Source: Streptomyces sp. cg36 (GTDB taxonomy: Bacteria > Actinomycetota > Actinomycetes > Streptomycetales > Streptomycetaceae). Taken from it: a stretch of 64,000 nt of DNA. Below are positions 1 to 64,000 of this stretch, piece by piece. The notes beneath the pieces are model-generated. The model ran no database searches. It worked only from the letters and a program-made list of their open reading frames with translations, and was not told where the DNA came from. Within the stretch, counting starts at the first letter, position 1; each line of letters starts with the position of its first letter. Made by a program: the position numbers and the translations under genes. The DNA is taken from the NCBI RefSeq assembly GCF_041080675.1, contig NZ_CP163520.1:8337501-8401500 (forward strand), given 5' to 3'.

Positions 1-699
1 GTGCGGGAAGTTGAGCCCGGCCATCTGCTCGTGTCCGACCTCCGGGTTGACGCCGACCCGGTCGGGCCGCTCCAGTGCGTTGATGAAGGCCAGGGCGTGG
101 CCGACGGTGGGCAGCAGGATGTCGCCGCGCGGCTCGTTGGGCTTGGGCTCGATGGCGAAGCGCAGGTCGTAGCCCTGCTGCTCGACGTACTCGCCCAGGA
201 TGTCGAAGGCTTCCTTGAGGCGGTCGAGCGCGCTGCGCACGTCCTTGGCGGCGCCGGACTCGGCGCCCTCGCGGCCGCCCCAGGCGACGTACACGGAGGC
301 TCCGAGCTCCACGGCCAGGTCGATGTTGCGGATCGTCTTGCGCAGCGCGTAGCGCCGCACGTCGCGGTCGTTGGCGGTGAAGGCGCCGTCCTTGAAGACC
401 GGGTGGGTGAAGAGGTTGGTGGTCGCCATCGGGACCTTGAGACCGGCGGTGTCCAGCGCGGTGCGGAAGCGCTTGACGGCCTGCTCGCGCCCGGCCTCGC
501 TGGTGCCGTAGGGGATCAGGTCGTCGTCGTGGAAGGTGACGCCGTAGGCGCCGAGTTCGGCCAGTCGCTGGACGGTCTCGACCGGGTCGAGGGCGGCGCG
601 GGTCGCGTCGCCGAAGGGGTCGCGCCCCTGCCAGCCGACGGTCCACAGGCCGAAGGTGAACTTGTGCGCGGGGCGGGGAGCGAGCGGGTCGCTGGACAT
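1..699 (-). CDS. xylA: Xylose isomerase, C-terminus cut by window edge
   Basis: Cytoplasmic isomerase converting D-xylose to D-xylulose (and glucose to fructose) with two divalent metals. The reverse-strand translation starts [19 protein letters not shown] and shows the family's N-terminal block ([11 protein letters not shown]), [13 protein letters not shown] with the catalytic His region, [10 protein letters not shown], and [18 protein letters not shown] containing a metal-ligand Glu. About 233 residues are present; the usual length is about 385-390, so roughly 150 residues lie to the left of base 1. It is divergent from xylB, and the gap holds an inverted repeat. Start chosen as the ATG just before the conserved N-terminus. 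Confidence 0.95.
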
Positions 700-725
700 G
701 GAGCGGCTCCGGATCCGTGCCGAGA

Positions 726-752
726 TAGTTTGTAATGGCGCACAACAAATTA
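726..752. promoter_or_regulatory. Inverted repeat in xylA-xylB divergent promoter, probable ROK operator
   Basis: Arms TAGTTTGT (726-733) and ACAAATTA (745-752) match at 7 of 8 positions with an 11-bp spacer. The element is unusually A/T-rich for this DNA and lies 27 bp from the xylA start and 41 bp from the xylB start. A ROK-family repressor gene follows xylB, so this is the obvious candidate operator; binding is inferred. Confidence 0.6.
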
Positions 753-793
753 GTATGCCGAAGCGTCAGAAGGAACCCCCACCGGAGGAACGC

Positions 794-2215
794 ATGGCTG
801 AACAACGTGTCGTGATCGGCATCGACAGTTCGACGCAGTCCACCAAGGCCCTCGCCGTCGACATCGACACGGGCGCCGTCGTGGGCCAGGGCAGCGCCCC
901 GCACACCGTCAGCGGGGGCGGCGCCCGCGAGAGCGACCCCGAGCAGTGGTGGGACGCGCTGGGTGCGGCCGTAGCGCGCACCGGCTGGGCGGACCGCACA
1001 GCCGCCGTCTCGATCGCGGCTCAGCAGCACGGCCTGGTCACCCTTGGCGCGGACGGCCGGCCGGTCCGCCCGGCGCTGCTCTGGAACGACGTCCGATCCG
1101 CGCCCCAGGCGGCCGAGTTGAGGGCCGCGATCGGCACCGCGGAGCTCGCCCGCCGCACCGGGAGCGTCCCGACCGCCGCCTTCACCGCCGCCAAGTGGGC
1201 CTGGCTGCGCGCCCACGAACCCGCCGCCGCGGACCGGGCCGCCGCGGTCCGGCTGCCCCACGACTTCCTGACGGAGCGGCTGACCGGCCAGGCGGTCACC
1301 GACCGCGGCGACGCCTCCGGAACCGGCTGGTGGGGAGGCGACGGCTACGACGAGGACATCCTCGCCCGCATCGGCCTGGACCCGGCACTGCTGCCGCGAG
1401 TCCTCGCGCCCGGCGCGCGGGCGGGCACGGTCCGTGCCGGGCTGCCGCTGCGCCAGGGGGTGCCGGTCGCCACCGGCACGGGCGACAACATGGCCGCCGC
1501 TCTCGGCCTCGGCCTGCTGCCCGGCCGGCCGGTGCTCAGCCTCGGCACCTCCGGAACCGTGTACGCCGTCGGCCGGTCCCGGCCCGCCGACCCGGGCGGC
1601 ACCGTCGCCGGGTTCGCCGACGCCCTCGGCGGCTGGCTGCCGCTGGCCTGCACGCTCAACTGCACCCTCGCCGTCGATCGCTTCGCCGCCCTCCTGGGGC
1701 GCGGCCGTGACGACGTCGAGGACGGCGGCACCGCCGTAGTCCTGCCCTACCTGGACGGCGAGCGCACCCCCAACCTCCCGGCCGCCTCCGGCCTGGTCCA
1801 CGGGCTGCGCCACGACACCACCCCGGGACAACTGCTCCAGGCCGCCTACGACGGCGCCGCCCATGCCCTGCTCGCCGCCCTGGACGAGGTGCTGCGCGCG
1901 GCAGGCGCGGACCCGGCGGGTGAGGAACCGCTGCTGCTGATCGGCGGCGGCGCTCGCGGACCGGCCTGGCAGCAGACCGTCCTACGCCTGTCCGGCCGGG
2001 CGGTCCAGGTGCCCCGCGCCAAGGAACTCGTCGCGCTCGGCGCGGCCGCCCAGGCCGCCGCGCTGCTCACCGGTGAGTCCGCCGACGCCGTGGCACGCCG
2101 CTGGCGGACGGCCGAAGGGCCGGTCCTGGAGGCGGTACAGAAGGACGACGACGCGCTCGAACGGATCGGGGATACGCTGCGTCGGGCCAGGGCCTTGCAA
2201 GGCGCCCCGGCCTGA
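794..2215 (+). CDS. xylB: Xylulokinase
   Basis: FGGY-family sugar kinase phosphorylating D-xylulose to xylulose 5-phosphate, which enters the pentose phosphate pathway. 473 residues, the usual length. The N-terminal phosphate-binding motif VIGIDSSTQSTKA is followed by AAQQHGLV, LWNDVRS, the substrate-binding region GTGDNMAAALGLG, SLGTSGTVYAV, and the C-terminal LLIGGGARGPAWQQ adenosine site. The ATG at 794 has GGAGG 6-11 bases upstream; earlier in-frame codons lack family similarity and run into the operator. The ROK regulator starts 21 bases downstream, so the two are likely co-transcribed. Confidence 0.95.
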   Translation: MAEQRVVIGIDSSTQSTKALAVDIDTGAVVGQGSAPHTVSGGGARESDPEQWWDALGAAVARTGWADRTAAVSIAAQQHGLVTLGADGRPVRPALLWNDVRSAPQAAELRAAIGTAELARRTGSVPTAAFTAAKWAWLRAHEPAAADRAAAVRLPHDFLTERLTGQAVTDRGDASGTGWWGGDGYDEDILARIGLDPALLPRVLAPGARAGTVRAGLPLRQGVPVATGTGDNMAAALGLGLLPGRPVLSLGTSGTVYAVGRSRPADPGGTVAGFADALGGWLPLACTLNCTLAVDRFAALLGRGRDDVEDGGTAVVLPYLDGERTPNLPAASGLVHGLRHDTTPGQLLQAAYDGAAHALLAALDEVLRAAGADPAGEEPLLLIGGGARGPAWQQTVLRLSGRAVQVPRAKELVALGAAAQAAALLTGESADAVARRWRTAEGPVLEAVQKDDDALERIGDTLRRARALQGAPA

Positions 2216-2236
2216 GACCGGTCGAAGGGGCAACGT

Positions 2237-3463
2237 GTGGCGGTGGCGGGCAGGACGGACAGGGGCGTGGAGAACGGGCCGGCATCGCAACAGGACGTGC
2301 GGCGGCAGAACCTCGCACTCGTCCTCGGCACGGTCCGCGCGCACAGCCCGCTCTCCCGCGCGGACGTCGCCGCACGCGTCGGACTGACCAGACCGGCCGT
2401 CTCCTCCCTGGTCGACGAACTCATCGAACGCGGCGCGCTGACCGAGGCACCGGCCACCGCCAGCGGACGGGTGGGCCGCCCCGGACGGGCGCTGGCCCTC
2501 AACGACCACGGCCCCGCGGGCCTCGGCCTGGAGATCGGCGCCACCCACCTCGGCGCGTGCGTCGTGGACCTGCGGGGCGAGCCGCGCCTGTGGCGCAGGG
2601 TCGAACAGGTAAACGCGGACCGCCCGGCCGGGCAGGTCCTCGCGGAGGCAGCCGCACTGTCCGCCGAGGTCGAGACCGAGGCCACCGCCCTGGGCCTGTA
2701 CGTCAAGGGGCGTATCCTCGCCGTGCCCGGAGTGGTGCCGAACGCACCCGGCGGACTCGTCGAGCGCGTACCCAACCTCGGCTGGCACGGCGTCCGCCTC
2801 GCCGACCACTGGCCCGACCCGGACACCCTGCCCGAACCGGAGAACGAGGCCAACCTCGGGGCGCTGGCCGAGTACTGGAACGCCGGACAACCCGCGGAGA
2901 CCGTCGTACACGTCTCCGCGGAGACCGGCATCGGCGCCGCCCTCATCATCGACGGCCGCCTCTTCCGGGGAGCCCGCGGCTTCGCCGGAGAACTCGGCCA
3001 CATCCCCGTCCAGCCGGACGGCCCCGGCTGCGCCTGCGGCGCCCGCGGCTGCCTGGAACAGTTCGCGGGGAAGGCAGCCGTGCTGCGGCAGGCCGGCCTC
3101 GCCCAGCACGACCTCGCCCAGGCCGGTGACCCGGTGGCCCTGCTGGCCGAGCGGGCAGGCGCCGGGCACGCGCCCACCCTGCGAGCCCTGGACCACGCGG
3201 GACGCGCTCTGGGCCTCGCCCTCGCGTCCGCCGTCGAACTCATCGACCCCGACAGCCTCGTCCTCGGCGGCGCCTACACCGAACTCGCCGACTGGCTCCT
3301 GCCCTCCGTACGCGCCGAACTGGCCGCCCGCGTCACCGTGCGGCCCTGGACCCCGCAGGCACTGCGCCCCTCGGCACTGGGCCGTCGCGGCCCCCTGCTG
3401 GGCGCGGCGCAGACGACGGTCCGCCGGATCATGGCGGACCCCACCCTGCTCCCCGCCGACTGA
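2237..3463 (+). CDS. ROK-family transcriptional repressor (XylR-like)
   Basis: 408 residues. The N-terminal winged helix (residues about 20-80, SPLSRADVAARVGLTRPAVSS as helix-turn-helix) precedes a ROK sugar-kinase-like domain with GLEIGATHLGACVVDL and the zinc-binding signature CACGARGCLEQF. Such repressors bind operators in the absence of a sugar; position next to xylB points to xylose or xylulose as effector and the 726-752 repeat as target (inference). GTG start at 2237 with GAAGGGG upstream. Confidence 0.9.
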   Translation: MAVAGRTDRGVENGPASQQDVRRQNLALVLGTVRAHSPLSRADVAARVGLTRPAVSSLVDELIERGALTEAPATASGRVGRPGRALALNDHGPAGLGLEIGATHLGACVVDLRGEPRLWRRVEQVNADRPAGQVLAEAAALSAEVETEATALGLYVKGRILAVPGVVPNAPGGLVERVPNLGWHGVRLADHWPDPDTLPEPENEANLGALAEYWNAGQPAETVVHVSAETGIGAALIIDGRLFRGARGFAGELGHIPVQPDGPGCACGARGCLEQFAGKAAVLRQAGLAQHDLAQAGDPVALLAERAGAGHAPTLRALDHAGRALGLALASAVELIDPDSLVLGGAYTELADWLLPSVRAELAARVTVRPWTPQALRPSALGRRGPLLGAAQTTVRRIMADPTLLPAD

Positions 3464-4012
3464 CCCCGGGCCCGCCCCGCGCGCCCAGTCGTACCCGGCC
3501 ACGGCCATCGCCTGTCCGCCCCGGGGTGGCGACCCGAGGGCGGCCGCAGCCTGGATCGAGGGCGCCACCAAGCAGACCGCGACCTGGGACGTCAGCGCCG
3601 TACTGTCCACCGCTGCCGACACCGCCGACGACCTCCTGGGGGACATCCTGCTCCAGCTCCCCGCCTACTGGGACCTCCTGTTCGGCCGCCCCCAGCCCAC
3701 CTGACCCACCCCCGGGTGCCCCACACGGCCCCACGACTTCGCGAAAGGCATGCACCGCAGTGATCACCGACGTGCGCGTACCGCTTCAGCACCAGCCTCT
3801 TGCGGCCGAGCTGTTCATGACGGAGCCCTGTTGGTGAACCTCTCCGCGGACATCTCGCGGCCCGACCGGCCGGAACGGCACTGCCGGTATGCTCTCGCAC
3901 CTTCACCGTGACGGGCCGGTGCCGGTCGGCGCTGCGGGACAGGCGAGGGCCGGGAGCAGCCGAGGGAAATTCGCGTGCCCCGGACGGCTTCGTACGGGCA
4001 GGATGCTTCGGC
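3464..4012. other. Intergenic stretch with a short coding-like tail
   Basis: No confident gene. One plus-strand stretch ending with a stop at 3704 (about 3530-3704; reads WIEGATKQTATWDVSAVL ... AYWDLLFGRPQPT) has coding-like third positions but no plausible start or recognised family; it may be a relic. 3705-4012 shows nothing I can name. Confidence 0.3.
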
Positions 4013-4760
4013 ATGGAACGCTCCCTGATCAGTACCCTCGCCCACGTCGACCATCCCATCGCGGCGCCGCTGTCCGACGATTCCGTGCGTACGTTGCTCG
4101 ACCGGGCGCTGCCCCGGGGGGGAGGAGCGGGTACTGGATCTGGGGTGTGCCGAGGCGGCCTGGCTGGTGCGTGCGCTGGCCGGGCGCCCCGGCCTGCGGG
4201 CGGACGGCGTCGACCTCAGCGAGTCCGCCCTCGCCAAGGGGCGCGCGGCGGCCGACGCGGCGGCCCTTGGCGACCGGCTGACGCTGCACACCGGAGACGC
4301 GACGGCGTTCGAGGCGCCACACCCGTACGACTTGGTGCTGTGCGTCGGTGCCACGCACGCGTTCGGCGGGCTGCTGCCGACCCTGGAAGCAGCGCGCAGC
4401 CATCTCGCGCCCGGCGGCAGTGTGCTGGTGGGCGACGATTTCTGGGAACGCGAGCCGGGGCCGCAGACGCTGGCCGCCGGGTTCGAGGCGGACGAGTACA
4501 CCGACCTCGCCACGACCGTCGAGCGGGTATCAGCGGCAGGATGGACGCCGGTGTACGGGCATGTCAGCACGCTGGAGGAGTGGGACGCGTACGAGTGGTC
4601 ATGGACCGGCTCGCTCTCGCGCTGGGCACTCGACCACCCCGAACACCCCGACGCGGCCGAGGTGTTGGAGATCGCCCGCACCCATCGGGATGAGTGGCTG
4701 CGCGGGTACCGGGGAACCCTCGGGTTCGTGACGTTGCAGCTCAGGGCGACGGCGTCCTAG
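4013..4760 (+). pseudogene. SAM-dependent methyltransferase, frameshifted in a G tract
   Basis: Class I methyltransferase read in two frames. The ATG at 4013 begins MERSLISTLAHVDHPIAAPLSD and runs to a G7 tract at 4116-4122. Dropping one G gives ALPRGEERVLDLGCAEAAW, a clean SAM-binding motif I, continuing into GVDLSESALAKGRA, DLVLCVGATHAFGG and a C-terminus ending LGFVTLQLRATAS at 4760. As written, neither frame alone makes a complete enzyme. It is either a one-base insertion (pseudogene), a homopolymer sequencing error, or slippage expression. Substrate unknown; ubiE-like small-molecule methyltransferases are the closest type I can suggest. Confidence 0.8.
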
Positions 4761-4969
4761 CCCCGTACGTGGTCACCGATTGAGGTCTGCGGCCGGAGGG
4801 TTCGTGTGACTTCGATGCCGAGGAGTTCGTAGGGCGGACTGGGAAGCCGTCGGTGATCTGCACCGTCGGCGGGGTCGGTGACGTTCCCGGTCCGCCCATT
4901 GAGCTCGCCGCGGTGGCGGATGGGCACCCGGCCGGTCTGCCGCCGGTCCGGGGTGGTCGTGTCTGTCAT
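4757..4969 (-). CDS. Small hypothetical protein, doubtful
   Basis: An ATG at 4969 opens a 70-residue reading frame (MTDTTTPDRRQTGRVPIRHR ... TRTLRPQTSIGDHVRG) that converges on, and overlaps by four bases, the methyltransferase on the other strand. It is hydrophilic, with no domain or signal peptide recognised, and could be a spurious frame. Confidence 0.25.
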   Translation of the reverse strand: MTDTTTPDRRQTGRVPIRHRGELNGRTGNVTDPADGADHRRLPSPPYELLGIEVTRTLRPQTSIGDHVRG

Positions 4970-5150
4970 GGCGTCGGGGCCTGTCAAATGGCCGGCATCC
5001 ACGTCAGGTCACCTTTGCGTCACGCAACGTCTCACTGTCGGAAGCGGGGCCTCACGGGCCTCACGGGCCTCACGTGCCTGGGCCTGGCAGGCGTCTCTGA
5101 TCGTACAGCCGGTGTCCGGCTGCCCGCTGTGGTGGATGGGGAGCAGGGTG

Positions 5151-5912
5151 TCACGGGCTGTGGTCGCGCCCTTCCCGTGGGGCGAAGGCTGTGAGGGCGT
5201 CGGTGTCGCTCGCGCGGGCGTGCAGGAAGTAGTCGGCCCATTCGGTGATTTCGGGGTAGGACGAGTCCTGGCTGAGCTGGGTGGCTGCGGCTTGGAGGTC
5301 GAAGTGCGTGGTGCGGAGTTCGACGCCCGGGCCCAGGAGGGCCCAGTGTGCTCCGGTTCGTCCGTAGGGCATGCCGATGCTGCCGGGGTTGATCACGAGT
5401 CGGCCGTGGGCGAGGCGGACGAACGGCATGTGGGTGTGGCCGCAGACCACGGTGCGGATGTCGGCATCGAGTCCGTTGAAGACTTCCTTCCAGCGGTCGA
5501 GGCGGGAGTCGACCAGGACGACCTCCTCGTCGTCGCGAGGGGTGGCATGACAGAACAGCACCTTTCCCAGCCCGTTCACGGACAGGGAAAGTGAACGGGG
5601 AAGGGAGCCGAGCAGGTCGAGGTGGTCCTCGCGGAGCTGTTCGGCTGCCCAGGGGGCGATCGGATCGGGGATCGTGTCGCGTTGCCCCCGGCGGTATTCG
5701 AGGAGTTCCCGGTCGGCGTTGCCGCTGATCCAGATGACGCGCTCGCCGAGGCTGGTCAGCAGGTCGAGGACCTGGGCCGGTTGCGGACCGGCGGTGATGT
5801 CGCCGGTCAGCACGATGTGATCGGCAGTGCTGACGTCGGGTTCGGCGAGTACTGCCTCCAGGGCTGGCAGGACTCCGTGGATGTCGGACAGGACGGCTAC
5901 TCGTTTCAGCAT
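5151..5912 (-). CDS. Calcineurin-like metallophosphoesterase (YfcE/MJ0936-type)
   Basis: 253 residues. The dinuclear-metal motifs of the family are in order: AVLSDIHGVLPAL (D-x-H), VLTGDITAGPQP (GD), WISGNADRE (GNxD), VVCGHTHMPFV (GHTH), and NPGSIGMPYGR. It hydrolyses phosphomono- or diesters; the physiological substrate cannot be told from sequence. ATG at 5912 starts directly before the first motif (MLKRVAVLSDIHG). Cytoplasmic, no signal peptide. Confidence 0.88.
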   Translation of the reverse strand: MLKRVAVLSDIHGVLPALEAVLAEPDVSTADHIVLTGDITAGPQPAQVLDLLTSLGERVIWISGNADRELLEYRRGQRDTIPDPIAPWAAEQLREDHLDLLGSLPRSLSLSVNGLGKVLFCHATPRDDEEVVLVDSRLDRWKEVFNGLDADIRTVVCGHTHMPFVRLAHGRLVINPGSIGMPYGRTGAHWALLGPGVELRTTHFDLQAAATQLSQDSSYPEITEWADYFLHARASDTDALTAFAPREGRDHSP

Positions 5913-6382
5913 GGTCACCACTGTGGGGTGAAGACCGCCGAGCGGTGCACTCGTTCGCCCGGCGCGTAGTTTGAGGGGCCAATCGAGGCGTGTCGTCACC
6001 GGGCGCGTAGCTCTCCCACGGGCTCCGGCTTCGTTGGCGATGCGCGTCGTGCTCTTGTCGTGGTAGCCGAGTGCCATGGGGAACTACGGGCGCCGGGGCC
6101 CAAGGACGAGCTGGCGAATGGCTCAGGTACGGCCTTCCTCGACTGGGACGACCAGTTCCCGCAGTGCGTCGCGCAGAGCACACCGCCGGTTGCGGCAGCC
6201 CCTGGTTCGCAGTCCCAGCAGAAAGCTCGTGATGGACTGCTTCGCGCCAGCCCACGTATGTCCACCACGAGCACACTCTGCGGGGAGGGGGCCAAGTGTC
6301 TGATGCGGCACGCAACCCGACCAGGCCCCAAGACCGTTCTCTCATGTTCGGCCATGTGAACACCGTGCGGCCGAGAGTCCCC
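5913..6382. other. Intergenic, no supported gene
   Basis: 470 bases. A minus-strand stretch ending near 6123 (GCRNRRCALRDALREL) looks partly coding but matches nothing I know, and no start is convincing. Confidence 0.4.
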
Positions 6383-6763
6383 TCACCCTGTGAACGCGAT
6401 GACCAGCGCATCCGACTCTGGCGCGATGTAGTCGTATGTCGGGAAGTCGACGTGACCATGATGGTTGGCATCCGCTTCGGAGGCGAAGCCTTCGATCCTG
6501 TCGGCCAGGAGGTTGAGAGCTTCCCGCCCTCCCTCGATCATGAGGGTGCTGCCCTCCGTGACGATCGAAGCGGTATTGCGCTCCGGATGTTCCCGGAACG
6601 CGATTTCGGACAGCGCCCTCTCGTAGGGAAAGGGGTGCCGGTTCTCCGAGAGGTGGACGTTTCCCGCTTTCCCGCGCAGTAGCTGCCCGAGAGCCAACAG
6701 CCCTCGGCGTGTCCCGGAGAGCTCAAGCTCGTCGGTTTTCCCGCTGTGCAGAACCTGCAACAT
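6383..6763 (-). CDS. Imm32-like immunity or hypothetical protein
   Basis: 126 residues, acidic and cytoplasmic. The pattern of an N-terminal strand, LELSGTRRGLLALGQLLR, and a C-terminal TLMIEGGREALNLLADRIEGF resembles the Imm32 family of small immunity proteins associated with contact-dependent or polymorphic toxins; recognition is from pattern, not alignment. No toxin gene is next to it. ATG at 6763 (with GGGGGA a few bases upstream) is preferred over a GTG one codon earlier. Confidence 0.5.
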   Translation of the reverse strand: MLQVLHSGKTDELELSGTRRGLLALGQLLRGKAGNVHLSENRHPFPYERALSEIAFREHPERNTASIVTEGSTLMIEGGREALNLLADRIEGFASEADANHHGHVDFPTYDYIAPESDALVIAFTG

Positions 6764-7126
6764 CACATCCCCCTTGTCCTGCCGATCTTACCGATCACCG
6801 ATTCGCACCGTCTTGTCATATGGCCGGCATTGGTCAGAGTCACGGCTTCCCGGCAGACCTCCGACACGGTCTGCCCCCCATCGAGCTGTCGGCTTCAAGT
6901 GTCGGGCGTGCCCGCTCGCCATGGCCCCTGGGGGCAGCAGGAGACGTCAGAGTTCCCCACGCTGATGTCACCCAGGGGCGGGGCGGTGCTTGCGGACTCT
7001 GCCGCCGAGTGTCCTGTCGCGCTGATGCTCCCACTCGGTCCCACCTGACATGGCGGATCGCCCGCTGAGCGGCGACCGCTTTGAAAATGAGTGGCGGCGT
7101 CGAAGCCTGGGCAGAAGGCTCTTCGC
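6764..7126. other. Intergenic, nothing recognised
   Basis: Divergent spacer between the Imm32-like gene and the phosphotransferase-like gene; must contain both promoters, but no convincing hexamers or repeats stood out. Confidence 0.35.
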
Positions 7127-8035
7127 GTGACACTTCATGTGAACGAGATCCGTGTGGATGAGGCGGTCGTCCGGTCGCTGCTGCGGGAGCAGCGGCCCGA
7201 GTGGGCCGCCCTTCCCCTCTCACCGGCCGGTGAGGGCACCGACAACAGGATGTACCGGCTCGGCGACCAGCTGCTCTTGCGGTTGCCGCGCACCCCGGAC
7301 AACGCGAAGGCCGTACGCAAGGAGCAGACGTGGCTGCCGCGGCTGGCGCCACGCCTCCCCTGTCAGATCCCGGAGCCGGTGTACGCGGGCAGCCCGGGTT
7401 CCGTGTTTCCGCTCGCCTGGTCGGTGTACCGCTGGATCGACGGCGTCGAAGCCAGCCCTGGATCAGTCACCGATTGGCCCGCCTTCGGGACTGATCTGGC
7501 GGCGATCGTGCGTAGCCTGCACTCCGCCCCTCTCATGGGAGCCACTCGCCAGGGTGAGCTCAGCTGGTACCGCGGAGGTGGCCTGCAAGCCTGTGACCGG
7601 TGGATCAGCGAGTGCTTCGACAACTGCCGCATGATCGAGGGCCTCGACCTCGACGTCGCGCACCTGCGACACCTGTGGCAGGCCGCGCTCGCCTTGCCTG
7701 AGCCATCCGGTCGCCAGGTATGGCTCCATGGGGATCTCAAACCCAGCAACCTCCTGGTGCGGCAGGGCAAGCTGCACGCGGTCATCGACTTCGGCGCCCT
7801 CTCCGTCGGCTTTCCCGACGCTGAACACTCGCCTCTGTGGGACCTTCCCCCTGGGGCCCGACAGGCGTACTGGAACGCCATGGGCCTCGACGACGAGACC
7901 TGGCTGCGTGCCCGGGCGTGGGCCATCGCCGTCGGAGTCAGCGGAGTGTCGTACTACTGGTCCGCCTATCCCGCCTTCGTCGACGAATGCCTCTCGCGTC
8001 TGCGCGCGATACTGGAGGTTGCAGGCGAGCGGTGA
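7127..8035 (+). CDS. Aminoglycoside phosphotransferase (APH) family protein
   Basis: Protein-kinase-like fold enzyme of about 302 residues. Visible motifs: N-lobe AGEGTDNRMYRLGDQLLLRLPR, hinge-proximal VYRWIDGVEA, the catalytic loop VWLHGDLKPSNLLV (HGDxxxxN) and metal site AVIDFGALSVG (DFG-like). The family includes antibiotic kinases and many small-molecule kinases of unknown substrate; no evidence here of a resistance role. GTG at 7127 has AGAAGG eight bases upstream; a more upstream in-frame start at 7091 and another GTG at 7139 are alternatives. Confidence 0.88.
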   Translation: MTLHVNEIRVDEAVVRSLLREQRPEWAALPLSPAGEGTDNRMYRLGDQLLLRLPRTPDNAKAVRKEQTWLPRLAPRLPCQIPEPVYAGSPGSVFPLAWSVYRWIDGVEASPGSVTDWPAFGTDLAAIVRSLHSAPLMGATRQGELSWYRGGGLQACDRWISECFDNCRMIEGLDLDVAHLRHLWQAALALPEPSGRQVWLHGDLKPSNLLVRQGKLHAVIDFGALSVGFPDAEHSPLWDLPPGARQAYWNAMGLDDETWLRARAWAIAVGVSGVSYYWSAYPAFVDECLSRLRAILEVAGER

Positions 8036-8044
8036 ACTCGTCCC

Positions 8045-8240
8045 GGGTAAAACCTTCCGCTGATCTCTCCGGAGTCCTTCGGATTATCCACGCGGTAGAG
8101 GGGAATGGCGCCGTTGCCCAGCTGGGCGATCCCCAGGTTGACGGCGTCGTCGGTGAGGCTGCGGCCGTTGGGGAATCCTCCGGTGTTTGTACCGTCGTAC
8201 GTCAGGTGGTCGGGGAGCGGAGCAGGCGTTCCGTGAGAGC
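8045..8240 (-). pseudogene. Remnant resembling DUF4331
   Basis: Reverse-strand reading across two frames gives LLPDHLTYDGTNTGGFPNGR followed by SLTDDAVNLGIAQLGNGAIP, the FPNGRxLTDD block that I associate with the C-terminus of DUF4331 proteins. No start, stop codons interrupt, and flanking sequence is not coding. The rest of 8036-8365 contains nothing else recognisable. Confidence 0.4.
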
Positions 8241-8365
8241 GGTGGCCCGGCCCTCGGGGCGTTCGGGGTGCTCGAAGACGCGCGGGAACCTGCCGGGGCT
8301 GAACGGGTGCCGGGCTGCTTGGCTCTTCGCGGCTGCGGGGTAAGAGCCGTGTGCGGCAGGGGTGT

Positions 8366-9346
8366 TCACGAGGGCAGTGAGGCGAGCCAGCCGCTCAGGA
8401 GCCGGTTGACGTCGTCGGGGCGCTCCTGCTGGATCCAGTGGCCGCAGCCGTCGAGGAGATGTGAGGAGACCAGGCCGGGCAGGGTGGTGGGGTAGGCGTC
8501 GATGGCGTCGGCGAGCCATGTGGTGGCGGCGTCCCGGCTGCCGCCGACGAACAGGGACGGCTGCGTGATCGGGGCGCCGTCGAAGTCGGCGAGGTCCTCC
8601 CAGTCCCGGTCCATGTTCCGGTAGCGGTTCAGCGCCCCGATCAGACCGGTCCGCTCGAACTCCTCGGCGTATGCGTCGAGTTCGCCCTGGCCGAGCCAGG
8701 AGGGGTGTCGGTCCTTGGGGAAGCGGTCGCGCAGTGTGCCGCTCTTGCTGACGAAGTGGGGGTCCGGGGCGGTGGAAGCGGGCATGGTGTCGCCCGACAT
8801 CGCCGCGTAGAACCCCGCGAGCCAGCCGCGCACATCGGGCTCGATCTCGGCCTCGGCCCGGCCGGGCTCCTGGAAGTAGGAGACGTAGAACTCCTCGTCC
8901 CCGCCCAGGCGCGCGAAGACTTCACTGGGCCGCGGGCCACCGCGCGGGGCGTAGGGCACGCTGAGCAACCCCACCGCCCGGAAGACGTCCGGCTGGAGCA
9001 GGGCCGAGTTCGCGGCGATGACCGAGCCCCAGTCGTGCCCGACGATCACCGCGGACTGCTCGCCCAGGGCGTGCACCACCGCGAGGTTGTCCGCCACCAG
9101 GTCGAGCATGCGGTACGCGGCCACACTGTCGGGGCGGGAGGAGCGGCCGTACCCGCGGACGTCGATGGCGACCGCGCGGTACCCGGCGGCGGCCAGCGCG
9201 GGCAACTGGTGGCGCCAGGAATACCAGGACTCCGGGAACCCGTGCACCAGCAACACCAGCGGTCCCGAACCCTGTTCCACCAGGTGGAGCCGGCCTGCTG
9301 GCGAGGTGACCAGACGATGCGTGCACTGCGTGGCCGACTTCGACAT
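8366..9346 (-). CDS. Epoxide hydrolase, alpha/beta-hydrolase fold
   Basis: 326 residues. Oxyanion motif VHGFPESWYSWRHQ, DVRGYGRSSRP, the nucleophile elbow IVGHDWGSVIA (Asp, as in epoxide hydrolases and dehalogenases rather than Ser), and the C-terminal catalytic LLDGCGHWIQQERP (His). The enzyme would open epoxides to diols in the cytosol; substrate unknown. ATG at 9346 is preceded by GGAGGACTC. A decayed TetR gene lies just upstream on the same strand and may once have controlled it. Confidence 0.9.
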   Translation of the reverse strand: MSKSATQCTHRLVTSPAGRLHLVEQGSGPLVLLVHGFPESWYSWRHQLPALAAAGYRAVAIDVRGYGRSSRPDSVAAYRMLDLVADNLAVVHALGEQSAVIVGHDWGSVIAANSALLQPDVFRAVGLLSVPYAPRGGPRPSEVFARLGGDEEFYVSYFQEPGRAEAEIEPDVRGWLAGFYAAMSGDTMPASTAPDPHFVSKSGTLRDRFPKDRHPSWLGQGELDAYAEEFERTGLIGALNRYRNMDRDWEDLADFDGAPITQPSLFVGGSRDAATTWLADAIDAYPTTLPGLVSSHLLDGCGHWIQQERPDDVNRLLSGWLASLPS

Positions 9347-9546
9347 GAGTCCTCCAAGGTTGTTGATGGGCCGGTATCAGGGCCGGCGCCGGACGGTCGT
9401 ACATCGGCGCGGATCGAGGATGCCGCACACACCACGACCGCGGCCAAGGCTGTTGCCGCTTCGGCAAATCCTGTGGCGCTCCCACCTGGCGGACGCCGCG
9501 GTCGGCCGCCTGGCACCGGACGCAATCCGTGCGGGTTGTGCATGGT

Positions 9547-10100
9547 TTACGCCGGGGCAGATTCCGGGCGCGTGCGGTCAATGCTGGGTGTCAGCTCGTT
9601 GAGTACGACGGGCGTCTCTTTGACGTGGGCGGGCAGATCCATGCGGCCAGACGAGGCGGTCCAGCGGTCGAAGGCGACTTTGAAGACCGAGTTCCTGCCT
9701 CGGCGGGCGAGGCTCACGCCCGGTTCCTTCACACCACGGCGCGGCTCGTCGGCGACGGCCGTGGAGAAGGATGCGAGCGTGGACAGCTCGCGTTCCCGGA
9801 GCGCGTTGTTTCCGGAGACGAAACCCTGGTGCTGCCGCGCGAAGGCGTGCCGCTTGCGAAACCGACGGCGACGGCCTCCAGGATCGTCGCCACGAGGCCA
9901 TCGGGAGCACGGCCGTGGGAAGACCGGCAAGGGCGCCGCTGAAGAAGCTCTCCAGCGCCGGGGAATCCGCGAACAGAACCTCACGCTTGGCGGCGTAGTA
10001 CCGGAAGAACCTACGCTCAGTGAGCCCTGCCCAGTCACCCCTGAGCTCGTCGCCGGGCAGGGCGAGGACTTCGAACGCCGCTGGCACACCCTCACCCCCC
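9547..10100 (-). pseudogene. Decayed TetR-family regulator
   Basis: Pieces of a TetR/AcrR regulator are spread over two reverse-strand frames. One gives LTERRFFRYYAAKREVLFAD (DNA-recognition helix region, normally TERTFFRYFADKREVLF) and ALESFFSGALAGLPTAV; another gives NNALRERELSTLASFSTAVA and NSVFKVAFDRWTASSGRMDL, matching the family's C-terminal ligand domain. The first helix is scrambled and at least one frameshift separates the halves, so it is probably non-functional. Confidence 0.65.
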
Positions 10101-10151
10101 CACCCTCGCCCCGGACACGCCATAAAGCCACGGCCGGACGGAGGAGGAATC

Positions 10152-10307
10152 ATGCGCCCCCTGCGCATCGCCCCCGACACCACGCTCACCGAGCTCGACC
10201 TGCCGCAGAGGGACGCGTTGTCCCCGATTCGGCGAGCGAGGCCGCCCCTGCGGCAGGCTGACGCCATGGGCGGCGGCGTGTCCGAAGCCTGTGGGCTCAG
10301 GTGTTGA
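10152..10307 (+). CDS. Short ORF with strong RBS, likely truncated gene
   Basis: 51 residues starting MRPLRIAPDTTLTELDLPQ after GGAGGAATC, so translation is likely. The N-terminus resembles the start of a longer Streptomyces hypothetical protein, and the C-terminal half is low complexity (RARPPLRQADAMGG), suggesting truncation by the decay seen next to it. No function assigned. Confidence 0.35.
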   Translation: MRPLRIAPDTTLTELDLPQRDALSPIRRARPPLRQADAMGGGVSEACGLRC

Positions 10308-10692
10308 GGGCATGTCCCGTTGTTGCATCGACGTGATCTGGGATCTCGTCGTGGCGATCGCCCACGGACAGTGTCCCGGTGGGCTCGAACAGGAGGATTG
10401 AGGCGCCGGACGGAGCGGACGGCTTGTGCTCTGTGCCTCGGGGTACGGTGAAGACCGCTCCCTGCGGGAGCAGGACCGTGCGCTCCCCGTCGGGCTCGCG
10501 CAGGGAGATGCGCAGCTCGCCGTCGAGTACCAGGAAGAACTCGTCGGTGTCGGCGTGTGCGTGCCAGATGTGGTCGCCCTGGACCTTGGCGATGCGGACC
10601 TCGTAGTCGTTGACGCGCGTGACGATGCGGGGGCTCCACAGGGCATCGAAGGAAGCCAGAGCCTTGCTGAGGGGGATGGGTTCGTTGCTCAT
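10297..10692 (-). CDS. Cupin-domain protein
   Basis: 131 residues forming a single cupin barrel. Motif 1 WHAHADTDEFFLVLDGELRI supplies His-x-His and Glu metal ligands; motif 2 PQGAVFTVPRGTEHKPSAPS supplies the last His. Such small cupins are metal-binding isomerases, dioxygenases or binding proteins; role unknown. It is divergent from the GlxA-type regulator (54-bp gap), a common sign of local regulation. ATG at 10692 chosen; a second ATG three codons upstream is possible. Confidence 0.85.
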   Translation of the reverse strand: MSNEPIPLSKALASFDALWSPRIVTRVNDYEVRIAKVQGDHIWHAHADTDEFFLVLDGELRISLREPDGERTVLLPQGAVFTVPRGTEHKPSAPSGASILLFEPTGTLSVGDRHDEIPDHVDATTGHALNT

Positions 10693-10745
10693 GTGCTCCA
10701 TCCTGAGCCGTTTCGCCGGACTGCCGTGAGTGCTAGGAATTGCAC

Positions 10746-11738
10746 ATGACGAAAGAATCCTCGCACGCGGTTCGCGCGGCGGCCGTACACCGTGTCGTCG
10801 TGATCGTGGACGAGAACTCGAACCCCTTCGAGCTCGGCTGCGCGACCGAGGTCTTCGGTCTGCGCAGACCGGAGATCGGCCGTGATCTCTACGACTTCAG
10901 GCTCTGTTCCCCCGAGCCCAGCACCCTGATGCGAGACGGGTTCTTCACGCTCACGGGAGTCGCCGGCCTGGAAGCGGCTGACGCGGCGGACACAGTGATC
11001 GTCCCCAACCGCCCGGACACCGAAGTGCCCCGCCGTCCCGCCGTACTCGATGCCGTCCGCCGGGCACACGCCCGCGGTGCGCGCCTGGTCGGCTTCTGCA
11101 GCGGCGCCTTCACACTGGCCGAGGCCGGAGTCCTCGACGGGCGCCGGGCCACCGCGCACTGGCAATGGGCGGATTCCTTCCGGGCCCGCTTTCCTTCTGT
11201 CCAGTTCGAAGCAGACGTGCTGTTCGTGGATGACGGGGACATTCTCACCGCAGCAGGCAGTGCGGCTGCGCTCGATCTTGGGCTGCATGTGGTCCGTCGC
11301 GACTACGGCGCGGAGATCGCCAACTCTGTGAGCCGACGGCTGGTCTTCGCGGCGCACCGGGACGGTGGGCAGAAGCAGTTCGTGGAGCGTCCCATGCCCG
11401 ATCTGCCGGACGAGTCCTTGGCGCCTGTCCTGGCCTGGGCCCAGGAACGGCTGGATTCGCCACTCAGCGTGTCCGGTCTTGCGGCGCGTGCGGCGGTCAG
11501 TCCGGCGACGCTGCATCGCCGTTTCCAAGCACAACTGGGCACCACGCCGCTGGCGTGGCTGACGGGGGAACGGGTCGCTCTGGCGTGCCGGTTGATCGAG
11601 CGAGGTGAGTCCCGGGTCGAGGTGGTCGCGCGACGCAGCGGGCTTGGCACCGCTGCCAATCTGCGCACGCTGATGCGCCGCGAGACCGGCATCACACCGT
11701 CGGCATACAGGCGCCGGTTCGGGCCGGAGGCGAACTGA
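10746..11738 (+). CDS. GlxA-family transcriptional regulator (DJ-1/PfpI + AraC HTH)
   Basis: 330 residues. N-terminal DJ-1/PfpI domain (residues about 15-185) with VVIVDENSNPFELG, the nucleophile-elbow-like GFCSGAFTLAEAG and ATAHWQW; C-terminal AraC double HTH (about 225-330) with SVSGLAARAAVSPATLHRRF and ETGITPSAYRRRFG. Activators or repressors of this type often control an adjacent divergent gene, here the cupin. ATG at 10746 preferred over TTG at 10740. Confidence 0.9.
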   Translation: MTKESSHAVRAAAVHRVVVIVDENSNPFELGCATEVFGLRRPEIGRDLYDFRLCSPEPSTLMRDGFFTLTGVAGLEAADAADTVIVPNRPDTEVPRRPAVLDAVRRAHARGARLVGFCSGAFTLAEAGVLDGRRATAHWQWADSFRARFPSVQFEADVLFVDDGDILTAAGSAAALDLGLHVVRRDYGAEIANSVSRRLVFAAHRDGGQKQFVERPMPDLPDESLAPVLAWAQERLDSPLSVSGLAARAAVSPATLHRRFQAQLGTTPLAWLTGERVALACRLIERGESRVEVVARRSGLGTAANLRTLMRRETGITPSAYRRRFGPEAN

Positions 11739-12206
11739 CGGCGGCATTTCCCTGCCGACGAACCATGTGTGCCTCATCGTCTGCTGTCGTCGGGGCGAGC
11801 GGGCTCGTCAGCTCGGAGATCGCCTCGGGAGAGGGCTTGGACCGGCGCACCTGCCGTCCTGGTCAGCAAGTGCTCACCTCGCCAACCACAGCGCTCACCC
11901 GCCAACTCAAACGCTCAGTTGAGGCGTCGCCCACATATCCTCCACTCGAACGGACCGAGCGACCCCTCTCGCGCGAGATCGAGGTTCTTGCTCTGGAGCC
12001 ATGCCGTGAAGGCGCGCGAGAGTGACCCGCAAGGTTCGGCGCAGGCAGCGCGGTGACCTGTTCCCAGCGAAGCTGGGCTCGGTCTTCGGCGAGGTCCGTG
12101 GCCGATCCCGCGCGCCCGCCGACGTGCCCAGCCGTGCCGTGGAGGGCTTCGAACACCATGTCATCACCTGCCCGGCACTACGTACACGGATCCGGATCGC
12201 CTTCGC
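11739..12206. other. Intergenic, no supported gene
   Basis: Convergent spacer between the regulator and the peptidase. Several frames are open but with poor codon bias and no recognised motif. Confidence 0.4.
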
Positions 12207-13733
12207 TCACCGGGCATGGAGCGGCGCGGCGCCTCTCTCGCGTTGGACCGCTGCTGCCGTGGCGGCGCCGGGCGGGTCGACGGCCGCGCAATGACTGTCC
12301 GCTGCTGGGGCATTGCCCGTCGTCAGGTAGTTGTCGACCGCTGCGCGGACGCACGGGCTGCCGCTGCGGTCGTAGGAGGAATGGCCCCAGCCGTCGTAGG
12401 TCAGCAGCGTGGTGGTGTCCTTGGCCTGCTGATGGGCGTTGACCGTCCAGGCGTACGGCGTTGACGGGTCATAGAGCGCGTCGAGCATCAGGATCTGCGG
12501 CGCGTTGCGGATTTTCAGCGGGTGCTGAGGGTTGTTGACCGGATCGTGCACCCCGACGCACGCTGTGATGTCGGTGTGGCCGACTGTTCCGCCGCGCATG
12601 AGGGGAGCCAGCGCGCGCTCCCTGGCCTCCAGCGCCTGGTACTCGGCGAAGGTGCGGATCGGGAAGTTCCAGTCCGAACAGACCGCCGCCTGGTAGACAC
12701 TGTTCCCCTCCGCGCCGGCCGTCGTCCGGGGCCGGGCGGAACCGCTCTTGGGCGGCTCATCCAGTCGACGCACATAGGTGGCCAGCGATGCGTACTCGAC
12801 CGGTCGGTACAGGGAGTACGACACGGTGTTGATGACGTCCTGCGCTCGCAGGGGCGCGCCGGGATGGTCAGGATCAGTGAGTTCGCCGCGGTCAGCCTTG
12901 GCCAGCACGTCGTGCCACAGCTGGATGACGTCCCTGCCGTACAAGGCGCAAGAAGGGGTTCTGCCGCACCAGCGCACCCATTCGGTGAAGGTGGCCTCCA
13001 CGGCGGCAGACTCGGTGCCGGCGTAGTCCCAGATGCCCAGGCTGTGGTCCATGTTGCTGTCCAGCACCATGGTGCGGATCTTGTCGCCGTAGCGTTCCGC
13101 GTACTGCTGGCCCATCAAGGTGCCGTAGGAAGCGGCGAAGTAGTTGATCTGCTGTTCGCCGAGCGCGCGCCGGATCCGGTCCATGTCCTGGGCCGTCGAA
13201 GCGGTGTCGACGTGCTCGGCGAGCGGTCCGGTGCGCCGGCGGCAGTCGTCGAGCAGGGTGCGGTTGTACGCTCCCAGGGCGTCGAACTCGGCCTGGTTGA
13301 CCGGGAAGATCGACGCCGGGTGGTCCAGCAGTTCGGTGGAGCACATCACCGGCCGGCTGCGGGACACCCCGCGGGGATCCCAGCCGACCACATCGAAGCG
13401 GGCATAGATGTCGGGGCTGAACAGGTTCGTGCGCAGTGCGTAGTCCACCCCGGAACCGCCCGGTCCGCCGGGGTTGATCAGTAGGACCCCGATCCGCTTG
13501 ACCGGATCCGTCGCCTTGCGGCGGGCCACCGCGAGATCGAACGTCCCCTCCGCGGGGTTCTCGTAGTCGACCGGCAGACGCAGGCTCCCGCATTCCACGG
13601 TCGCGTCCTCGGGGCAGGCCGACCACTGGACCGTCGTGGCCGGCGCGGCGGATGCGGCTGATGCGGGGAATCCGGCCAGCACACTGGCGAGCAGCAACGC
13701 GCTGGTGCATAAGACCCCGAAGGTGTGGGCCAT
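12207..13733 (-). CDS. Secreted tripeptidyl aminopeptidase-like alpha/beta hydrolase
   Basis: 508 residues. A signal peptide (hydrophobic FGVLCTSALLLASVLAGF, cleavage near ASAASAAPA) shows export. The mature enzyme has NPGGPGGSGVD (oxyanion region), VVGWDPRGVSRSRPVMC, the nucleophile elbow YFAASYGTLMG (Ser202), DALYDPSTPY (catalytic Asp) and DGWGHSSY (His), as in Streptomyces SlpD/SlpE/TAP exopeptidases with a TAP-like C-terminal domain. It likely trims N-terminal tripeptides from extracellular proteins. ATG at 13733 begins the signal peptide. Confidence 0.9.
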   Translation of the reverse strand: MAHTFGVLCTSALLLASVLAGFPASAASAAPATTVQWSACPEDATVECGSLRLPVDYENPAEGTFDLAVARRKATDPVKRIGVLLINPGGPGGSGVDYALRTNLFSPDIYARFDVVGWDPRGVSRSRPVMCSTELLDHPASIFPVNQAEFDALGAYNRTLLDDCRRRTGPLAEHVDTASTAQDMDRIRRALGEQQINYFAASYGTLMGQQYAERYGDKIRTMVLDSNMDHSLGIWDYAGTESAAVEATFTEWVRWCGRTPSCALYGRDVIQLWHDVLAKADRGELTDPDHPGAPLRAQDVINTVSYSLYRPVEYASLATYVRRLDEPPKSGSARPRTTAGAEGNSVYQAAVCSDWNFPIRTFAEYQALEARERALAPLMRGGTVGHTDITACVGVHDPVNNPQHPLKIRNAPQILMLDALYDPSTPYAWTVNAHQQAKDTTTLLTYDGWGHSSYDRSGSPCVRAAVDNYLTTGNAPAADSHCAAVDPPGAATAAAVQRERGAAPLHAR

Positions 13734-14159
13734 CGATCTCAAAACCACTCCCGAATGGTGTGGAGCAGCAACTTCGAGCCTCGGCGCGGCGAAGTGGCGT
13801 CGGCTACCGGGCGACCGTAATGGGCTTTCTGCGACGTCACGACGTCGCGCGGCCCCGGCGCGCTGGGCATGAAGTTCTGCTCGGTGTTGTCGGTCATCAG
13901 CCGGTATGTCGACTGCCGAAGTTCAGCACGAACTAAGTTCGTGGGCAAGGACCTATTCCGTCATGGCGAACTGGCCATCCTCACGAGGTCAAGTGCGTGT
14001 GATACGTACGGGACCCAAATGGTTGCGCCGTTCGTTGCGCCCCGTGCAGGTCGGGCGGCACGGCCTGGGCACCGAGCGCAAGGCAGGAATGCCGCGCGTC
14101 CCAAGACCTGGCCCTCGCCGACCGACCGTGGTTCAGCCGACGAGGCGGGAGCGGGAGGC
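13734..14159. other. Intergenic with a short minus-strand frame and a palindrome
   Basis: A 52-codon minus-strand frame (13739-13897, MTDNTEQNFMPSAP...) is open but runs into the peptidase start and has no family. At 13928-13942 a 7-bp-arm palindrome ACGAACT-A-AGTTCGT could be an operator. Nothing else is recognisable. Confidence 0.35.
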
Positions 14160-15038
14160 TCAGCGGGCCAGCAGGTCACGGATCGCGGCAGCGATCTCGT
14201 CGGGTGCCTCTTCGGCCATGAAATGCCCGGCGCGGGTCAGCCGGTGGTCCAGATCCGGCGCCCACGCCTTCCACACTCCGGCAGCGTCGAAGCCGAGCTG
14301 CGCGCCCCAGTCCTGCTGTATGACGGTGACGGGCATGGCCAGCTGCGACCCGGCTTCCAGGTCCGCCTGGTCATGCGTGACGTCGATGTCCGCCGAGGCC
14401 CGGTAGTCCGCGACGATCGACGTCACTGCCGCGGCGCTCGCGCGCAGGTATGCGGCACGCACATCTGCGGGCGCGGTGGTCGGATCGTTGGCCCAGGCGT
14501 CGAGGAACGAGCCGAAGAACGCGTCCGCACTGGCGGCGATCATCGCCTCCGGCAGGCCCGGCGGCTGCGCCATCAGATAGAGGTGGTAGCCGACCGCCGC
14601 CGAGGTGCCGTGCAGTACGTTCCACATGTCGAGCGTCGGCACGATGTCGAGGATGCCCAGGTGCGTGATGGTCTCCGGGTGGTCCAGCCCCGCGCGGAAG
14701 GCGACCAGGGCCCCGCGATCGTGGCCGACGAGGGCAAAGCGCTCGTGACCGAGCGACGCCGCCAGCGTGACGATGTCGGCGGCCATGGTGCGCTTGGCGT
14801 ACACATCGGGGTCGGTGGCCGCCGGCTTGTCGCTGGCACCGTAGCCCCGCAGGTCGGGACAGATCACCGTGTGCCTGTCGGCGAGCCGCTCGGCGACATG
14901 TCGCCACATCAGGTGGGTCTGGGGAAAACCGTGCAGCAGCACCACCGGGCTGCCGCTGCCGCCGACGGCCGCGGCGAGCTCCACACCGTCCGCACCGGGC
15001 AGCCGAACCTGCTCGAAGCCGGGAATCGTGAGCGTCAT
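14160..15038 (-). CDS. Alpha/beta hydrolase, haloacetate dehalogenase/epoxide hydrolase type
   Basis: 292 residues. VVLLHGFPQTHLMWRHVA, CPDLRGYGASDKP and the elbow LVGHDRGALVAFR (nucleophile Asp followed by Arg, as in fluoroacetate dehalogenases) plus C-terminal RAGHFMAEEAPDEIA (His). Substrate could be a haloacid or an epoxide. ATG at 15038 with GTGGTCC-type weak RBS. It is divergent from a SARP-type regulator, whose predicted repeats lie in the shared promoter region, suggesting control by it. Confidence 0.85.
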   Translation of the reverse strand: MTLTIPGFEQVRLPGADGVELAAAVGGSGSPVVLLHGFPQTHLMWRHVAERLADRHTVICPDLRGYGASDKPAATDPDVYAKRTMAADIVTLAASLGHERFALVGHDRGALVAFRAGLDHPETITHLGILDIVPTLDMWNVLHGTSAAVGYHLYLMAQPPGLPEAMIAASADAFFGSFLDAWANDPTTAPADVRAAYLRASAAAVTSIVADYRASADIDVTHDQADLEAGSQLAMPVTVIQQDWGAQLGFDAAGVWKAWAPDLDHRLTRAGHFMAEEAPDEIAAAIRDLLAR

Positions 15039-15090
15039 ACGGGACCACCTCTTCTGGTCGGGAACTTGACCGGATCAGCGTGGCCGAGAG

Positions 15091-15108
15091 CGATCAGCAA
15101 CCGATCAG
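15091..15108. promoter_or_regulatory. Heptamer direct repeat, possible SARP-type site
   Basis: CGATCAG occurs twice with a 4-bp spacer, giving the 11-bp periodicity typical of SARP (OmpR-like activator) binding sites; a related GGATCAG sits further left at 15072-15078. It lies between the divergent hydrolase and SARP genes. Function inferred from spacing only. Confidence 0.4.
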
Positions 15109-15150
15109 TACGGTTGGCCACGGATGGCCCCTGGCACGGAGGATGGGTGC

Positions 15151-17088
15151 ATGCGAATCGACGTGCTCGGTGTGGTGCGGGCCCTCCACGACGATGGCAG
15201 CCCGGTTGATCTGGGCGGACCGCGCCATCGTGAGGTGCTCGCCCGGCTCGTCGCGGCCGAGGGACGGATGGTCACCACCGACACTCTTGTGAACGACCTG
15301 TGGGCCGATCCGCCGGCCCGCGCCGTCGGCGCTCTGCGTACCTTCGTGGCCGCGCTGCGCCGCGCCCTCGAACCCGACCGGCCGCCCCGCACTGCGCCGA
15401 CCGTCATCGTCACCGAAGGCCCCGGCTACGTGCTGCGCCTTCAGCGCGAGAACGTGGATGTCCATCACTTCCAGGACACGCTCGCCCGAGCCCGGAGCAA
15501 CCCCGCGGCGGTGACCGACCTCGGTGCGGCACTCACGGCGTGGCGCGGACCGGCCTACGCCGATGTGACCGGCTCCACCTGGGCGCAGCGCGAGCGGACC
15601 CGGCTGGAGGAATTGAGACTGGAGGCGGCGGAACTGCGCGCCCGCATCCTCCTCGACTCCGGAGAAGGGACGGATCTCGTCGCCGAACTGGGTGCCCATG
15701 TCACCGAGCACCCGTGGCGCGAGCCGGCCTGGGAGCTGCTCGCCCGCGCGCTGTTGCGTGCGGGCCGCCAGGCCGACGCGCTTGCCAGCCTCCGCCGCGC
15801 CCGCACGATGCTCGTCGACCAGCTCGGGCTCGACCCCAGTGCCAGCCTCCAACACCTGGAAACCGAGATCCTCACCGGGGCCGCACCCCCTGAAGGAGCA
15901 CGTACCGGATGGACCGGCCCTGGTGTCAGGCTCGGCCCGCGCACCACCGTGGAGCTGGCCCGCACCCTCGCACTGGCGGGTGGCGATGCCCTCCTGCGCT
16001 CACGGCGCGACCGCCTCGCCGCCATCCAGGCGGCACAACGCACCGGAGACCTCTCCCTGACCGCCCGGGTCATCGGAGCCTACGACGTGCCGGCCATCTG
16101 GAGCCGGGCCGACGACCCCGAGCAGTCCCGCGCGGTCGTGGCTGCCGCGGAGCGCACGCTCACCGGACTCGGCCCGGACGGCCCCGCCGACCTGCGCGCT
16201 CGCCTCCTGGCCACGGTCGCCATCGAAAGCCGAAGCGCCGATCTGTCCACAACCGAACTGGAGCACGCGCGGCAGGCCGCACGTCAGGCCGAGGAGCTCG
16301 CACGGAACCTCCCCGATCCCGCCCTGCTGGCCTACGCCCTCAACGGGGTGTTCCTGCAGTCCTTCGGCAGCCCCGGCCTCGCTGCGGCACGGGACAGGAC
16401 CGGCACCGAGATCCTCGACCTGGCCACTCGGCACGACCTGCCGAACTTCGCCGTACTCGGCCGACTGATCCGCCTGCAATCCGCCTCGGCCCTCGGAGAC
16501 CTCCACGACGCAAGCTCGCACGCCGATGCCGCCGATCAGCTCGCCGCCACCACCGAGGCGCCCCTCGTCCCCGTCCTCACCCGATGGTTCAGGGCCCGCG
16601 CCACAGCCGCCCGCAGCACCGAACCGGGCGGACCGAGCGCGGCCACGGCAGCAGCCCACTACCGCACAGCCGAGGACAGCCTCCGGACGGCCGGAATGCC
16701 AGGGCTGCACCGCGGCCTGTTCCCGCTCGCCCTGCTGGGACTGCGCCTGCTGCACGACCGGCCCGCGCCCACCGACCCTCACCTCGACTGGGGCCCCTAC
16801 GGATTCTGGACACGTCCCCTCGTGCTGCTCGCCCAGGGGCGGGGTGAGCAGGCCCGCACAGCCCTCGCTGAGGTGCCCGAACCACCCCATGACCACATGC
16901 AGGAAGCCATGTGGTGCCTGACCGCCCGCGCCGCCGTACTCCTCGGCGAGCGCGGAATCGCCGCGCATGCTGCGGCTGCTCTGCGGGAAGCAGATGCAGA
17001 ACATGCGGGGGCCACGAGCGGAATGCTGACCCTGGGCCCAGTGGCGCGATACCTGGCAGAGGCGCAGGCATGCGCCGGAGCGAGGTAA
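15151..17088 (+). CDS. SARP/BTAD-family transcriptional regulator
   Basis: 645 residues. N-terminal OmpR-like winged helix (about 1-95: MRIDVLGVVRALHDDGSPVD, PRHREVLARLVAAEGRMVTT, GYVLRL), then a bacterial transcriptional activation domain (about 100-245: FQDTLARARSN, AWRGPAYADVTGS, HPWREPAWELLARALLRAGR, ADALASLRRARTML). The remaining 400 residues are helical and TPR-like (LARNLPDPALLAYALNGVFL) with no NB-ARC P-loop, unlike the larger AfsR-like protein at 24-27 kb. Divergent from a hydrolase, its probable target. Confidence 0.88.
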   Translation: MRIDVLGVVRALHDDGSPVDLGGPRHREVLARLVAAEGRMVTTDTLVNDLWADPPARAVGALRTFVAALRRALEPDRPPRTAPTVIVTEGPGYVLRLQRENVDVHHFQDTLARARSNPAAVTDLGAALTAWRGPAYADVTGSTWAQRERTRLEELRLEAAELRARILLDSGEGTDLVAELGAHVTEHPWREPAWELLARALLRAGRQADALASLRRARTMLVDQLGLDPSASLQHLETEILTGAAPPEGARTGWTGPGVRLGPRTTVELARTLALAGGDALLRSRRDRLAAIQAAQRTGDLSLTARVIGAYDVPAIWSRADDPEQSRAVVAAAERTLTGLGPDGPADLRARLLATVAIESRSADLSTTELEHARQAARQAEELARNLPDPALLAYALNGVFLQSFGSPGLAAARDRTGTEILDLATRHDLPNFAVLGRLIRLQSASALGDLHDASSHADAADQLAATTEAPLVPVLTRWFRARATAARSTEPGGPSAATAAAHYRTAEDSLRTAGMPGLHRGLFPLALLGLRLLHDRPAPTDPHLDWGPYGFWTRPLVLLAQGRGEQARTALAEVPEPPHDHMQEAMWCLTARAAVLLGERGIAAHAAAALREADAEHAGATSGMLTLGPVARYLAEAQACAGAR

Positions 17089-17269
17089 GCGACCGCAGTC
17101 TGCGAGTCCCGGGTCCGTCCGTATTCACCCCACGGCCCCGGCGGAATCAGGACGCCATGACATGCGGGGGCATCCGTCGCCGACGCAAGGCAGCGACGGT
17201 CCCGACGCCACGCGGGGTGCGGCACTGCCGCTGGCGCAGGACAAGTCCGACTGCCACAGCTGACGCGGC

Positions 17270-17575
17270 GTTGGACTGCGACCCACCCCGTACAGGCGTG
17301 AGCGGGACACAGACGGCCGCCTGGTCCTGGTCGCCGAGGAGTGCCCCCCGCCTCGATACGGTCGACGAGGTCATCGCGCTCACCGGCTTCCGCCCCGACC
17401 TGACCTTCCTCGACGAACTCGGTCTGAACCTTGACGAGCGCCTGCAGACACCGGTCGAACCGGCCCCGCTGATCGACTGCAACCTGCACTCCTGCGGCAC
17501 CGTCCACCGGGCACGGCCACCGCGAGCTGTCCCGCCCCGAACAGGGCGTCTACCCGGAGGAGGGGACCACAGCTC
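17270..17575 (+). pseudogene. Remnant of FAD-dependent oxidoreductase C-terminus
   Basis: Plus-strand pieces read TVDEVIALTGFRPDLTFLDE, PVEPAPLIDCNLHSCGTVH and, after a frameshift, GHRELSRPEQGVYPE. This order is the C-terminal part of flavoprotein monooxygenases/thioredoxin-reductase-like enzymes (ATG-like GFRPD motif). No N-terminal FAD or NADPH motifs remain between 17089 and 17270, so only a tail survives. Confidence 0.55.
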
Positions 17576-18488
17576 ACACGATCTGAATCTTCTGTCGCCC
17601 GTTCCGCACCGTGACGTGGTAGTCGGCGTCCACGTACCGCGGCCAAGGCCCGGTGACGGTGGGCCAGCCCAGCTCCTCGAACGACCGCTCGGCGCGCTGG
17701 CCGCGGACCTTCATGAAAGCGACGCCGGTGACGAGACGGCCGTCGCCGCCGCCCTGTCCGTCCGCGATCAGGCGGAGCAGGGCGTCGTGGCCGAAGGGCC
17801 CGTACAGCGGGGTGATGACGACCGCGCCGGGTGCGGCCTGGTCGAGCCATGCGCGGGGGACCTCGCGGACGGCGGCCGTGCAGATGATCCGTGTGTAGGG
17901 AGCACGATGCGGGTAACCCAGTTCTCCGTCGCCCGCCACTACGGCCGGCCGCAGCCCGAGGCCGGCGAGTGAGGCGCGCGCCCGATCAGCGAGCTCTGTG
18001 TCGATCTCCATGGTGACGATGTTCTCGGCGGGGACGCGCTGGGCCAGGAGGGCGGTGCTGTAGCCGGAGCCGGTGCCGATCTCCAGCACCTGGTCGGCGG
18101 GGTGGGGGTCGAGGTGGTGGAGCATGTCCACGACGGCGGCGGAGCAGGACACCGCGCTGGTGAACGGTGCGTCGGTGGGCCCGTCCTGCGGGCGCACCGC
18201 CCCGTCGGCGACCTGCGTGATCAGCGAAGTGCGCGGCCGGTAGACCCCCCGCAGCCAGGCCCGGGGCCGCTCCCGACGGTCGATCACATAGTGAAGGCCG
18301 TCGTCGCGGGGGTTGGGCCACCAGTACTGGTCGGGAACGAAGTGTTCACGGGGCACCGTCAGGAATGCCTCGCGCAGCCACGGCCGCCCGTTGAAGTGCC
18401 CCTCTGTACGGGCGTCGATCTCGGCGGCGCACTGCGCGCGCAGCTCGGCGGCGAACGCCGCGAGGTTGATCGCCGCGGTGTCAGTCAT
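17574..18488 (-). CDS. PIMT-like O-methyltransferase, candidate RiPP-modifying enzyme
   Basis: 304 residues. Related to protein-L-isoaspartate O-methyltransferases: FLTVPREHFVPDQYW, SLITQVADGA, the conserved TSAVSCSAAVVDMLHHL substrate/SAM entry region, motif I VLEIGTGSGYSTALLA, and PYTRIICTAAVREVPRAWL. Stand-alone members of this family methylate Asp side chains on small peptides, leading to aspartimide (imiditides) or act in ATP-grasp/FxLD systems. A 38-codon Asp-rich peptide ORF directly upstream overlaps its start by eight bases, suggesting translational coupling. ATG at 18488 chosen by that overlap and by the conserved N-terminus. General protein repair is the alternative function. Confidence 0.82.
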   Translation of the reverse strand: MTDTAAINLAAFAAELRAQCAAEIDARTEGHFNGRPWLREAFLTVPREHFVPDQYWWPNPRDDGLHYVIDRRERPRAWLRGVYRPRTSLITQVADGAVRPQDGPTDAPFTSAVSCSAAVVDMLHHLDPHPADQVLEIGTGSGYSTALLAQRVPAENIVTMEIDTELADRARASLAGLGLRPAVVAGDGELGYPHRAPYTRIICTAAVREVPRAWLDQAAPGAVVITPLYGPFGHDALLRLIADGQGGGDGRLVTGVAFMKVRGQRAERSFEELGWPTVTGPWPRYVDADYHVTVRNGRQKIQIV

Positions 18489-18597
18489 CTTCTGGCTCCG
18501 GGTCCGGCCCCTGCGGCGGCATCGGATTGCCCGGGTCGCCCGGACTCGACGAGTCCCCGCCCACCTGCCCGTCGCTGTCTCCACGACTGCCGCCCAT
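18481..18597 (-). CDS. Asp-rich 38-residue peptide, candidate RiPP precursor
   Basis: Too short for routine ORF calls. The frame starts ATG at 18597 with a strong GGGAGGG four to five bases upstream and stops at 18481, overlapping the methyltransferase start. The peptide (MGGSRGDSDGQVGGDSSSPG, then a Pro-rich tail ending PDPEPEDD) is hydrophilic, with Asp-Gly and Asp-Ser pairs and no Cys. Its gene order and coupling to a PIMT-like enzyme match the arrangement of imiditide-type precursors, but it could also be a simple leader peptide that couples translation. Confidence 0.5.
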   Translation of the reverse strand: MGGSRGDSDGQVGGDSSSPGDPGNPMPPQGPDPEPEDD

Positions 18598-18610
18598 GAC
18601 ACCCTCCCAT

Positions 18611-18630
18611 GATCAGATCAGATCAGATCG
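18611..18630. repeat. Tandem GATCA pentamer repeat, four copies
   Basis: Four head-to-tail copies (last one GATCG) lie in the divergent promoter region between the peptide/methyltransferase genes and the HEAT-repeat gene, 14 bases from the peptide ATG. May be a regulator site or simple slippage repeat. Confidence 0.6.
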
Positions 18631-18803
18631 TCGGCTCGGCGCACACCCTGATGCGCGCCCTCGCACCCCCAGACGACCAGCAACACAGCGTGACGGCAAG
18701 CGGCTTGCAGGATCTGCACGCGGGGCGGCGAGTGCGGGGCGCCTCCCAGGAAGATGGGAAAACCCTTTGCCGGGCTTTCCGGCGTGCCGCGAGACTGAGG
18801 ACC

Positions 18804-19346
18804 ATGCTCGGATTCGCTCAGACCGACAACGAGACCCTCGTCTCCTGTTTAGGTGACCGCCAGCGTGCGGTCGCGGCGTACCACGCTTTGTTGCGGCGCG
18901 GCGAGAACGCGTTGAATGCCATCCGTGCCGGCCTGCACCACGAGCATCCGGCAGTCCGGGAGGGCTGCTGCCGACTTCTCGATCACCTGGTCGACACGGA
19001 TTCCATGGACGAGCTCATCGTCATGGCTGATGACCCCGACGCCCGGGTCAGGATCTCCGCCTTCCATGCCCTGGCCTGCGACCGGTGCAAGGGCGACACG
19101 TGCGCGCCCGGCGCGGACCGGGTCCTCGATCCTGCACTGCGTCATCTGGACTCTGATCCGGATCCGCATGTGCGGAGCATGGCCGCCGAACTCGTCGGCA
19201 AGTTCGCCCACACCGACGTCCGCGCCGTCGCCGCCCTGGAGGCGTCCCACACGCGGGATTCGAGTCCGGCCGTCCGTAAGAAGGCTGGCTGGTACATACC
19301 TGGCGGGACCATCTACGAACGGACCGTCCCGAGGGCTCCCAAGTAA
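18804..19346 (+). CDS. HEAT-repeat protein
   Basis: 180 residues made of alpha-helical repeats: GLHHEHPAVREGCCRLLDHL, MADDPDARVRISAFHALAC, HLDSDPDPHVRSMAAELVGK, and a last partial repeat ending in PAVRKKAGWYIPGG. The pattern (D-P-x-V-R followed by helix) is the HEAT/PBS-lyase type used for protein-protein contacts. An insertion between repeats carries CDRCKGDTC, possibly a metal site. ATG at 18804 with GAGG upstream; upstream in-frame codons overlap the divergent promoter and repeats, so are rejected. Confidence 0.8.
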   Translation: MLGFAQTDNETLVSCLGDRQRAVAAYHALLRRGENALNAIRAGLHHEHPAVREGCCRLLDHLVDTDSMDELIVMADDPDARVRISAFHALACDRCKGDTCAPGADRVLDPALRHLDSDPDPHVRSMAAELVGKFAHTDVRAVAALEASHTRDSSPAVRKKAGWYIPGGTIYERTVPRAPK

Positions 19347-19548
19347 CCGGGCGCACATGGCGCAGGCGCAGGCTGGTGCCTTGCAGTTCGGTGACGAGCC
19401 CGCTTTGGAGTGAATGCACGTGTCCGCCCGCTGTCGAAGGCGACGAAGGGGCGTTGCGCTACCTGCGGCGCGCGGCCGGCAAGAACGACACCGGCCGGGG
19501 TTTCTCGGCTGCTTGTGGGTCATAAACGCTGTTGATGGGGTGATCAGT

Positions 19549-19570
19549 CGTTACCGGGTACCCGGTAACG
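19549..19570. promoter_or_regulatory. Perfect 22-bp palindrome, probable operator
   Basis: Each arm is CGTTACCGGGT, joined without a loop at 19559/19560 (centre TA). It lies 58 bases upstream of the secreted LAxTG protein and 200 bases downstream of the HEAT gene. No spacer loop and no T tract, so a dimeric repressor site is more likely than a terminator. Confidence 0.55.
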
Positions 19571-19628
19571 ATCTGTCGCGCCAAGGTGGAATCGTCCCGT
19601 CCGCCCATTCAGTGAAGCGACGATTCTC

Positions 19629-20537
19629 TTGAAATCCACGCGTATCGCGGCCCTCGCGGTCGTCTCGGTCCTGTCCCCGGCCACCTGGCCGTCCGCCCCC
19701 GCGGCGGCGGACGAATCCCGTCCGCCCGCCGTGTCCGCTCCCGACGCGACGGAGGAGCGCAAGGCACAGCGCGTGCTGGTGGTCCCCAGCGTGAGCGGAC
19801 TACCGAAACGGTTCCTCGCGGGCGGCGAGTGGCAGGAGTTCACGCTCACCCTGGACAACACCGGGAAGGAGGTGCTGCGGGACCTGATCCTCATGCTGTG
19901 GTGGCAGTTCGACGATGAGTACCCCGGCCTGCAACTGGACCAGGTGAGGATCGAGATGAAGGTCGACGGGGTGTGGCGGGAGCAGACGTTCAGCCCGCCA
20001 CAACCGCCGCAGCTCGTCAACTCGGATCCGGCCCTGCGCGGGCATCCGATCCGCCCCGGGAGGAACGACTTCCCGCTGCGCATGAAGTTTACGGCGGACA
20101 CTCCGTCGCAGTTCTACTCCTTCGGCGCGGGGGTGAACGAGGAGTACGGCGACGCTGAGGGCGCCGGGTGGACCCCGTCCGAGATCTACCGCTCGGCCGG
20201 CCCGGAGCCGACGCCGGACCCCGAACCGACGCCGGACCCGAAGCCCACCGCGGACCCGAATCCCACCCCGACGCCGACGCCGGACCCGGAGCCGAAGCCC
20301 GACCCCACTCCCGGCCTTGGCGGGAAGCCGGCCCCGGGTCCCGGAGGCGCGGACCCGACCCCCGATCCGGCCACCGACCCGGCGGGGACCGCCTCGCCGG
20401 AGCCCGCGGCGGACGGCAGGCTGGCCGACACCGGCGGCGGCACCGGCCCCTGGCCCGTCGCGGCGGGTGCGGCGGTCGCCCTCGGCACCACCCTGACCAT
20501 GCTCGCCCGCGCACGACGGCGCCGCGAGGAGCATTGA
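19629..20537 (+). CDS. Secreted, sortase-anchored protein with Pro-rich stalk
   Basis: 302 residues. Signal peptide (RIAALAVVSVLSPATWPSAPAAA), a roughly 130-residue extracellular beta-rich domain (FTLTLDNTGKEVLRDLILML, FSFGAGVNEEYG-like segment), a stalk of PDPEPTPDP-type repeats (about 190-260), then LADTGGG, a hydrophobic helix (WPVAAGAAVALGTTLTML) and an Arg-rich tail. LAxTG followed by TM and basic tail is the sorting signal of Streptomyces class E sortases, so it is probably linked to peptidoglycan. TTG start at 19629 is the only one before the signal peptide; its RBS is weak. Confidence 0.8.
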   Translation: MKSTRIAALAVVSVLSPATWPSAPAAADESRPPAVSAPDATEERKAQRVLVVPSVSGLPKRFLAGGEWQEFTLTLDNTGKEVLRDLILMLWWQFDDEYPGLQLDQVRIEMKVDGVWREQTFSPPQPPQLVNSDPALRGHPIRPGRNDFPLRMKFTADTPSQFYSFGAGVNEEYGDAEGAGWTPSEIYRSAGPEPTPDPEPTPDPKPTADPNPTPTPTPDPEPKPDPTPGLGGKPAPGPGGADPTPDPATDPAGTASPEPAADGRLADTGGGTGPWPVAAGAAVALGTTLTMLARARRRREEH

Positions 20538-20639
20538 CGGCCCGCTGAACCCGTCGGACACGCCCTCATGCTGCGTTCCTGTTTGAGTGGGTAAGAGTGC
20601 TGGTAGCAGGGCGGCGCAGGTGCTCGGGGTGGGCGCTGG

Positions 20640-20900
20640 ACGATGGTGTTGTGGGCGCGGCCCAGCCACGACGAGGCAGAGCGAAAGAGGGTGAATCGGC
20701 TGGTCGGGGCGCGGAGGGCTCCACGTGGTCCGGCGGTCCGGGCCCGGATGGTGTAGTTGAGCTGGTCTGGGCTGCGGGTGCCGGTGATCGCCGATGGGTT
20801 GGGGCGCGGGATCCTCACCAAGCTCCGCGCCGATTCGGCCCGCGCTCCCCAGTTCCTGCGGGCCCTGCTCGTCCTGACGAACCTCGAAGTCAACCGCTGA
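20640..20900 (+). pseudogene. Remnant of IS630-like transposase N-terminus
   Basis: In the plus strand, VNRLVGARRAPRGPAVRARM, then a TAG, then LSWSGLRVPVIADGLG resembles the helix-turn-helix start of IS630-type transposases (RARMVELSWDGLRVPAIA in intact copies, so the TAG replaces a Glu codon). No DDE domain follows; the sequence ends LLVLTNLEVNR. The gap 20538-20930 otherwise holds nothing. Confidence 0.35.
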
Positions 20901-20930
20901 GATGATGCTTTGTCTCGGCGAACGGTGTGG

Positions 20931-21698
20931 TCAGCTGGTGGGCGGCTTCACGTCGTGCCGGATCCATACATTGGGCTCGACATAGACGGCTTGGTCATGT
21001 GCGGTGTCGCAGTGCACCGGGACGAGAGCGCCTGGCACGTCGATGTCGCCGCTGCTGGTGAAGGGCAGGCCGGTCCACTGGCGCCACTGGGACAGTGAGC
21101 CGCTGACCGTCATCGATGCCGGGGCGATCTTCTGGATGCTGCCACCGGCCTTGACGTGCACTCGGAGCCAGGGGTCGGTCGGAAATCCGTCGTCGCCCTG
21201 TCGCCGGATGTAGTCGGTCATGGTGACGCGCGGTTCGCGGTACTTGGCTGTGGGACGGACCGGGGCCAACAGCACGTTGTGGCCCTGTCGCCCGACGGCG
21301 TCCCGCAGCGCGGCCAGCATGCGGTAGGACAGGCCGCGGCCGAGATAGTCGGTGTCCACCGTGATCTCCAGAGCACTGGCTGTTGTCGGTGAGTGCCCAT
21401 GGCGCTGGTCGCGGAACGCCCAGACGAGTACCTGGTCCCAGCCCTTGTCCGGCATCTCCTCACGGCCGTCGAGCTCTGCGTTGAACGGCACGCTCAGCCC
21501 GCGGGCCACGACACGGTCACCATCCGTTGCCACCACGCAGTACCGAGGGAACTCCTGCGCCACCCGGCCCAGCAAGGCTTCCCCTACCTGATCGTGCGGT
21601 ATGAAGGCCGGCCACGTCTCAGCGATCTCGTAAATACGGGAAAGCAACGACGGACGCTCATCGAGGGTGGTGATCACAATGCTGTCTATCTCGTTCAC
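20931..21698 (-). CDS. GNAT-family N-acetyltransferase-like protein
   Basis: 255 residues. The acetyl-CoA region ALEITVDTDYLGRGLSYRML (V-x-x-x-x-x-x-G-x-G variant) is preceded by DRVVARGLSVPFN and followed by VLLAPVRPTAKYREP and a C-terminal YVEPNVWIRHDVKPP. It appears to be a single GNAT domain with a C-terminal extension found in a family of Streptomyces proteins of unknown substrate. GTG at 21698 precedes MNEIDSIVITTL; upstream in-frame sequence is not conserved-looking. RBS weak. Confidence 0.72.
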   Translation of the reverse strand: MNEIDSIVITTLDERPSLLSRIYEIAETWPAFIPHDQVGEALLGRVAQEFPRYCVVATDGDRVVARGLSVPFNAELDGREEMPDKGWDQVLVWAFRDQRHGHSPTTASALEITVDTDYLGRGLSYRMLAALRDAVGRQGHNVLLAPVRPTAKYREPRVTMTDYIRRQGDDGFPTDPWLRVHVKAGGSIQKIAPASMTVSGSLSQWRQWTGLPFTSSGDIDVPGALVPVHCDTAHDQAVYVEPNVWIRHDVKPPTS

Positions 21699-22149
21699 GA
21701 CCGGGACACTGCCACAGGAGCAGCCCCCCTGGCCAGCGGCTTTGTCCCAAGAGGTACGCCATGGTCTCACCCCGCTAAACCGTCCAAGAGTGCAGGCATG
21801 CGGCCATTCGCGATGATTTCTTTCCTTCGTGCCAGGAGGGCACACCACACCGTCCTCGGTATCCACGACAGGGTGGTGGTCCGAACCCTCACGTGCGGGC
21901 GACGGCCAGGTGGCCTCGGTCCAGTGCTGCGCCATGGGGCTGGAGGAGTGATGGCGAGCGGGGTGCGCGTCCCGCCGGTCCGGCGATCGGTAGGCACGGG
22001 GCGCGGAAGCCTACCTACGACACCGATATAGCCAGGTCTGAATTGAGCCGATCCGTTCCACTCAGCGGACCAGCTGCTGGACGCTACGTCTCGGCCCGGA
22101 CGGCCATGCCTGGATCGTTCACGCACCCTGACGGTGAAAGGGCATTCGC
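21699..22149. other. Intergenic, nothing recognised
   Basis: About 450 bases between the divergent GNAT gene and the broken propeller gene. No frame shows convincing codon bias or motif. Confidence 0.4.
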
Positions 22150-22513
22150 ATGCGCGGAAGATCAAGAAATGGGTACAGGCTGATTGGCCGGCTGGTCGGT
22201 TCTGCGGGCAAGTCTGTTGACTGTTACGGCGGTTGGAGCACTTGTGGGCGCGGCACCGGGTGCGGCCACGGCCGCGCCCCAGCACATTGCCGCCGCCTCC
22301 GGTTCCTCGATTGCCGCAGCCCGCAACGGGGACGGTCAACTGACAGTGTTCGGCACCGACAGAACCGGCGGCGTGTGGCATCGCCGGCAGTGGACTTTCT
22401 CGGACAGCGGCTGGACTGACTGGTACAAGTTCGACGGAGCCCTGACCTCAGTCGCTGCTGAGATCAATGCCGACGGGTGCGCGGTGTGGACGCACCGTCA
22501 CCCGCCGGTATGA
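22150..22513 (+). pseudogene. Decayed secreted PLL-type beta-propeller gene
   Basis: Paralogue of the intact gene at 29697-30695. The ATG frame gives MRGRSRNGYRLIGRLVG, then one base is lost and the next frame continues LRASLLTVTAVGALVGAAPG (signal peptide) and SSIAAARNGDGQLTVFGTDR, TGGVWHRRQ, WYKFDGALTSVAAEINADG. After this second-blade start the frame is lost (CAVWTHRHPPV stop). Only about one and a half of six blades remain, with two frameshifts. Confidence 0.7.
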
Positions 22514-22800
22514 CGGCCTGGGATCCGGTCGCGGGGAGGGATCGGCCGGGCGACAAAGGGACGCAAGGGACTGGTGTACAGCTCGTCAACCTGGGTGCGC
22601 CGAATCGGGAGACAGGCCGGGTGTGGGCTGGTGGTCAGCTGCTGGCGTTGAAGTCGTACCAGTGGATGGGCTGGTTCCCGAGGCCAGAGGGGGATCCGGA
22701 GGCGGTGGTCGATTTCGTGCGCCGCGCAGTGGAACTGCCGGAGGCTGCGGCGGTCCGGGTGGGTGGCTGTACGGCGGTGTGGAAGCGGCGGGCGGTGCAT
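22514..22800 (+). other. Coding-like fragment of unknown origin
   Basis: A plus-strand frame (VNLGAPNRETGRVWAGGQLL, SYQWMGWFPRPEGDPEAVVD, FVRRAVELPEAAAVRVGG) has strong G/C third positions but no start, and joins the broken propeller gene. It looks like the tail of a deleted gene; family not recognised. Confidence 0.3.
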
Positions 22801-22908
22801 GCATCGCCCCTTGACGGCCTCGGTCTCCTGTCTCAGACCCGGGTGCAGAGCAGGCGTCTCAGCTCTCGGCGGGGGCGCCGGGCTGGTCTGCTTGCCGGGA
22901 ATCGGATC

Positions 22909-22973
22909 GCCGTCAACGGAGTTGGTGGGGGATGAGTTGTTAATCGCCATCAACGGGGTTGGTGGGGGATGAG
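22909..22973. repeat. 28-bp direct repeat containing an RBS and ATG
   Basis: Copies at 22909-22936 and 22946-22973 differ at two bases. Each contains GGTGGGGG followed by ATGAG. The first ATG opens only three codons; the second runs in frame into the quinone reductase. A duplicated initiation region. Confidence 0.7.
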
Positions 22974-22989
22974 CCGTTATCGGAGAGTC

Positions 22990-24000
22990 ATGCGAGCGAT
23001 TCAGGTGTACGAAGTGGGCGGTCCCGGGGTGCTGCAGGAGGCCGAGGTGGACCAGCCGCGGCCGGGTCCGGGCGAGGCGGTCGTGGAGGTCGCCGCATCC
23101 GGGGTCAACTTCCTCGACGTCTACCACCGCGAAGGCCGCTACAGCCTCCCGCTGCCCTTCACCCCGGGCGCTGAGGGCGCCGGCACGGTCGTCGAAGTCG
23201 GTCCCGGCGTCACTGACGTCGCCGTGGGGGACCGGGTCGGCTGGGTGGAGATTCCCGGCACGTATGCCGAGCGGGCCGTCGTGGACTCCTCCCGGCTGGT
23301 GCCGCTGCCCGACGACATCGGCTTCGAGACCGCCGCCGCCGTACTCCTGCAAGGTATGACCGCGCACTATCTCGTCAAGGACGCCTACCCGGTTCAGCGG
23401 GGCGACACGGTGCTCGTGCATGCGGCTGCCGGCGGCATGGGGCTGCTTTTGACCCAGCTCATCACCCATCTCGGCGGCAGGGTGATCGGCACCACGTCGA
23501 CCACGGCGAAGGCCCAGCTGGCGAAGCGCGCCGGGGCCGCCGAGGTGATCCTTTCCTCCGCGGTCGACGACCTCGCAGCCGAGGTGAGGCGGCTCAACGG
23601 CGGCCAGGGACTGCCGGTTGTCTTCGACGGCGTCGGCGCGCACACTTTCGACGCGAGCCTCGCCAGCCTGCGACCTCGCGGCCATCTCGTACTCTTCGGC
23701 GCGGCAAGTGGCGCCGTCCCGCCGTTTGATCCGATGCGGCTCGCCCACGGCGGTTCGCTGACCCTGATCCGCCCCAGCCTCGGGGACTTCATCGCCGACC
23801 GGTCCGAACTCCTGCGACGGGCCGCCGATGTGTTCGCGTGGGTGCGCTCCGAGGCGCTTGAGGTCGCCATAACGGGCCGCTACGCACTGTCCGAGGCCGC
23901 CCGGGCCCACAGTGATCTGGAGGCACGGCGTACCACGGGCAAGCTGCTCGTCATACCCGATGCGGCCGCCATCGGACGCCGCCAGGAGGCGCAGAGCTGA
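22990..24000 (+). CDS. Quinone oxidoreductase (MDR, zeta-crystallin-like)
   Basis: 336 residues. Zinc-less medium-chain reductase: N-terminal GroES-like domain (VEVAASGVNFLDVYHREGRY, PGAEGAGTVVEVG, VGDRVGWVEIPGTYAE), Rossmann motif VLVHAAAGGMGLLLTQL, then VVFDGVGAHTFDASLA and a C-terminal TTGKLLVIP. Uses NADPH to reduce quinones or enones. ATG at 22990 with GGAGAG upstream matches the conserved MRAIQVYEVGGP; an in-frame ATG at 22969 in the duplicated initiation repeat would add seven residues. Confidence 0.92.
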   Translation: MRAIQVYEVGGPGVLQEAEVDQPRPGPGEAVVEVAASGVNFLDVYHREGRYSLPLPFTPGAEGAGTVVEVGPGVTDVAVGDRVGWVEIPGTYAERAVVDSSRLVPLPDDIGFETAAAVLLQGMTAHYLVKDAYPVQRGDTVLVHAAAGGMGLLLTQLITHLGGRVIGTTSTTAKAQLAKRAGAAEVILSSAVDDLAAEVRRLNGGQGLPVVFDGVGAHTFDASLASLRPRGHLVLFGAASGAVPPFDPMRLAHGGSLTLIRPSLGDFIADRSELLRRAADVFAWVRSEALEVAITGRYALSEAARAHSDLEARRTTGKLLVIPDAAAIGRRQEAQS

Positions 24001-24333
24001 TCGCGGGTGACGAGGTCGGGGATCTTGGAGACTGAGATGCGAGGGCATGGCCGGCCGTCATCGCCAAGGTCCCCGACAGCATCAAGCCAGGGCAGGCTCG
24101 CGTGTCGGTCTCGACCGGCCGCGGACACTGGTCCGTTCGAATGAGTCCGGGTTACGGCATGTATGCGCACGGGGTGGGAGAGGGGCGAGTTCCGCCTCTG
24201 CCGCTACCGCCGGTCGAGCTGACGAGATGGTCCGTGAACCGGGCGGATGTATCGCGCATGCGTGCGCGGCGGAATCCGCCCCCAGAGAGACGGGTCAAGT
24301 GACTGCCTTTTCCGCATTCTTGGGGGTCTCACC
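24001..24333. other. Convergent spacer, nothing recognised
   Basis: Between quinone reductase and the AfsR-like gene on the opposite strand; no gene or clear terminator hairpin identified. Confidence 0.4.
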
Positions 24334-27267
24334 TCAAGGCGATGACGGTCGCGCTGGAGCGCTCGTCTGGTTGATGTCGCCGATTGTCCGCCACAGCTGC
24401 AGTGCCCGCTCTCGGTGTTGGCGGGCCATGTGGTGGATTCCGGCGGCGGCGTCCAGGTCGCCGATCAGTTGCCAGCACGTGGCCTCGTCTTGGCGGTCGC
24501 CGTGCCGGTGGAAGAGGCCCGCCGCGCGTTCCAGTGCCGGGCTTGCCCGGTGCCGGTCGTTTTGGCCTGCGTACACGCGGCCGACTTCCAGCAGCGTGTA
24601 GGCAACGCACCGCTCGTCGGCCAGTTCCTCGAAGGTGGCCGCCGCTTGCCACAGGCAGCGCAGTGCCTCGTCCGGATCACCGCGCCGGTCGTGCAGCCGG
24701 CTGAACCGCCGCAGCACGACTGCCACGCGATGCCTGTCGCCCAGGGCGCTGGCCTGGCTCAGGGCCCTGCGGAACCAGGACTCCGCTTCGTCGGTTTTGC
24801 CCTGCATGAGCTTCAGTACGGCCAGGGAGCAGGACAGCTGCGCTTCGGTGTGCCGGTCGCCCTCAGCGATCGCGATGTCCAGCGCGTGCTCTACACGTTC
24901 GAGTGCTTCGTCGTCACGGCCCTGCACCCGGCTGACCGTACCGAGCATCGCCACCGACAGCGCCTCGCCACGTTTGTCGCCGCCGCTCTGGCACAGCCCG
25001 AGGGAGGATTCCAGAGCCCGGGTGGCCCGGTCGAACTCGTCCTGGTAGATGTGCAGCTGGCCAAGACCGCGAAGCAGCACCGATGAGCCGCGCGCGTTGC
25101 CGGCGGACTCGGTCGCCTCCAACGCGAGCTGGTGCCCGTGCTGCCAGTCCTGATACAGGCACCGGTGGTCGTAGTAGGTTGCCGTGCCGGCTGCCAGTTC
25201 CCAGGCCAGTTCGTCCAGACCCCAGTCCACGGCCAGTTTCACCGCGCCGAGCAGGTTGTTGCGTTCCGCGTCGAACCAGCCGAACGCATCGGCCATCAGC
25301 CGGTCCACGACCGCCCCGGGCAGCGACCGGCGCGGTGCCGGACCGGGCGCGGCTGCCAGCAGTCCGGCTGTCGGCAGCCGGTCGGTGCCGCGCTCGACCA
25401 GGTCGAGCCAGACGGACAGGACTCGGATGATCGCGTCCCGCTTGTCCGCCGTGGGCAGCGGGGCGGCGCTCTCTACGGCACAGGTCCTGATCAGGTCGTG
25501 CAGCCGGTAGCGCGGCTGGCCGATGGCGTCGGTGGCGGTCAGCCGGACCAGGCTGGCGTCGACGAGGGTGTCCAGTACTTCGTCGCCGTCCGAGCGGTCC
25601 AGCAGCGGGCCGACCACCCAGCCGGGCAGGGTGTGGGCGCCGAGCAGACCCAGCAGGCTCAGCGCGCGCACCGCGTCGGCGGGCAGCAGCCGTAGGCTCA
25701 GTTCGACGCTGGCGCGTACGCTGAGGTCCCCTATCCTCAGCTCGGCCAGCCTGCGGGACTCGTCTTCGATCCGTTCCCGCAGTACGCGCAGTGACCAAGC
25801 AGGGCGGCCCGTGAGTTTGCCGCTGGCGATCCGGATGGCCAGCGGCAGGTTGCCGCAGCAGTTGAGGATTGCGTCGGCCTCCGCCGGTTCCCGCTCGGCC
25901 CGCCGCCCGACGATTCCCGTGAACAACTCCCGTGCCTCTGCCGGGCTCAGTACGTCCAGGTCGATGTGCTGAGCGCCGGGAAGCTGCGTCAGCAGAGTGC
26001 GGCTGGTGATCAACACGGCACAGCCGTGGGCGGCGGGCAGCAGGGGCAGGACCTGATCGGCGTGACCGGCATCGTCCAGCACCACCAGCATGCGACGGTC
26101 CGCCAGCAGCGACCGGTAGAGCGCAGACCGCTCGGCCAGGCCCTTCGGGATCGCGCTGCCGGTGATCGAGAGCGCGCGCAGTGCCTCGGCCAGCATCAGC
26201 CCCGGGTCCCGTGGCTCGTGCGATGTTGCCGCGAGGTTGAGGTAGAGCTGGCCGTCGGGGAAGTGGGCGCTCGCCAGCCGCGCGGCGTGCGTCACCAGGC
26301 AGGACTTGCCGACACCGGGGCCGCCCACGACAACGGCCACCCGGGCCCGGTCCGACGCCGACCCGTCGAGCAACCGGGCGAGCTCGGCCAGCGCCTCGGC
26401 CCGGCCCACGAAGTCGGCGACATCGAGCGGCAGCTGACGCACGGGCATCGCCATGGCAGGCCCGGCGGCTGCCACGTCAGGGCTTTGCGGTGGGGTGTCT
26501 GGGAGTGCGTTGACCGGGACCGGAGCCGCCAGGGCGGGATCCGCGGTGAGGATGCGCTGGTGCAGTGCCTGCAGCGGCGGGGTGGGGTCGACGCCGAGTT
26601 CGTCGGCCAGTGTCCGGCGCAGCCGTTCGTACACCTGCAGCGCCTCGCCCTGTCTCCGGCACCGGTAGAGAGCGACGATCAGGTGTTCGGCGACCTGCTC
26701 GTCATAGGGGTGCTCGCCCAGCAGAGCGGTGAGCTCCTCGATGACCTCGCGATGCCGCCCCAGGCCGAGTTCGACGGCCAGGCACTGCTTGTGCGTGGCC
26801 GCGCGTTGCACGTTGAGTCGTGTTGCGTCGGCCTCCAGGACCCGGCTGGAGATGTCGGCCAGGGCGTTCCCGCGCCAGCAGGCCAGCGCCCGCCGCAGCG
26901 CGGCAGCCGTCTCGAACGGGGCCGTGTGCCGTTCGGCGAGGCGCCGCTCGTGGTCGAACTCCAGCAGGTCGAGCTGATCCGGGGCCAGGTGGATCTCGTA
27001 GCCGGCGCGCCGGGTGCTGATCAGGGAGCCGGGCGCTCCGCAGGCGCTGAGGTTGCGCCGCAGCCCGGAGAGGGCGTCCTGGACCTGACGGACAGCGGTG
27101 GCGGGCGCTTTCTGGTCCCACATCACGGCGACGAGCCGTTCCACGGCAACGCTCGTGTTGGCGTCGATCAGAAGGGCTGCCAGCATCTTGGCCTGCCGCG
27201 GCCCGTCGAGCCGGACCTCGCGCCCGGTGATCTGGGCGTGTAACGGCCCCAGCACCCCGAATCTCAT
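24334..27267 (-). CDS. AfsR-like SARP regulator with NB-ARC ATPase and TPRs
   Basis: 977 residues in four parts. OmpR-type winged helix (1-95, MRFGVLGPLHAQITGREVRL), BTAD (96-245, LLEFDHERRLAER, LLGEHPYDEQVAEHLIVALY, RRQGEALQVYERLRRTLADE), NB-ARC/STAND ATPase (about 285-560) with Walker A GGPGVGKS (315-322), Walker B MLVVLDDAG and CCGNLPLAIRI (GLPL-like), and a C-terminal TPR block (about 690-960). This is the full AfsR layout of pathway activators that sense signals through nucleotide binding. ATG at 27267 follows a G8 tract four bases upstream. Divergent from a secreted protein, its nearest candidate target. Confidence 0.92.
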   Translation of the reverse strand: MRFGVLGPLHAQITGREVRLDGPRQAKMLAALLIDANTSVAVERLVAVMWDQKAPATAVRQVQDALSGLRRNLSACGAPGSLISTRRAGYEIHLAPDQLDLLEFDHERRLAERHTAPFETAAALRRALACWRGNALADISSRVLEADATRLNVQRAATHKQCLAVELGLGRHREVIEELTALLGEHPYDEQVAEHLIVALYRCRRQGEALQVYERLRRTLADELGVDPTPPLQALHQRILTADPALAAPVPVNALPDTPPQSPDVAAAGPAMAMPVRQLPLDVADFVGRAEALAELARLLDGSASDRARVAVVVGGPGVGKSCLVTHAARLASAHFPDGQLYLNLAATSHEPRDPGLMLAEALRALSITGSAIPKGLAERSALYRSLLADRRMLVVLDDAGHADQVLPLLPAAHGCAVLITSRTLLTQLPGAQHIDLDVLSPAEARELFTGIVGRRAEREPAEADAILNCCGNLPLAIRIASGKLTGRPAWSLRVLRERIEDESRRLAELRIGDLSVRASVELSLRLLPADAVRALSLLGLLGAHTLPGWVVGPLLDRSDGDEVLDTLVDASLVRLTATDAIGQPRYRLHDLIRTCAVESAAPLPTADKRDAIIRVLSVWLDLVERGTDRLPTAGLLAAAPGPAPRRSLPGAVVDRLMADAFGWFDAERNNLLGAVKLAVDWGLDELAWELAAGTATYYDHRCLYQDWQHGHQLALEATESAGNARGSSVLLRGLGQLHIYQDEFDRATRALESSLGLCQSGGDKRGEALSVAMLGTVSRVQGRDDEALERVEHALDIAIAEGDRHTEAQLSCSLAVLKLMQGKTDEAESWFRRALSQASALGDRHRVAVVLRRFSRLHDRRGDPDEALRCLWQAAATFEELADERCVAYTLLEVGRVYAGQNDRHRASPALERAAGLFHRHGDRQDEATCWQLIGDLDAAAGIHHMARQHRERALQLWRTIGDINQTSAPARPSSP

Positions 27268-27411
27268 GTACCCCCCCCGGTACGTGAAACGTGACGCCAC
27301 CCCGACTGACCGTGCAGTAGTGCGAATCTAGGACGACTCAAGGACGCATGTCCATAGCGTCACCGTGCGGTATCGAGCTGTTCCCACACAACGAAAAGAA
27401 ACGGGGATCAG

Positions 27412-27945
27412 ATGACGAAGAGGTTCATGCCGAAGACGTGGGCGTTGACCGCGGTGACGGCGACGGCGGCCGCCATGGCCCTGGTGGGGACGGTCGGTGC
27501 GACGGGGGCCGCGGCTGCCGACGCGGCGAGAGTCAGCAGCGTGACGCCGGCTCACTCCGCGGCTGCTCCCGCGGGTGCGGTGCTGGTCAAGGAGGTCAAG
27601 ACGGCGCAGGGTACGGTCGACATCTACCGGCACTCCGCTGCGGAGGTCCAGCCCTTCTCCGCGTCCGGCTGCGCGGGTGGCAGCTTCGAGGTCTGCATCA
27701 ACATCAACGGGAGCGGGACGTTCGTCTACTACATCGAGAACAAGACGCACTTCCCCAGCGCCGGCACGGTGAACATGCAGATCAACGGTCCCTCGGGCGT
27801 GATCGCTCAGACGGGCAACTTCTACGAGAGCGGCGGCTGGTACAGCTTTGTCGTGAACTTCGACTACAACGTGGCGCGCGGGTACTACTGCGCCACGTCC
27901 TTCACCTACACCTCCCGCCAGGGCGCCTGTGAGACCGTGAGCTGA
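27412..27945 (+). CDS. Secreted hypothetical protein with Cys pairs
   Basis: 177 residues. Signal peptide (WALTAVTATAAAMALVGTVG, cleavage near AAAADA). The mature part has a propeptide-like Ala/Val segment and a domain of about 90 residues rich in Tyr, Gly and Asn with four Cys (SGCAGGSFEVCININGSGTF, YYCATSFTYTSRQGACETVS) probably forming two disulfides in an exported beta-sandwich. Family not recognised. ATG with GGGGATCAG upstream; a stable hairpin follows the stop. Confidence 0.75.
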   Translation: MTKRFMPKTWALTAVTATAAAMALVGTVGATGAAAADAARVSSVTPAHSAAAPAGAVLVKEVKTAQGTVDIYRHSAAEVQPFSASGCAGGSFEVCININGSGTFVYYIENKTHFPSAGTVNMQINGPSGVIAQTGNFYESGGWYSFVVNFDYNVARGYYCATSFTYTSRQGACETVS

Positions 27946-27965
27946 CGCCTCGGCACTTCGGCGAC

Positions 27966-27993
27966 GGGCAACCGTGCTCCGCGGCGGTTGCCC
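27966..27993 (+). terminator. Hairpin terminator after the secreted protein gene
   Basis: Perfect 9-bp stem GGGCAACCG / CGGTTGCCC with a 10-base loop, 20 bases after the stop codon. No clear T tract, as is usual in Streptomyces. Confidence 0.65.
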
Positions 27994-27995
27994 TC

Positions 27996-28172
27996 TCCAT
28001 TGCGGTCTCCAGCAACCTGCACCCCTCTGGCTTCGACGAGATCATGCCCAAGACACTCGCCACGGCCACCGTCGACCGTCTCATGCACCACGCCCACATC
28101 GTCGTCACCCAGGGTGACAGTTATCGGCTCACCCAAGCCACCAGCGGGCAGGGGGTGAGGCCCTTCAGCTGA
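27996..28172 (+). pseudogene. IS21 transposition helper IstB, C-terminal remnant
   Basis: Reads VSSNLHPSGFDEIMPKTLAT then ATVDRLMHHAHIVVTQGDSY and RLTQATSGQGVRPFS stop. This is the C-terminal end of IstB-like ATP-binding helper proteins. The ATPase domain and the transposase IstA are absent, so it is a truncated IS21-family copy; the element's right-end repeats follow. Confidence 0.75.
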
Positions 28173-28202
28173 GCTCAACCAACCCTCGGGCGGGGAGTTT
28201 AA

Positions 28203-28287
28203 ATGACCGCCAGCGGGGAGCACTCGACGGCCACAGACGGGGAAACCAAACGGCCGCCGACGGGGAGCATGAGATGGCCATTGACAG
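28203..28287. repeat. IS21-type terminal direct repeats
   Basis: Three and a half copies of a 23-24 bp unit (core GACGGGGA with flanking ACGGCC) directly downstream of the istB remnant. Multiple internal repeats at element ends are a feature of IS21-family termini. Confidence 0.6.
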
Positions 28288-28574
28288 ACGCGAGTGCCTT
28301 CAGATCGGACCACCTCGCAGCGTACGTGGCACGGTGCGCGGCGCGACGCCCTACGCTCCTGGCCTGAGTTGAGCCAGTGGGGGACTGGGCGGGACGCGCA
28401 CTTCGGACCGCGCGGAGGTTCCAGTCTCCAGTCCAGTGTGGCGTTCGAGGCCCTTCGAAGGCGCGATCGCGACCCCGCTGGGGTGCCCGGTACGGACGCT
28501 GTCTTCCGAGAGGATCGCGGGAGCGTCACTCTGAGCGCCGAGGCGAACAGCAGGGGGTAGGGATGCGCGGGCGG

Positions 28575-28811
28575 ATGGCGCCGTGGGGGTTGTCGAGGAT
28601 GAGGCCGTTCCCGGATGTCGTGACGCTGCCGGCAGCCGAGGTGCTTCTTGATCCAGAGCGGCAGACAGGCCGGTGGCTGGGCCCGGACGGGAGCGAGGTG
28701 CCGGTGGTGGACCGGCACAAGTGCTCGGAGACCTCGAAGGAGACGACCACCAAGACGAGCCTGGACGGCACCCCGGACCAGGGCAGTGACCAGGAAGGCG
28801 ACGCCGATTGA
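28575..28811 (+). CDS. Putative ATP-grasp-modified RiPP precursor (TgmA-like)
   Basis: 78 residues. N-terminal APWGLSRMRPFP matches the PWGLxRMxPFP leader motif of putative ATP-grasp-modified RiPPs, followed by LPAAEVLLDPERQTGRWLGP and VVDRHKCSETSKETTTKTSL, ending DGTPDQGSDQEGDAD. Thr/Ser-rich then Asp/Glu-rich segments are what an ATP-grasp ligase would join into omega-ester rings (graspetides). The stop overlaps the TTG start of the maturase gene. A second ATG four codons upstream (28563) is possible. The partner ligase is broken, so the peptide may be unmodified. Confidence 0.75.
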   Translation: MAPWGLSRMRPFPDVVTLPAAEVLLDPERQTGRWLGPDGSEVPVVDRHKCSETSKETTTKTSLDGTPDQGSDQEGDAD

Positions 28812-29349
28812 CCGCGGCGCGGCCCGTCGCGGTGGTCTCCCGGGTGGATGACGCGACCGCGGACTTGGTGATCGACGAGCTCAACCTGGCGCCGGGTGCC
28901 GGTGATCCGGCTCGATTCGGCCGACTTCCCCGACACCGTGAACGTCCGCGCCCGCCTGGACAGTCTGGGCCTGGCCGGGGTCCTGCAGACGGCAACCCGA
29001 ACCGCCGCCCTGGACCAGATCCGGGCGGGTGTACTGGCGGAGACCCCAGGCCTATGCCGTGTCCGAAGGCGTTCCGGAACCGCAGGCACGCTGGTGTGCC
29101 GAGGAAGCCCGCTATGGACTGGGCGGCATCCTGGCGTCACTGCCCGGCGCACACTACGTCAACCCCCCCTGGCGCAACCGCGATGCCGAGTACAAGCCGG
29201 CGCAGCTGGCGGCTGCTGCGGGATGCGGGTTCGACGTGCCGCCGACCCTGCTCACCAACGATCTCGCCGCGGTCCGCGCCTTCGTGCACGAGTGCAAGCG
29301 CGTCGTGTACAAGCCGCTGCGCAGCACGGACTACCGCGACGAGCGCTGA
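28808..29349 (+). pseudogene. ATP-grasp ribosomal peptide maturase (TgmB-like), frameshifted and truncated
   Basis: TTG at 28808 overlaps the precursor stop. Frame 1 gives VAVVSRVDDATADLVIDELN; an extra base near 28900 moves the reading to VPVIRLDSADFPDTVNVRAR and LQTATRTAALDQIRA; another extra G near 29025 moves it to VYWRRPQAYAVSEGVPEPQA, EARYGLGGILASLPGAHYVN, PPWRNRDAEYKPAQLAAAAG and VVYKPLRSTDYRDER stop. The C-terminal ATP-grasp catalytic lobe (about half of the usual 320-350 residues) is missing. Confidence 0.8.
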
Positions 29350-29696
29350 CGGGGAGGGATGTGAAACTTGCCGTATTCCGGCGGAGTGTGGCTGTGCCAG
29401 CAGGCGAGGCGGGCGGTGAGGTGCCGACGCCTATCGATGCGGTGTGCACGTGAACGCCTGCAGGTCAGGTGATCGTCTGGCTGGCAGTGCCGGAGCGTTC
29501 GCGGAGTCGCCACGCCTGTCGTCATGCTCCTCTTGCGGTCCGTGACCAGGCAGAACATGCAGGCTGCTGTGTGGCTGGGAAAGACCCTCCGGGAGCTGTC
29601 CTGGCCTGCTGAGCGGGAGCGCCGCTGGACGACTTGCTCCCGCCCGAGCCACGATTCTCATCGGTCACCCACGCCTCATAGGGGAGGGAAATTCAC
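29350..29696. other. Upstream region of the propeller gene
   Basis: No gene supported. Ends in GGGGAGGGAAATTCAC, a strong ribosome-binding site for the ATG at 29697. Confidence 0.5.
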
Positions 29697-30695
29697 ATGT
29701 GGAATAAATCAGGAAAAGAGACCAGGCGTCTTGGTCAGCTGATCAGGACTCTCAGAGCAAGTCTGTTGGCCTCGGCGGTGGTTAGCGCGTTACTGGTCGC
29801 GGTGCCGGGCGTCGCCACGGCCGAGCCTCAGCGCAGTGCCGACTTCCTGGGCTCCTCGATTGCCGCGGCTCGCAACGCGGACGGACGGCTGGAGCTGTTT
29901 GGCACTGACAGCAGCGGAGGTGTGTGGCACCGCTGGCAGACTTATGCCGGTGGTGGCTGGTCGAGCTGGGAAAAGTTTGACGGTGGTCTGGTCTCCGTCG
30001 CCGCCGAGACCAATGCCGACGGACGTATGGAGCTGTTCGGCGTCGATCGCACCGGGGGCGTGTGGCACCGCTCGCAGACCTACGCCAACAGCGGTGTCTG
30101 GTCGAGTTGGGACAAGCTCGACGGCGCACTGACGTCAGTTGCCGCGACTCGTAACGCGGGCACCATGCACCTGTTCGGCACCGACAGCAGCGGGGGTGTG
30201 TGGCACCGCTGGCAGACCTCTCCCGGTGGCAGCAACTGGTCGAGCTGGGAAAAGTTTGACGGTGGTCTGGTCTCCGTCGCCGCCGAGACCAATGCTGACG
30301 GACGTATGGAGCTGTTCGGCGTCGACCGTACCAAGGGCGTATTCCACCGTTGGCAGATCGAGCCCAGCAGCAGCCTTTGGACGAGCTGGGACAAGCTCGA
30401 CGGCGCACTCACCTCGATTGCTGCGGCTCGTAACGCGGACGGTCGAATGGAACTGTTCGGCACCAACAACGGGAACGTCTACCACCGCACGCAGAACTCC
30501 CCCAGTGGCACCAGCTGGGGCGGGTGGCTGCCGCTCGATGGCCGGTTGGGCGAGGTTGCCGCCGAGACCAATAACGATGGGCGGGTGGAACTGTTCGGCG
30601 TCGACGGTGACGGAGGCGTCTTCCACCGCTGGCAGACCTCGCCCGGCCGCGGCTGGTCCGACTGGGTGAAGTTCGACGGAGTACTCAGGCCCTGA
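29697..30695 (+). CDS. Secreted PLL-type beta-propeller (lectin-like) protein
   Basis: 332 residues. Signal peptide (LLASAVVSALLVAVPGVATA) and six repeats of about 46 residues, each with x-ELFGxDxxGGVWHRWQT, a W(S/T)SWxKxDG turn and SVAAxxNADGR. This is the fucose-binding PLL/tectonin-like propeller pattern, suggesting extracellular carbohydrate binding. Blades 2 and 4 come from a recent duplication: 92 bp at 29958-30049 and 30237-30328 differ at two positions. Strong RBS GGGGAGGG. A broken paralogue lies at 22150-22513. Confidence 0.85.
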   Translation: MWNKSGKETRRLGQLIRTLRASLLASAVVSALLVAVPGVATAEPQRSADFLGSSIAAARNADGRLELFGTDSSGGVWHRWQTYAGGGWSSWEKFDGGLVSVAAETNADGRMELFGVDRTGGVWHRSQTYANSGVWSSWDKLDGALTSVAATRNAGTMHLFGTDSSGGVWHRWQTSPGGSNWSSWEKFDGGLVSVAAETNADGRMELFGVDRTKGVFHRWQIEPSSSLWTSWDKLDGALTSIAAARNADGRMELFGTNNGNVYHRTQNSPSGTSWGGWLPLDGRLGEVAAETNNDGRVELFGVDGDGGVFHRWQTSPGRGWSDWVKFDGVLRP

Positions 30696-30827
30696 GCGGT
30701 TCAGGCCGTGCTTCCCCGGCCGGGGCCCGCGCCTGTGGCCGGAGAAGCGCGGCCGCTCACCCGTAGATCCCGGGGCAGCGGTATGCGGTGGGCTGGGCTG
30801 GCGAGGGTGGTGTCTCAGCGTCGGCTG

Positions 30828-31790
30828 TCACCGGGGCCAAAGGAAGTCCGGCGTGTCGGCGGGCGCGGGGTTCGCGAAGAGTGTGGCTGTGGCGTTGACC
30901 GCCATGTAGCCGAGGGTGGCGACGTTCGCGAAGCCGACGCCGGCCAGCAGCCGCGTCCAGTTGTCGCCCCGGCTGACCGCTGGTTCCGTCCCTCGGAACA
31001 TGTGGGGGATTGTGGCGTGGGCGCGCCAGTTGTGCCGCGTCATGGCAGCCACGGTGAGGAACACGGTCCACGCGAAGCATTCGTAGAGCGGGTATTGGTA
31101 CCAGTGGCCACCCCACAACGAGAGTGATCGGACAGCGCCTGCCCATGCGTAGGCTCCCGTGCTGATGGCCAGCGCCTCGAAGAAGCAGACCGTGACCAGC
31201 CCGGCCAGGAGTCCGAGGGGCAGCATGCGGGCTCGTCGCCAGCGCGGTCGTCGTCGTGCGACCTGGTCGATCAGCCACCATTGGGTCCATACACACGCGA
31301 TCATTGCCGCGAAGCCCCCGACCCCGGCGAGGCCGATGGCCGTCTCGATGTTCAAGTGTGAGTCGGAATGGCCCTGCCAGCCGGGGATGTAGGGGCCCCA
31401 GGAAGGCAGGTGGAGTGCGTATTGACTGTGCAGGGCGAACGGTCCGGAGTAGTCGTAGAGCGGATCTTGCCAAGCGCTCAGGGTGTAGCCGGCGAAGAGG
31501 GCGGCGTCGAACGTGATGAGGCCGGCTCGGCGGCACCCTCTCACGACGACAACGGTGATGACGACGAGCAGAGTGATGTCGAGCGCTGCGCCCATCCAGG
31601 CCAGGGCCGCACGGACACGGGGGATGTCGACATCGGGATTGAAGGTCACGCGGAGGTTTCCGTCAGCCGCCCATCGGCCCAGGACCCATGCCTGGACCGC
31701 GAGAAACATGCTTCCCAGCGCAGCCCAGATCGTCGCTGGTCTGGGCCGTGCTCGTCGGCTGGCCGCGGATGTCACCTCGTGTCGTGTCAT
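30828..31790 (-). CDS. AveC-like (spirocyclase family) membrane protein
   Basis: 320 residues with about seven hydrophobic helices, for example TIWAALGSMFLAVQAWVLGR, ALDITLLVVITVVVVRG, GVGGFAAMIACVWTQWWLI and LPLGLLAGLVTVCFFEALAI. AYTLSAWQDPLYDYSGPF-like (W-Q-D-P-x-x-x-Y) and YQYPLYECFAW match my memory of the AveC family, whose founding member forms the spiroketal of avermectin. Whether this copy is a cyclase is inference; a PKS and FAD epoxidase lie 3 kb away on the same strand across an IS element. ATG at 31790 with AGGTGA upstream. Confidence 0.65.
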   Translation of the reverse strand: MTRHEVTSAASRRARPRPATIWAALGSMFLAVQAWVLGRWAADGNLRVTFNPDVDIPRVRAALAWMGAALDITLLVVITVVVVRGCRRAGLITFDAALFAGYTLSAWQDPLYDYSGPFALHSQYALHLPSWGPYIPGWQGHSDSHLNIETAIGLAGVGGFAAMIACVWTQWWLIDQVARRRPRWRRARMLPLGLLAGLVTVCFFEALAISTGAYAWAGAVRSLSLWGGHWYQYPLYECFAWTVFLTVAAMTRHNWRAHATIPHMFRGTEPAVSRGDNWTRLLAGVGFANVATLGYMAVNATATLFANPAPADTPDFLWPR

Positions 31791-32068
31791 GTGTTCACCT
31801 CATGTGTCACCCGCTGCGGTTGTCTGGTGGGTCGTTGCGGGCTGGGGCCGTGTGGTGTGGGTGGAGGTGGTTCACCGGACCCAGCGGCGGCGGGCTGTGC
31901 GATGGCGGCTGGCGCGGGCCGTGCAGGGCCGCCCAGATCGCGGCTGGCCTGGCCACCCGAGCCAGCGGACTCGACAGGCTCAGAAGCTGTATCTCAACCG
32001 ATCATGGAACGTGCGGGTCGAACAGGTTTCCCGCTGGGGTGATCTTCCCGTTGTGCGCGCATGAAGAC
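31791..32068. other. IS left flank and intergenic sequence
   Basis: No gene. The right part (about 31980-32068) resembles the left end of the IS5-family element whose transposase follows; exact end not determined. Confidence 0.4.
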
Positions 32069-32124
32069 AGGGCCTCTCGGTAGCTCGGGGATGCGAATCT
32101 GACCGAGCAGTGCCGGGAGGCCCT
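32069..32124. promoter_or_regulatory. Inverted repeat enclosing the transposase RBS
   Basis: Arms AGGGCCTCTCGG (32069-32080) and CCGGGAGGCCCT (32113-32124) pair at 11 of 12 positions. The right arm contains GGGAGG, the ribosome-binding site two bases before the transposase ATG at 32126, so the hairpin would hide it in transcripts entering from outside. Confidence 0.5.
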
Positions 32125-32125
32125 G

Positions 32126-33045
32126 ATGTCGTTGTTGTACGCGTTGGAGCCCGTCCAGTTCAACTCGGCTGCACGATCGTGTGATTGCCTCGCGCACGTG
32201 TACGGCAATGCGGCCGACCATCCCGACCGGGAACGCCGATATCCGTCGGACATGACGGACGCGGAGTGGGCGGCCATCCGGCCGTTGCTGCCGGTGCCGC
32301 CCTGGCTGAGGGGCAGGGGCGGACGCCCCGAGGGCTACTGCCACCGCCAACTGCTGGACGCGGTCCGCTACCTGGTCGCGGGCGGGATCTCGTGGCGGGC
32401 GATGCCCGCGGACTTCCCCGGCTGGGGCCGGGTTTACGCCTTCTTCCGCCGCTGGCGCGAGCAGGGGCTGATCGCTGAGTTCCACGACCGGCTGCGAGGG
32501 AAGGTCCGTGAGCACGAGGGCCGTGAGGCCGAGCCCACGGCGGGAATCATCGACGCGCAGTCGGTGCGGGCCGCCCCATCGGTGCCGGCCGCCTCACGCG
32601 GCTACGACGGCGGGAAGAAAGTGCCCGGGCGAAAGCGGCACATCGTGACCGACACACTCGGTCTGCTCTGGTCGTCTGTGTCACCGCCGCGAACATCGGT
32701 GACCGCGACGCCGCTACGGGCCTGCTGCAGCAGCTGCGCCGTCTGCACCGCGACATCACCCTCGTCTGGGCCGACGGCGGCTACACCGGCTCCCTCGTCG
32801 ACTGGTGCCGGGACAGACTCGCGCTGACCTTGGAGATCGTCAAACGCACCGACGACATGACAGGGTTCGTGGTGCTGCCCAGGCGCTGGGTGGCAGAGCG
32901 CACGTTCGCGTGGCTAATGCATTCGCGCCGGCTGGGCCGGGACTACGAGACGTTGCCGGCCAGTAGCGAGGCGATGATCCGGTGGTCGATGGTCACGCGG
33001 ATGAGCCGGCGTCTGGCACGGCCACGGGCCGCCGCCCGGCACTGA
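32126..33045 (+). pseudogene. IS5-family transposase, one-base frameshift
   Basis: DDE transposase. First part MSLLYALEPVQFNSAARSCD, then YPSDMTDAEWAAIRPLLPVP, WRAMPADFPGWGRVYAFFRR, IIDAQSVRAA (catalytic Asp) and GRKRHIVTDTLGLL. A base is then missing near 32671; the shifted frame gives CVTAANIGDRDAATGLLQQL, ITLVWADGGYTGSLVDW (second Asp) and EIVKRTDD, RRWVAERTFAWLMHSRRLGR (catalytic Glu). Restoring one base yields a full transposase of about 305 residues. Its 3' end overlaps the C-terminus of the gene on the other strand by about 50 bases. Confidence 0.8.
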
Positions 33046-33514
33046 ATGCCCCCGACTCCTCCATGAGGAGCCACCCGCGCTCGGCCAGGCGCCGGGCCTT
33101 CGAGCGCACCCCCTCGACCTTCGCCGACGTTGTCTCCAAGCCCAGCCGAGCCGTGATCTCCCTGGCCTTCAGCGGCCCCTGGCCCGCAGGCTGCCGCTCG
33201 TCGAGCACGCCCAGAATCCGCTGATAGTCCGGCGCCAGCACCGTCACCGGCAGTCCTTCGCGCCAAGGCGGCACGATCGAACCCGGCACCGGCGAGGGCG
33301 CGGTTTCCGCCTTCGCCGCGGTCACGGCGGTGGTCTCGGCAGCCGAGGCTGCCAGGGCCTCGACCAGCTCCTCCCGCGCGATCACCCGTCGGTCCAGCTC
33401 GATCTCCGCGGCCTCCAACACCCCAGCCAGCCGCGTAACTTCCTCCCGCAGACCCTCCACTCGCACCCGGGCTGCTGTCTCCCGCTCCTCCAGAATTCCC
33501 AGCACCGACGCCAT
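32993..33514 (-). CDS. IS-associated coiled-coil hypothetical protein
   Basis: 173 residues. N-terminal coiled coil (MASVLGILEERETAARVRVE, EVTRLAGVLEAAEIELDRRV), an Ala/Pro linker, then YQRILGVLDERQPAGQGPLK and ARRLAERGWLLMEESGAF, a winged-helix-like C-terminal domain. Proteins of this layout recur in Streptomyces next to transposases and may regulate or accompany them; function is not known. Its stop lies inside the 3' end of the IS5-family transposase on the other strand, so the IS may have replaced the original tail. Confidence 0.7.
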   Translation of the reverse strand: MASVLGILEERETAARVRVEGLREEVTRLAGVLEAAEIELDRRVIAREELVEALAASAAETTAVTAAKAETAPSPVPGSIVPPWREGLPVTVLAPDYQRILGVLDERQPAGQGPLKAREITARLGLETTSAKVEGVRSKARRLAERGWLLMEESGAFSAGRRPVAVPDAGSSA

Positions 33515-33562
33515 CGCGCACCCCCCGATCACGGAGCCGAAACAAGACGCCGCATGCCTCCC

Positions 33563-34882
33563 TCATTCCGAGCTAGACCATGCCTGACCAGCGGAAATCA
33601 AGCGATGATGTTCGGTTGAGATACGGCTTCTCAACACGTCAAAGAAGGTCTGTGCTGCGGCGGGATCGTGTGCAGCCGCGGCGCGGAGCCGGTCGACGCC
33701 ACGTTGCGCCAGGCGCAGGCCGGGCGATGGGCGTGGTCCTTTGGCGCCCGGGTAGCGGATGTCCTCGGCGGTGCACACCGTCCACGGCAGGTCGGCGGTG
33801 CGGGCGATGGCCCGCTGGATCTGGCGGCATTCCGCACTGCCCAGGTGGTCGCCTGGCCAGGCTTTCCGTAGCGCCAGTGCGCTCAGCGCCGCGACGGTCA
33901 TGCCTTGTCCGTAGAGCGGGTTGAAGGTGGTGCTCGCGTCGCCGATCACCAGCAGGCCGGCCGGTAGGGACGGGAACCGGTGGTAGTGGCGGCGTTGGTT
34001 GGCGGTGTCGCGGAATCCGGAGATGTGTGTGACCGGGCGAGTGCTGGTGAGGAGTTCGCCGATGAGAGGGTGGCGCAGGCTGCGGGCGAATCGCGTGAAT
34101 CCTTCCTCGTCCAGCGGTGGATGAGCACCCTTGGTCCCGGACAGGGTGATCACCGCCTGGCCGCCCTCGATGTGGAGCCAGAAGCCGCCACGGCCCGGGA
34201 CGCTGTCGCGCGGGTCGGCCTGTACGGTGACGCATCGATGCGTTGGTGCCTTGGCGGGGACCTGGACGATACGACTGGCGTACGCCAGGCCGGAGTCCAC
34301 CACGGTGACGGGCACCGGTCCGATCCCGAACTCAGCCAGCCACTGGGACGTCTTGGAGCTGCGGCCGGTGGCGTCGATGACCAGATCAGCCGCCAGTTGT
34401 CGCGAGTGTCTGATGTCGCGGTGGCGGATGCGGACGCCGCGTACGCGGTCGGCGTCACCTGTCAGTCCCACCACCTCGGCACCTTCTATCAGCTGGATGC
34501 GGTGTTGGCGCAGGAGGTGGGTGTGGACTGTCCACTCGACCAGGGGCCTGCTGGCACCGAGGATGAAGTGACCGGTCGGGTAGGGGCGCATCCATCCGTA
34601 CGGACCGTAGATCAGGGTCTGCTCGGCGAGACCGAGGTGGTGGGCGCCGTGGTTGAGCAGGCTGGTCAGGGCACCGGGCAGCAGGGTGTCGATCGCGCGG
34701 GCGCCGGTGGAGAGCAGGCCGTGCAGGTGCCGGCCCTGGGGCACGCCCTTGCGCACAGTGGGGTGCTCGGGCATCCGGTCGCGTTCGAGGATCGTCAGGG
34801 TGTCGGCGTACTCGGCGATCGCCGCGGCAGCCAGCATCCCGGCTATCCCACAGCCGAGGACGACCACCCGGGGACCCTTCAT
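33563..34882 (-). CDS. FAD-dependent monooxygenase/epoxidase-like oxidoreductase
   Basis: 439 residues. Rossmann FAD motif VVVLGCGIAGMLAAAAIAEY, ERDRMPEHPTVRKGVPQGRH (KGVPQGRHxH is typical of MonCI/Lsd18-like polyether epoxidases and related enzymes), VIDATGRSSK and the second FAD motif VIGDASTTFNPLYGQGM. Cofactor would be reduced by NAD(P)H and oxygen used to epoxidise or hydroxylate. Its ATG overlaps the PKS stop (ATGA), showing translational coupling, so it likely acts on the PKS product. Cytoplasmic or loosely membrane associated. Confidence 0.82.
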   Translation of the reverse strand: MKGPRVVVLGCGIAGMLAAAAIAEYADTLTILERDRMPEHPTVRKGVPQGRHLHGLLSTGARAIDTLLPGALTSLLNHGAHHLGLAEQTLIYGPYGWMRPYPTGHFILGASRPLVEWTVHTHLLRQHRIQLIEGAEVVGLTGDADRVRGVRIRHRDIRHSRQLAADLVIDATGRSSKTSQWLAEFGIGPVPVTVVDSGLAYASRIVQVPAKAPTHRCVTVQADPRDSVPGRGGFWLHIEGGQAVITLSGTKGAHPPLDEEGFTRFARSLRHPLIGELLTSTRPVTHISGFRDTANQRRHYHRFPSLPAGLLVIGDASTTFNPLYGQGMTVAALSALALRKAWPGDHLGSAECRQIQRAIARTADLPWTVCTAEDIRYPGAKGPRPSPGLRLAQRGVDRLRAAAAHDPAAAQTFFDVLRSRISTEHHRLISAGQAWSSSE

Positions 34883-36444
34883 GTCAGCACCGGCGCGGGT
34901 GTTTCAGCGGCTTCGAGGCGGTCGGCGAGGTGGTGGGCCAGGGCGCTGATGGTGGAGTGCTTCCAGATGGCCTTGGCGGGGATCCGGATGCCGAGTGCTT
35001 GGCTGATGTGGACGCAGAGTTGAGTGGCCATCAGGGAGTCCAGGCCGTGATCGGTCAAGGGAGTGTCGGGGTCCACCATGGCGCGGTTGCGGCGCAGGAT
35101 GTCGGCCACATCGGTGGCCAGGAAGTCGGCGACCAGGGCGCGCCGGGTGACCGGGTCGGCCTCCTGGAGTTGTGTTTGGAGCTCGGCGTACTGGCCCTGT
35201 GCCGCGTCTGCCGGGCGGGGGCCGGCGAGGGCGGTGAAGAAGGGCGTGGTGTGCAGACGTTCCCCGATGAACCGGCGTGCGTCGCGTGGGGGGAGGTACC
35301 CGGTGTGTGCCCGGGTGTGGCTGAGGATGGTGCGGCAGGCGGCCAGCCCCTCACTGGGGCTGATCATGGTGAACTCGCGGTCGGCGAGGGCTGCGCCGCG
35401 TCCGTGGTCGGCCCAGGCTCCCCACTGGATGCTGTGGGCGGGCAGGCCGTGGGCGCGGCGGTGCTGGGTGAAGGCGTCCAGCCAGCCGTTGGCGGCGGCG
35501 TAGGCCCCTTGGCCGGGGTTGCCGATCAGGGTGGCGGCGGAGGAGAAGCCGAGCCACCAGTCCAGCGGCTGGCCGACGGCGGCCTGGTCCAGGTGCCAGG
35601 CACCGAGCGTTTTGGCTCCCCATACCTGGGAGAGCAGTTCGTCGTCGATGCCCGCCACGGTCGCGTCGTGGATGCTGGCGGCGGCGTGGGCGATGCCGCG
35701 CAGCGGGAGTCCGGTGGCGGTGGCGGCGGCCACGAGCCGGGCTGCGGTGGCCGGGTCGGTGATGTCGCCGAGTACGACGGCGATGTCGGCCCCGCCCCGG
35801 CGTAGTTCGTCCAGGACCCGGGCCGCGTCCGGGCCGGGCCGGCTGCGGCCGTTGAGGATGATGCGGCCGGCGTGGTGTTGGGCGAGATCGCGGGCCAGCA
35901 GCAGGCCCAGCCCTCCCAGCCCCCCGGTGATGAGATAGGACCCGTCGCCACGGGTGAGGCGGACCTGGCCGGGCGGGACGATGGCGGGTGTGCTGCCGTC
36001 CTGGGGGATGGTGACGACCAGCTTGCCGGTGTGCGCGGCGGCTGCCATGGTGCGCAGGGCACCGGCGAGGTCCTCCAGCGGGTGGACGGTGTGGGGGAGA
36101 GGGGTGATGCGGCCCGCGGCGACTTCCTCGCCGACTTCCCGGGTCAGCTCCCGGGCCAGGGCGGGCAACTGCGCGGCGATCAGGGTCAGATCGACGCTGG
36201 CGAAGGTGATGTTGCGGTGGAAGGGAAACAGTCCCAGCTGGTGATGGGCGTGGATGTCCTTCTTGCCGACCTCGATGAAGCGCCCGCCGGGGCGGAGCAG
36301 GTCCAAACTGGTGCGGAGGGCAGGACCTGTCAGGGAATTCACGACGATGTCGACCCCCTGGCCCTTGGTGGCAGCGCGGACGTGCTCGGCGAAATCGAGG
36401 GTGCGCGAATCCCCGATGCTCGCGACGCCGAGGTCTCGCAGCAT
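34879..36444 (-). CDS. Type I PKS, downstream part: ER C-terminus, KR, ACP
   Basis: 521 residues from its first ATG, but clearly the continuation of the upstream frame. Order: second half of enoylreductase (ATKGQGVDIVVNSLTGPALR, LRPGGRFIEVGKKDI), ketoreductase with NADPH motif YLITGGLGGLGLLLARDL and catalytic GFSSAATLIGNPGQGAYAAA (Ser, Tyr, Asn), and an acyl carrier domain with DHGLDSLMATQL (phosphopantetheine Ser). No thioesterase follows; the FAD enzyme starts at the stop. A one-base deletion near 36485-36495 separates it from the KS-AT-DH part, so as written the ACP cannot be made in the same chain. Confidence 0.85.
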   Translation of the reverse strand: MLRDLGVASIGDSRTLDFAEHVRAATKGQGVDIVVNSLTGPALRTSLDLLRPGGRFIEVGKKDIHAHHQLGLFPFHRNITFASVDLTLIAAQLPALARELTREVGEEVAAGRITPLPHTVHPLEDLAGALRTMAAAAHTGKLVVTIPQDGSTPAIVPPGQVRLTRGDGSYLITGGLGGLGLLLARDLAQHHAGRIILNGRSRPGPDAARVLDELRRGGADIAVVLGDITDPATAARLVAAATATGLPLRGIAHAAASIHDATVAGIDDELLSQVWGAKTLGAWHLDQAAVGQPLDWWLGFSSAATLIGNPGQGAYAAANGWLDAFTQHRRAHGLPAHSIQWGAWADHGRGAALADREFTMISPSEGLAACRTILSHTRAHTGYLPPRDARRFIGERLHTTPFFTALAGPRPADAAQGQYAELQTQLQEADPVTRRALVADFLATDVADILRRNRAMVDPDTPLTDHGLDSLMATQLCVHISQALGIRIPAKAIWKHSTISALAHHLADRLEAAETPAPVLT

Positions 36445-39400
36445 CTCCCGTTTGGCCTCGGTGCCCGCAGTGGCGTGGATGACCGCGCGGCGGTCTGGGC
36501 CAGGGCGATCGCGGCCTGGCCCAGACCGCCGGTCGCGGAGTGGATCAGGACATGCTCGCCCGGCTGTACGCGGGCCAGGTGGTGCAGCGCGTACCAGGCG
36601 GTCAGATACACCGCGGGCAGGGTCGCGGCCTCCGGGAAACTCATGCCCGGGGGGATGCGGAACACGGTGTCCGCGGGCAGCGTGACGAAGGTACCCAGGG
36701 CACCCGGGCCGAAGGCGGCGACCCGGTCACCGACCCGCAGCCCGGTCACCGACGCTCCGACGGCCGTGACTTCGCCCGCGCAGTCGAGCCCCAGCGGGAT
36801 GGCGGCGGTGTCGTCGCCGGGCAGCGTGCCCAGCGCGTTGAGGACGTCCTTGAAGTTCAGGCCCGCGGCGTGCACGCCGATCTCGACTTCGCAGCTCCCA
36901 GGTGGGCGTCGGGGGCGGGTGACCAGCTCGACCGAGTCGAGATCGCCGCGGTGACGAGGTGAGGGTGCCAGGCCGTCGCGGCCGAATGAGGCCACCGTGG
37001 TGTGGCGTTCGTCGTCCCTGAGCGGGGCTTGGCGCAGGCGGGCGATGTGGCGGACGCCGTTGCGCCAGGCGGTCTCGTCTTCGCTGTCTCCACCGATGAG
37101 TTCGGCGGCCAGCTCCTTCGCGGTGTCGGTGAGCGGGCGGATACCGGGGTCGAGGTCGACCTGGGTGGTGCGCAGTTCGGGGTGCTCGCCACCGATGACC
37201 CGGCACAGGCCCCGCAGTGCGGATTGCTCCAGGTTGATGCCGGTGGTGCCGGGGGCGGGCTGGGCGCCGCGGGTGATCACGTACAGCCGGAACTCGCTCC
37301 CCAGCGGCATGTCGGCCAGGGCACCCACCGCGCGGGCCAGGCGCCGCACTCGCAAGCGGGCGTTTTCGACGCCTTGGAGGGTCTGGTGCTCGGGCGGGGC
37401 GGGGCACAGCAGGACGACGCGGTCGCCTCCGGAAGCGAGATGCTCGGTGATCGCGTGAAGGAGTGCGTCGCTGTCGTGCAGGGCGGCGGCAGAGACGTCG
37501 GCCCGCCCGCCGGCCGAGGACAGGACGTCGGCGAGCTTGGGACCTAGCTGGTCCCCGTGCTCCTCGACGCAGACCAGCCACGTCCCGTCGGTGCTGGTCC
37601 GCTCCGGGCAGGGGGACGGCTCCCAGGCAACCGCCAGTGTCCGGCCGCTGATCGCGGCGTCGTGGCCGTTCTCGTCCGTGTGGGCGGTGGAACTGCCGAT
37701 CCGGGCCTCGGTGATGCGGACCAGGACGGTGCCGTCCTCGGCCAGCAGATCGACGTCGGCCTGTGCGCCGTGCTGGTCCACGGTGTGGAGGCGAGCTTGG
37801 CACCAGCGGGCCTGCCGGGGGTCGCCGAAGCGGCGGACGGCGCCCATGCCCAGAGGCAGGAAGGTGGCCTCGGCGGTGAGGATGTCGCGGTGGGCGCCCA
37901 TGGTCTGCAGGCAGACATCCAGCAGTACCGGATGCACCGTGAAGGCAAGGGGCGAGGAACGGTGCTCGGCGGGCAGCATGATCTGGGCGGTGACGGTTCG
38001 CTCGCCCGGCTCGACGGCGTGGACAGCGGTCAGAGCGGCGAAGCCGGGGCCGTGCAGGATGCCTTTGCGCAGCCCGACCGCGTAGACCGGGGCGACGCTG
38101 GATGCCGCCTGCTCCGTGGCCAGCGGACCGGGCAGGTCGGCAGGCTCGGGGACCGGAGAGTTCCGCGGCAGACGGCGCACCGTGGCGGTGGCCAACAAGA
38201 GGGGCTGCTCGCCGTCGGCGCAGGTGATCTCGACGGCGGCGTGGTCCGGGGCCCGGAAGGTGGCCCGGGTGGTCACCGAGGTATGTGCGCCGAGGCTCAG
38301 CAGGGCATGGAAGGCGAGGTCGCCGACGTCGGTGGAGGCTTCCGTGCCGAACAGCTCGCCGGCCGCGGCCAGAGCCATCTCGGCGTAGCAGGCGCCGGGC
38401 AGGGCCGGGGTGCCGAAGACACGGTGATCGGCCAGCCAGGGGTGGCGGTCGGTCCCGATGTCTGCCTGCCACAGATGCTGTTCGCCCCGGCCGTCATCCG
38501 GGAGCCGCACGTGTACGCCCAGCAGAGGATGCCCGTATGCGTGCTCCTCGGGCCGGGACCGCATGCTCTCGGGCATCCACAGGTGCCGCCGGGCCCAGAC
38601 CGGGAGCGGCACCTCGGCGAGGTCGCCGTCGATGTGTTCCGGCCAGTCCAGCGGTACGCCGGCGCAGTGGGCGATGGCGGTCTGGGACAGCAGCCCGGAC
38701 GGGTCGTCGCCGCCCCGGGTCATGGTGGGCAGCGTGACGATCTCGCGCCCGGCGTGCGCGGCGGTGTCAGCCACTGCCCGGAGCAGTAGTGGGTGCGGGG
38801 CGACCTCGACGAAGATGCGGTGTCCGTCGGCCAGCGCGGCACCGCAGGCGCCGCTGAACCGCACGGGGTGGCGGAGGTTGTCCCGCCAGTACCGGGCATC
38901 GAAGGCCGGCACCGCGCGAGGGTCGGTGAGGACCGTGCTGTAGAAGGTGACGTCGTCCGTGCTGGTACGGGGTTTGAGATCCGCCAGACAGGCTTGGAGT
39001 TCGGGCAGGACCGGGTCGACCGCAGGGCTGTGTGAGGCCACGTCGACCGCGATGACCGCAGCTGCGATGCCACGCGATGTCCATGCCGATACGAGTGCAT
39101 GGACGCGGTCGCTGTTCCCCGAGACGATCGTGGCTGCGGGAGAGCTCCAGGCCGCGATGGCGACATCGGTGTGGGCAGCGGCCAGGTCGGCCTCAACCTG
39201 AGCATGGGGCAAGGCGACCTGGGCCATGGCACCGCCACTGGCCAGCTGTGCGGACAGCCGGGACCGGCGGCAGATGACCGCCACCCCGTCGGCGAGCGAC
39301 AAGCCCCCGGCGACCACCGTGGCGGCCACCTCGCCCATGGAGTGGCCGATCACCGCTGCCGGTTGCATCCCCCGCGCACGCCATGCCGCGGCGAGGGCGA

Positions 39401-41213
39401 CCTGCATGGTGAACAGCGCCGGCTGCACCCGGGCGAACCCCGTCACCACCTCGTCGGACTGGATCGCCGCACGGACCGAGAATCCGGACTCGGCCCGCAC
39501 CAGCGGCTCCAGTGCGTCCACCGCCGCGGCGAACGCGGGCTCCGCCGCCAGTAAGGCACGGCCCATCCCGGCCCACTGCGATCCTTGCCCGGAGAACAGC
39601 CACACAGGACCCTGCCGGTGCCGCCCCGCCGTCCCGGTCCAGACATCGCGATCCGGTTTCCCGGAGGCCAGCCGGCGCAGCCGCCGTGTCAGCTCCGTGC
39701 GGTCCCGTGCGGCCAGCACCGCCCGCGCGGTGCGCTGTTCGCGCCGGTGCGCCAGCGTGTGGCCGATGTCGGCGAGCGAGATGCCGGCGCCATCGCCCTC
39801 CAGCCAGTCCGCGATCCGTCCGGCCGTCTCGGCCAGCGCCTGCTCGGAACCCGCCGACACCGGATACAGCCGGCTCGCCTGCTCCTGCCCGCAGGGCTCG
39901 CAGGCAGCTCGGGCCGGGTCGGGTGCCTGCCCGACCAGGACGTGGGCATTGGTCCCCGACATCCCGTAGGAGGAGACGGCGGCCAGACGCGGCCCGTCCA
40001 CCTGCGGCCACGGGGCCGTTGCCGTGGGGACGAACAGGCGGCAGCCGCTGGGATCGATCTCCGGGTTCCACCGGGTGAAGTGCAGGTTCGCCGGGATCTG
40101 TCCGTGGCGAACCGCGAGCACCGCCTTGATCAGCCCGGCGATCCCCGACGCGGTCTCGCAGTGCCCGATGTTGGTCTTGACCGACCCCAGGGCGCAGGGC
40201 ACCGCACCGGCACCATAGACGTCCCGCAGTGCGGTGTACTCGATCGGGTCGCCCACCACCGTGCCCGGACCGTGGGTCTCGATGAGCGCTACCTGAGACG
40301 GGTCGACCCCAGCACGGGCCAGCACCCGCTCCTGCAGCGCCCGCTGGCCTTCGACCGATGGGCTCAGCATGGTGTCGGAGCGGCCGTTGTTGTTGATCCC
40401 GGTGCCGGGCAGCACCGCCAGCACCCGGTCACCCGCGGCCAGCGCGTCGGGCAGCCGTTTGAGAGCGATCATCGCGCCGCCCTCGCCGCGCACGTAACCA
40501 TCGGCGTCCGCGTCGAACGCATGGCACCGTCCCGTCGGGGACAGCACCCCCAGCGCGGAGAACACCAGAGTGTTCTTCGCCTGCAGGGAGAGCATCACCC
40601 CACCGGCCAGAGCCAGGTCGACCTCGCCGGTGTGCAGCGCCTGAGCCGCCAGGTGCACCGCCACCAGGGACGACGAACAGGCCGTGTCCAGCGTGATGGC
40701 CGGGCCACGGAGGTCGAGCAGGTAGGAGATCCGGCTGGAGGAGGTGAAGCGGGTGGTCCCGATGATGCCGTGGGCCGCATCCGGGCTCCGCAGCCCCCGG
40801 TCGAAGTCCATCATGTCCATGTAGTCCTCATACGAACAGCCCACCACCACCGCAGTCGACGATCCCCGCACGCTGTGCGGGGCGTATCCGGCGTGCTCCA
40901 GGGCCTCGCACGAGGTTTCCAGCAGCAACCGGAACTGCGGGTCGATCAGCTCCGCCTCCCGGTCGGTCAGCCCGAAGAAGTCCGGCTCGAAGCCACTCAC
41001 GTCATCGAGAAATCCGCCCCACCGCGACGACGTCTTCCCGGCGATGCCTGGCTCGGGATCGAACACCGCTCCCACGTCCCATCGATGCGCCGGGACCTCG
41101 TTCACCACACTGCGGCCTTCTGTCAGGACCCGCCACAAGGCCTCCGCTGAATCGATCCCTCCGGCGAATCGACACCCAATGCCGATCACTGCGATCGGCA
41201 CGACTGCTGCCAT
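36339..41213 (-). CDS. Type I polyketide synthase, KS-AT-DH-ER(N) part
   Basis: 1,624 residues as read. KS (about 5-430): DTACSSS with Cys179, ETHGPGTVVGDP and NIGHCETASG; the usual EAHGTGT is changed but the His are kept. AT (about 540-840): GHSMGEVAA and VASHS, a variant of the methylmalonyl-type YASH. DH (about 900-1170): HRVFGTPALPG and DVCLQTMGA. ER start: LNFKDVLNALG and SATGGLGQAAIALAQTA, after which the frame turns into nonsense and stops. With the missing base restored the protein would be about 2,110 residues, a single fully reducing module, possibly iterative like mycocerosate synthase. ATG at 41213 leads directly into the KS. Confidence 0.9.
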   Translation of the reverse strand: MAAVVPIAVIGIGCRFAGGIDSAEALWRVLTEGRSVVNEVPAHRWDVGAVFDPEPGIAGKTSSRWGGFLDDVSGFEPDFFGLTDREAELIDPQFRLLLETSCEALEHAGYAPHSVRGSSTAVVVGCSYEDYMDMMDFDRGLRSPDAAHGIIGTTRFTSSSRISYLLDLRGPAITLDTACSSSLVAVHLAAQALHTGEVDLALAGGVMLSLQAKNTLVFSALGVLSPTGRCHAFDADADGYVRGEGGAMIALKRLPDALAAGDRVLAVLPGTGINNNGRSDTMLSPSVEGQRALQERVLARAGVDPSQVALIETHGPGTVVGDPIEYTALRDVYGAGAVPCALGSVKTNIGHCETASGIAGLIKAVLAVRHGQIPANLHFTRWNPEIDPSGCRLFVPTATAPWPQVDGPRLAAVSSYGMSGTNAHVLVGQAPDPARAACEPCGQEQASRLYPVSAGSEQALAETAGRIADWLEGDGAGISLADIGHTLAHRREQRTARAVLAARDRTELTRRLRRLASGKPDRDVWTGTAGRHRQGPVWLFSGQGSQWAGMGRALLAAEPAFAAAVDALEPLVRAESGFSVRAAIQSDEVVTGFARVQPALFTMQVALAAAWRARGMQPAAVIGHSMGEVAATVVAGGLSLADGVAVICRRSRLSAQLASGGAMAQVALPHAQVEADLAAAHTDVAIAAWSSPAATIVSGNSDRVHALVSAWTSRGIAAAVIAVDVASHSPAVDPVLPELQACLADLKPRTSTDDVTFYSTVLTDPRAVPAFDARYWRDNLRHPVRFSGACGAALADGHRIFVEVAPHPLLLRAVADTAAHAGREIVTLPTMTRGGDDPSGLLSQTAIAHCAGVPLDWPEHIDGDLAEVPLPVWARRHLWMPESMRSRPEEHAYGHPLLGVHVRLPDDGRGEQHLWQADIGTDRHPWLADHRVFGTPALPGACYAEMALAAAGELFGTEASTDVGDLAFHALLSLGAHTSVTTRATFRAPDHAAVEITCADGEQPLLLATATVRRLPRNSPVPEPADLPGPLATEQAASSVAPVYAVGLRKGILHGPGFAALTAVHAVEPGERTVTAQIMLPAEHRSSPLAFTVHPVLLDVCLQTMGAHRDILTAEATFLPLGMGAVRRFGDPRQARWCQARLHTVDQHGAQADVDLLAEDGTVLVRITEARIGSSTAHTDENGHDAAISGRTLAVAWEPSPCPERTSTDGTWLVCVEEHGDQLGPKLADVLSSAGGRADVSAAALHDSDALLHAITEHLASGGDRVVLLCPAPPEHQTLQGVENARLRVRRLARAVGALADMPLGSEFRLYVITRGAQPAPGTTGINLEQSALRGLCRVIGGEHPELRTTQVDLDPGIRPLTDTAKELAAELIGGDSEDETAWRNGVRHIARLRQAPLRDDERHTTVASFGRDGLAPSPRHRGDLDSVELVTRPRRPPGSCEVEIGVHAAGLNFKDVLNALGTLPGDDTAAIPLGLDCAGEVTAVGASVTGLRVGDRVAAFGPGALGTFVTLPADTVFRIPPGMSFPEAATLPAVYLTAWYALHHLARVQPGEHVLIHSATGGLGQAAIALAQTAARSSTPLRAPRPNGRCCETSASRASGIRAPSISPSTSALPPRARGSTSS

Positions 41214-41859
41214 TGACACCACATCTCTCAACCTGGAGGTTCGACAGAGAACGGGCTGTGCTCAACCGCCGGGCTTCTGCTCTGACGCAGCACGCAAAGC
41301 CGTACCCCGCATGCCGGACCGATATGGACGATCGCCTCCGAGCCGCAGCGGATGCCGGACCTGCACGGTGGGTCCGGCACCCTGCGGCGAACCGGTTACC
41401 GGCCTGCGGTGTTACGTCTCACGTCGAAGCGGTTTGGGCGCAGGAAGCGGATAAGGAGAGGAGGGCTTGGCGAGTAGCGGCGGTCTCACGGACCTCGCAC
41501 AGTGCGCGATGAAGGCAGGACACTGTGCACGGAGACACCGCTTCGTGCCACCGAGCCCCAGCCCGGACGCCGTTCATTGCCTACTATCAATAGGCACCTG
41601 CCCAGCGGAATCCACAACTCCCCTCGCGGGGGCGCGGAGGCGCAGCCAGAGGGCGTGCAGGCGTAACAGGCCCGAGCCCCGGTGAAGCGAGGCAGTCACG
41701 GCTCGCGGAACCGGATGGTCCATGATGGGCCGACGGGGCCGCTCGTGCTGGACAGGCGCAGGTTCACGCGTCCTCCGCGGTGGATCGCGCCGCCTGGTGG
41801 GCGGGGCCCCGGGGCCGGTACGGACGCCGCGGCGAGGTCCCGGCGGGCGCCCGTATTGA
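41214..41859. other. PKS upstream region, no supported gene
   Basis: Should contain the PKS promoter. A minus-strand frame running left from the Tn3 remnant (PYGEVNLNTGARRDLAAASV) is open but unrecognised. Confidence 0.35.
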
Positions 41860-42250
41860 GGTTCACCTCACCGTAGGGCCGGCTGTACGGCGATGGCGCG
41901 CGCCCGACTCCGTGGAGAGGCAGCGGCGGCGGACGTAGCGCAGTTCGTCCTCGGTGTGGCTGTGGCCGTGGCCGCCGGACGCCACGGCCTTGATCCCGGT
42001 GTTCGTGCCGTACGCGTAGATGACCGGCAGCAGGCGTTCGGCCAGTAACCCCCGGCGAGAGGTTGCTGCTGCCGGAGACGGAGGTGACCCGCGTCCAGGC
42101 AGCCGGTACGCAGCACTGCTTCCTGAGCATGTCGACGAGCGGCACGGTGCCCCCACGCCTCTGTACCTCGGCCTTGATCCGGTGCAGCCTGGTTGATGCC
42201 ATGCTGCGCAGTTTTGAATGTTCCTGGGAGATTGATGCAACGGGGCACTC
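41860..42250 (-). pseudogene. Tn3-family transposase remnant
   Basis: Three reverse frames together give HRIKAEVQRRGGTVPLVDML, VTSVSGSSNLSP and AERLLPVIYAYGTNTGIKAV followed by ASGGHGHSHTEDELRYVRRR. This is the C-terminal catalytic part of Tn3-type transposases (YGTNTGI, GHG..EDELRYVRRRY). At least two frameshifts; no terminal repeats found. Confidence 0.7.
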
Positions 42251-42469
42251 GTGGGCCAGTGATGTACCGCCGGACGTTGATGAGGAGTCCATGAGGGTTG
42301 CTCTCCTTCGTGTTGTCGACGAAGAGAAGATCGGCATCGAAGAGGGCGCTCTTGCGAGGGCCCATCGCGATGGGCTCGGATTGCCAGAGTTCGACCGTTG
42401 CTTGAATTCGAGAGAAGCCCCGCCGGGCTTCGCGGGTTTTAATGAACGTCGCATCGCCCAACGCCCAAA

Positions 42470-43060
42470 ATGGGCGATGAAAGACATAGGCACAGCCGGG
42501 GGCGCCCGAACGGTAAGAGGGTACCCACCGAGGTCAAGCAACAGATCTTCGAAGTGATACGCAAAGGTCTGAGTCTCAGAGAGGCCAGCCGCATTGTCAG
42601 CATCAACCGTCGGACTGGCCAGGAGTGGATCAGCAGGCGCGGTGCACGCGCGCAGCCCACGACGGCAGGCCGGAAGGCAGTTCGGGCCGCTATCCAGCCG
42701 ATCGTCGGGGACCTCCGTGAGTTTGACCCCCATCTGCGGGCTGAGGAACGGAACGGCTCACGCTCGATATCTGCCCGGTTCCTGTCCGAGGAGGAGCGGG
42801 TGTGCACGGCCGACCTACGGCGGGGGAGGAAGTCGGTACGGGCAATCGCCGACGAGCTGAACCGCAGCCCGCCAACAATCGGCCGGGAGGCCCGGCGCCA
42901 CGGCACCCCTGGCGCGAGGCCGAACCAGTCGGCCCACTACCGCCCGTTCACCGCTCACCGACGGGCGCAGGCACGACTGCCGCAGCCCAAGTACCGCCAG
43001 ATGGAGCGTTGTCCCGAGCTGTGAGGTTCATCCAGGCCCGGTTTCCCGCCATTTCGCAGT
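42470..43060 (+). pseudogene. IS30-family transposase, N-terminal half only
   Basis: Starts MGDERHRHSRGRPNGKRVPT; helix-turn-helix KGLSLREASRIVSINRRTGQ; the IS30 second HTH RFLSEEERVCTADLRRGRKS with VRAIADELNRSPPTIGREAR; and FTAHRRAQARLPQPKYRQME. A stop arises at 43022 by a one-base change; the next frame continues VRFIQARF and then homology ends near 43060. The DDE domain is missing. Confidence 0.75.
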
Positions 43061-43240
43061 CGGTAGGACCACCTCGCATGACTGAAATGGACTGCCCTTG
43101 CGAGTGGCGTGACCGGTTGTCCGTGGACAATGTTCCATTGTCCGCAGCTGACCTGGGGCTTCGAGGGGAATTGCTTGACGGACAAACCAGCTGTGGCGAT
43201 GTTGAGGCGTATGCCGCTTCAACTCGAGTCTGGAGGGCCC

Positions 43241-43774
43241 GTGGGAAACGCACTTTCGTTGCATGTAGGGAATCCGCCTCACCACGGAAAGCAGAAAACC
43301 CGAAACCGCCCTCGCCGCATGCGGCGCCGACTGACAACCCTGGTCGTCTCGGGTGCGGTTGTCGGGGGAGGGATGTTCTTCTCCGCCGGCCCGGCCGCGG
43401 CAGGAGTCGCATCGTACGACGGGGGATGCGGATCCGGTTTCCGGGAGATAGACCACGTCAGCATGTACCGACCTGCGGACGGTGCGTACGTCGGAACCGG
43501 GTATCTCACCTACAACGCCAATACCGGTGAGAACTGTGCGGTGCTGCAAGTGGCTCCTGCCGATCCGACCAAGTGGGTCTTCATCGGCATCCGACGGTCG
43601 GACGGGGAAGGGCGTCCGGTCTGGGACGAGGGGTACTTCTCACAGTACGCGGGCCCGGTCACGGTGAGTGCGGCTGGTGCCTGCATCATCTGGGACGGGT
43701 TCGTCGGAGACGACAACAACGACACGTCTTCGCGAGCCGCACGCTTCCACAAGGGGCCGTACCACTGCGATTGA
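43241..43774 (+). CDS. SapA-like (spore-associated protein A family) secreted protein 1
   Basis: 177 residues. Long basic n-region, hydrophobic LTTLVVSGAVVGGGMFFSAG, cleavage near AAAGVA. Mature part: GGCGSGFREIDHVSMYRPAD, YLTYNANTGENCAVLQVAP, FIGIRRSDGEGRPVWDEGYF, SQYAGPVTVSAAGACIIWDG, ending FHKGPYHCD. Four Cys at the family positions. First of four tandem paralogues. GTG at 43241 follows GGAGGG; ATG at 43319 (no RBS) would shorten the n-region. A 19-bp-stem hairpin follows. Confidence 0.72.
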   Translation: MGNALSLHVGNPPHHGKQKTRNRPRRMRRRLTTLVVSGAVVGGGMFFSAGPAAAGVASYDGGCGSGFREIDHVSMYRPADGAYVGTGYLTYNANTGENCAVLQVAPADPTKWVFIGIRRSDGEGRPVWDEGYFSQYAGPVTVSAAGACIIWDGFVGDDNNDTSSRAARFHKGPYHCD

Positions 43775-43808
43775 GCTGCCGCATCGCTTCGCCCCCCCAC
43801 GCTATTTT

Positions 43809-43851
43809 CCGTAGGGGTGGCGGCGGATTCCGTCCGCCGCCACCCCTACGG
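43809..43851 (+). terminator. 19-bp stem hairpin between SapA-like genes 1 and 2
   Basis: Perfectly paired arms 43809-43827 (CCGTAGGGGTGGCGGCGGA) and 43833-43851 with a five-base loop TTCCG. An intrinsic terminator is the likeliest role, making gene 1 a separate unit. Confidence 0.75.
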
Positions 43852-43887
43852 GTACCCGTTCCTACGACAAGTCAGGGGATTCCCGCA

Positions 43888-44322
43888 ATGAGGACCAGGC
43901 AGATCAGCATCAAGGCAGGTGTCACAGCACTCGTGTCGATGGTGAGTGTGCTGGCGATTCCGGCCGCAGCCGAGGCGAGACAGGCCGACGATCCGTACAA
44001 TGGCGCCTGCGGCTCCGGATATCGTGTCGTCGATTCACTTGACATCAGTGGGTATGGGCGCACCTTTCTGACCTGGAACGGTTCCACCGGCTACAACTGT
44101 GTCGTCACCCAGAAATACGGTGAGAACGAGGGTGGCTACCTCTACACCATGACTGCGTGGATCCAGCGCACGGCTGATGGATATGAGGAAGAGGACAAGA
44201 ACCTCTACCACCACTACGCGGGCCCGGTCTACGTGAACGGGCGGGCGACGTGCCTCAATTGGGGCGGCTACGTGGATCCTGCGGACACAGGTTCATATCA
44301 GTTCAACCGGCACTGCGGGTAG
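43888..44322 (+). CDS. SapA-like secreted protein 2
   Basis: 144 residues. Signal peptide (VTALVSMVSVLAIPAAAEAR). Mature part: YNGACGSGYRVVDSLDISGY, FLTWNGSTGYNCVVTQKYG, YTMTAWIQRTADGYEEEDKN, HHYAGPVYVNGRATCLNWGG and terminal FNRHCG. Four conserved Cys, probably two disulfides. ATG with GGGGA nine bases upstream. Differs strongly in sequence from its neighbours outside the core, so the duplication is old. Confidence 0.75.
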   Translation: MRTRQISIKAGVTALVSMVSVLAIPAAAEARQADDPYNGACGSGYRVVDSLDISGYGRTFLTWNGSTGYNCVVTQKYGENEGGYLYTMTAWIQRTADGYEEEDKNLYHHYAGPVYVNGRATCLNWGGYVDPADTGSYQFNRHCG

Positions 44323-44428
44323 CGCAGCCGCGTCCCGTGGTGCATGGCCGACAGGGCGCGCTTGGAGCGTACGCGCGTCCGTGTGTGATCCAGCAACGGT
44401 ACAACCGACCTCACGGAAGGAAGTTGTT

Positions 44429-44878
44429 GTGAAGCACGGCAGGAGGTTCATGGCGGTGGCTCTGGCCCTGCCCTCCGTGGCGGGCATGCTGGCGGCCGCA
44501 CCCGAAGCCGCCGCTGCGACTTCTCGAAGCGGCCGGCCCGCGGTGGCAGCCCAGCCCGCTGGCGGAGAGTACAACGGTGCCTGTGGGAGCGGGTACGAAG
44601 TCATCGACGAGGTGAGGCTGGAATCCGGTGCGACGGTATATCTGACCTACTCCGCCTCGGGATACAACTGCGTGGTGACAGTACGCCAGTATCCCGGCTC
44701 TCCCGCTTGGACGACGGCATGGCTCGAAAACGCTGATGACTTCTCCTCGCGACGCGAGGACGCGGGAGACTATGCGAGCTTCGCCGGGCCCGTTTTTGTC
44801 TATGCGAAGGGGAGTTGCGTGAGTTGGGGAGGCAGGTACCTGTACGGATACATCTCGAAGAACGGACACTGCGGCTGA
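44429..44878 (+). CDS. SapA-like secreted protein 3
   Basis: 149 residues, GTG start with GGAAGGAAG upstream. Signal peptide (RFMAVALALPSVAGMLAAAP). Core: YNGACGSGYEVIDEVRLESG, VYLTYSASGYNCVVTVRQYP, WTTAWLENADDFSSRREDAG, FAGPVFVYAKGSCVSWGGRY and terminal SKNGHCG. Its stop TGA shares one base with the ATG of gene 4 (TGATG), so genes 3 and 4 are translationally coupled. Confidence 0.75.
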   Translation: MKHGRRFMAVALALPSVAGMLAAAPEAAAATSRSGRPAVAAQPAGGEYNGACGSGYEVIDEVRLESGATVYLTYSASGYNCVVTVRQYPGSPAWTTAWLENADDFSSRREDAGDYASFAGPVFVYAKGSCVSWGGRYLYGYISKNGHCG

Positions 44879-45318
44879 TGCCGCGCTCACGGTTCTTCCG
44901 CCCGGTAGCCCGGCAGCCGCGCAGGACCCCGAGCACCGCCGCTGTGGCTGCCACCGCGACGGCCGTGGCGGGGCTGCTCCTCGCCACCGCGCCGTCGGCC
45001 CGAGCCGCTGGATACGGACTGTGCGGCCAAGGGCATGTGCTGGTGGACTCCGCGCCGGTCGGCGACCTCGGCACGACATATTTGACCTGGAACGCCGATT
45101 CCGGGGAGAACTGTGTGGTCGTCGTGCGTGACCGGTCGGGACCGCCGATGGCGATGACCGCATGGATCGGGCGCGACAATGGTGTTCAGCAAGTGGATTC
45201 CGGCCGCTACACCCTGTACGCCGGTCCGGTGTACGTGGACGGTCGCGGAACGTGCATCGACTGGGGCGGTGTGATCCACGACCAGGACGTCAACCGCTGG
45301 CACACCCACTGCGGCTGA
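44878..45318 (+). CDS. SapA-like secreted protein 4
   Basis: 146 residues. Arg-rich n-region, hydrophobic AVAATATAVAGLLLATAPSA, cleavage near ARAAGY. Core: YGLCGQGHVLVDSAPVGDLG, TYLTWNADSGENCVVVVRDR, MTAWIGRDNGVQQVDSGRYT, LYAGPVYVDGRGTCIDWGGV, terminal RWHTHCG. ATG chosen because it overlaps the stop of gene 3. The cold-shock-like compactness and Cys pattern match the previous three proteins. Confidence 0.75.
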   Translation: MPRSRFFRPVARQPRRTPSTAAVAATATAVAGLLLATAPSARAAGYGLCGQGHVLVDSAPVGDLGTTYLTWNADSGENCVVVVRDRSGPPMAMTAWIGRDNGVQQVDSGRYTLYAGPVYVDGRGTCIDWGGVIHDQDVNRWHTHCG

Positions 45319-45514
45319 CACCCGCTGACGGTTGGGGGCTTCGGCGCGGCAGCCGACGCACTGAGCGGCATGCCTCTTGGTGTGCCGCTCTGACGCATCC
45401 GCGATTTGTCTGACAATCGGTGGAAGCCCATGCCCGTCGACTGGTCTGCTGGGAAATCGACGTGATCGTAGCGGGTCACCGGCGGTGTACCCGCAGATGC
45501 GGAGGGGGCGACCG

Positions 45515-47575
45515 ATGGGCAGGGCAGGGCGGTTGCAAGGGGAGCCAAGAGGGGAATCGATTGAGGCCAACGCACTGGCAGTCTTCTTGCGGGAGCTGAC
45601 GAAGGGCCGCACGGTCCGGGAGTTGGCAAGGTGCTACGGCGCTGGCAAATCGAGCTGGAGCGACTACCGGGCGGGCGCGAAGACCATTCCCTGGGAGCTG
45701 TTGGAAAGGGTGGTGCGCGGCCGACTGCGCGATGCCAGGGGTCGTGCGGAAGTCCTCTCCCGCGCCAAACGTCTGCATGACGCCGCCTGCGAGGCGGAGG
45801 CAGGACGGGGGAGCGTGGCGGAAGCCTTTGGTCAGGGTCCTTCGCCGAGTGAACCACCCAGAGCCAAAGGGGAGTTCTTCCGGGGCCACGAGGCCCAACT
45901 GGCCGAGGCGGAAGAAATGGTGCGCACGCTCCTGGGCGTGACGGCCAGATTGCAGAGCGAGTTGAACGACGCGCTTGTGCGCGCCGCTGCGGGCCCGGCG
46001 GCACGCACTCCTGGGGAGGCAACACCGAACAGGGAGCGACCGGATGCGGTGGGGCAAGGCCCGGAAGGACAGTCCCAGGCGCGGTCTGATACCCAGAACG
46101 CATGCGAATTCCCCCACGTGCGGAGGGCGACGCAGGAGCATGGGCAGCGAGGGCCACGGGCCGATGCTGCGGTGGAGGGTGCGTCACGCGGCGAGATCGT
46201 GGTGCGCCCGAGATTTATGCCGGTCCGGCACACCGGGGGCAGAACACCGCGGGGTCGGCCCGAAACCGAAGTAGCCGTCGCACACACCTACCTGCCCCGC
46301 CGGCGCGCCGAACTGGCCCGGCGAAGTGGCAGCAGCGAGATCCGGGCGCGAGAAGTGGCGCTCGCCTCCGGGTACGTCACGCGGCGCCCGCGCAGCTGGC
46401 CCGGCGGTCGCCTGCTGCCGGCCACCACACGGCAAGGTGCCTTGAAACACGCGTGGTTGTCCATGGGCTGGAGGCGCCGTGTCCTTCTGCTCGTGTGCGC
46501 CCTCGTGGTCTTCGGGGCTGCGGCGACGAGCCTGGATGTGGGGCCGGCGCTCCGCGCGGAAGCAGGACCGCGAGTCCCCGGTCCACTGCCGCAAGCGCCC
46601 ACCGAAGGACCTCACGAGGGTGACGCAGCAGGCCCGCCCACGCCGTCCCACCCGGGCGAGCGCGAGAGCACACCGGCACTCCGCCCTTCCCCGCCGTCGT
46701 CTCCCGCCCACCCCGCTTCCTCGCCCCGACCGGCACAAGGTCGTTCCCACGCGGCCCCAGCACCCCCAACGACACGAGTTCCCGCTGAGCCCCCCGCACC
46801 GATGGGCAGCGGCGTCTATGCCATTGCCCGCGACGGCCGGGCCGTCATGCAGTGGAGCGGGAGGGGTACGGCCTGGGTACGTATAGGCGGCCCTGCCGAG
46901 AAGCTGTACGCCGGCGCGGCCGGAGTCTTCGCCACGGACCCCCAGACCGGTGCACTCCGGACCTACTCCGGCATCCCCGGCGATTGGACGAGCGTCAGCG
47001 AACGCGCGGCCGCCTTCGCCACGAGTGGCACCCAATTGTTCCGCCTGGCCGCGGACCACAGTGCGGTCCACCGATGGAACCGCGGCCTCGGTACGTGGAC
47101 GAAGATCGGGGGACCAGCCGCGGCGCTGTACGCAGGAGGCGCGGGCCTCTTCGCGACGGACCCCGTCGACGGCAGGATCTTCGCGTACTCGGGACAAGGC
47201 GACCTATGGACGTACGCCGGCGGCGCCGGAGCCGACTTCGCGGTGAGCGGGCGACACCTGTACGGCCTCAACCCCGAGCGCGACGCGGTGTTCCGCTGGA
47301 GCGGCGAGCCCGGCGTATGGAGCAATGTCGGCGGGCCCGCCGGGTCTCTTCACGCGGGTCCCGCTGATCTGTACGCCACGAACGAGACCGACGGCGGCCT
47401 GTGGCGCTACCACGAAGGCGCCTGGGCACGGATCGGCGAGGCCGGCGCGGGGTTCGGAGCACGCGCGGACCGCGTGTACCAGCTGGACAAGCCGACCATG
47501 GCGGTCTGGGAATGGCGCGGCATGGACTGGCGCCGCATCGGTGACCCCATGCGCTCCCTCGCGGTAGCCGGCTGA
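45515..47575 (+). CDS. HTH - transmembrane - beta-propeller protein, possible membrane-bound regulator
   Basis: 686 residues. Residues about 12-60 look like an HTH (FLRELTKGRTVRELARCYGA, GKSSWSDYRAGAKTIPWELL), followed by a helical segment (LAEAEEMVRTLLGVTARLQS) and a disordered basic stretch. One TM helix at about 318-340 (RRRVLLLVCALVVFGAAATS), a Pro/Ser-rich spacer, then about six repeats of 43 residues (IGGPAEKLYAGAAGVFATDP, TYSGIPGDWTSV) forming a tectonin-like propeller outside. So a cytoplasmic DNA-binding-like head and an external sugar-binding-like sensor. ATG with GGAGGGGG six bases upstream. A terminator hairpin follows. Confidence 0.75.
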   Translation: MGRAGRLQGEPRGESIEANALAVFLRELTKGRTVRELARCYGAGKSSWSDYRAGAKTIPWELLERVVRGRLRDARGRAEVLSRAKRLHDAACEAEAGRGSVAEAFGQGPSPSEPPRAKGEFFRGHEAQLAEAEEMVRTLLGVTARLQSELNDALVRAAAGPAARTPGEATPNRERPDAVGQGPEGQSQARSDTQNACEFPHVRRATQEHGQRGPRADAAVEGASRGEIVVRPRFMPVRHTGGRTPRGRPETEVAVAHTYLPRRRAELARRSGSSEIRAREVALASGYVTRRPRSWPGGRLLPATTRQGALKHAWLSMGWRRRVLLLVCALVVFGAAATSLDVGPALRAEAGPRVPGPLPQAPTEGPHEGDAAGPPTPSHPGERESTPALRPSPPSSPAHPASSPRPAQGRSHAAPAPPTTRVPAEPPAPMGSGVYAIARDGRAVMQWSGRGTAWVRIGGPAEKLYAGAAGVFATDPQTGALRTYSGIPGDWTSVSERAAAFATSGTQLFRLAADHSAVHRWNRGLGTWTKIGGPAAALYAGGAGLFATDPVDGRIFAYSGQGDLWTYAGGAGADFAVSGRHLYGLNPERDAVFRWSGEPGVWSNVGGPAGSLHAGPADLYATNETDGGLWRYHEGAWARIGEAGAGFGARADRVYQLDKPTMAVWEWRGMDWRRIGDPMRSLAVAG

Positions 47576-47633
47576 GCCCACCGGCACCGCAATCAGACGT
47601 TCCTGCGGGCTTGGCGCCAGTCGCTCGCACCAC

Positions 47634-47664
47634 GATCCCCGTCGGCCCATGGCCGACGGGGATC
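47634..47664 (+). terminator. 14-bp stem hairpin terminator
   Basis: GATCCCCGTCGGCC (47634-47647), a three-base loop, and its exact complement (47651-47664), 58 bases after the HTH-propeller gene and just before the IS5 end. Confidence 0.7.
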
Positions 47665-47712
47665 GCTCAGACTCGCCGTAGAGCGATGGCCCTAGGAGTT
47701 GTCGTCAAAGTG

Positions 47713-48246
47713 TCACGCCCACATCAGGAGCGACGCGAGGGTGACGGCTGCTTGGTAGGACTGGGCGGTCTTGTCGTACCTGGTCGCGATGCCGCGCCAC
47801 TGCTTGAGCCGGTTGAAGCACCGTTCCACCACGTTGCGGCGCTTGTAGACCTGCTTGTCGAAGGCCGGCGGTCGGCCTCCCCGGCTGCCTCGCCGGGTCC
47901 GGTTGCGGACCTGGTCCGACCGTTCGGGGATCGTGTGCGTGACGCCGTGGCGCCGCAGCCAGGTACGGATGGCCTTCGAGCTGTAGCCCTTGTCGCCGAT
48001 GACGTGGTCGGGCCTGATGCGCGGTCGCCCCGGCCCGACCCGGGGCACTCGTATCGCGTCCATCACGGCGGTGAACTGAGTGCAGTCGTTGATGTTCCCG
48101 CTGGTCAGGACGAACGCGAGTGGATGGCCCGAACCGTCGCAGGCCAGGTGAATCTTGCTGGTCAGTCCGCCGCGGGACCGGCCGAGGGCCGGGCTGCGGA
48201 GCCCCGTTACCGTCTTCGTGGCCTCGCAATGAGGCTCCCGGCCTTC
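47713..48246 (-). pseudogene. IS5 transposase, C-terminal half
   Basis: Reads EGREPHCEATKTVTGLRSPA, LGRSRGGLTSKIHLACDGSG, VIGDKGYSSKAIRTWLRRHG (catalytic Asp) and YKRRNVVERCFNRLKQWRGI (catalytic Glu), stop at 47713. Joined to the half at 49652-50011 it gives an unbroken 297-residue DDE transposase, so only the IS110 insertion inactivates it. Confidence 0.8.
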
Positions 48247-48249
48247 GGC

Positions 48250-48432
48250 CCCGGTATGACTCGAGCCCCCAGTCGAGATGATCGAAAAGGTGGTGTCGCC
48301 GGTGCCGAAGGCATTGGCAGACCGCTGATTAGAGGCACGAGCGCCTTCGGGCAGTCTCTTCGTAACGTGGATGCCGGCACGCTGATGCCGCAGGTGAGGC
48401 CGGGGAAGAGTGCGAGCACGGGAGCGAAGGGC
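48250..48432 (+). ncRNA. Candidate IS110 bridge RNA region
   Basis: Non-coding left end between the element boundary and the transposase ATG. IS110-group elements are known to encode a structured bridge RNA here that pairs with donor and target DNA. I did not resolve the loops, so this is positional inference. Confidence 0.35.
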
Positions 48433-49638
48433 ATGTCGGACGAGACTGGCATCGACGTCTATCTGGGCCTGGACGTCGGCAAGGGCGATCACCACGCCGC
48501 CGCCGTGAACCAGGCGGGGAAGAAGGTGTTCGACAAGCCGCTTCCCAACAGCGAGCCAAAGCTGCAGGAGCTGTTCGACAAACTGAAGGCCAAGCACGGA
48601 ACGGTACTGGTGGTCGTCGACCAGCCGGCTTCCATCGGGGCCCTGCCGCTGGCCGTCGCCCGGGACGCGGGCTGCCAGGTCGCCTATCTGCCCGGACTCA
48701 CGATGCGACGGATCGCCGATCTCTACCCCGGTGAGGCGAAAACGGACGCTCGTGACGCGTTCATCATCGCGGATGCCGCCAGAGCGATGCCCCACACCCT
48801 GAGGACGATCGATCTCGCGGACGAGACCGTTGCCGAGCTCGCGATGATTGTTGGGTTCGACGACGATCTCGCGGGCGAGTCCACCCGGATCGCGAACCGG
48901 CTCCGCGGCCTCCTCACACAGATCCACCCGTCCCTGGAACGGGTCCTGGGACCGCGGATCCAGCACCCGGCCGTGCTCAGGCTGCTGGACCAGTTCGGCT
49001 CCCCGGCCCAGATCCGTAAAGCCGGACGCCGTCGCCTCGTGACCCTGATACGTCCCAAAGCGCCGCGGATGGCGGAGCGGCTGGTCGAGGACATCTTCAC
49101 TGCACTCGACGAACAAACCGTCGTCGTCCCGGGCACCGACGCTGCCGCGCTGATCGTCCCTAGCCTCGCCAGTTCGCTCCAGTCGGTGCTTGAACAGCGC
49201 AAACTCCTCGCGGCCCGGATCGAGGAACTCCTGGAGGCCCACCCTCTTTCCCAGGTCCTGATCTCGATGCCCGGCATCGGGATCAGGACCGCGGCCCGCA
49301 TCCTCATCGACGTCGGAGACGCCAGCGGCTTCGCCACAGCCTTCTACCACCTCGCCGCCTACGCCGGCCTCGCACCCGTCACCCGGAACTCCGGCACGTC
49401 CATCCGCGGCGAACATCCTTCCCGGCGAGGCAACAAACAACTCAAACGGGCCTTCTACCTCGCCGCGTTCGCCTCGCTCTCCCAGCCCGAGTCACGCGCC
49501 TACTACGACCGCAAACGCCGCGAGGGAAAACACCACATCCCGGCCCTCATCGCACTCGCCCGCCGCCGCATCGACGTCCTCTTCGCGATGCTCCGCGACG
49601 GCACCTTCTACCAACCACCCACACCCGCTACGGCTTGA
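48433..49638 (+). CDS. IS110-family transposase
   Basis: 401 residues. N-terminal DEDD RuvC-like domain: VYLGLDVGKGDHHAAAVNQA (first Asp), VLVVVDQPASIGALPLAVAR, GEAKTDARDAFIIADAARAM (D-A-R-D). Coiled coil, then the transposase_20 domain SMPGIGIRTAARILIDVGDA, LAAYAGLAPVTRNSGTSIRG with the serine active site region, and RGNKQLKRAFYLAAFASLSQ. Full length, so probably active. ATG at 48433 follows GGAGCGAAGGGC. Confidence 0.92.
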   Translation: MSDETGIDVYLGLDVGKGDHHAAAVNQAGKKVFDKPLPNSEPKLQELFDKLKAKHGTVLVVVDQPASIGALPLAVARDAGCQVAYLPGLTMRRIADLYPGEAKTDARDAFIIADAARAMPHTLRTIDLADETVAELAMIVGFDDDLAGESTRIANRLRGLLTQIHPSLERVLGPRIQHPAVLRLLDQFGSPAQIRKAGRRRLVTLIRPKAPRMAERLVEDIFTALDEQTVVVPGTDAAALIVPSLASSLQSVLEQRKLLAARIEELLEAHPLSQVLISMPGIGIRTAARILIDVGDASGFATAFYHLAAYAGLAPVTRNSGTSIRGEHPSRRGNKQLKRAFYLAAFASLSQPESRAYYDRKRREGKHHIPALIALARRRIDVLFAMLRDGTFYQPPTPATA

Positions 49639-49651
49639 CGAAAACCATAGA

Positions 49652-50011
49652 GGCACCTTTTCGGGCCCCGGCCGCGTGCTGGTGTGCACGGACAACACTG
49701 GAGTCCACCGACACCAGCCACTCGATGTCGCCTGCCGCGTCCGCTCGCGCCTGCGCGGCCCGGAGCATCCGCTCGAACGTTCCGTCCGCCGCCCACCTGC
49801 GGAAACGGGTGTGGAGGCCGGCCCACGACCCGTACCGGTCGGGCACATCCCGCCAGGCGACCCCTGTCCGGAACTTCCACACGATCCCGCTCAGAATCGT
49901 CCGGTCATCCAGCCGCGGCCGTCCCAGCACAGGCCGAGGCAGCAACGGCTGCACGAGCTCCCACTCAGCGTCCGACAGTTCATGGCGACGTATCACCCGC
50001 CCATGATCCAC
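49652..50011 (-). pseudogene. IS5 transposase, N-terminal half
   Basis: GTG at 50011: MDHGRVIRRHELSDAEWELV, DRTILSGIVWKFRTGVAWRD, YGSWAGLHTRFRRWAADGTF and WLVSVDSSVVRAHQHAAGAR (first catalytic Asp). It is joined at GGT-GCC to IS110 sequence and would otherwise stop at 49628 after a few IS110-derived residues (SMVFVKP). Confidence 0.8.
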
Positions 50012-50116
50012 AACCCAAGATCACTTTGACGACAGACCCCAGACCCCCGGCCCGGTCGGGTCCGTCCCCGGGGCGGGGGAGTTCGGCACTGGGCAACATT
50101 CGTTGTCGGTCTGCTG

Positions 50117-50713
50117 TCAGTGGGTGAGTGAGGCGATGAAGTGGTCGAGCCGGGAGACGACATGGCGCAGGACGTCAACCGATCCTGCGGTATCGCCGGT
50201 GAGTTCCAGGCTGTGGTCTGCCGCGGGTATTTCCAGGACGTCGTGGTGCAGGGACGCGGCGAGGTGGGTGTCCCAGAGTGTGTCGGCGCTTCCGCCGATG
50301 AGGAGGGTCGCCTGCGTGGCTCGCCGCAGAGCCGTGGCAACGTGGTCAAGGGTCAGGACCGGGGTGAGCCAGGCTGCGGGGATGTCGCGGTCGGCTGTGA
50401 TGCCGCAGGCGAGGGAGGCCAGGGACTTGCCGACGACGAGGCGGCAGGCCCCGTCCTCGGCTTCGACGGCCTCGGTGACCTGCCGCTCCACCCAGGCGAT
50501 CCGCTCATCCACGGTGAACTGCGCGAACTGGTCGGGGATCTGCCACCACAGCTCCTGGACCGTCCAGCCGTGCTGGAGCAGGACGCTGCGGGCGAAGTGC
50601 AGGAGCGGCCGGGCAGGCGAGTAACCGACACCCGGAACGACCACTGCGACACGGTCCTTGGTTCCGTCGAAACGGGTGGGCATGGTCATGGGTGCAGGGT
50701 GAGTCATGGCCAT
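50117..50713 (-). CDS. Small alpha/beta hydrolase
   Basis: 198 residues. DRVAVVVPGVGYSPARPLLH (first strand and oxyanion turn), RLVVGKSLASLACGI (nucleophile elbow G-K-S-L-A), LLIGGSADTLWD (acid) and VLEIPAADHSLELTGD (His). Resembles the KANL3/Tex30 or dienelactone-hydrolase-like short hydrolases. Substrate unknown. Start uncertain: ATG at 50713 or 50707; upstream sequence is not conserved-looking. Confidence 0.75.
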   Translation of the reverse strand: MAMTHPAPMTMPTRFDGTKDRVAVVVPGVGYSPARPLLHFARSVLLQHGWTVQELWWQIPDQFAQFTVDERIAWVERQVTEAVEAEDGACRLVVGKSLASLACGITADRDIPAAWLTPVLTLDHVATALRRATQATLLIGGSADTLWDTHLAASLHHDVLEIPAADHSLELTGDTAGSVDVLRHVVSRLDHFIASLTH

Positions 50714-51059
50714 ACAGTACTGGGTGGTGATGCTCGGATCTCCCGTTGTGGACAGGGGTGTTGGGGCCGGTGCGACGGCCAGCTCGGCGGGGTCGCAGGA
50801 TTCCGTGTCGTGCCGGACGTCATGCAAGAGCCGGAAGAGACCGCCCCGGGCGTCGCTTTGAGTCGTGATCAGTGGGTGGTTTCGCAGGGTGGGCGGGGTG
50901 GCACTGCCTGTGCGACCTGGGTGGGGCCGCGACCTGGGAGGCCCCGTCCTGGGCACCACCATCTGTACGGCCTGACGCTTGCTGGGCAGTCGGCGGTGCG
51001 GGGCGGTGACCGGGCAAATGGCTGGAGTTGGCGGCCGGGCCCATGGTGGAGTTGCCGCT
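50714..51059. other. Divergent spacer, nothing recognised
   Basis: Promoter region between the hydrolase and the 125-residue protein; contains GGAG eight bases before the ATG at 51060, no other clear element. Confidence 0.4.
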
Positions 51060-51437
51060 ATGAGCTTGTCGGTGCACGTGTTCGTGGAGGCGGCCGACGG
51101 CAGCCGGGACTTCCTGGATGCACCCGAGGGGGTGTCGGAGACGGCTGGGTTCGAGCGGTGGCGTACGAGTGTGTGGGGCTCGCCCGTGGTCCGTTCCCTC
51201 GGTGCCCGCTTCTTACCCCGCCTGGCCGAGACTGACCTTCATGTCGGGCCGGACGAGGTGACGGCCTTCCTCGACGAGTGTGTGCTGCTCGCGTCCCGGG
51301 TGCCGCAGGTCGTCGCGGGCATGGATGCCGGCCGCACGGTGGAGGAGCAGACGCACCAGGTGGCCTCGAACCTGGCCCACATCGGCCACGCCGCCCGCCG
51401 CGCGATGGAGGTGGGCGGCGGGGTGGTGATCTGGTAG
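51060..51437 (+). CDS. Hypothetical protein, 125 residues
   Basis: Cytoplasmic, mixed alpha/beta: N-terminal MSLSVHVFVEAADGSRDFLD strand-rich part, SVVRSLGARFLPRL-like helix and a C-terminal helical pair (EVTAFLDECVLLASRVPQVV, EEQTHQVASNLAHIGHAARR) ending GGGVVIW. Family not recognised. Good RBS and codon bias. Its small size and neighbours (barstar-like and another small protein) would suit an immunity-type locus, but that is speculative. Confidence 0.7.
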   Translation: MSLSVHVFVEAADGSRDFLDAPEGVSETAGFERWRTSVWGSPVVRSLGARFLPRLAETDLHVGPDEVTAFLDECVLLASRVPQVVAGMDAGRTVEEQTHQVASNLAHIGHAARRAMEVGGGVVIW

Positions 51438-51587
51438 CGAGCGGGGAGAGCTGCTGCGTGGCGCGATGGCCTGTGCCGGGCGCGGTCCTCTCCTGCGGAA
51501 CCCGGCGTCCCGGCGTCCCGGCGCCCTGGAGGCGCGGGGCGGTAGTGCTGGGGGTGGGAGACTGGGCTGGTTCCCCGGCGGCGCCCG

Positions 51588-52106
51588 CTATGCCGATGCT
51601 GCCGTCGCCGGGGACCACTCGGCCACCTCTGCGCTCCTCGTGGAGCCCGGCGACGCCGTCGAGTCGGCTGCTATGGCCCGGGGGTGCTGCCTGTGGTGGT
51701 GGGGGGCGGGTGCGATGTGGACGCAGACGTGGGTGGGCCGTCCGTTGGTGTACTGGGCGTCGGCGAGGGTGGCGACCGTCTCGCGGAGGATGTCCAGGGC
51801 GATCACGAAGTCCCCCTCGGCGCCCGCGACCGGGCGGGCGTCGGGCCAGAGGATGACCACGCGGGGCGTGTTGAGGGCATCGAGCCCGCCCCGGAGTGAA
51901 TCCGCGAGGGCCTCCCACACCAGGCGCACGGCCTGGAGCGGCGGATCCAGGGGAAGCGCCGCCCGCACCGCGCTGAAGAACGCTTCCCGGCCGGTACGCC
52001 CCGCGGTGGAGAGAATGAAGACGGGCACGCCCTGACGGGCGGCTTCGTCGAGTATCTCGGCAATGTCCGCGCCGGAAACCTCGTACACGCCTGGGCTGAT
52101 CACCAT
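51588..52106 (-). CDS. Barstar-family protein
   Basis: 172 residues. VYEVSGADIAEILDEAARQG, VPVFILSTAGRTGREAFFSA, ALPLDPPLQAVRLVWEALAD, SLRGGLDALNTPRVVILWPD and ALDILRETVATLADAQYTNG follow the barstar fold order (helix after the first strand, then W-x-A-L-x-D-S-L). Barstars inhibit barnase-type RNases; no such RNase is in the window, so it is an orphan inhibitor or regulator. The C-terminal 35 residues are a disordered His/Ser-rich tail. ATG at 52106; weak RBS. Confidence 0.72.
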   Translation of the reverse strand: MVISPGVYEVSGADIAEILDEAARQGVPVFILSTAGRTGREAFFSAVRAALPLDPPLQAVRLVWEALADSLRGGLDALNTPRVVILWPDARPVAGAEGDFVIALDILRETVATLADAQYTNGRPTHVCVHIAPAPHHHRQHPRAIAADSTASPGSTRSAEVAEWSPATAASA

Positions 52107-52393
52107 GATCACCACAGTACGGGTGCGGCCTTCCGGCCTGGATCGTGCCCACTGCTGCGCGTGCGAGCCGGCTGCGCAATCCTCGGCCTGCGGCGGGAGT
52201 TCGTCCGATGAGACTGGTCTGGTCGCAGAGCACCCTGCATGGGACGAGCTGGGCAAGGTGGCGACGGGGGCGGCAGAGGTCTCACCTGGTGCGGTCGAGA
52301 CGGCCCGCGCCGGTGATACCCCGGCTGGGCCGGGAGGGGGTCTGCCTGCTCGTGCGCTGTACCGTCGTGGAGACGATCAACAAAGGGGGGCGG

Positions 52394-52903
52394 ATGGCTG
52401 ATGGGTTGTGGTTCAGCTGGGTACTGAGCGGCAGTGGCTGGGCGACCTGCCTGATCAGGGACGGCTCATCGCAGCGGAGGGACGTGGTGAGCTACTGCAC
52501 CGATGCCCTTGCCGATCTGCTGCACAGTGTGGCGGGTCTGTATGGGCCTGGGTGCGTCGAGCGCTTCTCTTTCGATCTTGAACCCGCTGAGGTGAGGTGG
52601 GTGCTGCGGGGCAGGGGCGCGGATGTTCACATAGCGGTCCGTCACTTCCCCGACATGTCTGCGAGCTTCGATGCGCCTGATCGCGAAGCCGCGCTCGTGT
52701 GGAGCTCCACGCAGCCGAGGAGGCTTCTCGCTCACGTGGTCGCGGAGGCTGCGGGGGCCGTGCTGCGGACCCACGGTGAGGAAGGCTATCGAGCGAGATG
52801 GGTTCAGCATCCCTTCCCCAGCGCTGCACTGCACGACCTGTACCGGCTGCACCTCCAGCACGACAGCTGTGCACTGGCACATGACCTTCCCGGTAAGGCG
52901 TGA
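52394..52903 (+). CDS. Hypothetical protein, 169 residues
   Basis: Starts MADGLWFSWVLSGSGWATCL after a GGGGGG tract. Core is a beta-meander (WVLRGRGADVHIAVRHFPDM, RFSFDLEPAEV) with a long C-terminal helix (LLAHVVAEAAGAVLRTHGEE). No domain recognised; soluble. Comparable small proteins occur as immunity or SUKH-type partners, but no toxin is seen here. GC3 and RBS support a real gene. Confidence 0.7.
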   Translation: MADGLWFSWVLSGSGWATCLIRDGSSQRRDVVSYCTDALADLLHSVAGLYGPGCVERFSFDLEPAEVRWVLRGRGADVHIAVRHFPDMSASFDAPDREAALVWSSTQPRRLLAHVVAEAAGAVLRTHGEEGYRARWVQHPFPSAALHDLYRLHLQHDSCALAHDLPGKA

Positions 52904-53260
52904 AAGAGGGCGGAGGCCCGCTGCCCCGGCGCCGCGGCGGAAGGCGGGCTGCAACGGTCCGGGTCTGCGGTGACGTCGGCAGGGTGGGCCAGACACGACA
53001 TTGAGGGGGCCTCTGGCCAAGCTCCTGTCAGGTCATGTTCCACCTGGCCGGAGCCGTGGAGAGCGGGTCCCGGCAGCCGGTCAGAACAGTCGCAGGACAG
53101 CCCAGCAGGACGTCAGTCAGACCCAGAGCCACGACCACCGGAACCCGCTACGAGTATCAATGTCAGACCCGCCCGCCAGAATGGGAGTACGCGTTCGAGC
53201 CACTGTGGTGGTGGCCGGTAATGACCCCTCGGGGGTACAGATGCGGAACTTCAAAGTGGT
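52904..53260. other. Intergenic, nothing recognised
   Basis: No codon-biased frame or motif before the helicase-associated remnant. Confidence 0.35.
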
Positions 53261-53279
53261 GTGGCGCGACAACCAGGGA

Positions 53280-54122
53280 AGAGAGTCCGCTCGTCCGCTG
53301 TGTCGTACTCGGCGACGGCGGCCGAGCACCGCATGCTGCAGCTGGAGGCCGGCAAGGCCGTGGTGCGCGTCGTTGAGGCGGCACCGGGCGCAGACGTGCC
53401 CGCAGACGTCATCGAGGAGCTGCGGGCGGGACTCCCGCCGGCGGCCTGATCCACGCCGAGCACGGCCACCTCGCGATCCCCGCCGACCTGCCGGGCGGGC
53501 AGTTCCTCGTCGACCAGCGCGCCTGGCCCGCAAAGGCAGCCTGGCCCCCGACCGCGAAGCCCGCCTCGCCGCGCTCGATCCCGACTGGCTGCTCCCGTAC
53601 GGCCCCGACTGGCACCGCAAGTACCACCTCCTGCGCCACCACCTGGAAACCGGCCACGACCCGGCCACCGTCACCCGCGACCTGGTCATCGACAAGGCGA
53701 AGGCCGGCGGTTGGCTGCACCGCCAGTACACCGCCTGGGACCGCCTCCAGCAGGGCCAGCGCACCCTGCTCACCAGCCTTGGCCTGACCCCCACCCGCAC
53801 CCCGCTCACCCCGGGCACGGAAAGCGGCCCGCGCAGGCGGCGCGGCTTCGAGCAGAGCGCCGCGCTGCTGCGGGCCTTCGTGGAACGCCATGGCCGCACG
53901 CCGGGTGCCCGGGAGTGGATCGAGGCGGACGGGGAGCGGGCGATGATCGGCCCGTGGTGGTGCAGGACCCGCATCAAGCAGACCGCAGGTCACCTCAGCG
54001 CAGACCACCTGCGGCTGATCGACGAGATCCTCCCTGCGGCAACTGCCCAGCCAAGGCCCAGCGGCCAGAGCGAGCCCCCTAGAGACCTTGCCGCCCGCCC
54101 CGAAGACCAGCCCGGAGGCTGA
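53280..54122 (+). pseudogene. Helicase-associated-domain protein, C-terminal remnant
   Basis: Three frames join: SYSATAAEHRMLQLEAGKAV and ADVPADVIEELRAGLPP; then LIHAEHGHLAIPADLPGGQF; then SLAPDREARLAALDPDWLLP, WHRKYHLLRHHLETGHDP and WLHRQYTAWDRLQQGQRTLL. D-P-x-W ... W-x-R-x-Y/W ... LxxGQ is the helicase-associated (HA) repeat. At least two frameshifts and no helicase motifs, so a decayed tail of a large helicase-like protein, common on Streptomyces arms and plasmids. Confidence 0.65.
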
Positions 54123-54142
54123 AGCCACCGCCGCCGTCGGTG

Positions 54143-54319
54143 TCAGTGGTGCGGGGCCAGGAAGAGACGGGCTCGCTCGTCGGGTTCGGCGGCATACCGA
54201 AGCCCGCAGACCCGGCAGGGGCGCAGATCCCCGTGCACGCAAGGGACAGCCGCGAGGCGATGGACGACGGCGGGCAGGAGGGGCAGCCGCGAGCGCGGCC
54301 GGAGCAGGACAACGCTCAT
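54143..54319 (-). CDS. Possible small Cys-rich protein, doubtful
   Basis: 58 residues from ATG at 54319: MSVVLLRPRSRLPLLPAVVH then RLAAVPCVHGDLRPCRVCGL and a C-terminus LFLAPHH. C-x6-...-C-x2-C might bind metal. A plus-strand frame over the same bases (54140-54340) is equally open, so either could be real. Confidence 0.25.
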   Translation of the reverse strand: MSVVLLRPRSRLPLLPAVVHRLAAVPCVHGDLRPCRVCGLRYAAEPDERARLFLAPHH

Positions 54320-54386
54320 GCGGGGGCGCCAGCCAAGTAGCGCCAAAACCAGTCGGGTTGGGGGCGGCGGCGCCTACCCTCGTGTC

Positions 54387-55265
54387 ATGACGATCGCTCC
54401 GGAGGCCCCCACCACCCTGCGGTTCCTGTCGCTGGAGATCACCACCCGATGCCAGCTCACCTGTCCCTCGCACTGCTATGCCCAGGCCGGGCCGACACGC
54501 GGCCACGGGAGCATGACCGGGCAGGACTGGCACCGGCTCATCGACGAGGCCGTCGCGCTCGGCACGACGACGGTTCAGCTGATCGGCGGGGAGCCCACCC
54601 AGCATCCGGACTTCACCGCGCTCGTCGAGCACGCGCTCCAGGTCGGCCTGCGGGTGCGCGTCTACTCCAACCTCGTTCGGATACGCCAGGCGCACTGGCG
54701 GCTCTTCGAGCACCCCCGCCTCAGCCTCGCAACCTCCTACCACAGCGACGACCCCGACGAGCACGACATGATCACCGGGCTCCGCGGCTCCCACACGGCG
54801 ACCCGCGCCAACCTCGTTGAAGCCGTACGCCGTGGCATACCGGTCAAGGTCGCCATCGTCGACCTGGGCGGTGGCCAACGTGTGGAACAGGCCCGCGCCG
54901 AGATGCAGGCCCTCGGCGTCCATCAGATCCACGTCGACGCCGTCCGTGCCGTCGGCAACGCCGCGACCGTGCGCGCCGTGCTGCCCTCCACCTCGGCCCT
55001 GTGCGGGCGGTGCGGCGACAAGAAGGCGGCGATCCTCCCGGACGGAGACGTGTCCGTGTGCGAGATCGGGCGGTTCTTGACCGCGGGCAGCGTCAAGAGC
55101 GCGAGCCTGGCATCGGTCCTGGCCAGCGACCGCTGGACACAGATCGCCGCAAGCGTCCCGCGCCATACGAGCGCGGATCCCTGCCCACCGGACTGCGCAC
55201 CGAACGACGACTCCGCATGCGGCCCGGACAACCCCGGCCCCTGTGGCCCCGCGGACGACGAATGA
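54387..55265 (+). CDS. Radical SAM protein with unusual Cys spacing and SPASM-like tail
   Basis: 292 residues. The [4Fe-4S] motif reads EITTRCQLTCPSHCYAQAG, that is C-x3-C-x3-C instead of the usual C-x3-C-x2-C. Then SAM-binding VQLIGGEPTQHPDF (GGEP), VRVYSNLVRI, ATSYHSDDPDEHDMITGL, and a C-terminal Cys cluster (LCGRCGDKKAAILPDGDVSV CEIG, CPPDC, CGP, CGP) resembling SPASM/twitch auxiliary clusters of peptide-modifying enzymes. The next gene, 39 bases on, is a PIMT-like methyltransferase, so a shared peptide substrate is likely. ATG at 54387; weak RBS, perhaps leaderless. Confidence 0.85.
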   Translation: MTIAPEAPTTLRFLSLEITTRCQLTCPSHCYAQAGPTRGHGSMTGQDWHRLIDEAVALGTTTVQLIGGEPTQHPDFTALVEHALQVGLRVRVYSNLVRIRQAHWRLFEHPRLSLATSYHSDDPDEHDMITGLRGSHTATRANLVEAVRRGIPVKVAIVDLGGGQRVEQARAEMQALGVHQIHVDAVRAVGNAATVRAVLPSTSALCGRCGDKKAAILPDGDVSVCEIGRFLTAGSVKSASLASVLASDRWTQIAASVPRHTSADPCPPDCAPNDDSACGPDNPGPCGPADDE

Positions 55266-55304
55266 CACCCACCCAGGACACCAGAGCACGAGGAGCGCAA
55301 CAGC

Positions 55305-56450
55305 ATGGATGCGGACTGGGAAGGGCATGCGCGCCGTCTGGCCGACGCCGTGGTGCGGCCGGAGTCGCGATGGTGGAAACCGATCGCCTCCACCCCACGC
55401 CACCTCCTCGTGCCACGCTGGTGGGAAAGGGGCCCCCGAGGCCGGACGGTCCGCGACGGAACCACAGACACCGACACGTGGCACAAAGCCGCCTACGCCG
55501 ACGACACACTGGTGACCCGCATCGGGCCCCTGCACGCCGACCACGCCGAGCCCGGCCAGGCCGCCCCGCCCGGCACACGCCCGACGTCCTCCTCAACCCT
55601 GCCGACCCTGATCGTGACCATGTACCGGTACGCCGTCCTCGCCGACGGCTGCGCCACGCTCGTGACGACCGGCACCGGATACGGGACCGCCCTGGCCTGC
55701 CACCGCCTCGGCGACCAGCTGGTGACAAGCGTCGACATCGACGACTACCTCGTCGAGGCCGCAACCGACCGGCTGAGCACGACCGGCCTGCACCCGCACA
55801 CCGCCACCTGCGACCTGACCCAGGACCTTCCCGGCCAGTTCGACCGCATCGTGTCCACCGTGGCGGTACGGCCCATCCCCGTCTCCTGGCTGCACGCACT
55901 GCGCCCTGGCGGGCGGCTGGTCACCACCATCGCCGGCACCAGGCTGATCCTCGTCGCCGACAAGACGCCGGACGGCGGCGCGCGGGGATTCATCGCCCCC
56001 AACGGGGCCTCGTTCATGGCCGCCCGCCACGGCCTGGACTACGACGACACCGCCCCTGGATCCCAGGTGTGGGAAGCGGCCGACGGCGTGGGCGAGTCGG
56101 TGTCCACCAGCCGCTACCCGCTGCTGTACGTGCCGGACTCCTGGGCGGTGTGGTCGATGCTGGACCTCTCGATGCCCGGCATCGAGCACCACAGCCAGCG
56201 AGGGGACGGCGGCGGGCGCACGATCAAGATGGTGCACCTGGACGGCTCCTGGGCCCGAGCCCACGCCGAGGGCCCTCGCCAGTCACCGACCGTGCACCAG
56301 GGCGGTCCCCGCCGACTGTGGGACGCGCTGGAGGACATCCGCGACCGCCTCAACACCTGGGGCGAACTGCCCGTGTACGGCTCGAAGGTCACCATCACCC
56401 CGGACGGCGAGACCACCCTCTCCCGGGGCCGGTGGACCGCCACCCTGTAG
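55305..56450 (+). CDS. PIMT-like methyltransferase partnered with radical SAM
   Basis: 381 residues. Conserved IASTPRHLLVPRWWERGPRG, the TTGTGYGTALACHRLG motif I (V-T-T-G-T-G-Y-G-T), SVDIDDYLVEAATDRLSTTG, DRIVSTVAVRPIPVSWLHAL and RPGGRLVTTIAGT. The C-terminal 150 residues (YVPDSWAVWSMLDLSMPGIE, TLSRGRWTATL) are typical of the methyltransferases of ATP-grasp/RiPP maturation systems rather than repair PIMTs. Operon with the radical SAM gene; GAGGAG nine bases before the ATG. It could act on the orphan TgmA-like peptide 26 kb away or on an unseen substrate. Confidence 0.85.
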   Translation: MDADWEGHARRLADAVVRPESRWWKPIASTPRHLLVPRWWERGPRGRTVRDGTTDTDTWHKAAYADDTLVTRIGPLHADHAEPGQAAPPGTRPTSSSTLPTLIVTMYRYAVLADGCATLVTTGTGYGTALACHRLGDQLVTSVDIDDYLVEAATDRLSTTGLHPHTATCDLTQDLPGQFDRIVSTVAVRPIPVSWLHALRPGGRLVTTIAGTRLILVADKTPDGGARGFIAPNGASFMAARHGLDYDDTAPGSQVWEAADGVGESVSTSRYPLLYVPDSWAVWSMLDLSMPGIEHHSQRGDGGGRTIKMVHLDGSWARAHAEGPRQSPTVHQGGPRRLWDALEDIRDRLNTWGELPVYGSKVTITPDGETTLSRGRWTATL

Positions 56451-56484
56451 GCACCACGGGGCCCAATACACGAGCAGGGCCTTC

Positions 56485-56790
56485 ACTGAAGTCTGCAGGT
56501 CAGCAGGGGTCCGACAGAGCATGGGCGCGATCGGATCCAGTGCCGACAACGCGGCTGCGGAAAGCTTCAACGCCGCCTTCGAGGGGGAGACGCTCAAGGG
56601 CCGGAAGGCTTGGTCGAGTGAGCGCGGGGCCAGGCTCGACGCGTTCCGCTGGCTGACCCGATACAACACTGGCCGCCGGCACTCCCGCCTCGGCCAGCGG
56701 TCCCCGATCGACTACGAGAACGACCTCCAGCCAGCAGCAACTACCCTGACCCAAGCCGCATAGACGTGTTCAAAATCCGGGGTCAAGGTC
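56485..56790 (+). pseudogene. IS3-family OrfB, C-terminal fragment with right end
   Basis: AGVRQSMGAIGSSADNAAAE, ETLKGRKAWSSERGARLDAF and RWLTRYNTGRRHSRLGQRSP form the last part of the rve domain (catalytic Glu in AAAESF). It is followed by GTGTTCAAAATCCGGGGTCA, related to the right inverted repeat of the IS3 copy at 59.5-60.8 kb. The 5' part of the element is gone. Confidence 0.75.
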
Positions 56791-56911
56791 CCTCTGCCAC
56801 GCCGGGCTGGCGGCTGGTGTCCTGGCCGCGGGCGAGGGGCTGAACGCGCTAGTTGGGGTGCCGGTAAGAACCTTGTCACCAGCCGCAAACGGCGGTGATC
56901 TTGCGTGGCCG

Positions 56912-58816
56912 TTACCCCTTTGGGTGGGTCGGGGGTTTTCCGGAGGAGGTGGGCAGGAATCGTGCGGGGATTTGCCACAGCAGGCATCCGCTGTCGTACG
57001 GCGTGCCAAAACGTGTGTTCTTGACGCTGTGCTGGGAGGTGGCGCCGGCAAGGGTTTTGCCGTCGGGGCTCCATGCCACGGACTGCGTCGTGTTGTCAGT
57101 CAGTGTGGCAGTGCGGCGGCGGGTGGTCAGGTCCCACAGTTGAACGCCGTACGGTCCGGCGGTGGCGATCGTCCTGCCGTCCCTGTTGAGCGCCACGGCG
57201 TAAGTTGTTTCTGCGGGGAGGGACGCCTTGATACGCAGCGAGGTAGCGTCCCACAGCCGTATGCCGTACTCACCTGTGGTGACGAGTCGTCCGTCCGGAG
57301 TGAACAGCACCGCGTGCGAGCCGTTGCCTAGGCCGACCTCGTGGCTGAAGCGACGACCGGCAACATCCCACAGCCAGCACCCGGCGCCGGTGCATGCGAC
57401 CGTCTTGCCATCCGGGCTGAAGGCTACGGCCCGCAGGTCGTGTTCCGACGAGGCCGCGCGGACGCGGCCGGTGGATGTGTCCAGCAGTCGGAAACTGTTC
57501 TTCCTGTCCTCTGCGTCACCACTGTCGTCGACGGCTCCCGTGTCCGCTCTGCCGCATGCCAGCATCTTGCCGTCGGGGCTGAAGGCCAAGGGCACCATGT
57601 CGTGGTCCGGGACTGAGAGGAAGGTGGAGACGGGGACTGCGGTGGCCGCGTCTCGTAGCAGGACGTCCCCGCCGCTGGTTACGAAGGTCTTGCCGTCGGG
57701 GCTGAACGCCAGGAACGACAGTTCGCTCTGCCCACTGGAGTCCTCGGCGACCATCTTGCCGGTGGCCGCGTCCCATACCTGCGATCCCAGTAGTCCGATG
57801 GTGACGAGCGTCCGACCGTCCGGACTGAACGCCACGTCCCCAATGTCGATGTCGGTGAGTCTTCGGGTGCGGACCGAATCCTCGTTCTTTCCCCGGGGCC
57901 ACAGCGCAGCCCCGGTGGCCGTGCCCGCGCTGGCGAGCACGACGGCGCCCGCGATGAACGCTCGCCGCCGGATCCCGGGGTGGGTGTCGCGCGTGACGCC
58001 TGGGTGCGGACCGATTGGCTCGGCTGGTGGAGCCGGCTCTGAAGCAGTCGGGGTGGGAGCTGGTGGTGTCGGGACGTGGGCGCGGTTGTGGAAGGCGAGT
58101 CGGTCAGCAGTGTTGCGGATGCGGCGCTGGGGGAGCGGGCGCTGTTTGGCGCGCAGGGTGGTTTCGACGTGGCGGTAGAGCGTGTCGAGGTCGAGATGAG
58201 GGCCTTGGCCGGGGATTCCGCAGCGGAGGGTGGTCAGGAGTTCGGCGGTGAAGGCGGTGTGGGGTTCACCGGGGACGGAAAGAGCGGTCCTGGTCTCGGC
58301 GGCGGCGGCGATCAGGTACGTGCCTTCGATGGCGGCTTCGTCGGCCAGGACGGTGGCCGCATCGGCCGAGGCCATGCGGCCCAGTGCGCGACCGCTGTAG
58401 CAGCAGTCGAGAATGACGACCTGGCGCCGCGCGCGGGTGTTTAGGAGTTCGTCGCGGATTGTCGCGTAAGGGAGGGCGGTGTGGGCGGCGTTAGGCCGGG
58501 AGCCGGTGAGGGCGAGGTGGAGTTCGGCGTCGCGACGGGCAATGAGTCCGTGTCCGGCGTAGTAGAGGAGCAGGGTGTCGGTGGCCTGCTGGGCGGCTTC
58601 GATGATCGGGTCGATGACCTCTGCGGCAGTGGCGGGGTTCGATATCACGGTGCAGTGCGTCTTCGGCAGTCCCCAGATGCCGGGGTCGCGCAGCAGCCGG
58701 GCCAGGGCCGTGAGGTTCTCCGCGACGGCCGGCAGGCTTGTCAGGCCGGGATCGGTGTATCGCGAGGTGCCGATCAGCATGGCGCGAGAGGTGTTCGGGT
58801 CGGGAAGCATGCTCAC
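56912..58816 (-). CDS. Caspase (EACC1-associated type) with TM helix and WD40 propeller
   Basis: 634 residues. Caspase/C14 domain (about 8-245): LLLYYAGHGLIA (His89) and VVILDCCYSGRALG (Cys139). A Pro-rich linker, one TM helix (RRAFIAGAVVLASAGTATGA, about 285-306), then WD40-like blades with repeated VAFSPDGRTL and AFSPDGKTF motifs (about 320-620). So a membrane-tethered protease with a propeller sensor or scaffold outside, if the N-terminus is inside. GTG at 58816 overlaps the stop of the EACC1 gene (GTGA). Confidence 0.88.
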   Translation of the reverse strand: MSMLPDPNTSRAMLIGTSRYTDPGLTSLPAVAENLTALARLLRDPGIWGLPKTHCTVISNPATAAEVIDPIIEAAQQATDTLLLYYAGHGLIARRDAELHLALTGSRPNAAHTALPYATIRDELLNTRARRQVVILDCCYSGRALGRMASADAATVLADEAAIEGTYLIAAAAETRTALSVPGEPHTAFTAELLTTLRCGIPGQGPHLDLDTLYRHVETTLRAKQRPLPQRRIRNTADRLAFHNRAHVPTPPAPTPTASEPAPPAEPIGPHPGVTRDTHPGIRRRAFIAGAVVLASAGTATGAALWPRGKNEDSVRTRRLTDIDIGDVAFSPDGRTLVTIGLLGSQVWDAATGKMVAEDSSGQSELSFLAFSPDGKTFVTSGGDVLLRDAATAVPVSTFLSVPDHDMVPLAFSPDGKMLACGRADTGAVDDSGDAEDRKNSFRLLDTSTGRVRAASSEHDLRAVAFSPDGKTVACTGAGCWLWDVAGRRFSHEVGLGNGSHAVLFTPDGRLVTTGEYGIRLWDATSLRIKASLPAETTYAVALNRDGRTIATAGPYGVQLWDLTTRRRTATLTDNTTQSVAWSPDGKTLAGATSQHSVKNTRFGTPYDSGCLLWQIPARFLPTSSGKPPTHPKG

Positions 58817-59178
58817 TGTTCTGGTCTGGCTTCCTCCAGCTCCCGCACCAAGCGGGCGACAAGCTCGGCATCACTGCTGTCCAGGGTGATGCGTACTCCG
58901 CCCCGGGACACTGTTACCGCTGGCGCGTCCGACCGGGTGGAACGCCAAGTGATGTAGGCCAGGGCGAGGGTTGCCAGCTGGAAGCCGGAGTCGAGCACGA
59001 GCTGCGCCACCTCGAGCGCGCCGCCCATATCACCCGCACCGGGTACGGCGGCCGGCCAGGTGATCACCGCGTGACGGCGGATCTCCGGCTCCTCCTCGAG
59101 CCACCGCGCGAACGACCGCAACACATCGTTATCGCTGTCACCACTGGCGATCCGTACCGACAAGACGTTCTCCGGCAC
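58813..59178 (-). CDS. EACC1 (effector-associated constant component)
   Basis: 121 residues. MPENVLSVRIASGDSDNDVL, RSFARWLEEEPEIRRHAVIT, MGGALEVAQLVLDSGFQLAT (amphipathic helix), LALAYITWRSTRSDAPAVTV and VRITLDSSDAELVARLVREL. This matches the EACC1 family, the constant first gene of NTP-dependent or protease conflict modules in multicellular bacteria. GTG at 59178 has GGGGGAGAGG upstream; a TTG 12 codons earlier is less likely. Translationally coupled to the caspase. Confidence 0.78.
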   Translation of the reverse strand: MPENVLSVRIASGDSDNDVLRSFARWLEEEPEIRRHAVITWPAAVPGAGDMGGALEVAQLVLDSGFQLATLALAYITWRSTRSDAPAVTVSRGGVRITLDSSDAELVARLVRELEEARPEQ

Positions 59179-59334
59179 AACCTCTCCCCCCACCAGGCCC
59201 CTTGCATCAGACAAGCTGCCTCCACACTATTGCGGCACGCTCGTCGACGGGAACAGGGCAACTTCCCGGATCGCAGGTACCAGCCTCCGCGACCTACTCG
59301 TTCATGTATCACGAAATATAGGATTTACCGTGTA

Positions 59335-59428
59335 CGCACCCGAGCTGAATGATCCCATCCCGCCCGTCGAGTACGAAGCGAACCACTACCTGAACACCAC
59401 GAAACCCCAGGTCACACCCAACATCTGA
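59335..59428 (+). pseudogene. Tail of an IS3-type OrfB
   Basis: IPPVEYEANHYLNTTKPQVT then PNI stop, the usual extreme C-terminus of IS3-family OrfB. Only about 28 codons remain. The rest of 59179-59514 has no gene. Confidence 0.5.
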
Positions 59429-59517
59429 GATCTCTACCGAACCCGGAACGGTTCATCGCCGATGCTTGAGGCGGAGCGTGTCAAGCGCCTTGTCATGAGG
59501 GTGATGGCGGCCCGGAG

Positions 59518-60819
59518 CCTGACCCCGGATGTTGGACACCAGAGACACTTGGATCTTGAGGATCTGAGGACTGGAGTCCTGTACTGATGGTGATGAAGCA
59601 CGACCCGGCCGAGTTCAAGGCGGACGCGGTCGCGTTGTACCGGTCACGGCCCGGGGCGACGATCGAGCCGGTCGCCGCGGACCTGGGTGTGAACACCGAG
59701 ACGCTGCGGAACTGGATACGCGCGGCCGAAGGCCGTCGCACGGGCGGTCACACCGTGCCGCGTCCCGCCGTGCCGGCGGAGGCCGAGGGGTTGGAGGCGG
59801 AGGTTGTCGCCTTGCGCAGGCGGGTGCGTGAGCTGGAGGAGGAGCGCGAGATCCTGCAGAAGGCGGCGAAGTATTTCGCCGGGGCGACGCGCTGGTGGAC
59901 CGTTTCCAGTGCGTCGCCGACCTGCGCGCCGACTTCGGCGTGAAGCGTTTGTGCCAGGTCCTCGGGATCTCCCGCTCGAGCCTCTACTACTGGCAGGCCA
60001 CCGCGCCCGCCAGGGCCACCCGGCAGGCGGCCGACGAGAAGCTGACCGCGATGATCGCGGCCGTCCATGCCGACTCCGACGGAACCTACGGCGTCCCCAG
60101 AGTCACCGCCGAGCTCCGCGAGAGCGGCGGCGAGCCGGTGAACCACAAGAAAGTCGCCCGGCTGATGAAGACCGCTGGCATCGCCGGGTTCCGGCTGCGC
60201 AGGAAGCACCGGACCACCGTCGCGGACCCGGCCGCAGCGAAGGCCCCGGACCTGATCGGCCGCGACTTCACCGCCACCGAAGTGAACGCCAAGTACGTCG
60301 GCGACATCACCTGTCTGCCGGTCGGTGGCGGGGAGTTCTGCTACCTGGCGACCGTCATTGACCTGTGTTCGAGACGGCTCACGGGCTGGGCGATCGCGGA
60401 CCACATGCGCGCCGATCTGGTCGTCGACGCCCTGGCCGCGGCCGAGCGGACCCGCGGCAGCCTCGCCGGAGCGATCCTGCACACCGACCACGGTCAGTAC
60501 AGCTCCCGGGCCTTCGCCGACGCCTGCCGCCGGGCCGGCGTCCGGCAGTCCATGGGCGCCGTCGGGTCCAGCGCGGACAACGCCGCCGCAGAATGCTGGA
60601 ACGCGACCATGAAACGCGAGACCCTCCAGGGCCGGGAGAGCTGGTCAAGCGAACACGAAGCCCGCCTCGAGCACTTCCGCTGGCTGCACCGCTACAACAC
60701 CGTCCGCCGACACAGCCGCCTCGGGCACCGCAGTCCATCACATACGAACACGCACCCGACCGAACATCAACTACGCTGGCACAAGCCGCATAACCCTGTG
60801 TCCAGCATCCGGGGTCAGG
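59518..60819. mobile_element. IS3-family element
   Basis: Inverted repeats CCTGACCCCGGATGTTGGAC at 59518 and the complement of CCTGACCCCGGATGCTGGAC ending at 60819. Contains orfA and orfB in overlapping frames. Its right end provides the stop codon of the GNAT-like gene on the other strand. Probably the most recent IS3 insertion here, though orfB has a late frameshift. Confidence 0.82.
59587..59943 (+). CDS. IS3-family transposase OrfA
   Basis: 118 residues. MVMKHDPAEFKADAVALYRS and VAADLGVNTETLRNWIRAAE (HTH), then a leucine-zipper-like coiled coil (LRRRVRELEEEREILQKAAK) ending KYFAGATRW. The -1 frame opens OrfB within the overlap (59895-59943), as expected for programmed frameshifting to the OrfAB transposase. 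Confidence 0.88.
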   Translation: MVMKHDPAEFKADAVALYRSRPGATIEPVAADLGVNTETLRNWIRAAEGRRTGGHTVPRPAVPAEAEGLEAEVVALRRRVRELEEEREILQKAAKYFAGATRWWTVSSASPTCAPTSA

Positions 60820-60845
60820 CCCCCTCAGCGGAAGCCCAGCGGTGA
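59895..60845 (+). CDS. IS3-family transposase OrfB (integrase catalytic domain)
   Basis: 316 residues as read. HTH_21 (VKRLCQVLGISRSSLYYWQA, SDGTYGVPRVTAELRESGGE), then rve domain: YVGDITCLPVGGGEFCYLAT (first Asp), ILHTDHGQYSSRAFADACRR (second Asp), SSADNAAAECWNATMKRETL (Glu). Near 60735 one base seems lost: the expected end ITYEHAPDRTSTTLAQAA is in the next frame (stop 60793), so this reading carries an abnormal 30-residue tail that runs past the IS end. Confidence 0.85.
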   Translation: MDRFQCVADLRADFGVKRLCQVLGISRSSLYYWQATAPARATRQAADEKLTAMIAAVHADSDGTYGVPRVTAELRESGGEPVNHKKVARLMKTAGIAGFRLRRKHRTTVADPAAAKAPDLIGRDFTATEVNAKYVGDITCLPVGGGEFCYLATVIDLCSRRLTGWAIADHMRADLVVDALAAAERTRGSLAGAILHTDHGQYSSRAFADACRRAGVRQSMGAVGSSADNAAAECWNATMKRETLQGRESWSSEHEARLEHFRWLHRYNTVRRHSRLGHRSPSHTNTHPTEHQLRWHKPHNPVSSIRGQAPSAEAQR

Positions 60846-61507
60846 ACTGCGGCAGAACGCCGACGTGGCGAACGAGGTGTTCCGGAGCCGCCGTCGGGCG
60901 GAATGACCAGGACCCGCTTCTCCGTCCGGCTCGGCGGCCGCCAAAGAGCGCCGATGTCCTCCCAGCCCCAGGAGTGGAAGGCGGCATGGGTCGTGCGGTC
61001 CGTACTGCTCACCAGCGTCACGCCGAGCAAGGACTGGCGGGCCGCGAGCAACTGCTCCTGCAACCGCTGGGGGAGGCCGTGATCCTGGGCGTGCGGATGC
61101 GCCATGACGTGTGTGACAGCAAGGATGCGCCCGGCTGCGGTGAGCCGGGTGATCCTGTCCGCCAGCGGTCCCTCGAAGCCGAGCCACCAGTTCGCGTCCG
61201 GTCGGACGGGATAGCCGAAGGCGCACCCGGCCAGTACCGTCGTCTCGGCGGTGAGGAGGACGAACCCGGGCTGGCGCGCGCTGGCGGCCAGGCGCCGTAA
61301 GAAGTCGTCTCGATCGGCGCGGCCCTCGGCCGATGGATCGGCGGGATCCGTCATGGCGAGACAGGACTCCAGGTACAGGTCCGCCAGGTGTTGCCGGAGG
61401 TCTTCTGCCTGACGGCGGTTCAGCCGTCGCAGCCGCACCCCCTCCATGGGTGACCCGGCCGAACCGGGGGGCCTGTGGCGCCGCTCCCGCCTGGGTCGGC
61501 CTGTCAT
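60815..61507 (-). CDS. GNAT-like acetyltransferase, 3' end altered by IS3
   Basis: 230 residues. VRLRRLNRRQAEDLRQHLAD, FVLLTAETTVLAGCAFGYPV, RILAVTHVMAHPHAQDHGLP-QRLQEQLL (acetyl-CoA region Q/R-x-x-G/A) and THAAFHSWGWEDIGALWRPP. It has the strand-helix order of GNAT proteins. ATG at 61507 overlaps the stop of the STAS gene (ATGA), so they are coupled. The last few residues and the stop come from the IS3 right end. Confidence 0.72.
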   Translation of the reverse strand: MTGRPRRERRHRPPGSAGSPMEGVRLRRLNRRQAEDLRQHLADLYLESCLAMTDPADPSAEGRADRDDFLRRLAASARQPGFVLLTAETTVLAGCAFGYPVRPDANWWLGFEGPLADRITRLTAAGRILAVTHVMAHPHAQDHGLPQRLQEQLLAARQSLLGVTLVSSTDRTTHAAFHSWGWEDIGALWRPPSRTEKRVLVIPPDGGSGTPRSPRRRSAAVHRWASAEGA

Positions 61508-61875
61508 CGGGTGACGCCCGCGGTCGCGACCGGAACCGGCTGATCGGGCACCGTTCGGGGGACGGAATGCACCAGGAAGGTGCTGCCGGTGAGTTCGAGC
61601 AGCCGGTGGAGGGCGGAGGAAGGGTAGTGCAGCCGCAGGGATCCTCCCGCCGTCGTCGTCAGTTCAGCCGCGTCGAGGAAGGTGTTGAGGCCGCTGCAGT
61701 CGCAGAAGGTGACGGGGGTGAGGTCGATGTCGACGGTACGGATGCCGTCGCGCAGACACCGCGCCAGTGTCTCCTGGAGCAGTGGCACGGTGGCCAGGTC
61801 GATCTCACCGGCGAGAGTGATGAGGGCTCGGGTGTTCCGGTCGTGACGGTAGACGTTCAGCTGGGGGAGGGACAT
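61504..61875 (-). CDS. STAS-domain anti-sigma factor antagonist
   Basis: 123 residues. LNVYRHDRNTRALITLAGEI, DLATVPLLQETLARCLRDGI, VDIDLTPVTFCDCSGLNTFL (phosphorylatable Ser in D-C-S-G) and LLELTGSTFLVHSVPRTVP. Such proteins release sigma factors by binding anti-sigma kinases after dephosphorylation; a SpoIIE phosphatase at 63 kb is a fitting partner. ATG at 61875 with GAGG upstream. Coupled to the GNAT-like gene. Confidence 0.88.
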   Translation of the reverse strand: MSLPQLNVYRHDRNTRALITLAGEIDLATVPLLQETLARCLRDGIRTVDIDLTPVTFCDCSGLNTFLDAAELTTTAGGSLRLHYPSSALHRLLELTGSTFLVHSVPRTVPDQPVPVATAGVTR

Positions 61876-62223
61876 GGCGCCTCGTTCGGGTGGCCCGCTG
61901 CGCAATGAGGTACGAGGCGTTGGAGCGGGTGCGTCGCCCTGCATGTCGCGGTACGGGTTTCGGTGCGGGCGGAGGCAGATGACCGGTTTTGATGGCGGGC
62001 CCGGGTCCAGGCCCGGCATGGTGGGATCAGTCCTCTGGGAATGCGCCTGCCGACAGGACTGGAGTTCGCTCCGGCGGGGCATTGTGGTCAACCGACATGT
62101 GCCGCCGGGGGCTCGGGCGTACGTACAGCAGCATAGCCCGCGTGTCGAGGCTGCGAGAGACAGCGGTGAGCCTCCTTCCGACGCCCTCTGGGGCGGAAGG
62201 CCGGGGGATCGTCTCGGTGCCGG

Positions 62224-62394
62224 TCAGCGCACGGGGCGTCGGTGTGAACGCCGGGACAGGCGTGTGCCGAAGAAGGCGACGTCGGCCACCAGGACGACGA
62301 CGCCGATGACCAGCAGGTAGCCCAGACCGTCCGCGACCGCGCCGATCAGTCCCAGGACGATGGCCGTGAGGATGAGGAACAGGAAGATCGCCAT
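62224..62394 (-). CDS. Small membrane protein
   Basis: 56 residues with two hydrophobic helices: MAIFLFLILTAIVLGLIGAV and LGYLLVIGVVVLVADVAFFG, then a basic tail RLSRRSHRRPVR. Similar to small DUF6131/hydrophobic stress-cluster proteins of Streptomyces (tentative). It sits 35 bases after the PRC-barrel gene, probably in one transcript. Confidence 0.72.
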   Translation of the reverse strand: MAIFLFLILTAIVLGLIGAVADGLGYLLVIGVVVLVADVAFFGTRLSRRSHRRPVR

Positions 62395-62429
62395 GACGCG
62401 GGCGCCTCTTTCGTGTCGGGGAAGTGCGG

Positions 62430-62786
62430 TCAGCGGCGCGCGAGCTGGCGCTCGCCCTCGGCGCCCTGCCGGTACTCCATGCCGTAGTGCTGGAAGATTC
62501 CCTCCTCCCGCTCGGCGGGCAGTACGTCGTCCGTGCCGATGGACGGGCACTGCCGTACGAGCCCCTTGGGATGGGCGACCTTGACGTAGTGCGGTCCGAG
62601 GACCGCCTCGCCGAGCGGGACGAAGACCAGACGGCGGCGGGTCGGCAGACCGGTCAGGACCGTGGCCATGGCCGGCTCGTCGGTGCTCGTGTCCACGTAG
62701 ACCGCTTCCAGTACTCCGATCTTGTGGCCCTTCGGGTCGACCACGTCGTGATTGCGCCACTCGCGGATATCGGCTGAGGTGATCAT
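62430..62786 (-). CDS. PRC-barrel domain protein
   Basis: 118 residues. MITSADIREWRNHDVVDPKG, HKIGVLEAVYVDTSTDEPAM, RLVFVPLGEAVLGPHYVKVA form a PRC beta-barrel (as in RimM and photosynthetic reaction centre H), followed by a tail with EGIFQHYGMEYRQG. Common in actinobacterial stress operons; molecular role unknown. ATG with GGAGGACAGGC upstream. Confidence 0.85.
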   Translation of the reverse strand: MITSADIREWRNHDVVDPKGHKIGVLEAVYVDTSTDEPAMATVLTGLPTRRRLVFVPLGEAVLGPHYVKVAHPKGLVRQCPSIGTDDVLPAEREEGIFQHYGMEYRQGAEGERQLARR

Positions 62787-62949
62787 GCCTGTCCTCCGTC
62801 TCTCCGGCCTGCCCGCTCTTCCGGAGTGCCCCCGTTCGCGCGCGACAGCCGTGTCCGGCACTGCCCGCTGGTCTGCGGCCACACTCCAGCCGAGTCGGCT
62901 TCGAGCCGGCGGGAGGCGAGGCGGGTTCGTCCGTGAGGCAACGCCGCTG

Positions 62950-64000
62950 TCAGCGCGGCTGGGTGCGGTGGCGCGGTGAGGGAAGGCGCAGGGCCAGTAC
63001 GACGACGTCGTCTTCGCGCGCCGGATCCGCCGGGGTGCCGCTGAGCCGTCGCAGCAGTTCGGCCAGTGGGAGGTCGCTGTGCCGGGCGAGCAGGGCGGCG
63101 AGTTGTGCGAGGGATGCGTCGATGTCGCGGCCGCGGGTCTCGATGAGCCCGTCGGTGTAGAGCAGCAGCGTCGAGCCCGCGGGAAGGACGCGCTGGTGCT
63201 CGGTGCGCTGGACCGGCCCCATGCCGTGGTGGAAGAGGATGTCGTGCTCCACCAAGGCGGTCACGCGGCCGTCGGCGGTACGGAGCAGTGGTGGCGGGTG
63301 GCCGGCGTTGGACCAGGTCAGTGTCCAGTCGGGACCGCCGTGCGTGCGGTCGAGGCGCGCGTGCACCAGGGTGCCGCTGGCGTTGATGGGCAGGACCGAG
63401 CACGCCGCGTCGAGGGCGGTCAAAGCGGTGGCGGGGCTGTACGGCGGGTGGTCGAGGGTGGCCTGGCGCAGCATGCTGCGGACCTGGCCCATGATCGTCG
63501 CGGCGTGCATGTCGTGGCCGGTGATGTCCCCGACGGTGACCATGAGTGCTGCTGGCTCACCGGATGAAGCGGGCGGCAGGTGGTAGGCGTCGTACCAGTC
63601 CCCGCCGATCATGTCACCGACTGCGGCCGGCTGGTACAGGGCGCTGATCTCGATGTGGTCGGCCAGGGGGAGATCGGTGAGCATGGCTTCCTGCAGCTGG
63701 CGGGCCACGGAGACACGTTCGTCGAGGTACAGGGCGCGTTCCACGGCCTGTGCGATGTAACCGGAGGCGGCGGTGAGCGTGGCGCGCTCGGTGACGCCCA
63801 CTTCGTGCCGCTTGGACCAGCAGACCGCGACGACGCCCAGCAGGGCGCGGCTGCCCCACAGCGGCAGGCAGAACGTCGTGGTGAAGCCCATCCGGTCGAA
63901 GGAAGCGACCGCCTCGGGGCTGTATTCGGCCACGAGCGCCTCGCGGTCGGGCACGAAGACCGCCCGCCGCTCCCGCATGGCGCGAGCGCTCGGGAACGCC
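62950..64000 (-). CDS. SpoIIE-type PP2C phosphatase with GAF domain, cut by window edge
   Basis: At least 350 residues. The visible N-terminal part (AVFVPDREALVAEYSPEAVA, FCLPLWGSRALLGVVAVCWS) is the end of a GAF domain; then VARQLQEAMLTDLPLADHIE, VGDMIGGDWYDAYHLP, VTVGDITGHDMHAATIMGQV (metal-binding Asp), WSNAGHPPPLLRTADG, LLLYTDGLIETRGRDID and EDDVVVLALRLPSP. It would dephosphorylate a STAS anti-anti-sigma factor such as the one at 61.5 kb. The start lies right of the window. Confidence 0.92.
   Translation of the reverse strand, partial: AFPSARAMRERRAVFVPDREALVAEYSPEAVASFDRMGFTTTFCLPLWGSRALLGVVAVCWSKRHEVGVTERATLTAASGYIAQAVERALYLDERVSVARQLQEAMLTDLPLADHIEISALYQPAAVGDMIGGDWYDAYHLPPASSGEPAALMVTVGDITGHDMHAATIMGQVRSMLRQATLDHPPYSPATALTALDAACSVLPINASGTLVHARLDRTHGGPDWTLTWSNAGHPPPLLRTADGRVTALVEHDILFHHGMGPVQRTEHQRVLPAGSTLLLYTDGLIETRGRDIDASLAQLAALLARHSDLPLAELLRRLSGTPADPAREDDVVVLALRLPSPRHRTQPR

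Follow-up and report, generated by a model that had tools for sequence, protein, structure and literature searches.

An acidic 38-residue peptide and a C-terminally reduced PIMT-like methyltransferase form a probable imiditide-like pair in Streptomyces sp. cg36

Imiditides are described as a class of RiPPs that carry no modification other than aspartimide. The aspartimide forms through the backbone NH of the following residue, which is lacking in Pro, and two residues, Asp and Asn, lead to one and the same aspartimide. For SpaA/SpaM and NmaA/NmaM, methylation of Asp leading to aspartimide is described in the portions of PMC10787088 and PMC13001092 on which we draw here. A length of about 45 residues is given for type I precursors, together with a composition of 17.3% Gly, 10.2% Asp, and 16.8% Pro (PMC10787088, in part), and a 2026 review words imiditide precursors as Lys-rich and positively charged (PMC13001092, in part). 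An extra C-terminal domain is typical of RiPP-linked PIMTs (PMC10787088 and PMC13001092, in part), and in the portion of the review used here (PMC13001092), all of them carry it. Enzymes shorter than 300 residues were removed from the survey in PMC10787088, and 1,414 type I pamtides are counted in PMC13001092 (both in part).

The stretch of DNA analyzed here, referred to as the window, comprises 64,000 nucleotides of contig NZ_CP163520.1 of Streptomyces sp. cg36. A 38-codon ORF at 18597..18481 on the minus strand encodes an acidic, Gly/Pro/Asp-rich, precursor-like peptide, MGGSRGDSDGQVGGDSSSPGDPGNPMPPQGPDPEPEDD, and a methyltransferase ORF at 18488..17574 (−) begins within the final codons of the peptide. 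A sequence-only reading had taken the two genes for a possible stand-alone imiditide-type system, and its description of the gene starts was borne out. The strong ribosome-binding site GGGAGGG is present at 18608–18602 (−), 4 bases 5′ of the peptide ATG, and the eight bases common to the peptide stop and the methyltransferase start, 18481–18488 (−), read ATGACTGA, an overlap that may couple the translation of the two genes. A tandem GATC-type repeat, GATCAGATCAGATCAGATC, is located at 18611–18629, just 5′ of this ribosome-binding site, and a promoter scan found nothing. Next to the pair are a SARP-type regulator gene in convergent and a HEAT-repeat gene in divergent orientation, and the 8.6-Mb contig, from a genome of 9.0 Mb, ends about 240 kb away. 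The peptide had also been called unusually short, which does not hold, and too short for standard gene calling, which does not hold everywhere. Its relatives have 36–66 residues (48 distinct peptides, with starts as given or set in this analysis), compared with the 45 or so of type I precursors (PMC10787088, in part), and a ‘hypothetical protein’ is annotated at the same place in five related loci, L101, L102, L103, L105, and L106. The gene is absent from the listed annotation of L100, in which the gene table is incomplete, and the record for L104 has no annotation of any kind.

A profile built from 16 peptides was run on 392 Streptomyces genomes, with 19 first-look candidates scored per genome. 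There were 11 matches at E ≤ 1.5e-12, and all 11 are directly upstream of a homologous methyltransferase. The 12th match, at E 1.6e-7, has a degraded peptide next to a methyltransferase that is broken across two frames, and its sequence is the one found at locus L059 of Streptomyces eurocidicus; the remaining matches have E ≥ 5.9e-4. The methyltransferase was found at E ≤ 1e-70 in at least 9 of the 392 genomes and at least 14 places, which are lower bounds because five candidates were scored per genome. Upstream of these 14 places there is a peptide of the window kind, here called type 1, in 10 cases and a second kind, type 2, in four. A set of 26 distinct related loci consists of the retrieved loci whose enzyme is at least 48% identical to that of the window, with S. 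rimosus H3 left out; L099, a terminal-repeat copy of L098, L102, which shares its plasmid with L097, and loci retrieved twice were not counted again. Type 1 peptides are found in 19 of these loci and type 2 peptides in four; in the other three, the peptide is degraded (L059), is missing along with the first part of the methyltransferase (L022), or is not of this kind (L013). No such peptide was seen at four longer relatives, L143, L144, L145, and L147, with frames of 376–429 residues and scores of 250–262 bits.

In the source genome, 15 PIMT/PAMT-like sequences match the methyltransferase. The best four of the 15 belong to the short subfamily, each with a different short peptide upstream, type 1 at three places and type 2 at one. 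The pair is located near the chromosome ends in this genome and in a second one, G300, and also on plasmids. A genus sample around G300, in which the same genomes were drawn, gave no further place. A tblastn search of plasmids with the peptide gave no match although L100 and L103–L106 hold it, so this search was too insensitive.

In the 24-codon core of the peptide gene, eight disjoint pairs, in which no locus is used twice and two pairs share a branch, show 25, 21, and 86 differences at codon positions 1, 2, and 3, and the pooled pN/pS is 0.24. The peptide ORF is a genuine and conserved gene, with a core under protein-level selection. The sequence-only reading had staked its claim on conservation of the short ORF beside methyltransferase homologues, and the ORF is kept upstream of close and distant homologues. 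In S. eurocidicus (L059/L115), the degraded peptide core and the two-frame methyltransferase occur in one locus, as if the pair were decaying together, or possibly by sequencing error.

Which Asp of the peptide would be modified? Fifty type 1 peptides, 48 of them distinct, were lined up on the motif, excluding those of L059/L115 as degraded; the 48 include near-copies and have 33 distinct 24-residue cores. Their composition is 18.5% Gly, 16.8% Asp, and 15.8% Pro, with 0.5% Lys, and the net charge has a median of −8 and a range of −14 to −5. The peptide has Asp next to Gly, Ser, and Pro, as had been noted, with S-D-G, G-D-S, and G-D-P each present in MGGSRGDSDGQVGGDSSSPGDPGNPMPPQGPDPEPEDD, but the three contexts are not equivalent. 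The Asp of S-D-G, Asp9 (Asp9-Gly10 codons at 18568..18573, −), is kept in 37 of the 48 distinct peptides and replaced by Asn in the other 11, and Gly is next in all 48; among the 33 distinct cores, there are 24 with Asp and 9 with Asn. The Asp of G-D-S is not conserved, being Pro in 33 of 48, and the residues of the tail show no position-by-position conservation. The Asp of G-D-P, Asp21 (Asp21-Pro22 codons at 18532..18537, −), is part of the conserved SSPGDPGNP motif, with Asp in 44, Glu in 2, and Gln in 2 peptides, followed by Pro in 46 and Ala in 2. Since this other conserved Asp precedes Pro, and aspartimide formation needs the NH of the next residue, Asp9 is the best candidate for the modified residue, judging from the alignment. 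Asp21 should not form an imide because of the Pro next to it, before which the n+1 amide proton is lost (PMC13001092, in part), and since 4 of the 48 peptides have Glu or Gln there, we reject it as the modified residue; we propose instead that Asp21-Pro22 is a recognition or turn motif. On a tree of 19 paired loci, the Asp9 position switched between Asp and Asn twice, and this variation does not represent many independent events. The type 2 peptides (8 distinct) keep [R/K]-T-N-G and a second N-G in all eight, and the Asp of EEGD in six. A longer relative, L014, has RQSNGQV within its peptide. Spontaneous isoAsp has been reported at an Asn of the RiPP precursor SsfA (PMC10787088, in part).

The second gene (17574..18488, −) encodes a 304-residue PIMT-like O-methyltransferase (PF01135), as seen from Pfam, NCBIfam, structure matches, and an AlphaFold model. 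The Pfam PCMT match (E 8.6e-29) starts at residue 111 and profile position 57, and the top NCBIfam model, TIGR04188 for graspetide methyltransferases, scores 214 bits, under its cut-off of 380. The AlphaFold model has a mean pLDDT of 91.2, and its best fold matches are the PIMT structures 4o29, 1jg1, 3lbf, and 2yxe, with 1dl5 in seventh place. The window enzyme is shown here to keep the PIMT fold and the SAM motif, and it has FTSxxSC, presumably where repair PIMTs carry their own motif. It shares the fold and SAM-binding core with repair PIMTs such as E. coli Pcm and T. maritima 1DL5 but differs from them in a longer N-terminal part and a fixed peptide partner.

The subfamily enzymes have 285–310 residues in the loci examined (at least 300 in 24 of the 40 members measured). 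Codons 257–289 (17622..17720, −) form coil in the window enzyme, at a position where, according to the model and the profiles, about 100 residues of C-terminal domain are present in the longer relatives, and a last hairpin follows at codons 290–303. The model of the longer L014 enzyme (402 residues, mean pLDDT 88.3) has strands and helices where the window enzyme is coil, with four helices of at least 4 residues and five strands in residues 255–355. When the profile of 41 subfamily members was compared with that of 19 longer, RiPP-type PIMT relatives (356–419 residues), 253 columns aligned (E 3.4e-79), past which about 107 template columns have no counterpart in the subfamily, and the last 21 columns realigned weakly (E 0.009, or 3.4e-4 with the C-terminal parts alone). 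The tree splits 23 subfamily enzymes from 10 longer ones with a support of 100/100 and a branch of 0.8. The subfamily enzymes are a clade of their own, and most of the C-terminal domain of the RiPP-linked PIMTs is absent from them. The C-terminal domain that marks RiPP-associated PIMTs (PAMTs), with more than 100 residues and a WXXXGXP motif, is largely missing from the window enzyme. There is an FEELGWP in the coil region, which differs from WXXXGXP as written, and we rejected [F/Y/W]xxLGWP as this motif; it remains a resemblance, because hhalign leaves it unaligned and the model shows coil.

The charges of the two partners were compared in 14 long-enzyme loci, hand-picked from 74 listed and including one of the cysimiditide type (L077), and in 22 of 23 short-enzyme loci, L011 being omitted because its GTG start was missed. 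The mean charges for the long-enzyme loci are −0.4 for the peptide, −16.8 for the enzyme, and −6.6 for the region after the conserved FM, compared with −8.3, −3.0, and +2.0, respectively, for the short-enzyme loci. The charge is reversed in the subfamily, which has an acidic peptide and a less acidic enzyme. For all 36 loci, the charges of the peptide and the C-terminal region are correlated with rho −0.76, in rows that are related and hence not independent. When the long set was enlarged to n = 17 with L021, L025, and L045, excluding L034, in which the enzyme runs off the contig, rho was −0.66 (p 0.004) for tail and enzyme charge, −0.51 (p 0.03) for peptide and enzyme, and −0.46 (p 0.06) for peptide and C-terminal region. 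Among the long-enzyme loci, three (L015, L045, and L048) have acidic peptides, and their enzymes, with charges of −9, −9, and −6, are the least acidic. There is no charge trend within the short-enzyme loci (p 0.77 and 0.28). These data agree with the electrostatic model printed in PMC13001092 (in part) and do not prove it. That model concerns how imiditide enzymes pick one Asp in a linear peptide, and a natural enzyme that lacks most of the domain proposed for recognition, together with a charge-reversed substrate, would be a direct test of it.

How does the pair compare with the imiditides and type I pamtides? As in NmaA–NmaM and SpaA–SpaM, there are two genes, a short Gly/Pro/Asp-rich peptide and a PIMT homologue after it, and no primary RiPP enzyme, TgmB, LanB, and LanC having been searched for. 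The conserved Asp(-Gly) next to Gly/Pro and the charged C-terminal tail are also alike, as is the peptide length. The Lys-rich, positive character of imiditide precursors is replaced by an acidic one, the site may be Asp or Asn, the SSPGDPGNP motif is fixed, and the enzyme belongs to the shorter clade. We put the probability at about 0.7 that we have here a minimal RiPP-type gene pair of the imiditide/type I pamtide kind, with the predicted activity. The imiditide-type reading has kept its PIMT homologue, its short Gly/Pro/Asp-rich precursor, and the lack of another RiPP enzyme beside the pair. Counting against it are the largely missing C-terminal domain and absent positive charge, the repair PIMTs as best structural matches, the enzyme without a recognizable peptide in L013, the lack of an Asp common to all 8 distinct type 2 peptides, the lack of a protease or exporter common to the neighborhoods, and the need for prior deamidation in 11 of 48 peptides, because Asn is not directly methylatable. 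Formal membership in the imiditides is tentative, because most of the C-terminal domain is lacking and the product is predicted. The pair would most likely be a trimmed, charge-reversed branch of this recently described class of modified peptides. Such pairs form a distinct subgroup of imiditide/type I pamtide-like pairs, set apart by the reduced enzyme, the acidic peptide, and a site that may be Asp or Asn. The subgroup is not described in the portions of PMC10787088 and PMC13001092 used here; published supplementary lists may already include members, and those with enzymes of at least 300 residues may be among the 1,414 type I pamtides.

We infer that the pair works like an imiditide pair, and the same applies to the modification, the site, and the function. 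The enzyme would methylate the side-chain carboxyl of Asp9, or of isoAsp formed there, and the ester would collapse to the aspartimide by reaction with the Gly10 backbone NH. This would be hydrolyzed mostly to isoAsp, which could be methylated again. The relatives with Asn-Gly would enter this cycle by spontaneous deamidation, which passes through the same aspartimide. Docking on the enzyme, which has lost most of the C-terminal domain and much negative charge, may be mediated by the acidic tail together with the PGDPGNP motif. The modified peptide might be a secreted or intracellular signal or antagonist of the strains with these genes on their chromosome arms and plasmids, which is a guess. 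More tentatively, and with rather less than an even chance, this may be an imiditide-like branch that encodes either Asp or Asn, in which Asn-Gly deamidation and Asp methylation converge on one aspartimide and a PAMT without the C-terminal recognition domain reads an acidic tail by reversed charge. The Asp/Asn interchange indicates the likely modified residue from sequence alone and suggests a possible use of spontaneous deamidation.

The methyltransferase could act on the peptide elsewhere or leave a lasting ester, for instance at the C terminus or on one of the carboxyls of the tail, or it could repair isoAsp and not make it. The peptide offers many further carboxylates, the closest structural relatives of the enzyme are repair enzymes, and the Asn-Gly found in 11 of 48 type 1 and 8 of 8 distinct type 2 peptides yields isoAsp without an enzyme. 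However, it is the D/N-G pair that is conserved and not the tail positions, and the printed relatives methylate Asp to give aspartimide (PMC10787088 and PMC13001092, in part), so we consider this explanation unlikely. An Asp/Asn choice at the site, as expected for imide chemistry, also argues against the view that the peptide regulates, inhibits, or docks to the methyltransferase and that the true substrate is another protein, and so do the precursors of two-gene systems of the same architecture, which are substrates (PMC10787088 and PMC13001092, in part). Such a role would accommodate the strict pairing, the acidic peptide with a less acidic enzyme, and the neighborhoods that have no processing or export genes in common, and we regard it as quite improbable. 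The linkage to the methyltransferase in 11 of 11 cases and the amino-acid conservation with third-position change already contradict the view that the short ORF is a leader with a regulatory role, or arose by chance next to a normal repair PIMT, and the separate clade of the enzymes also speaks against it. The translational overlap and the repair PIMTs as best solved relatives would fit it, and we give it hardly any weight.

The imiditide-like reading was also set against other RiPP systems. The group 13 graspetide methyltransferases (TIGR04188/tgmC) belong to the same enzyme superfamily and give the best NCBIfam model, but an ATP-grasp ligase gene and a graspetide precursor are absent at the pair and in the 22 related loci. 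No match to TgmB, LanB, or LanC was found in these 22 loci, and a graspetide or lanthipeptide cluster was rejected. Type II pamtides and cysimiditides likewise combine a stand-alone PIMT homologue and a short peptide encoded upstream of it, and they differ in the cysteines of a CxxCxGxG-D-CxxCxGxG zinc ribbon; the window peptide has no Cys, and 4 of 50 relatives have a single one. In a scan of about 8 kb per side for ORFs of at least 90 residues with third-position GC of at least 0.8, no ORF family other than the methyltransferase and ORFs antisense to it occurs in more than 3 of 23 neighborhoods, and a conserved protease, transporter, or regulator partner was rejected.

The window holds a graspetide remnant at 28377–29349 (+), about 10 kb from the pair. 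An ORF ending ..TKTSLDGTPDQGSDQEGDAD, which by eye we take to be a graspetide precursor, is followed by ATP-grasp (tgmB-like) sequence spread over three frames at 28820–29337 (+), in pieces 50–59% identical to TgmB of Streptomyces sp. NBC_01455. A second region, 54318–56450 (+), resembles the rSAM–PAMT two-gene clusters without known precursor (PMC10787088, in part). It has an ORF at 54318–55265 (+) that by eye resembles a radical SAM protein, and just after it a PIMT-like ORF at 55305–56450 (+) with 29% identity to the window methyltransferase.
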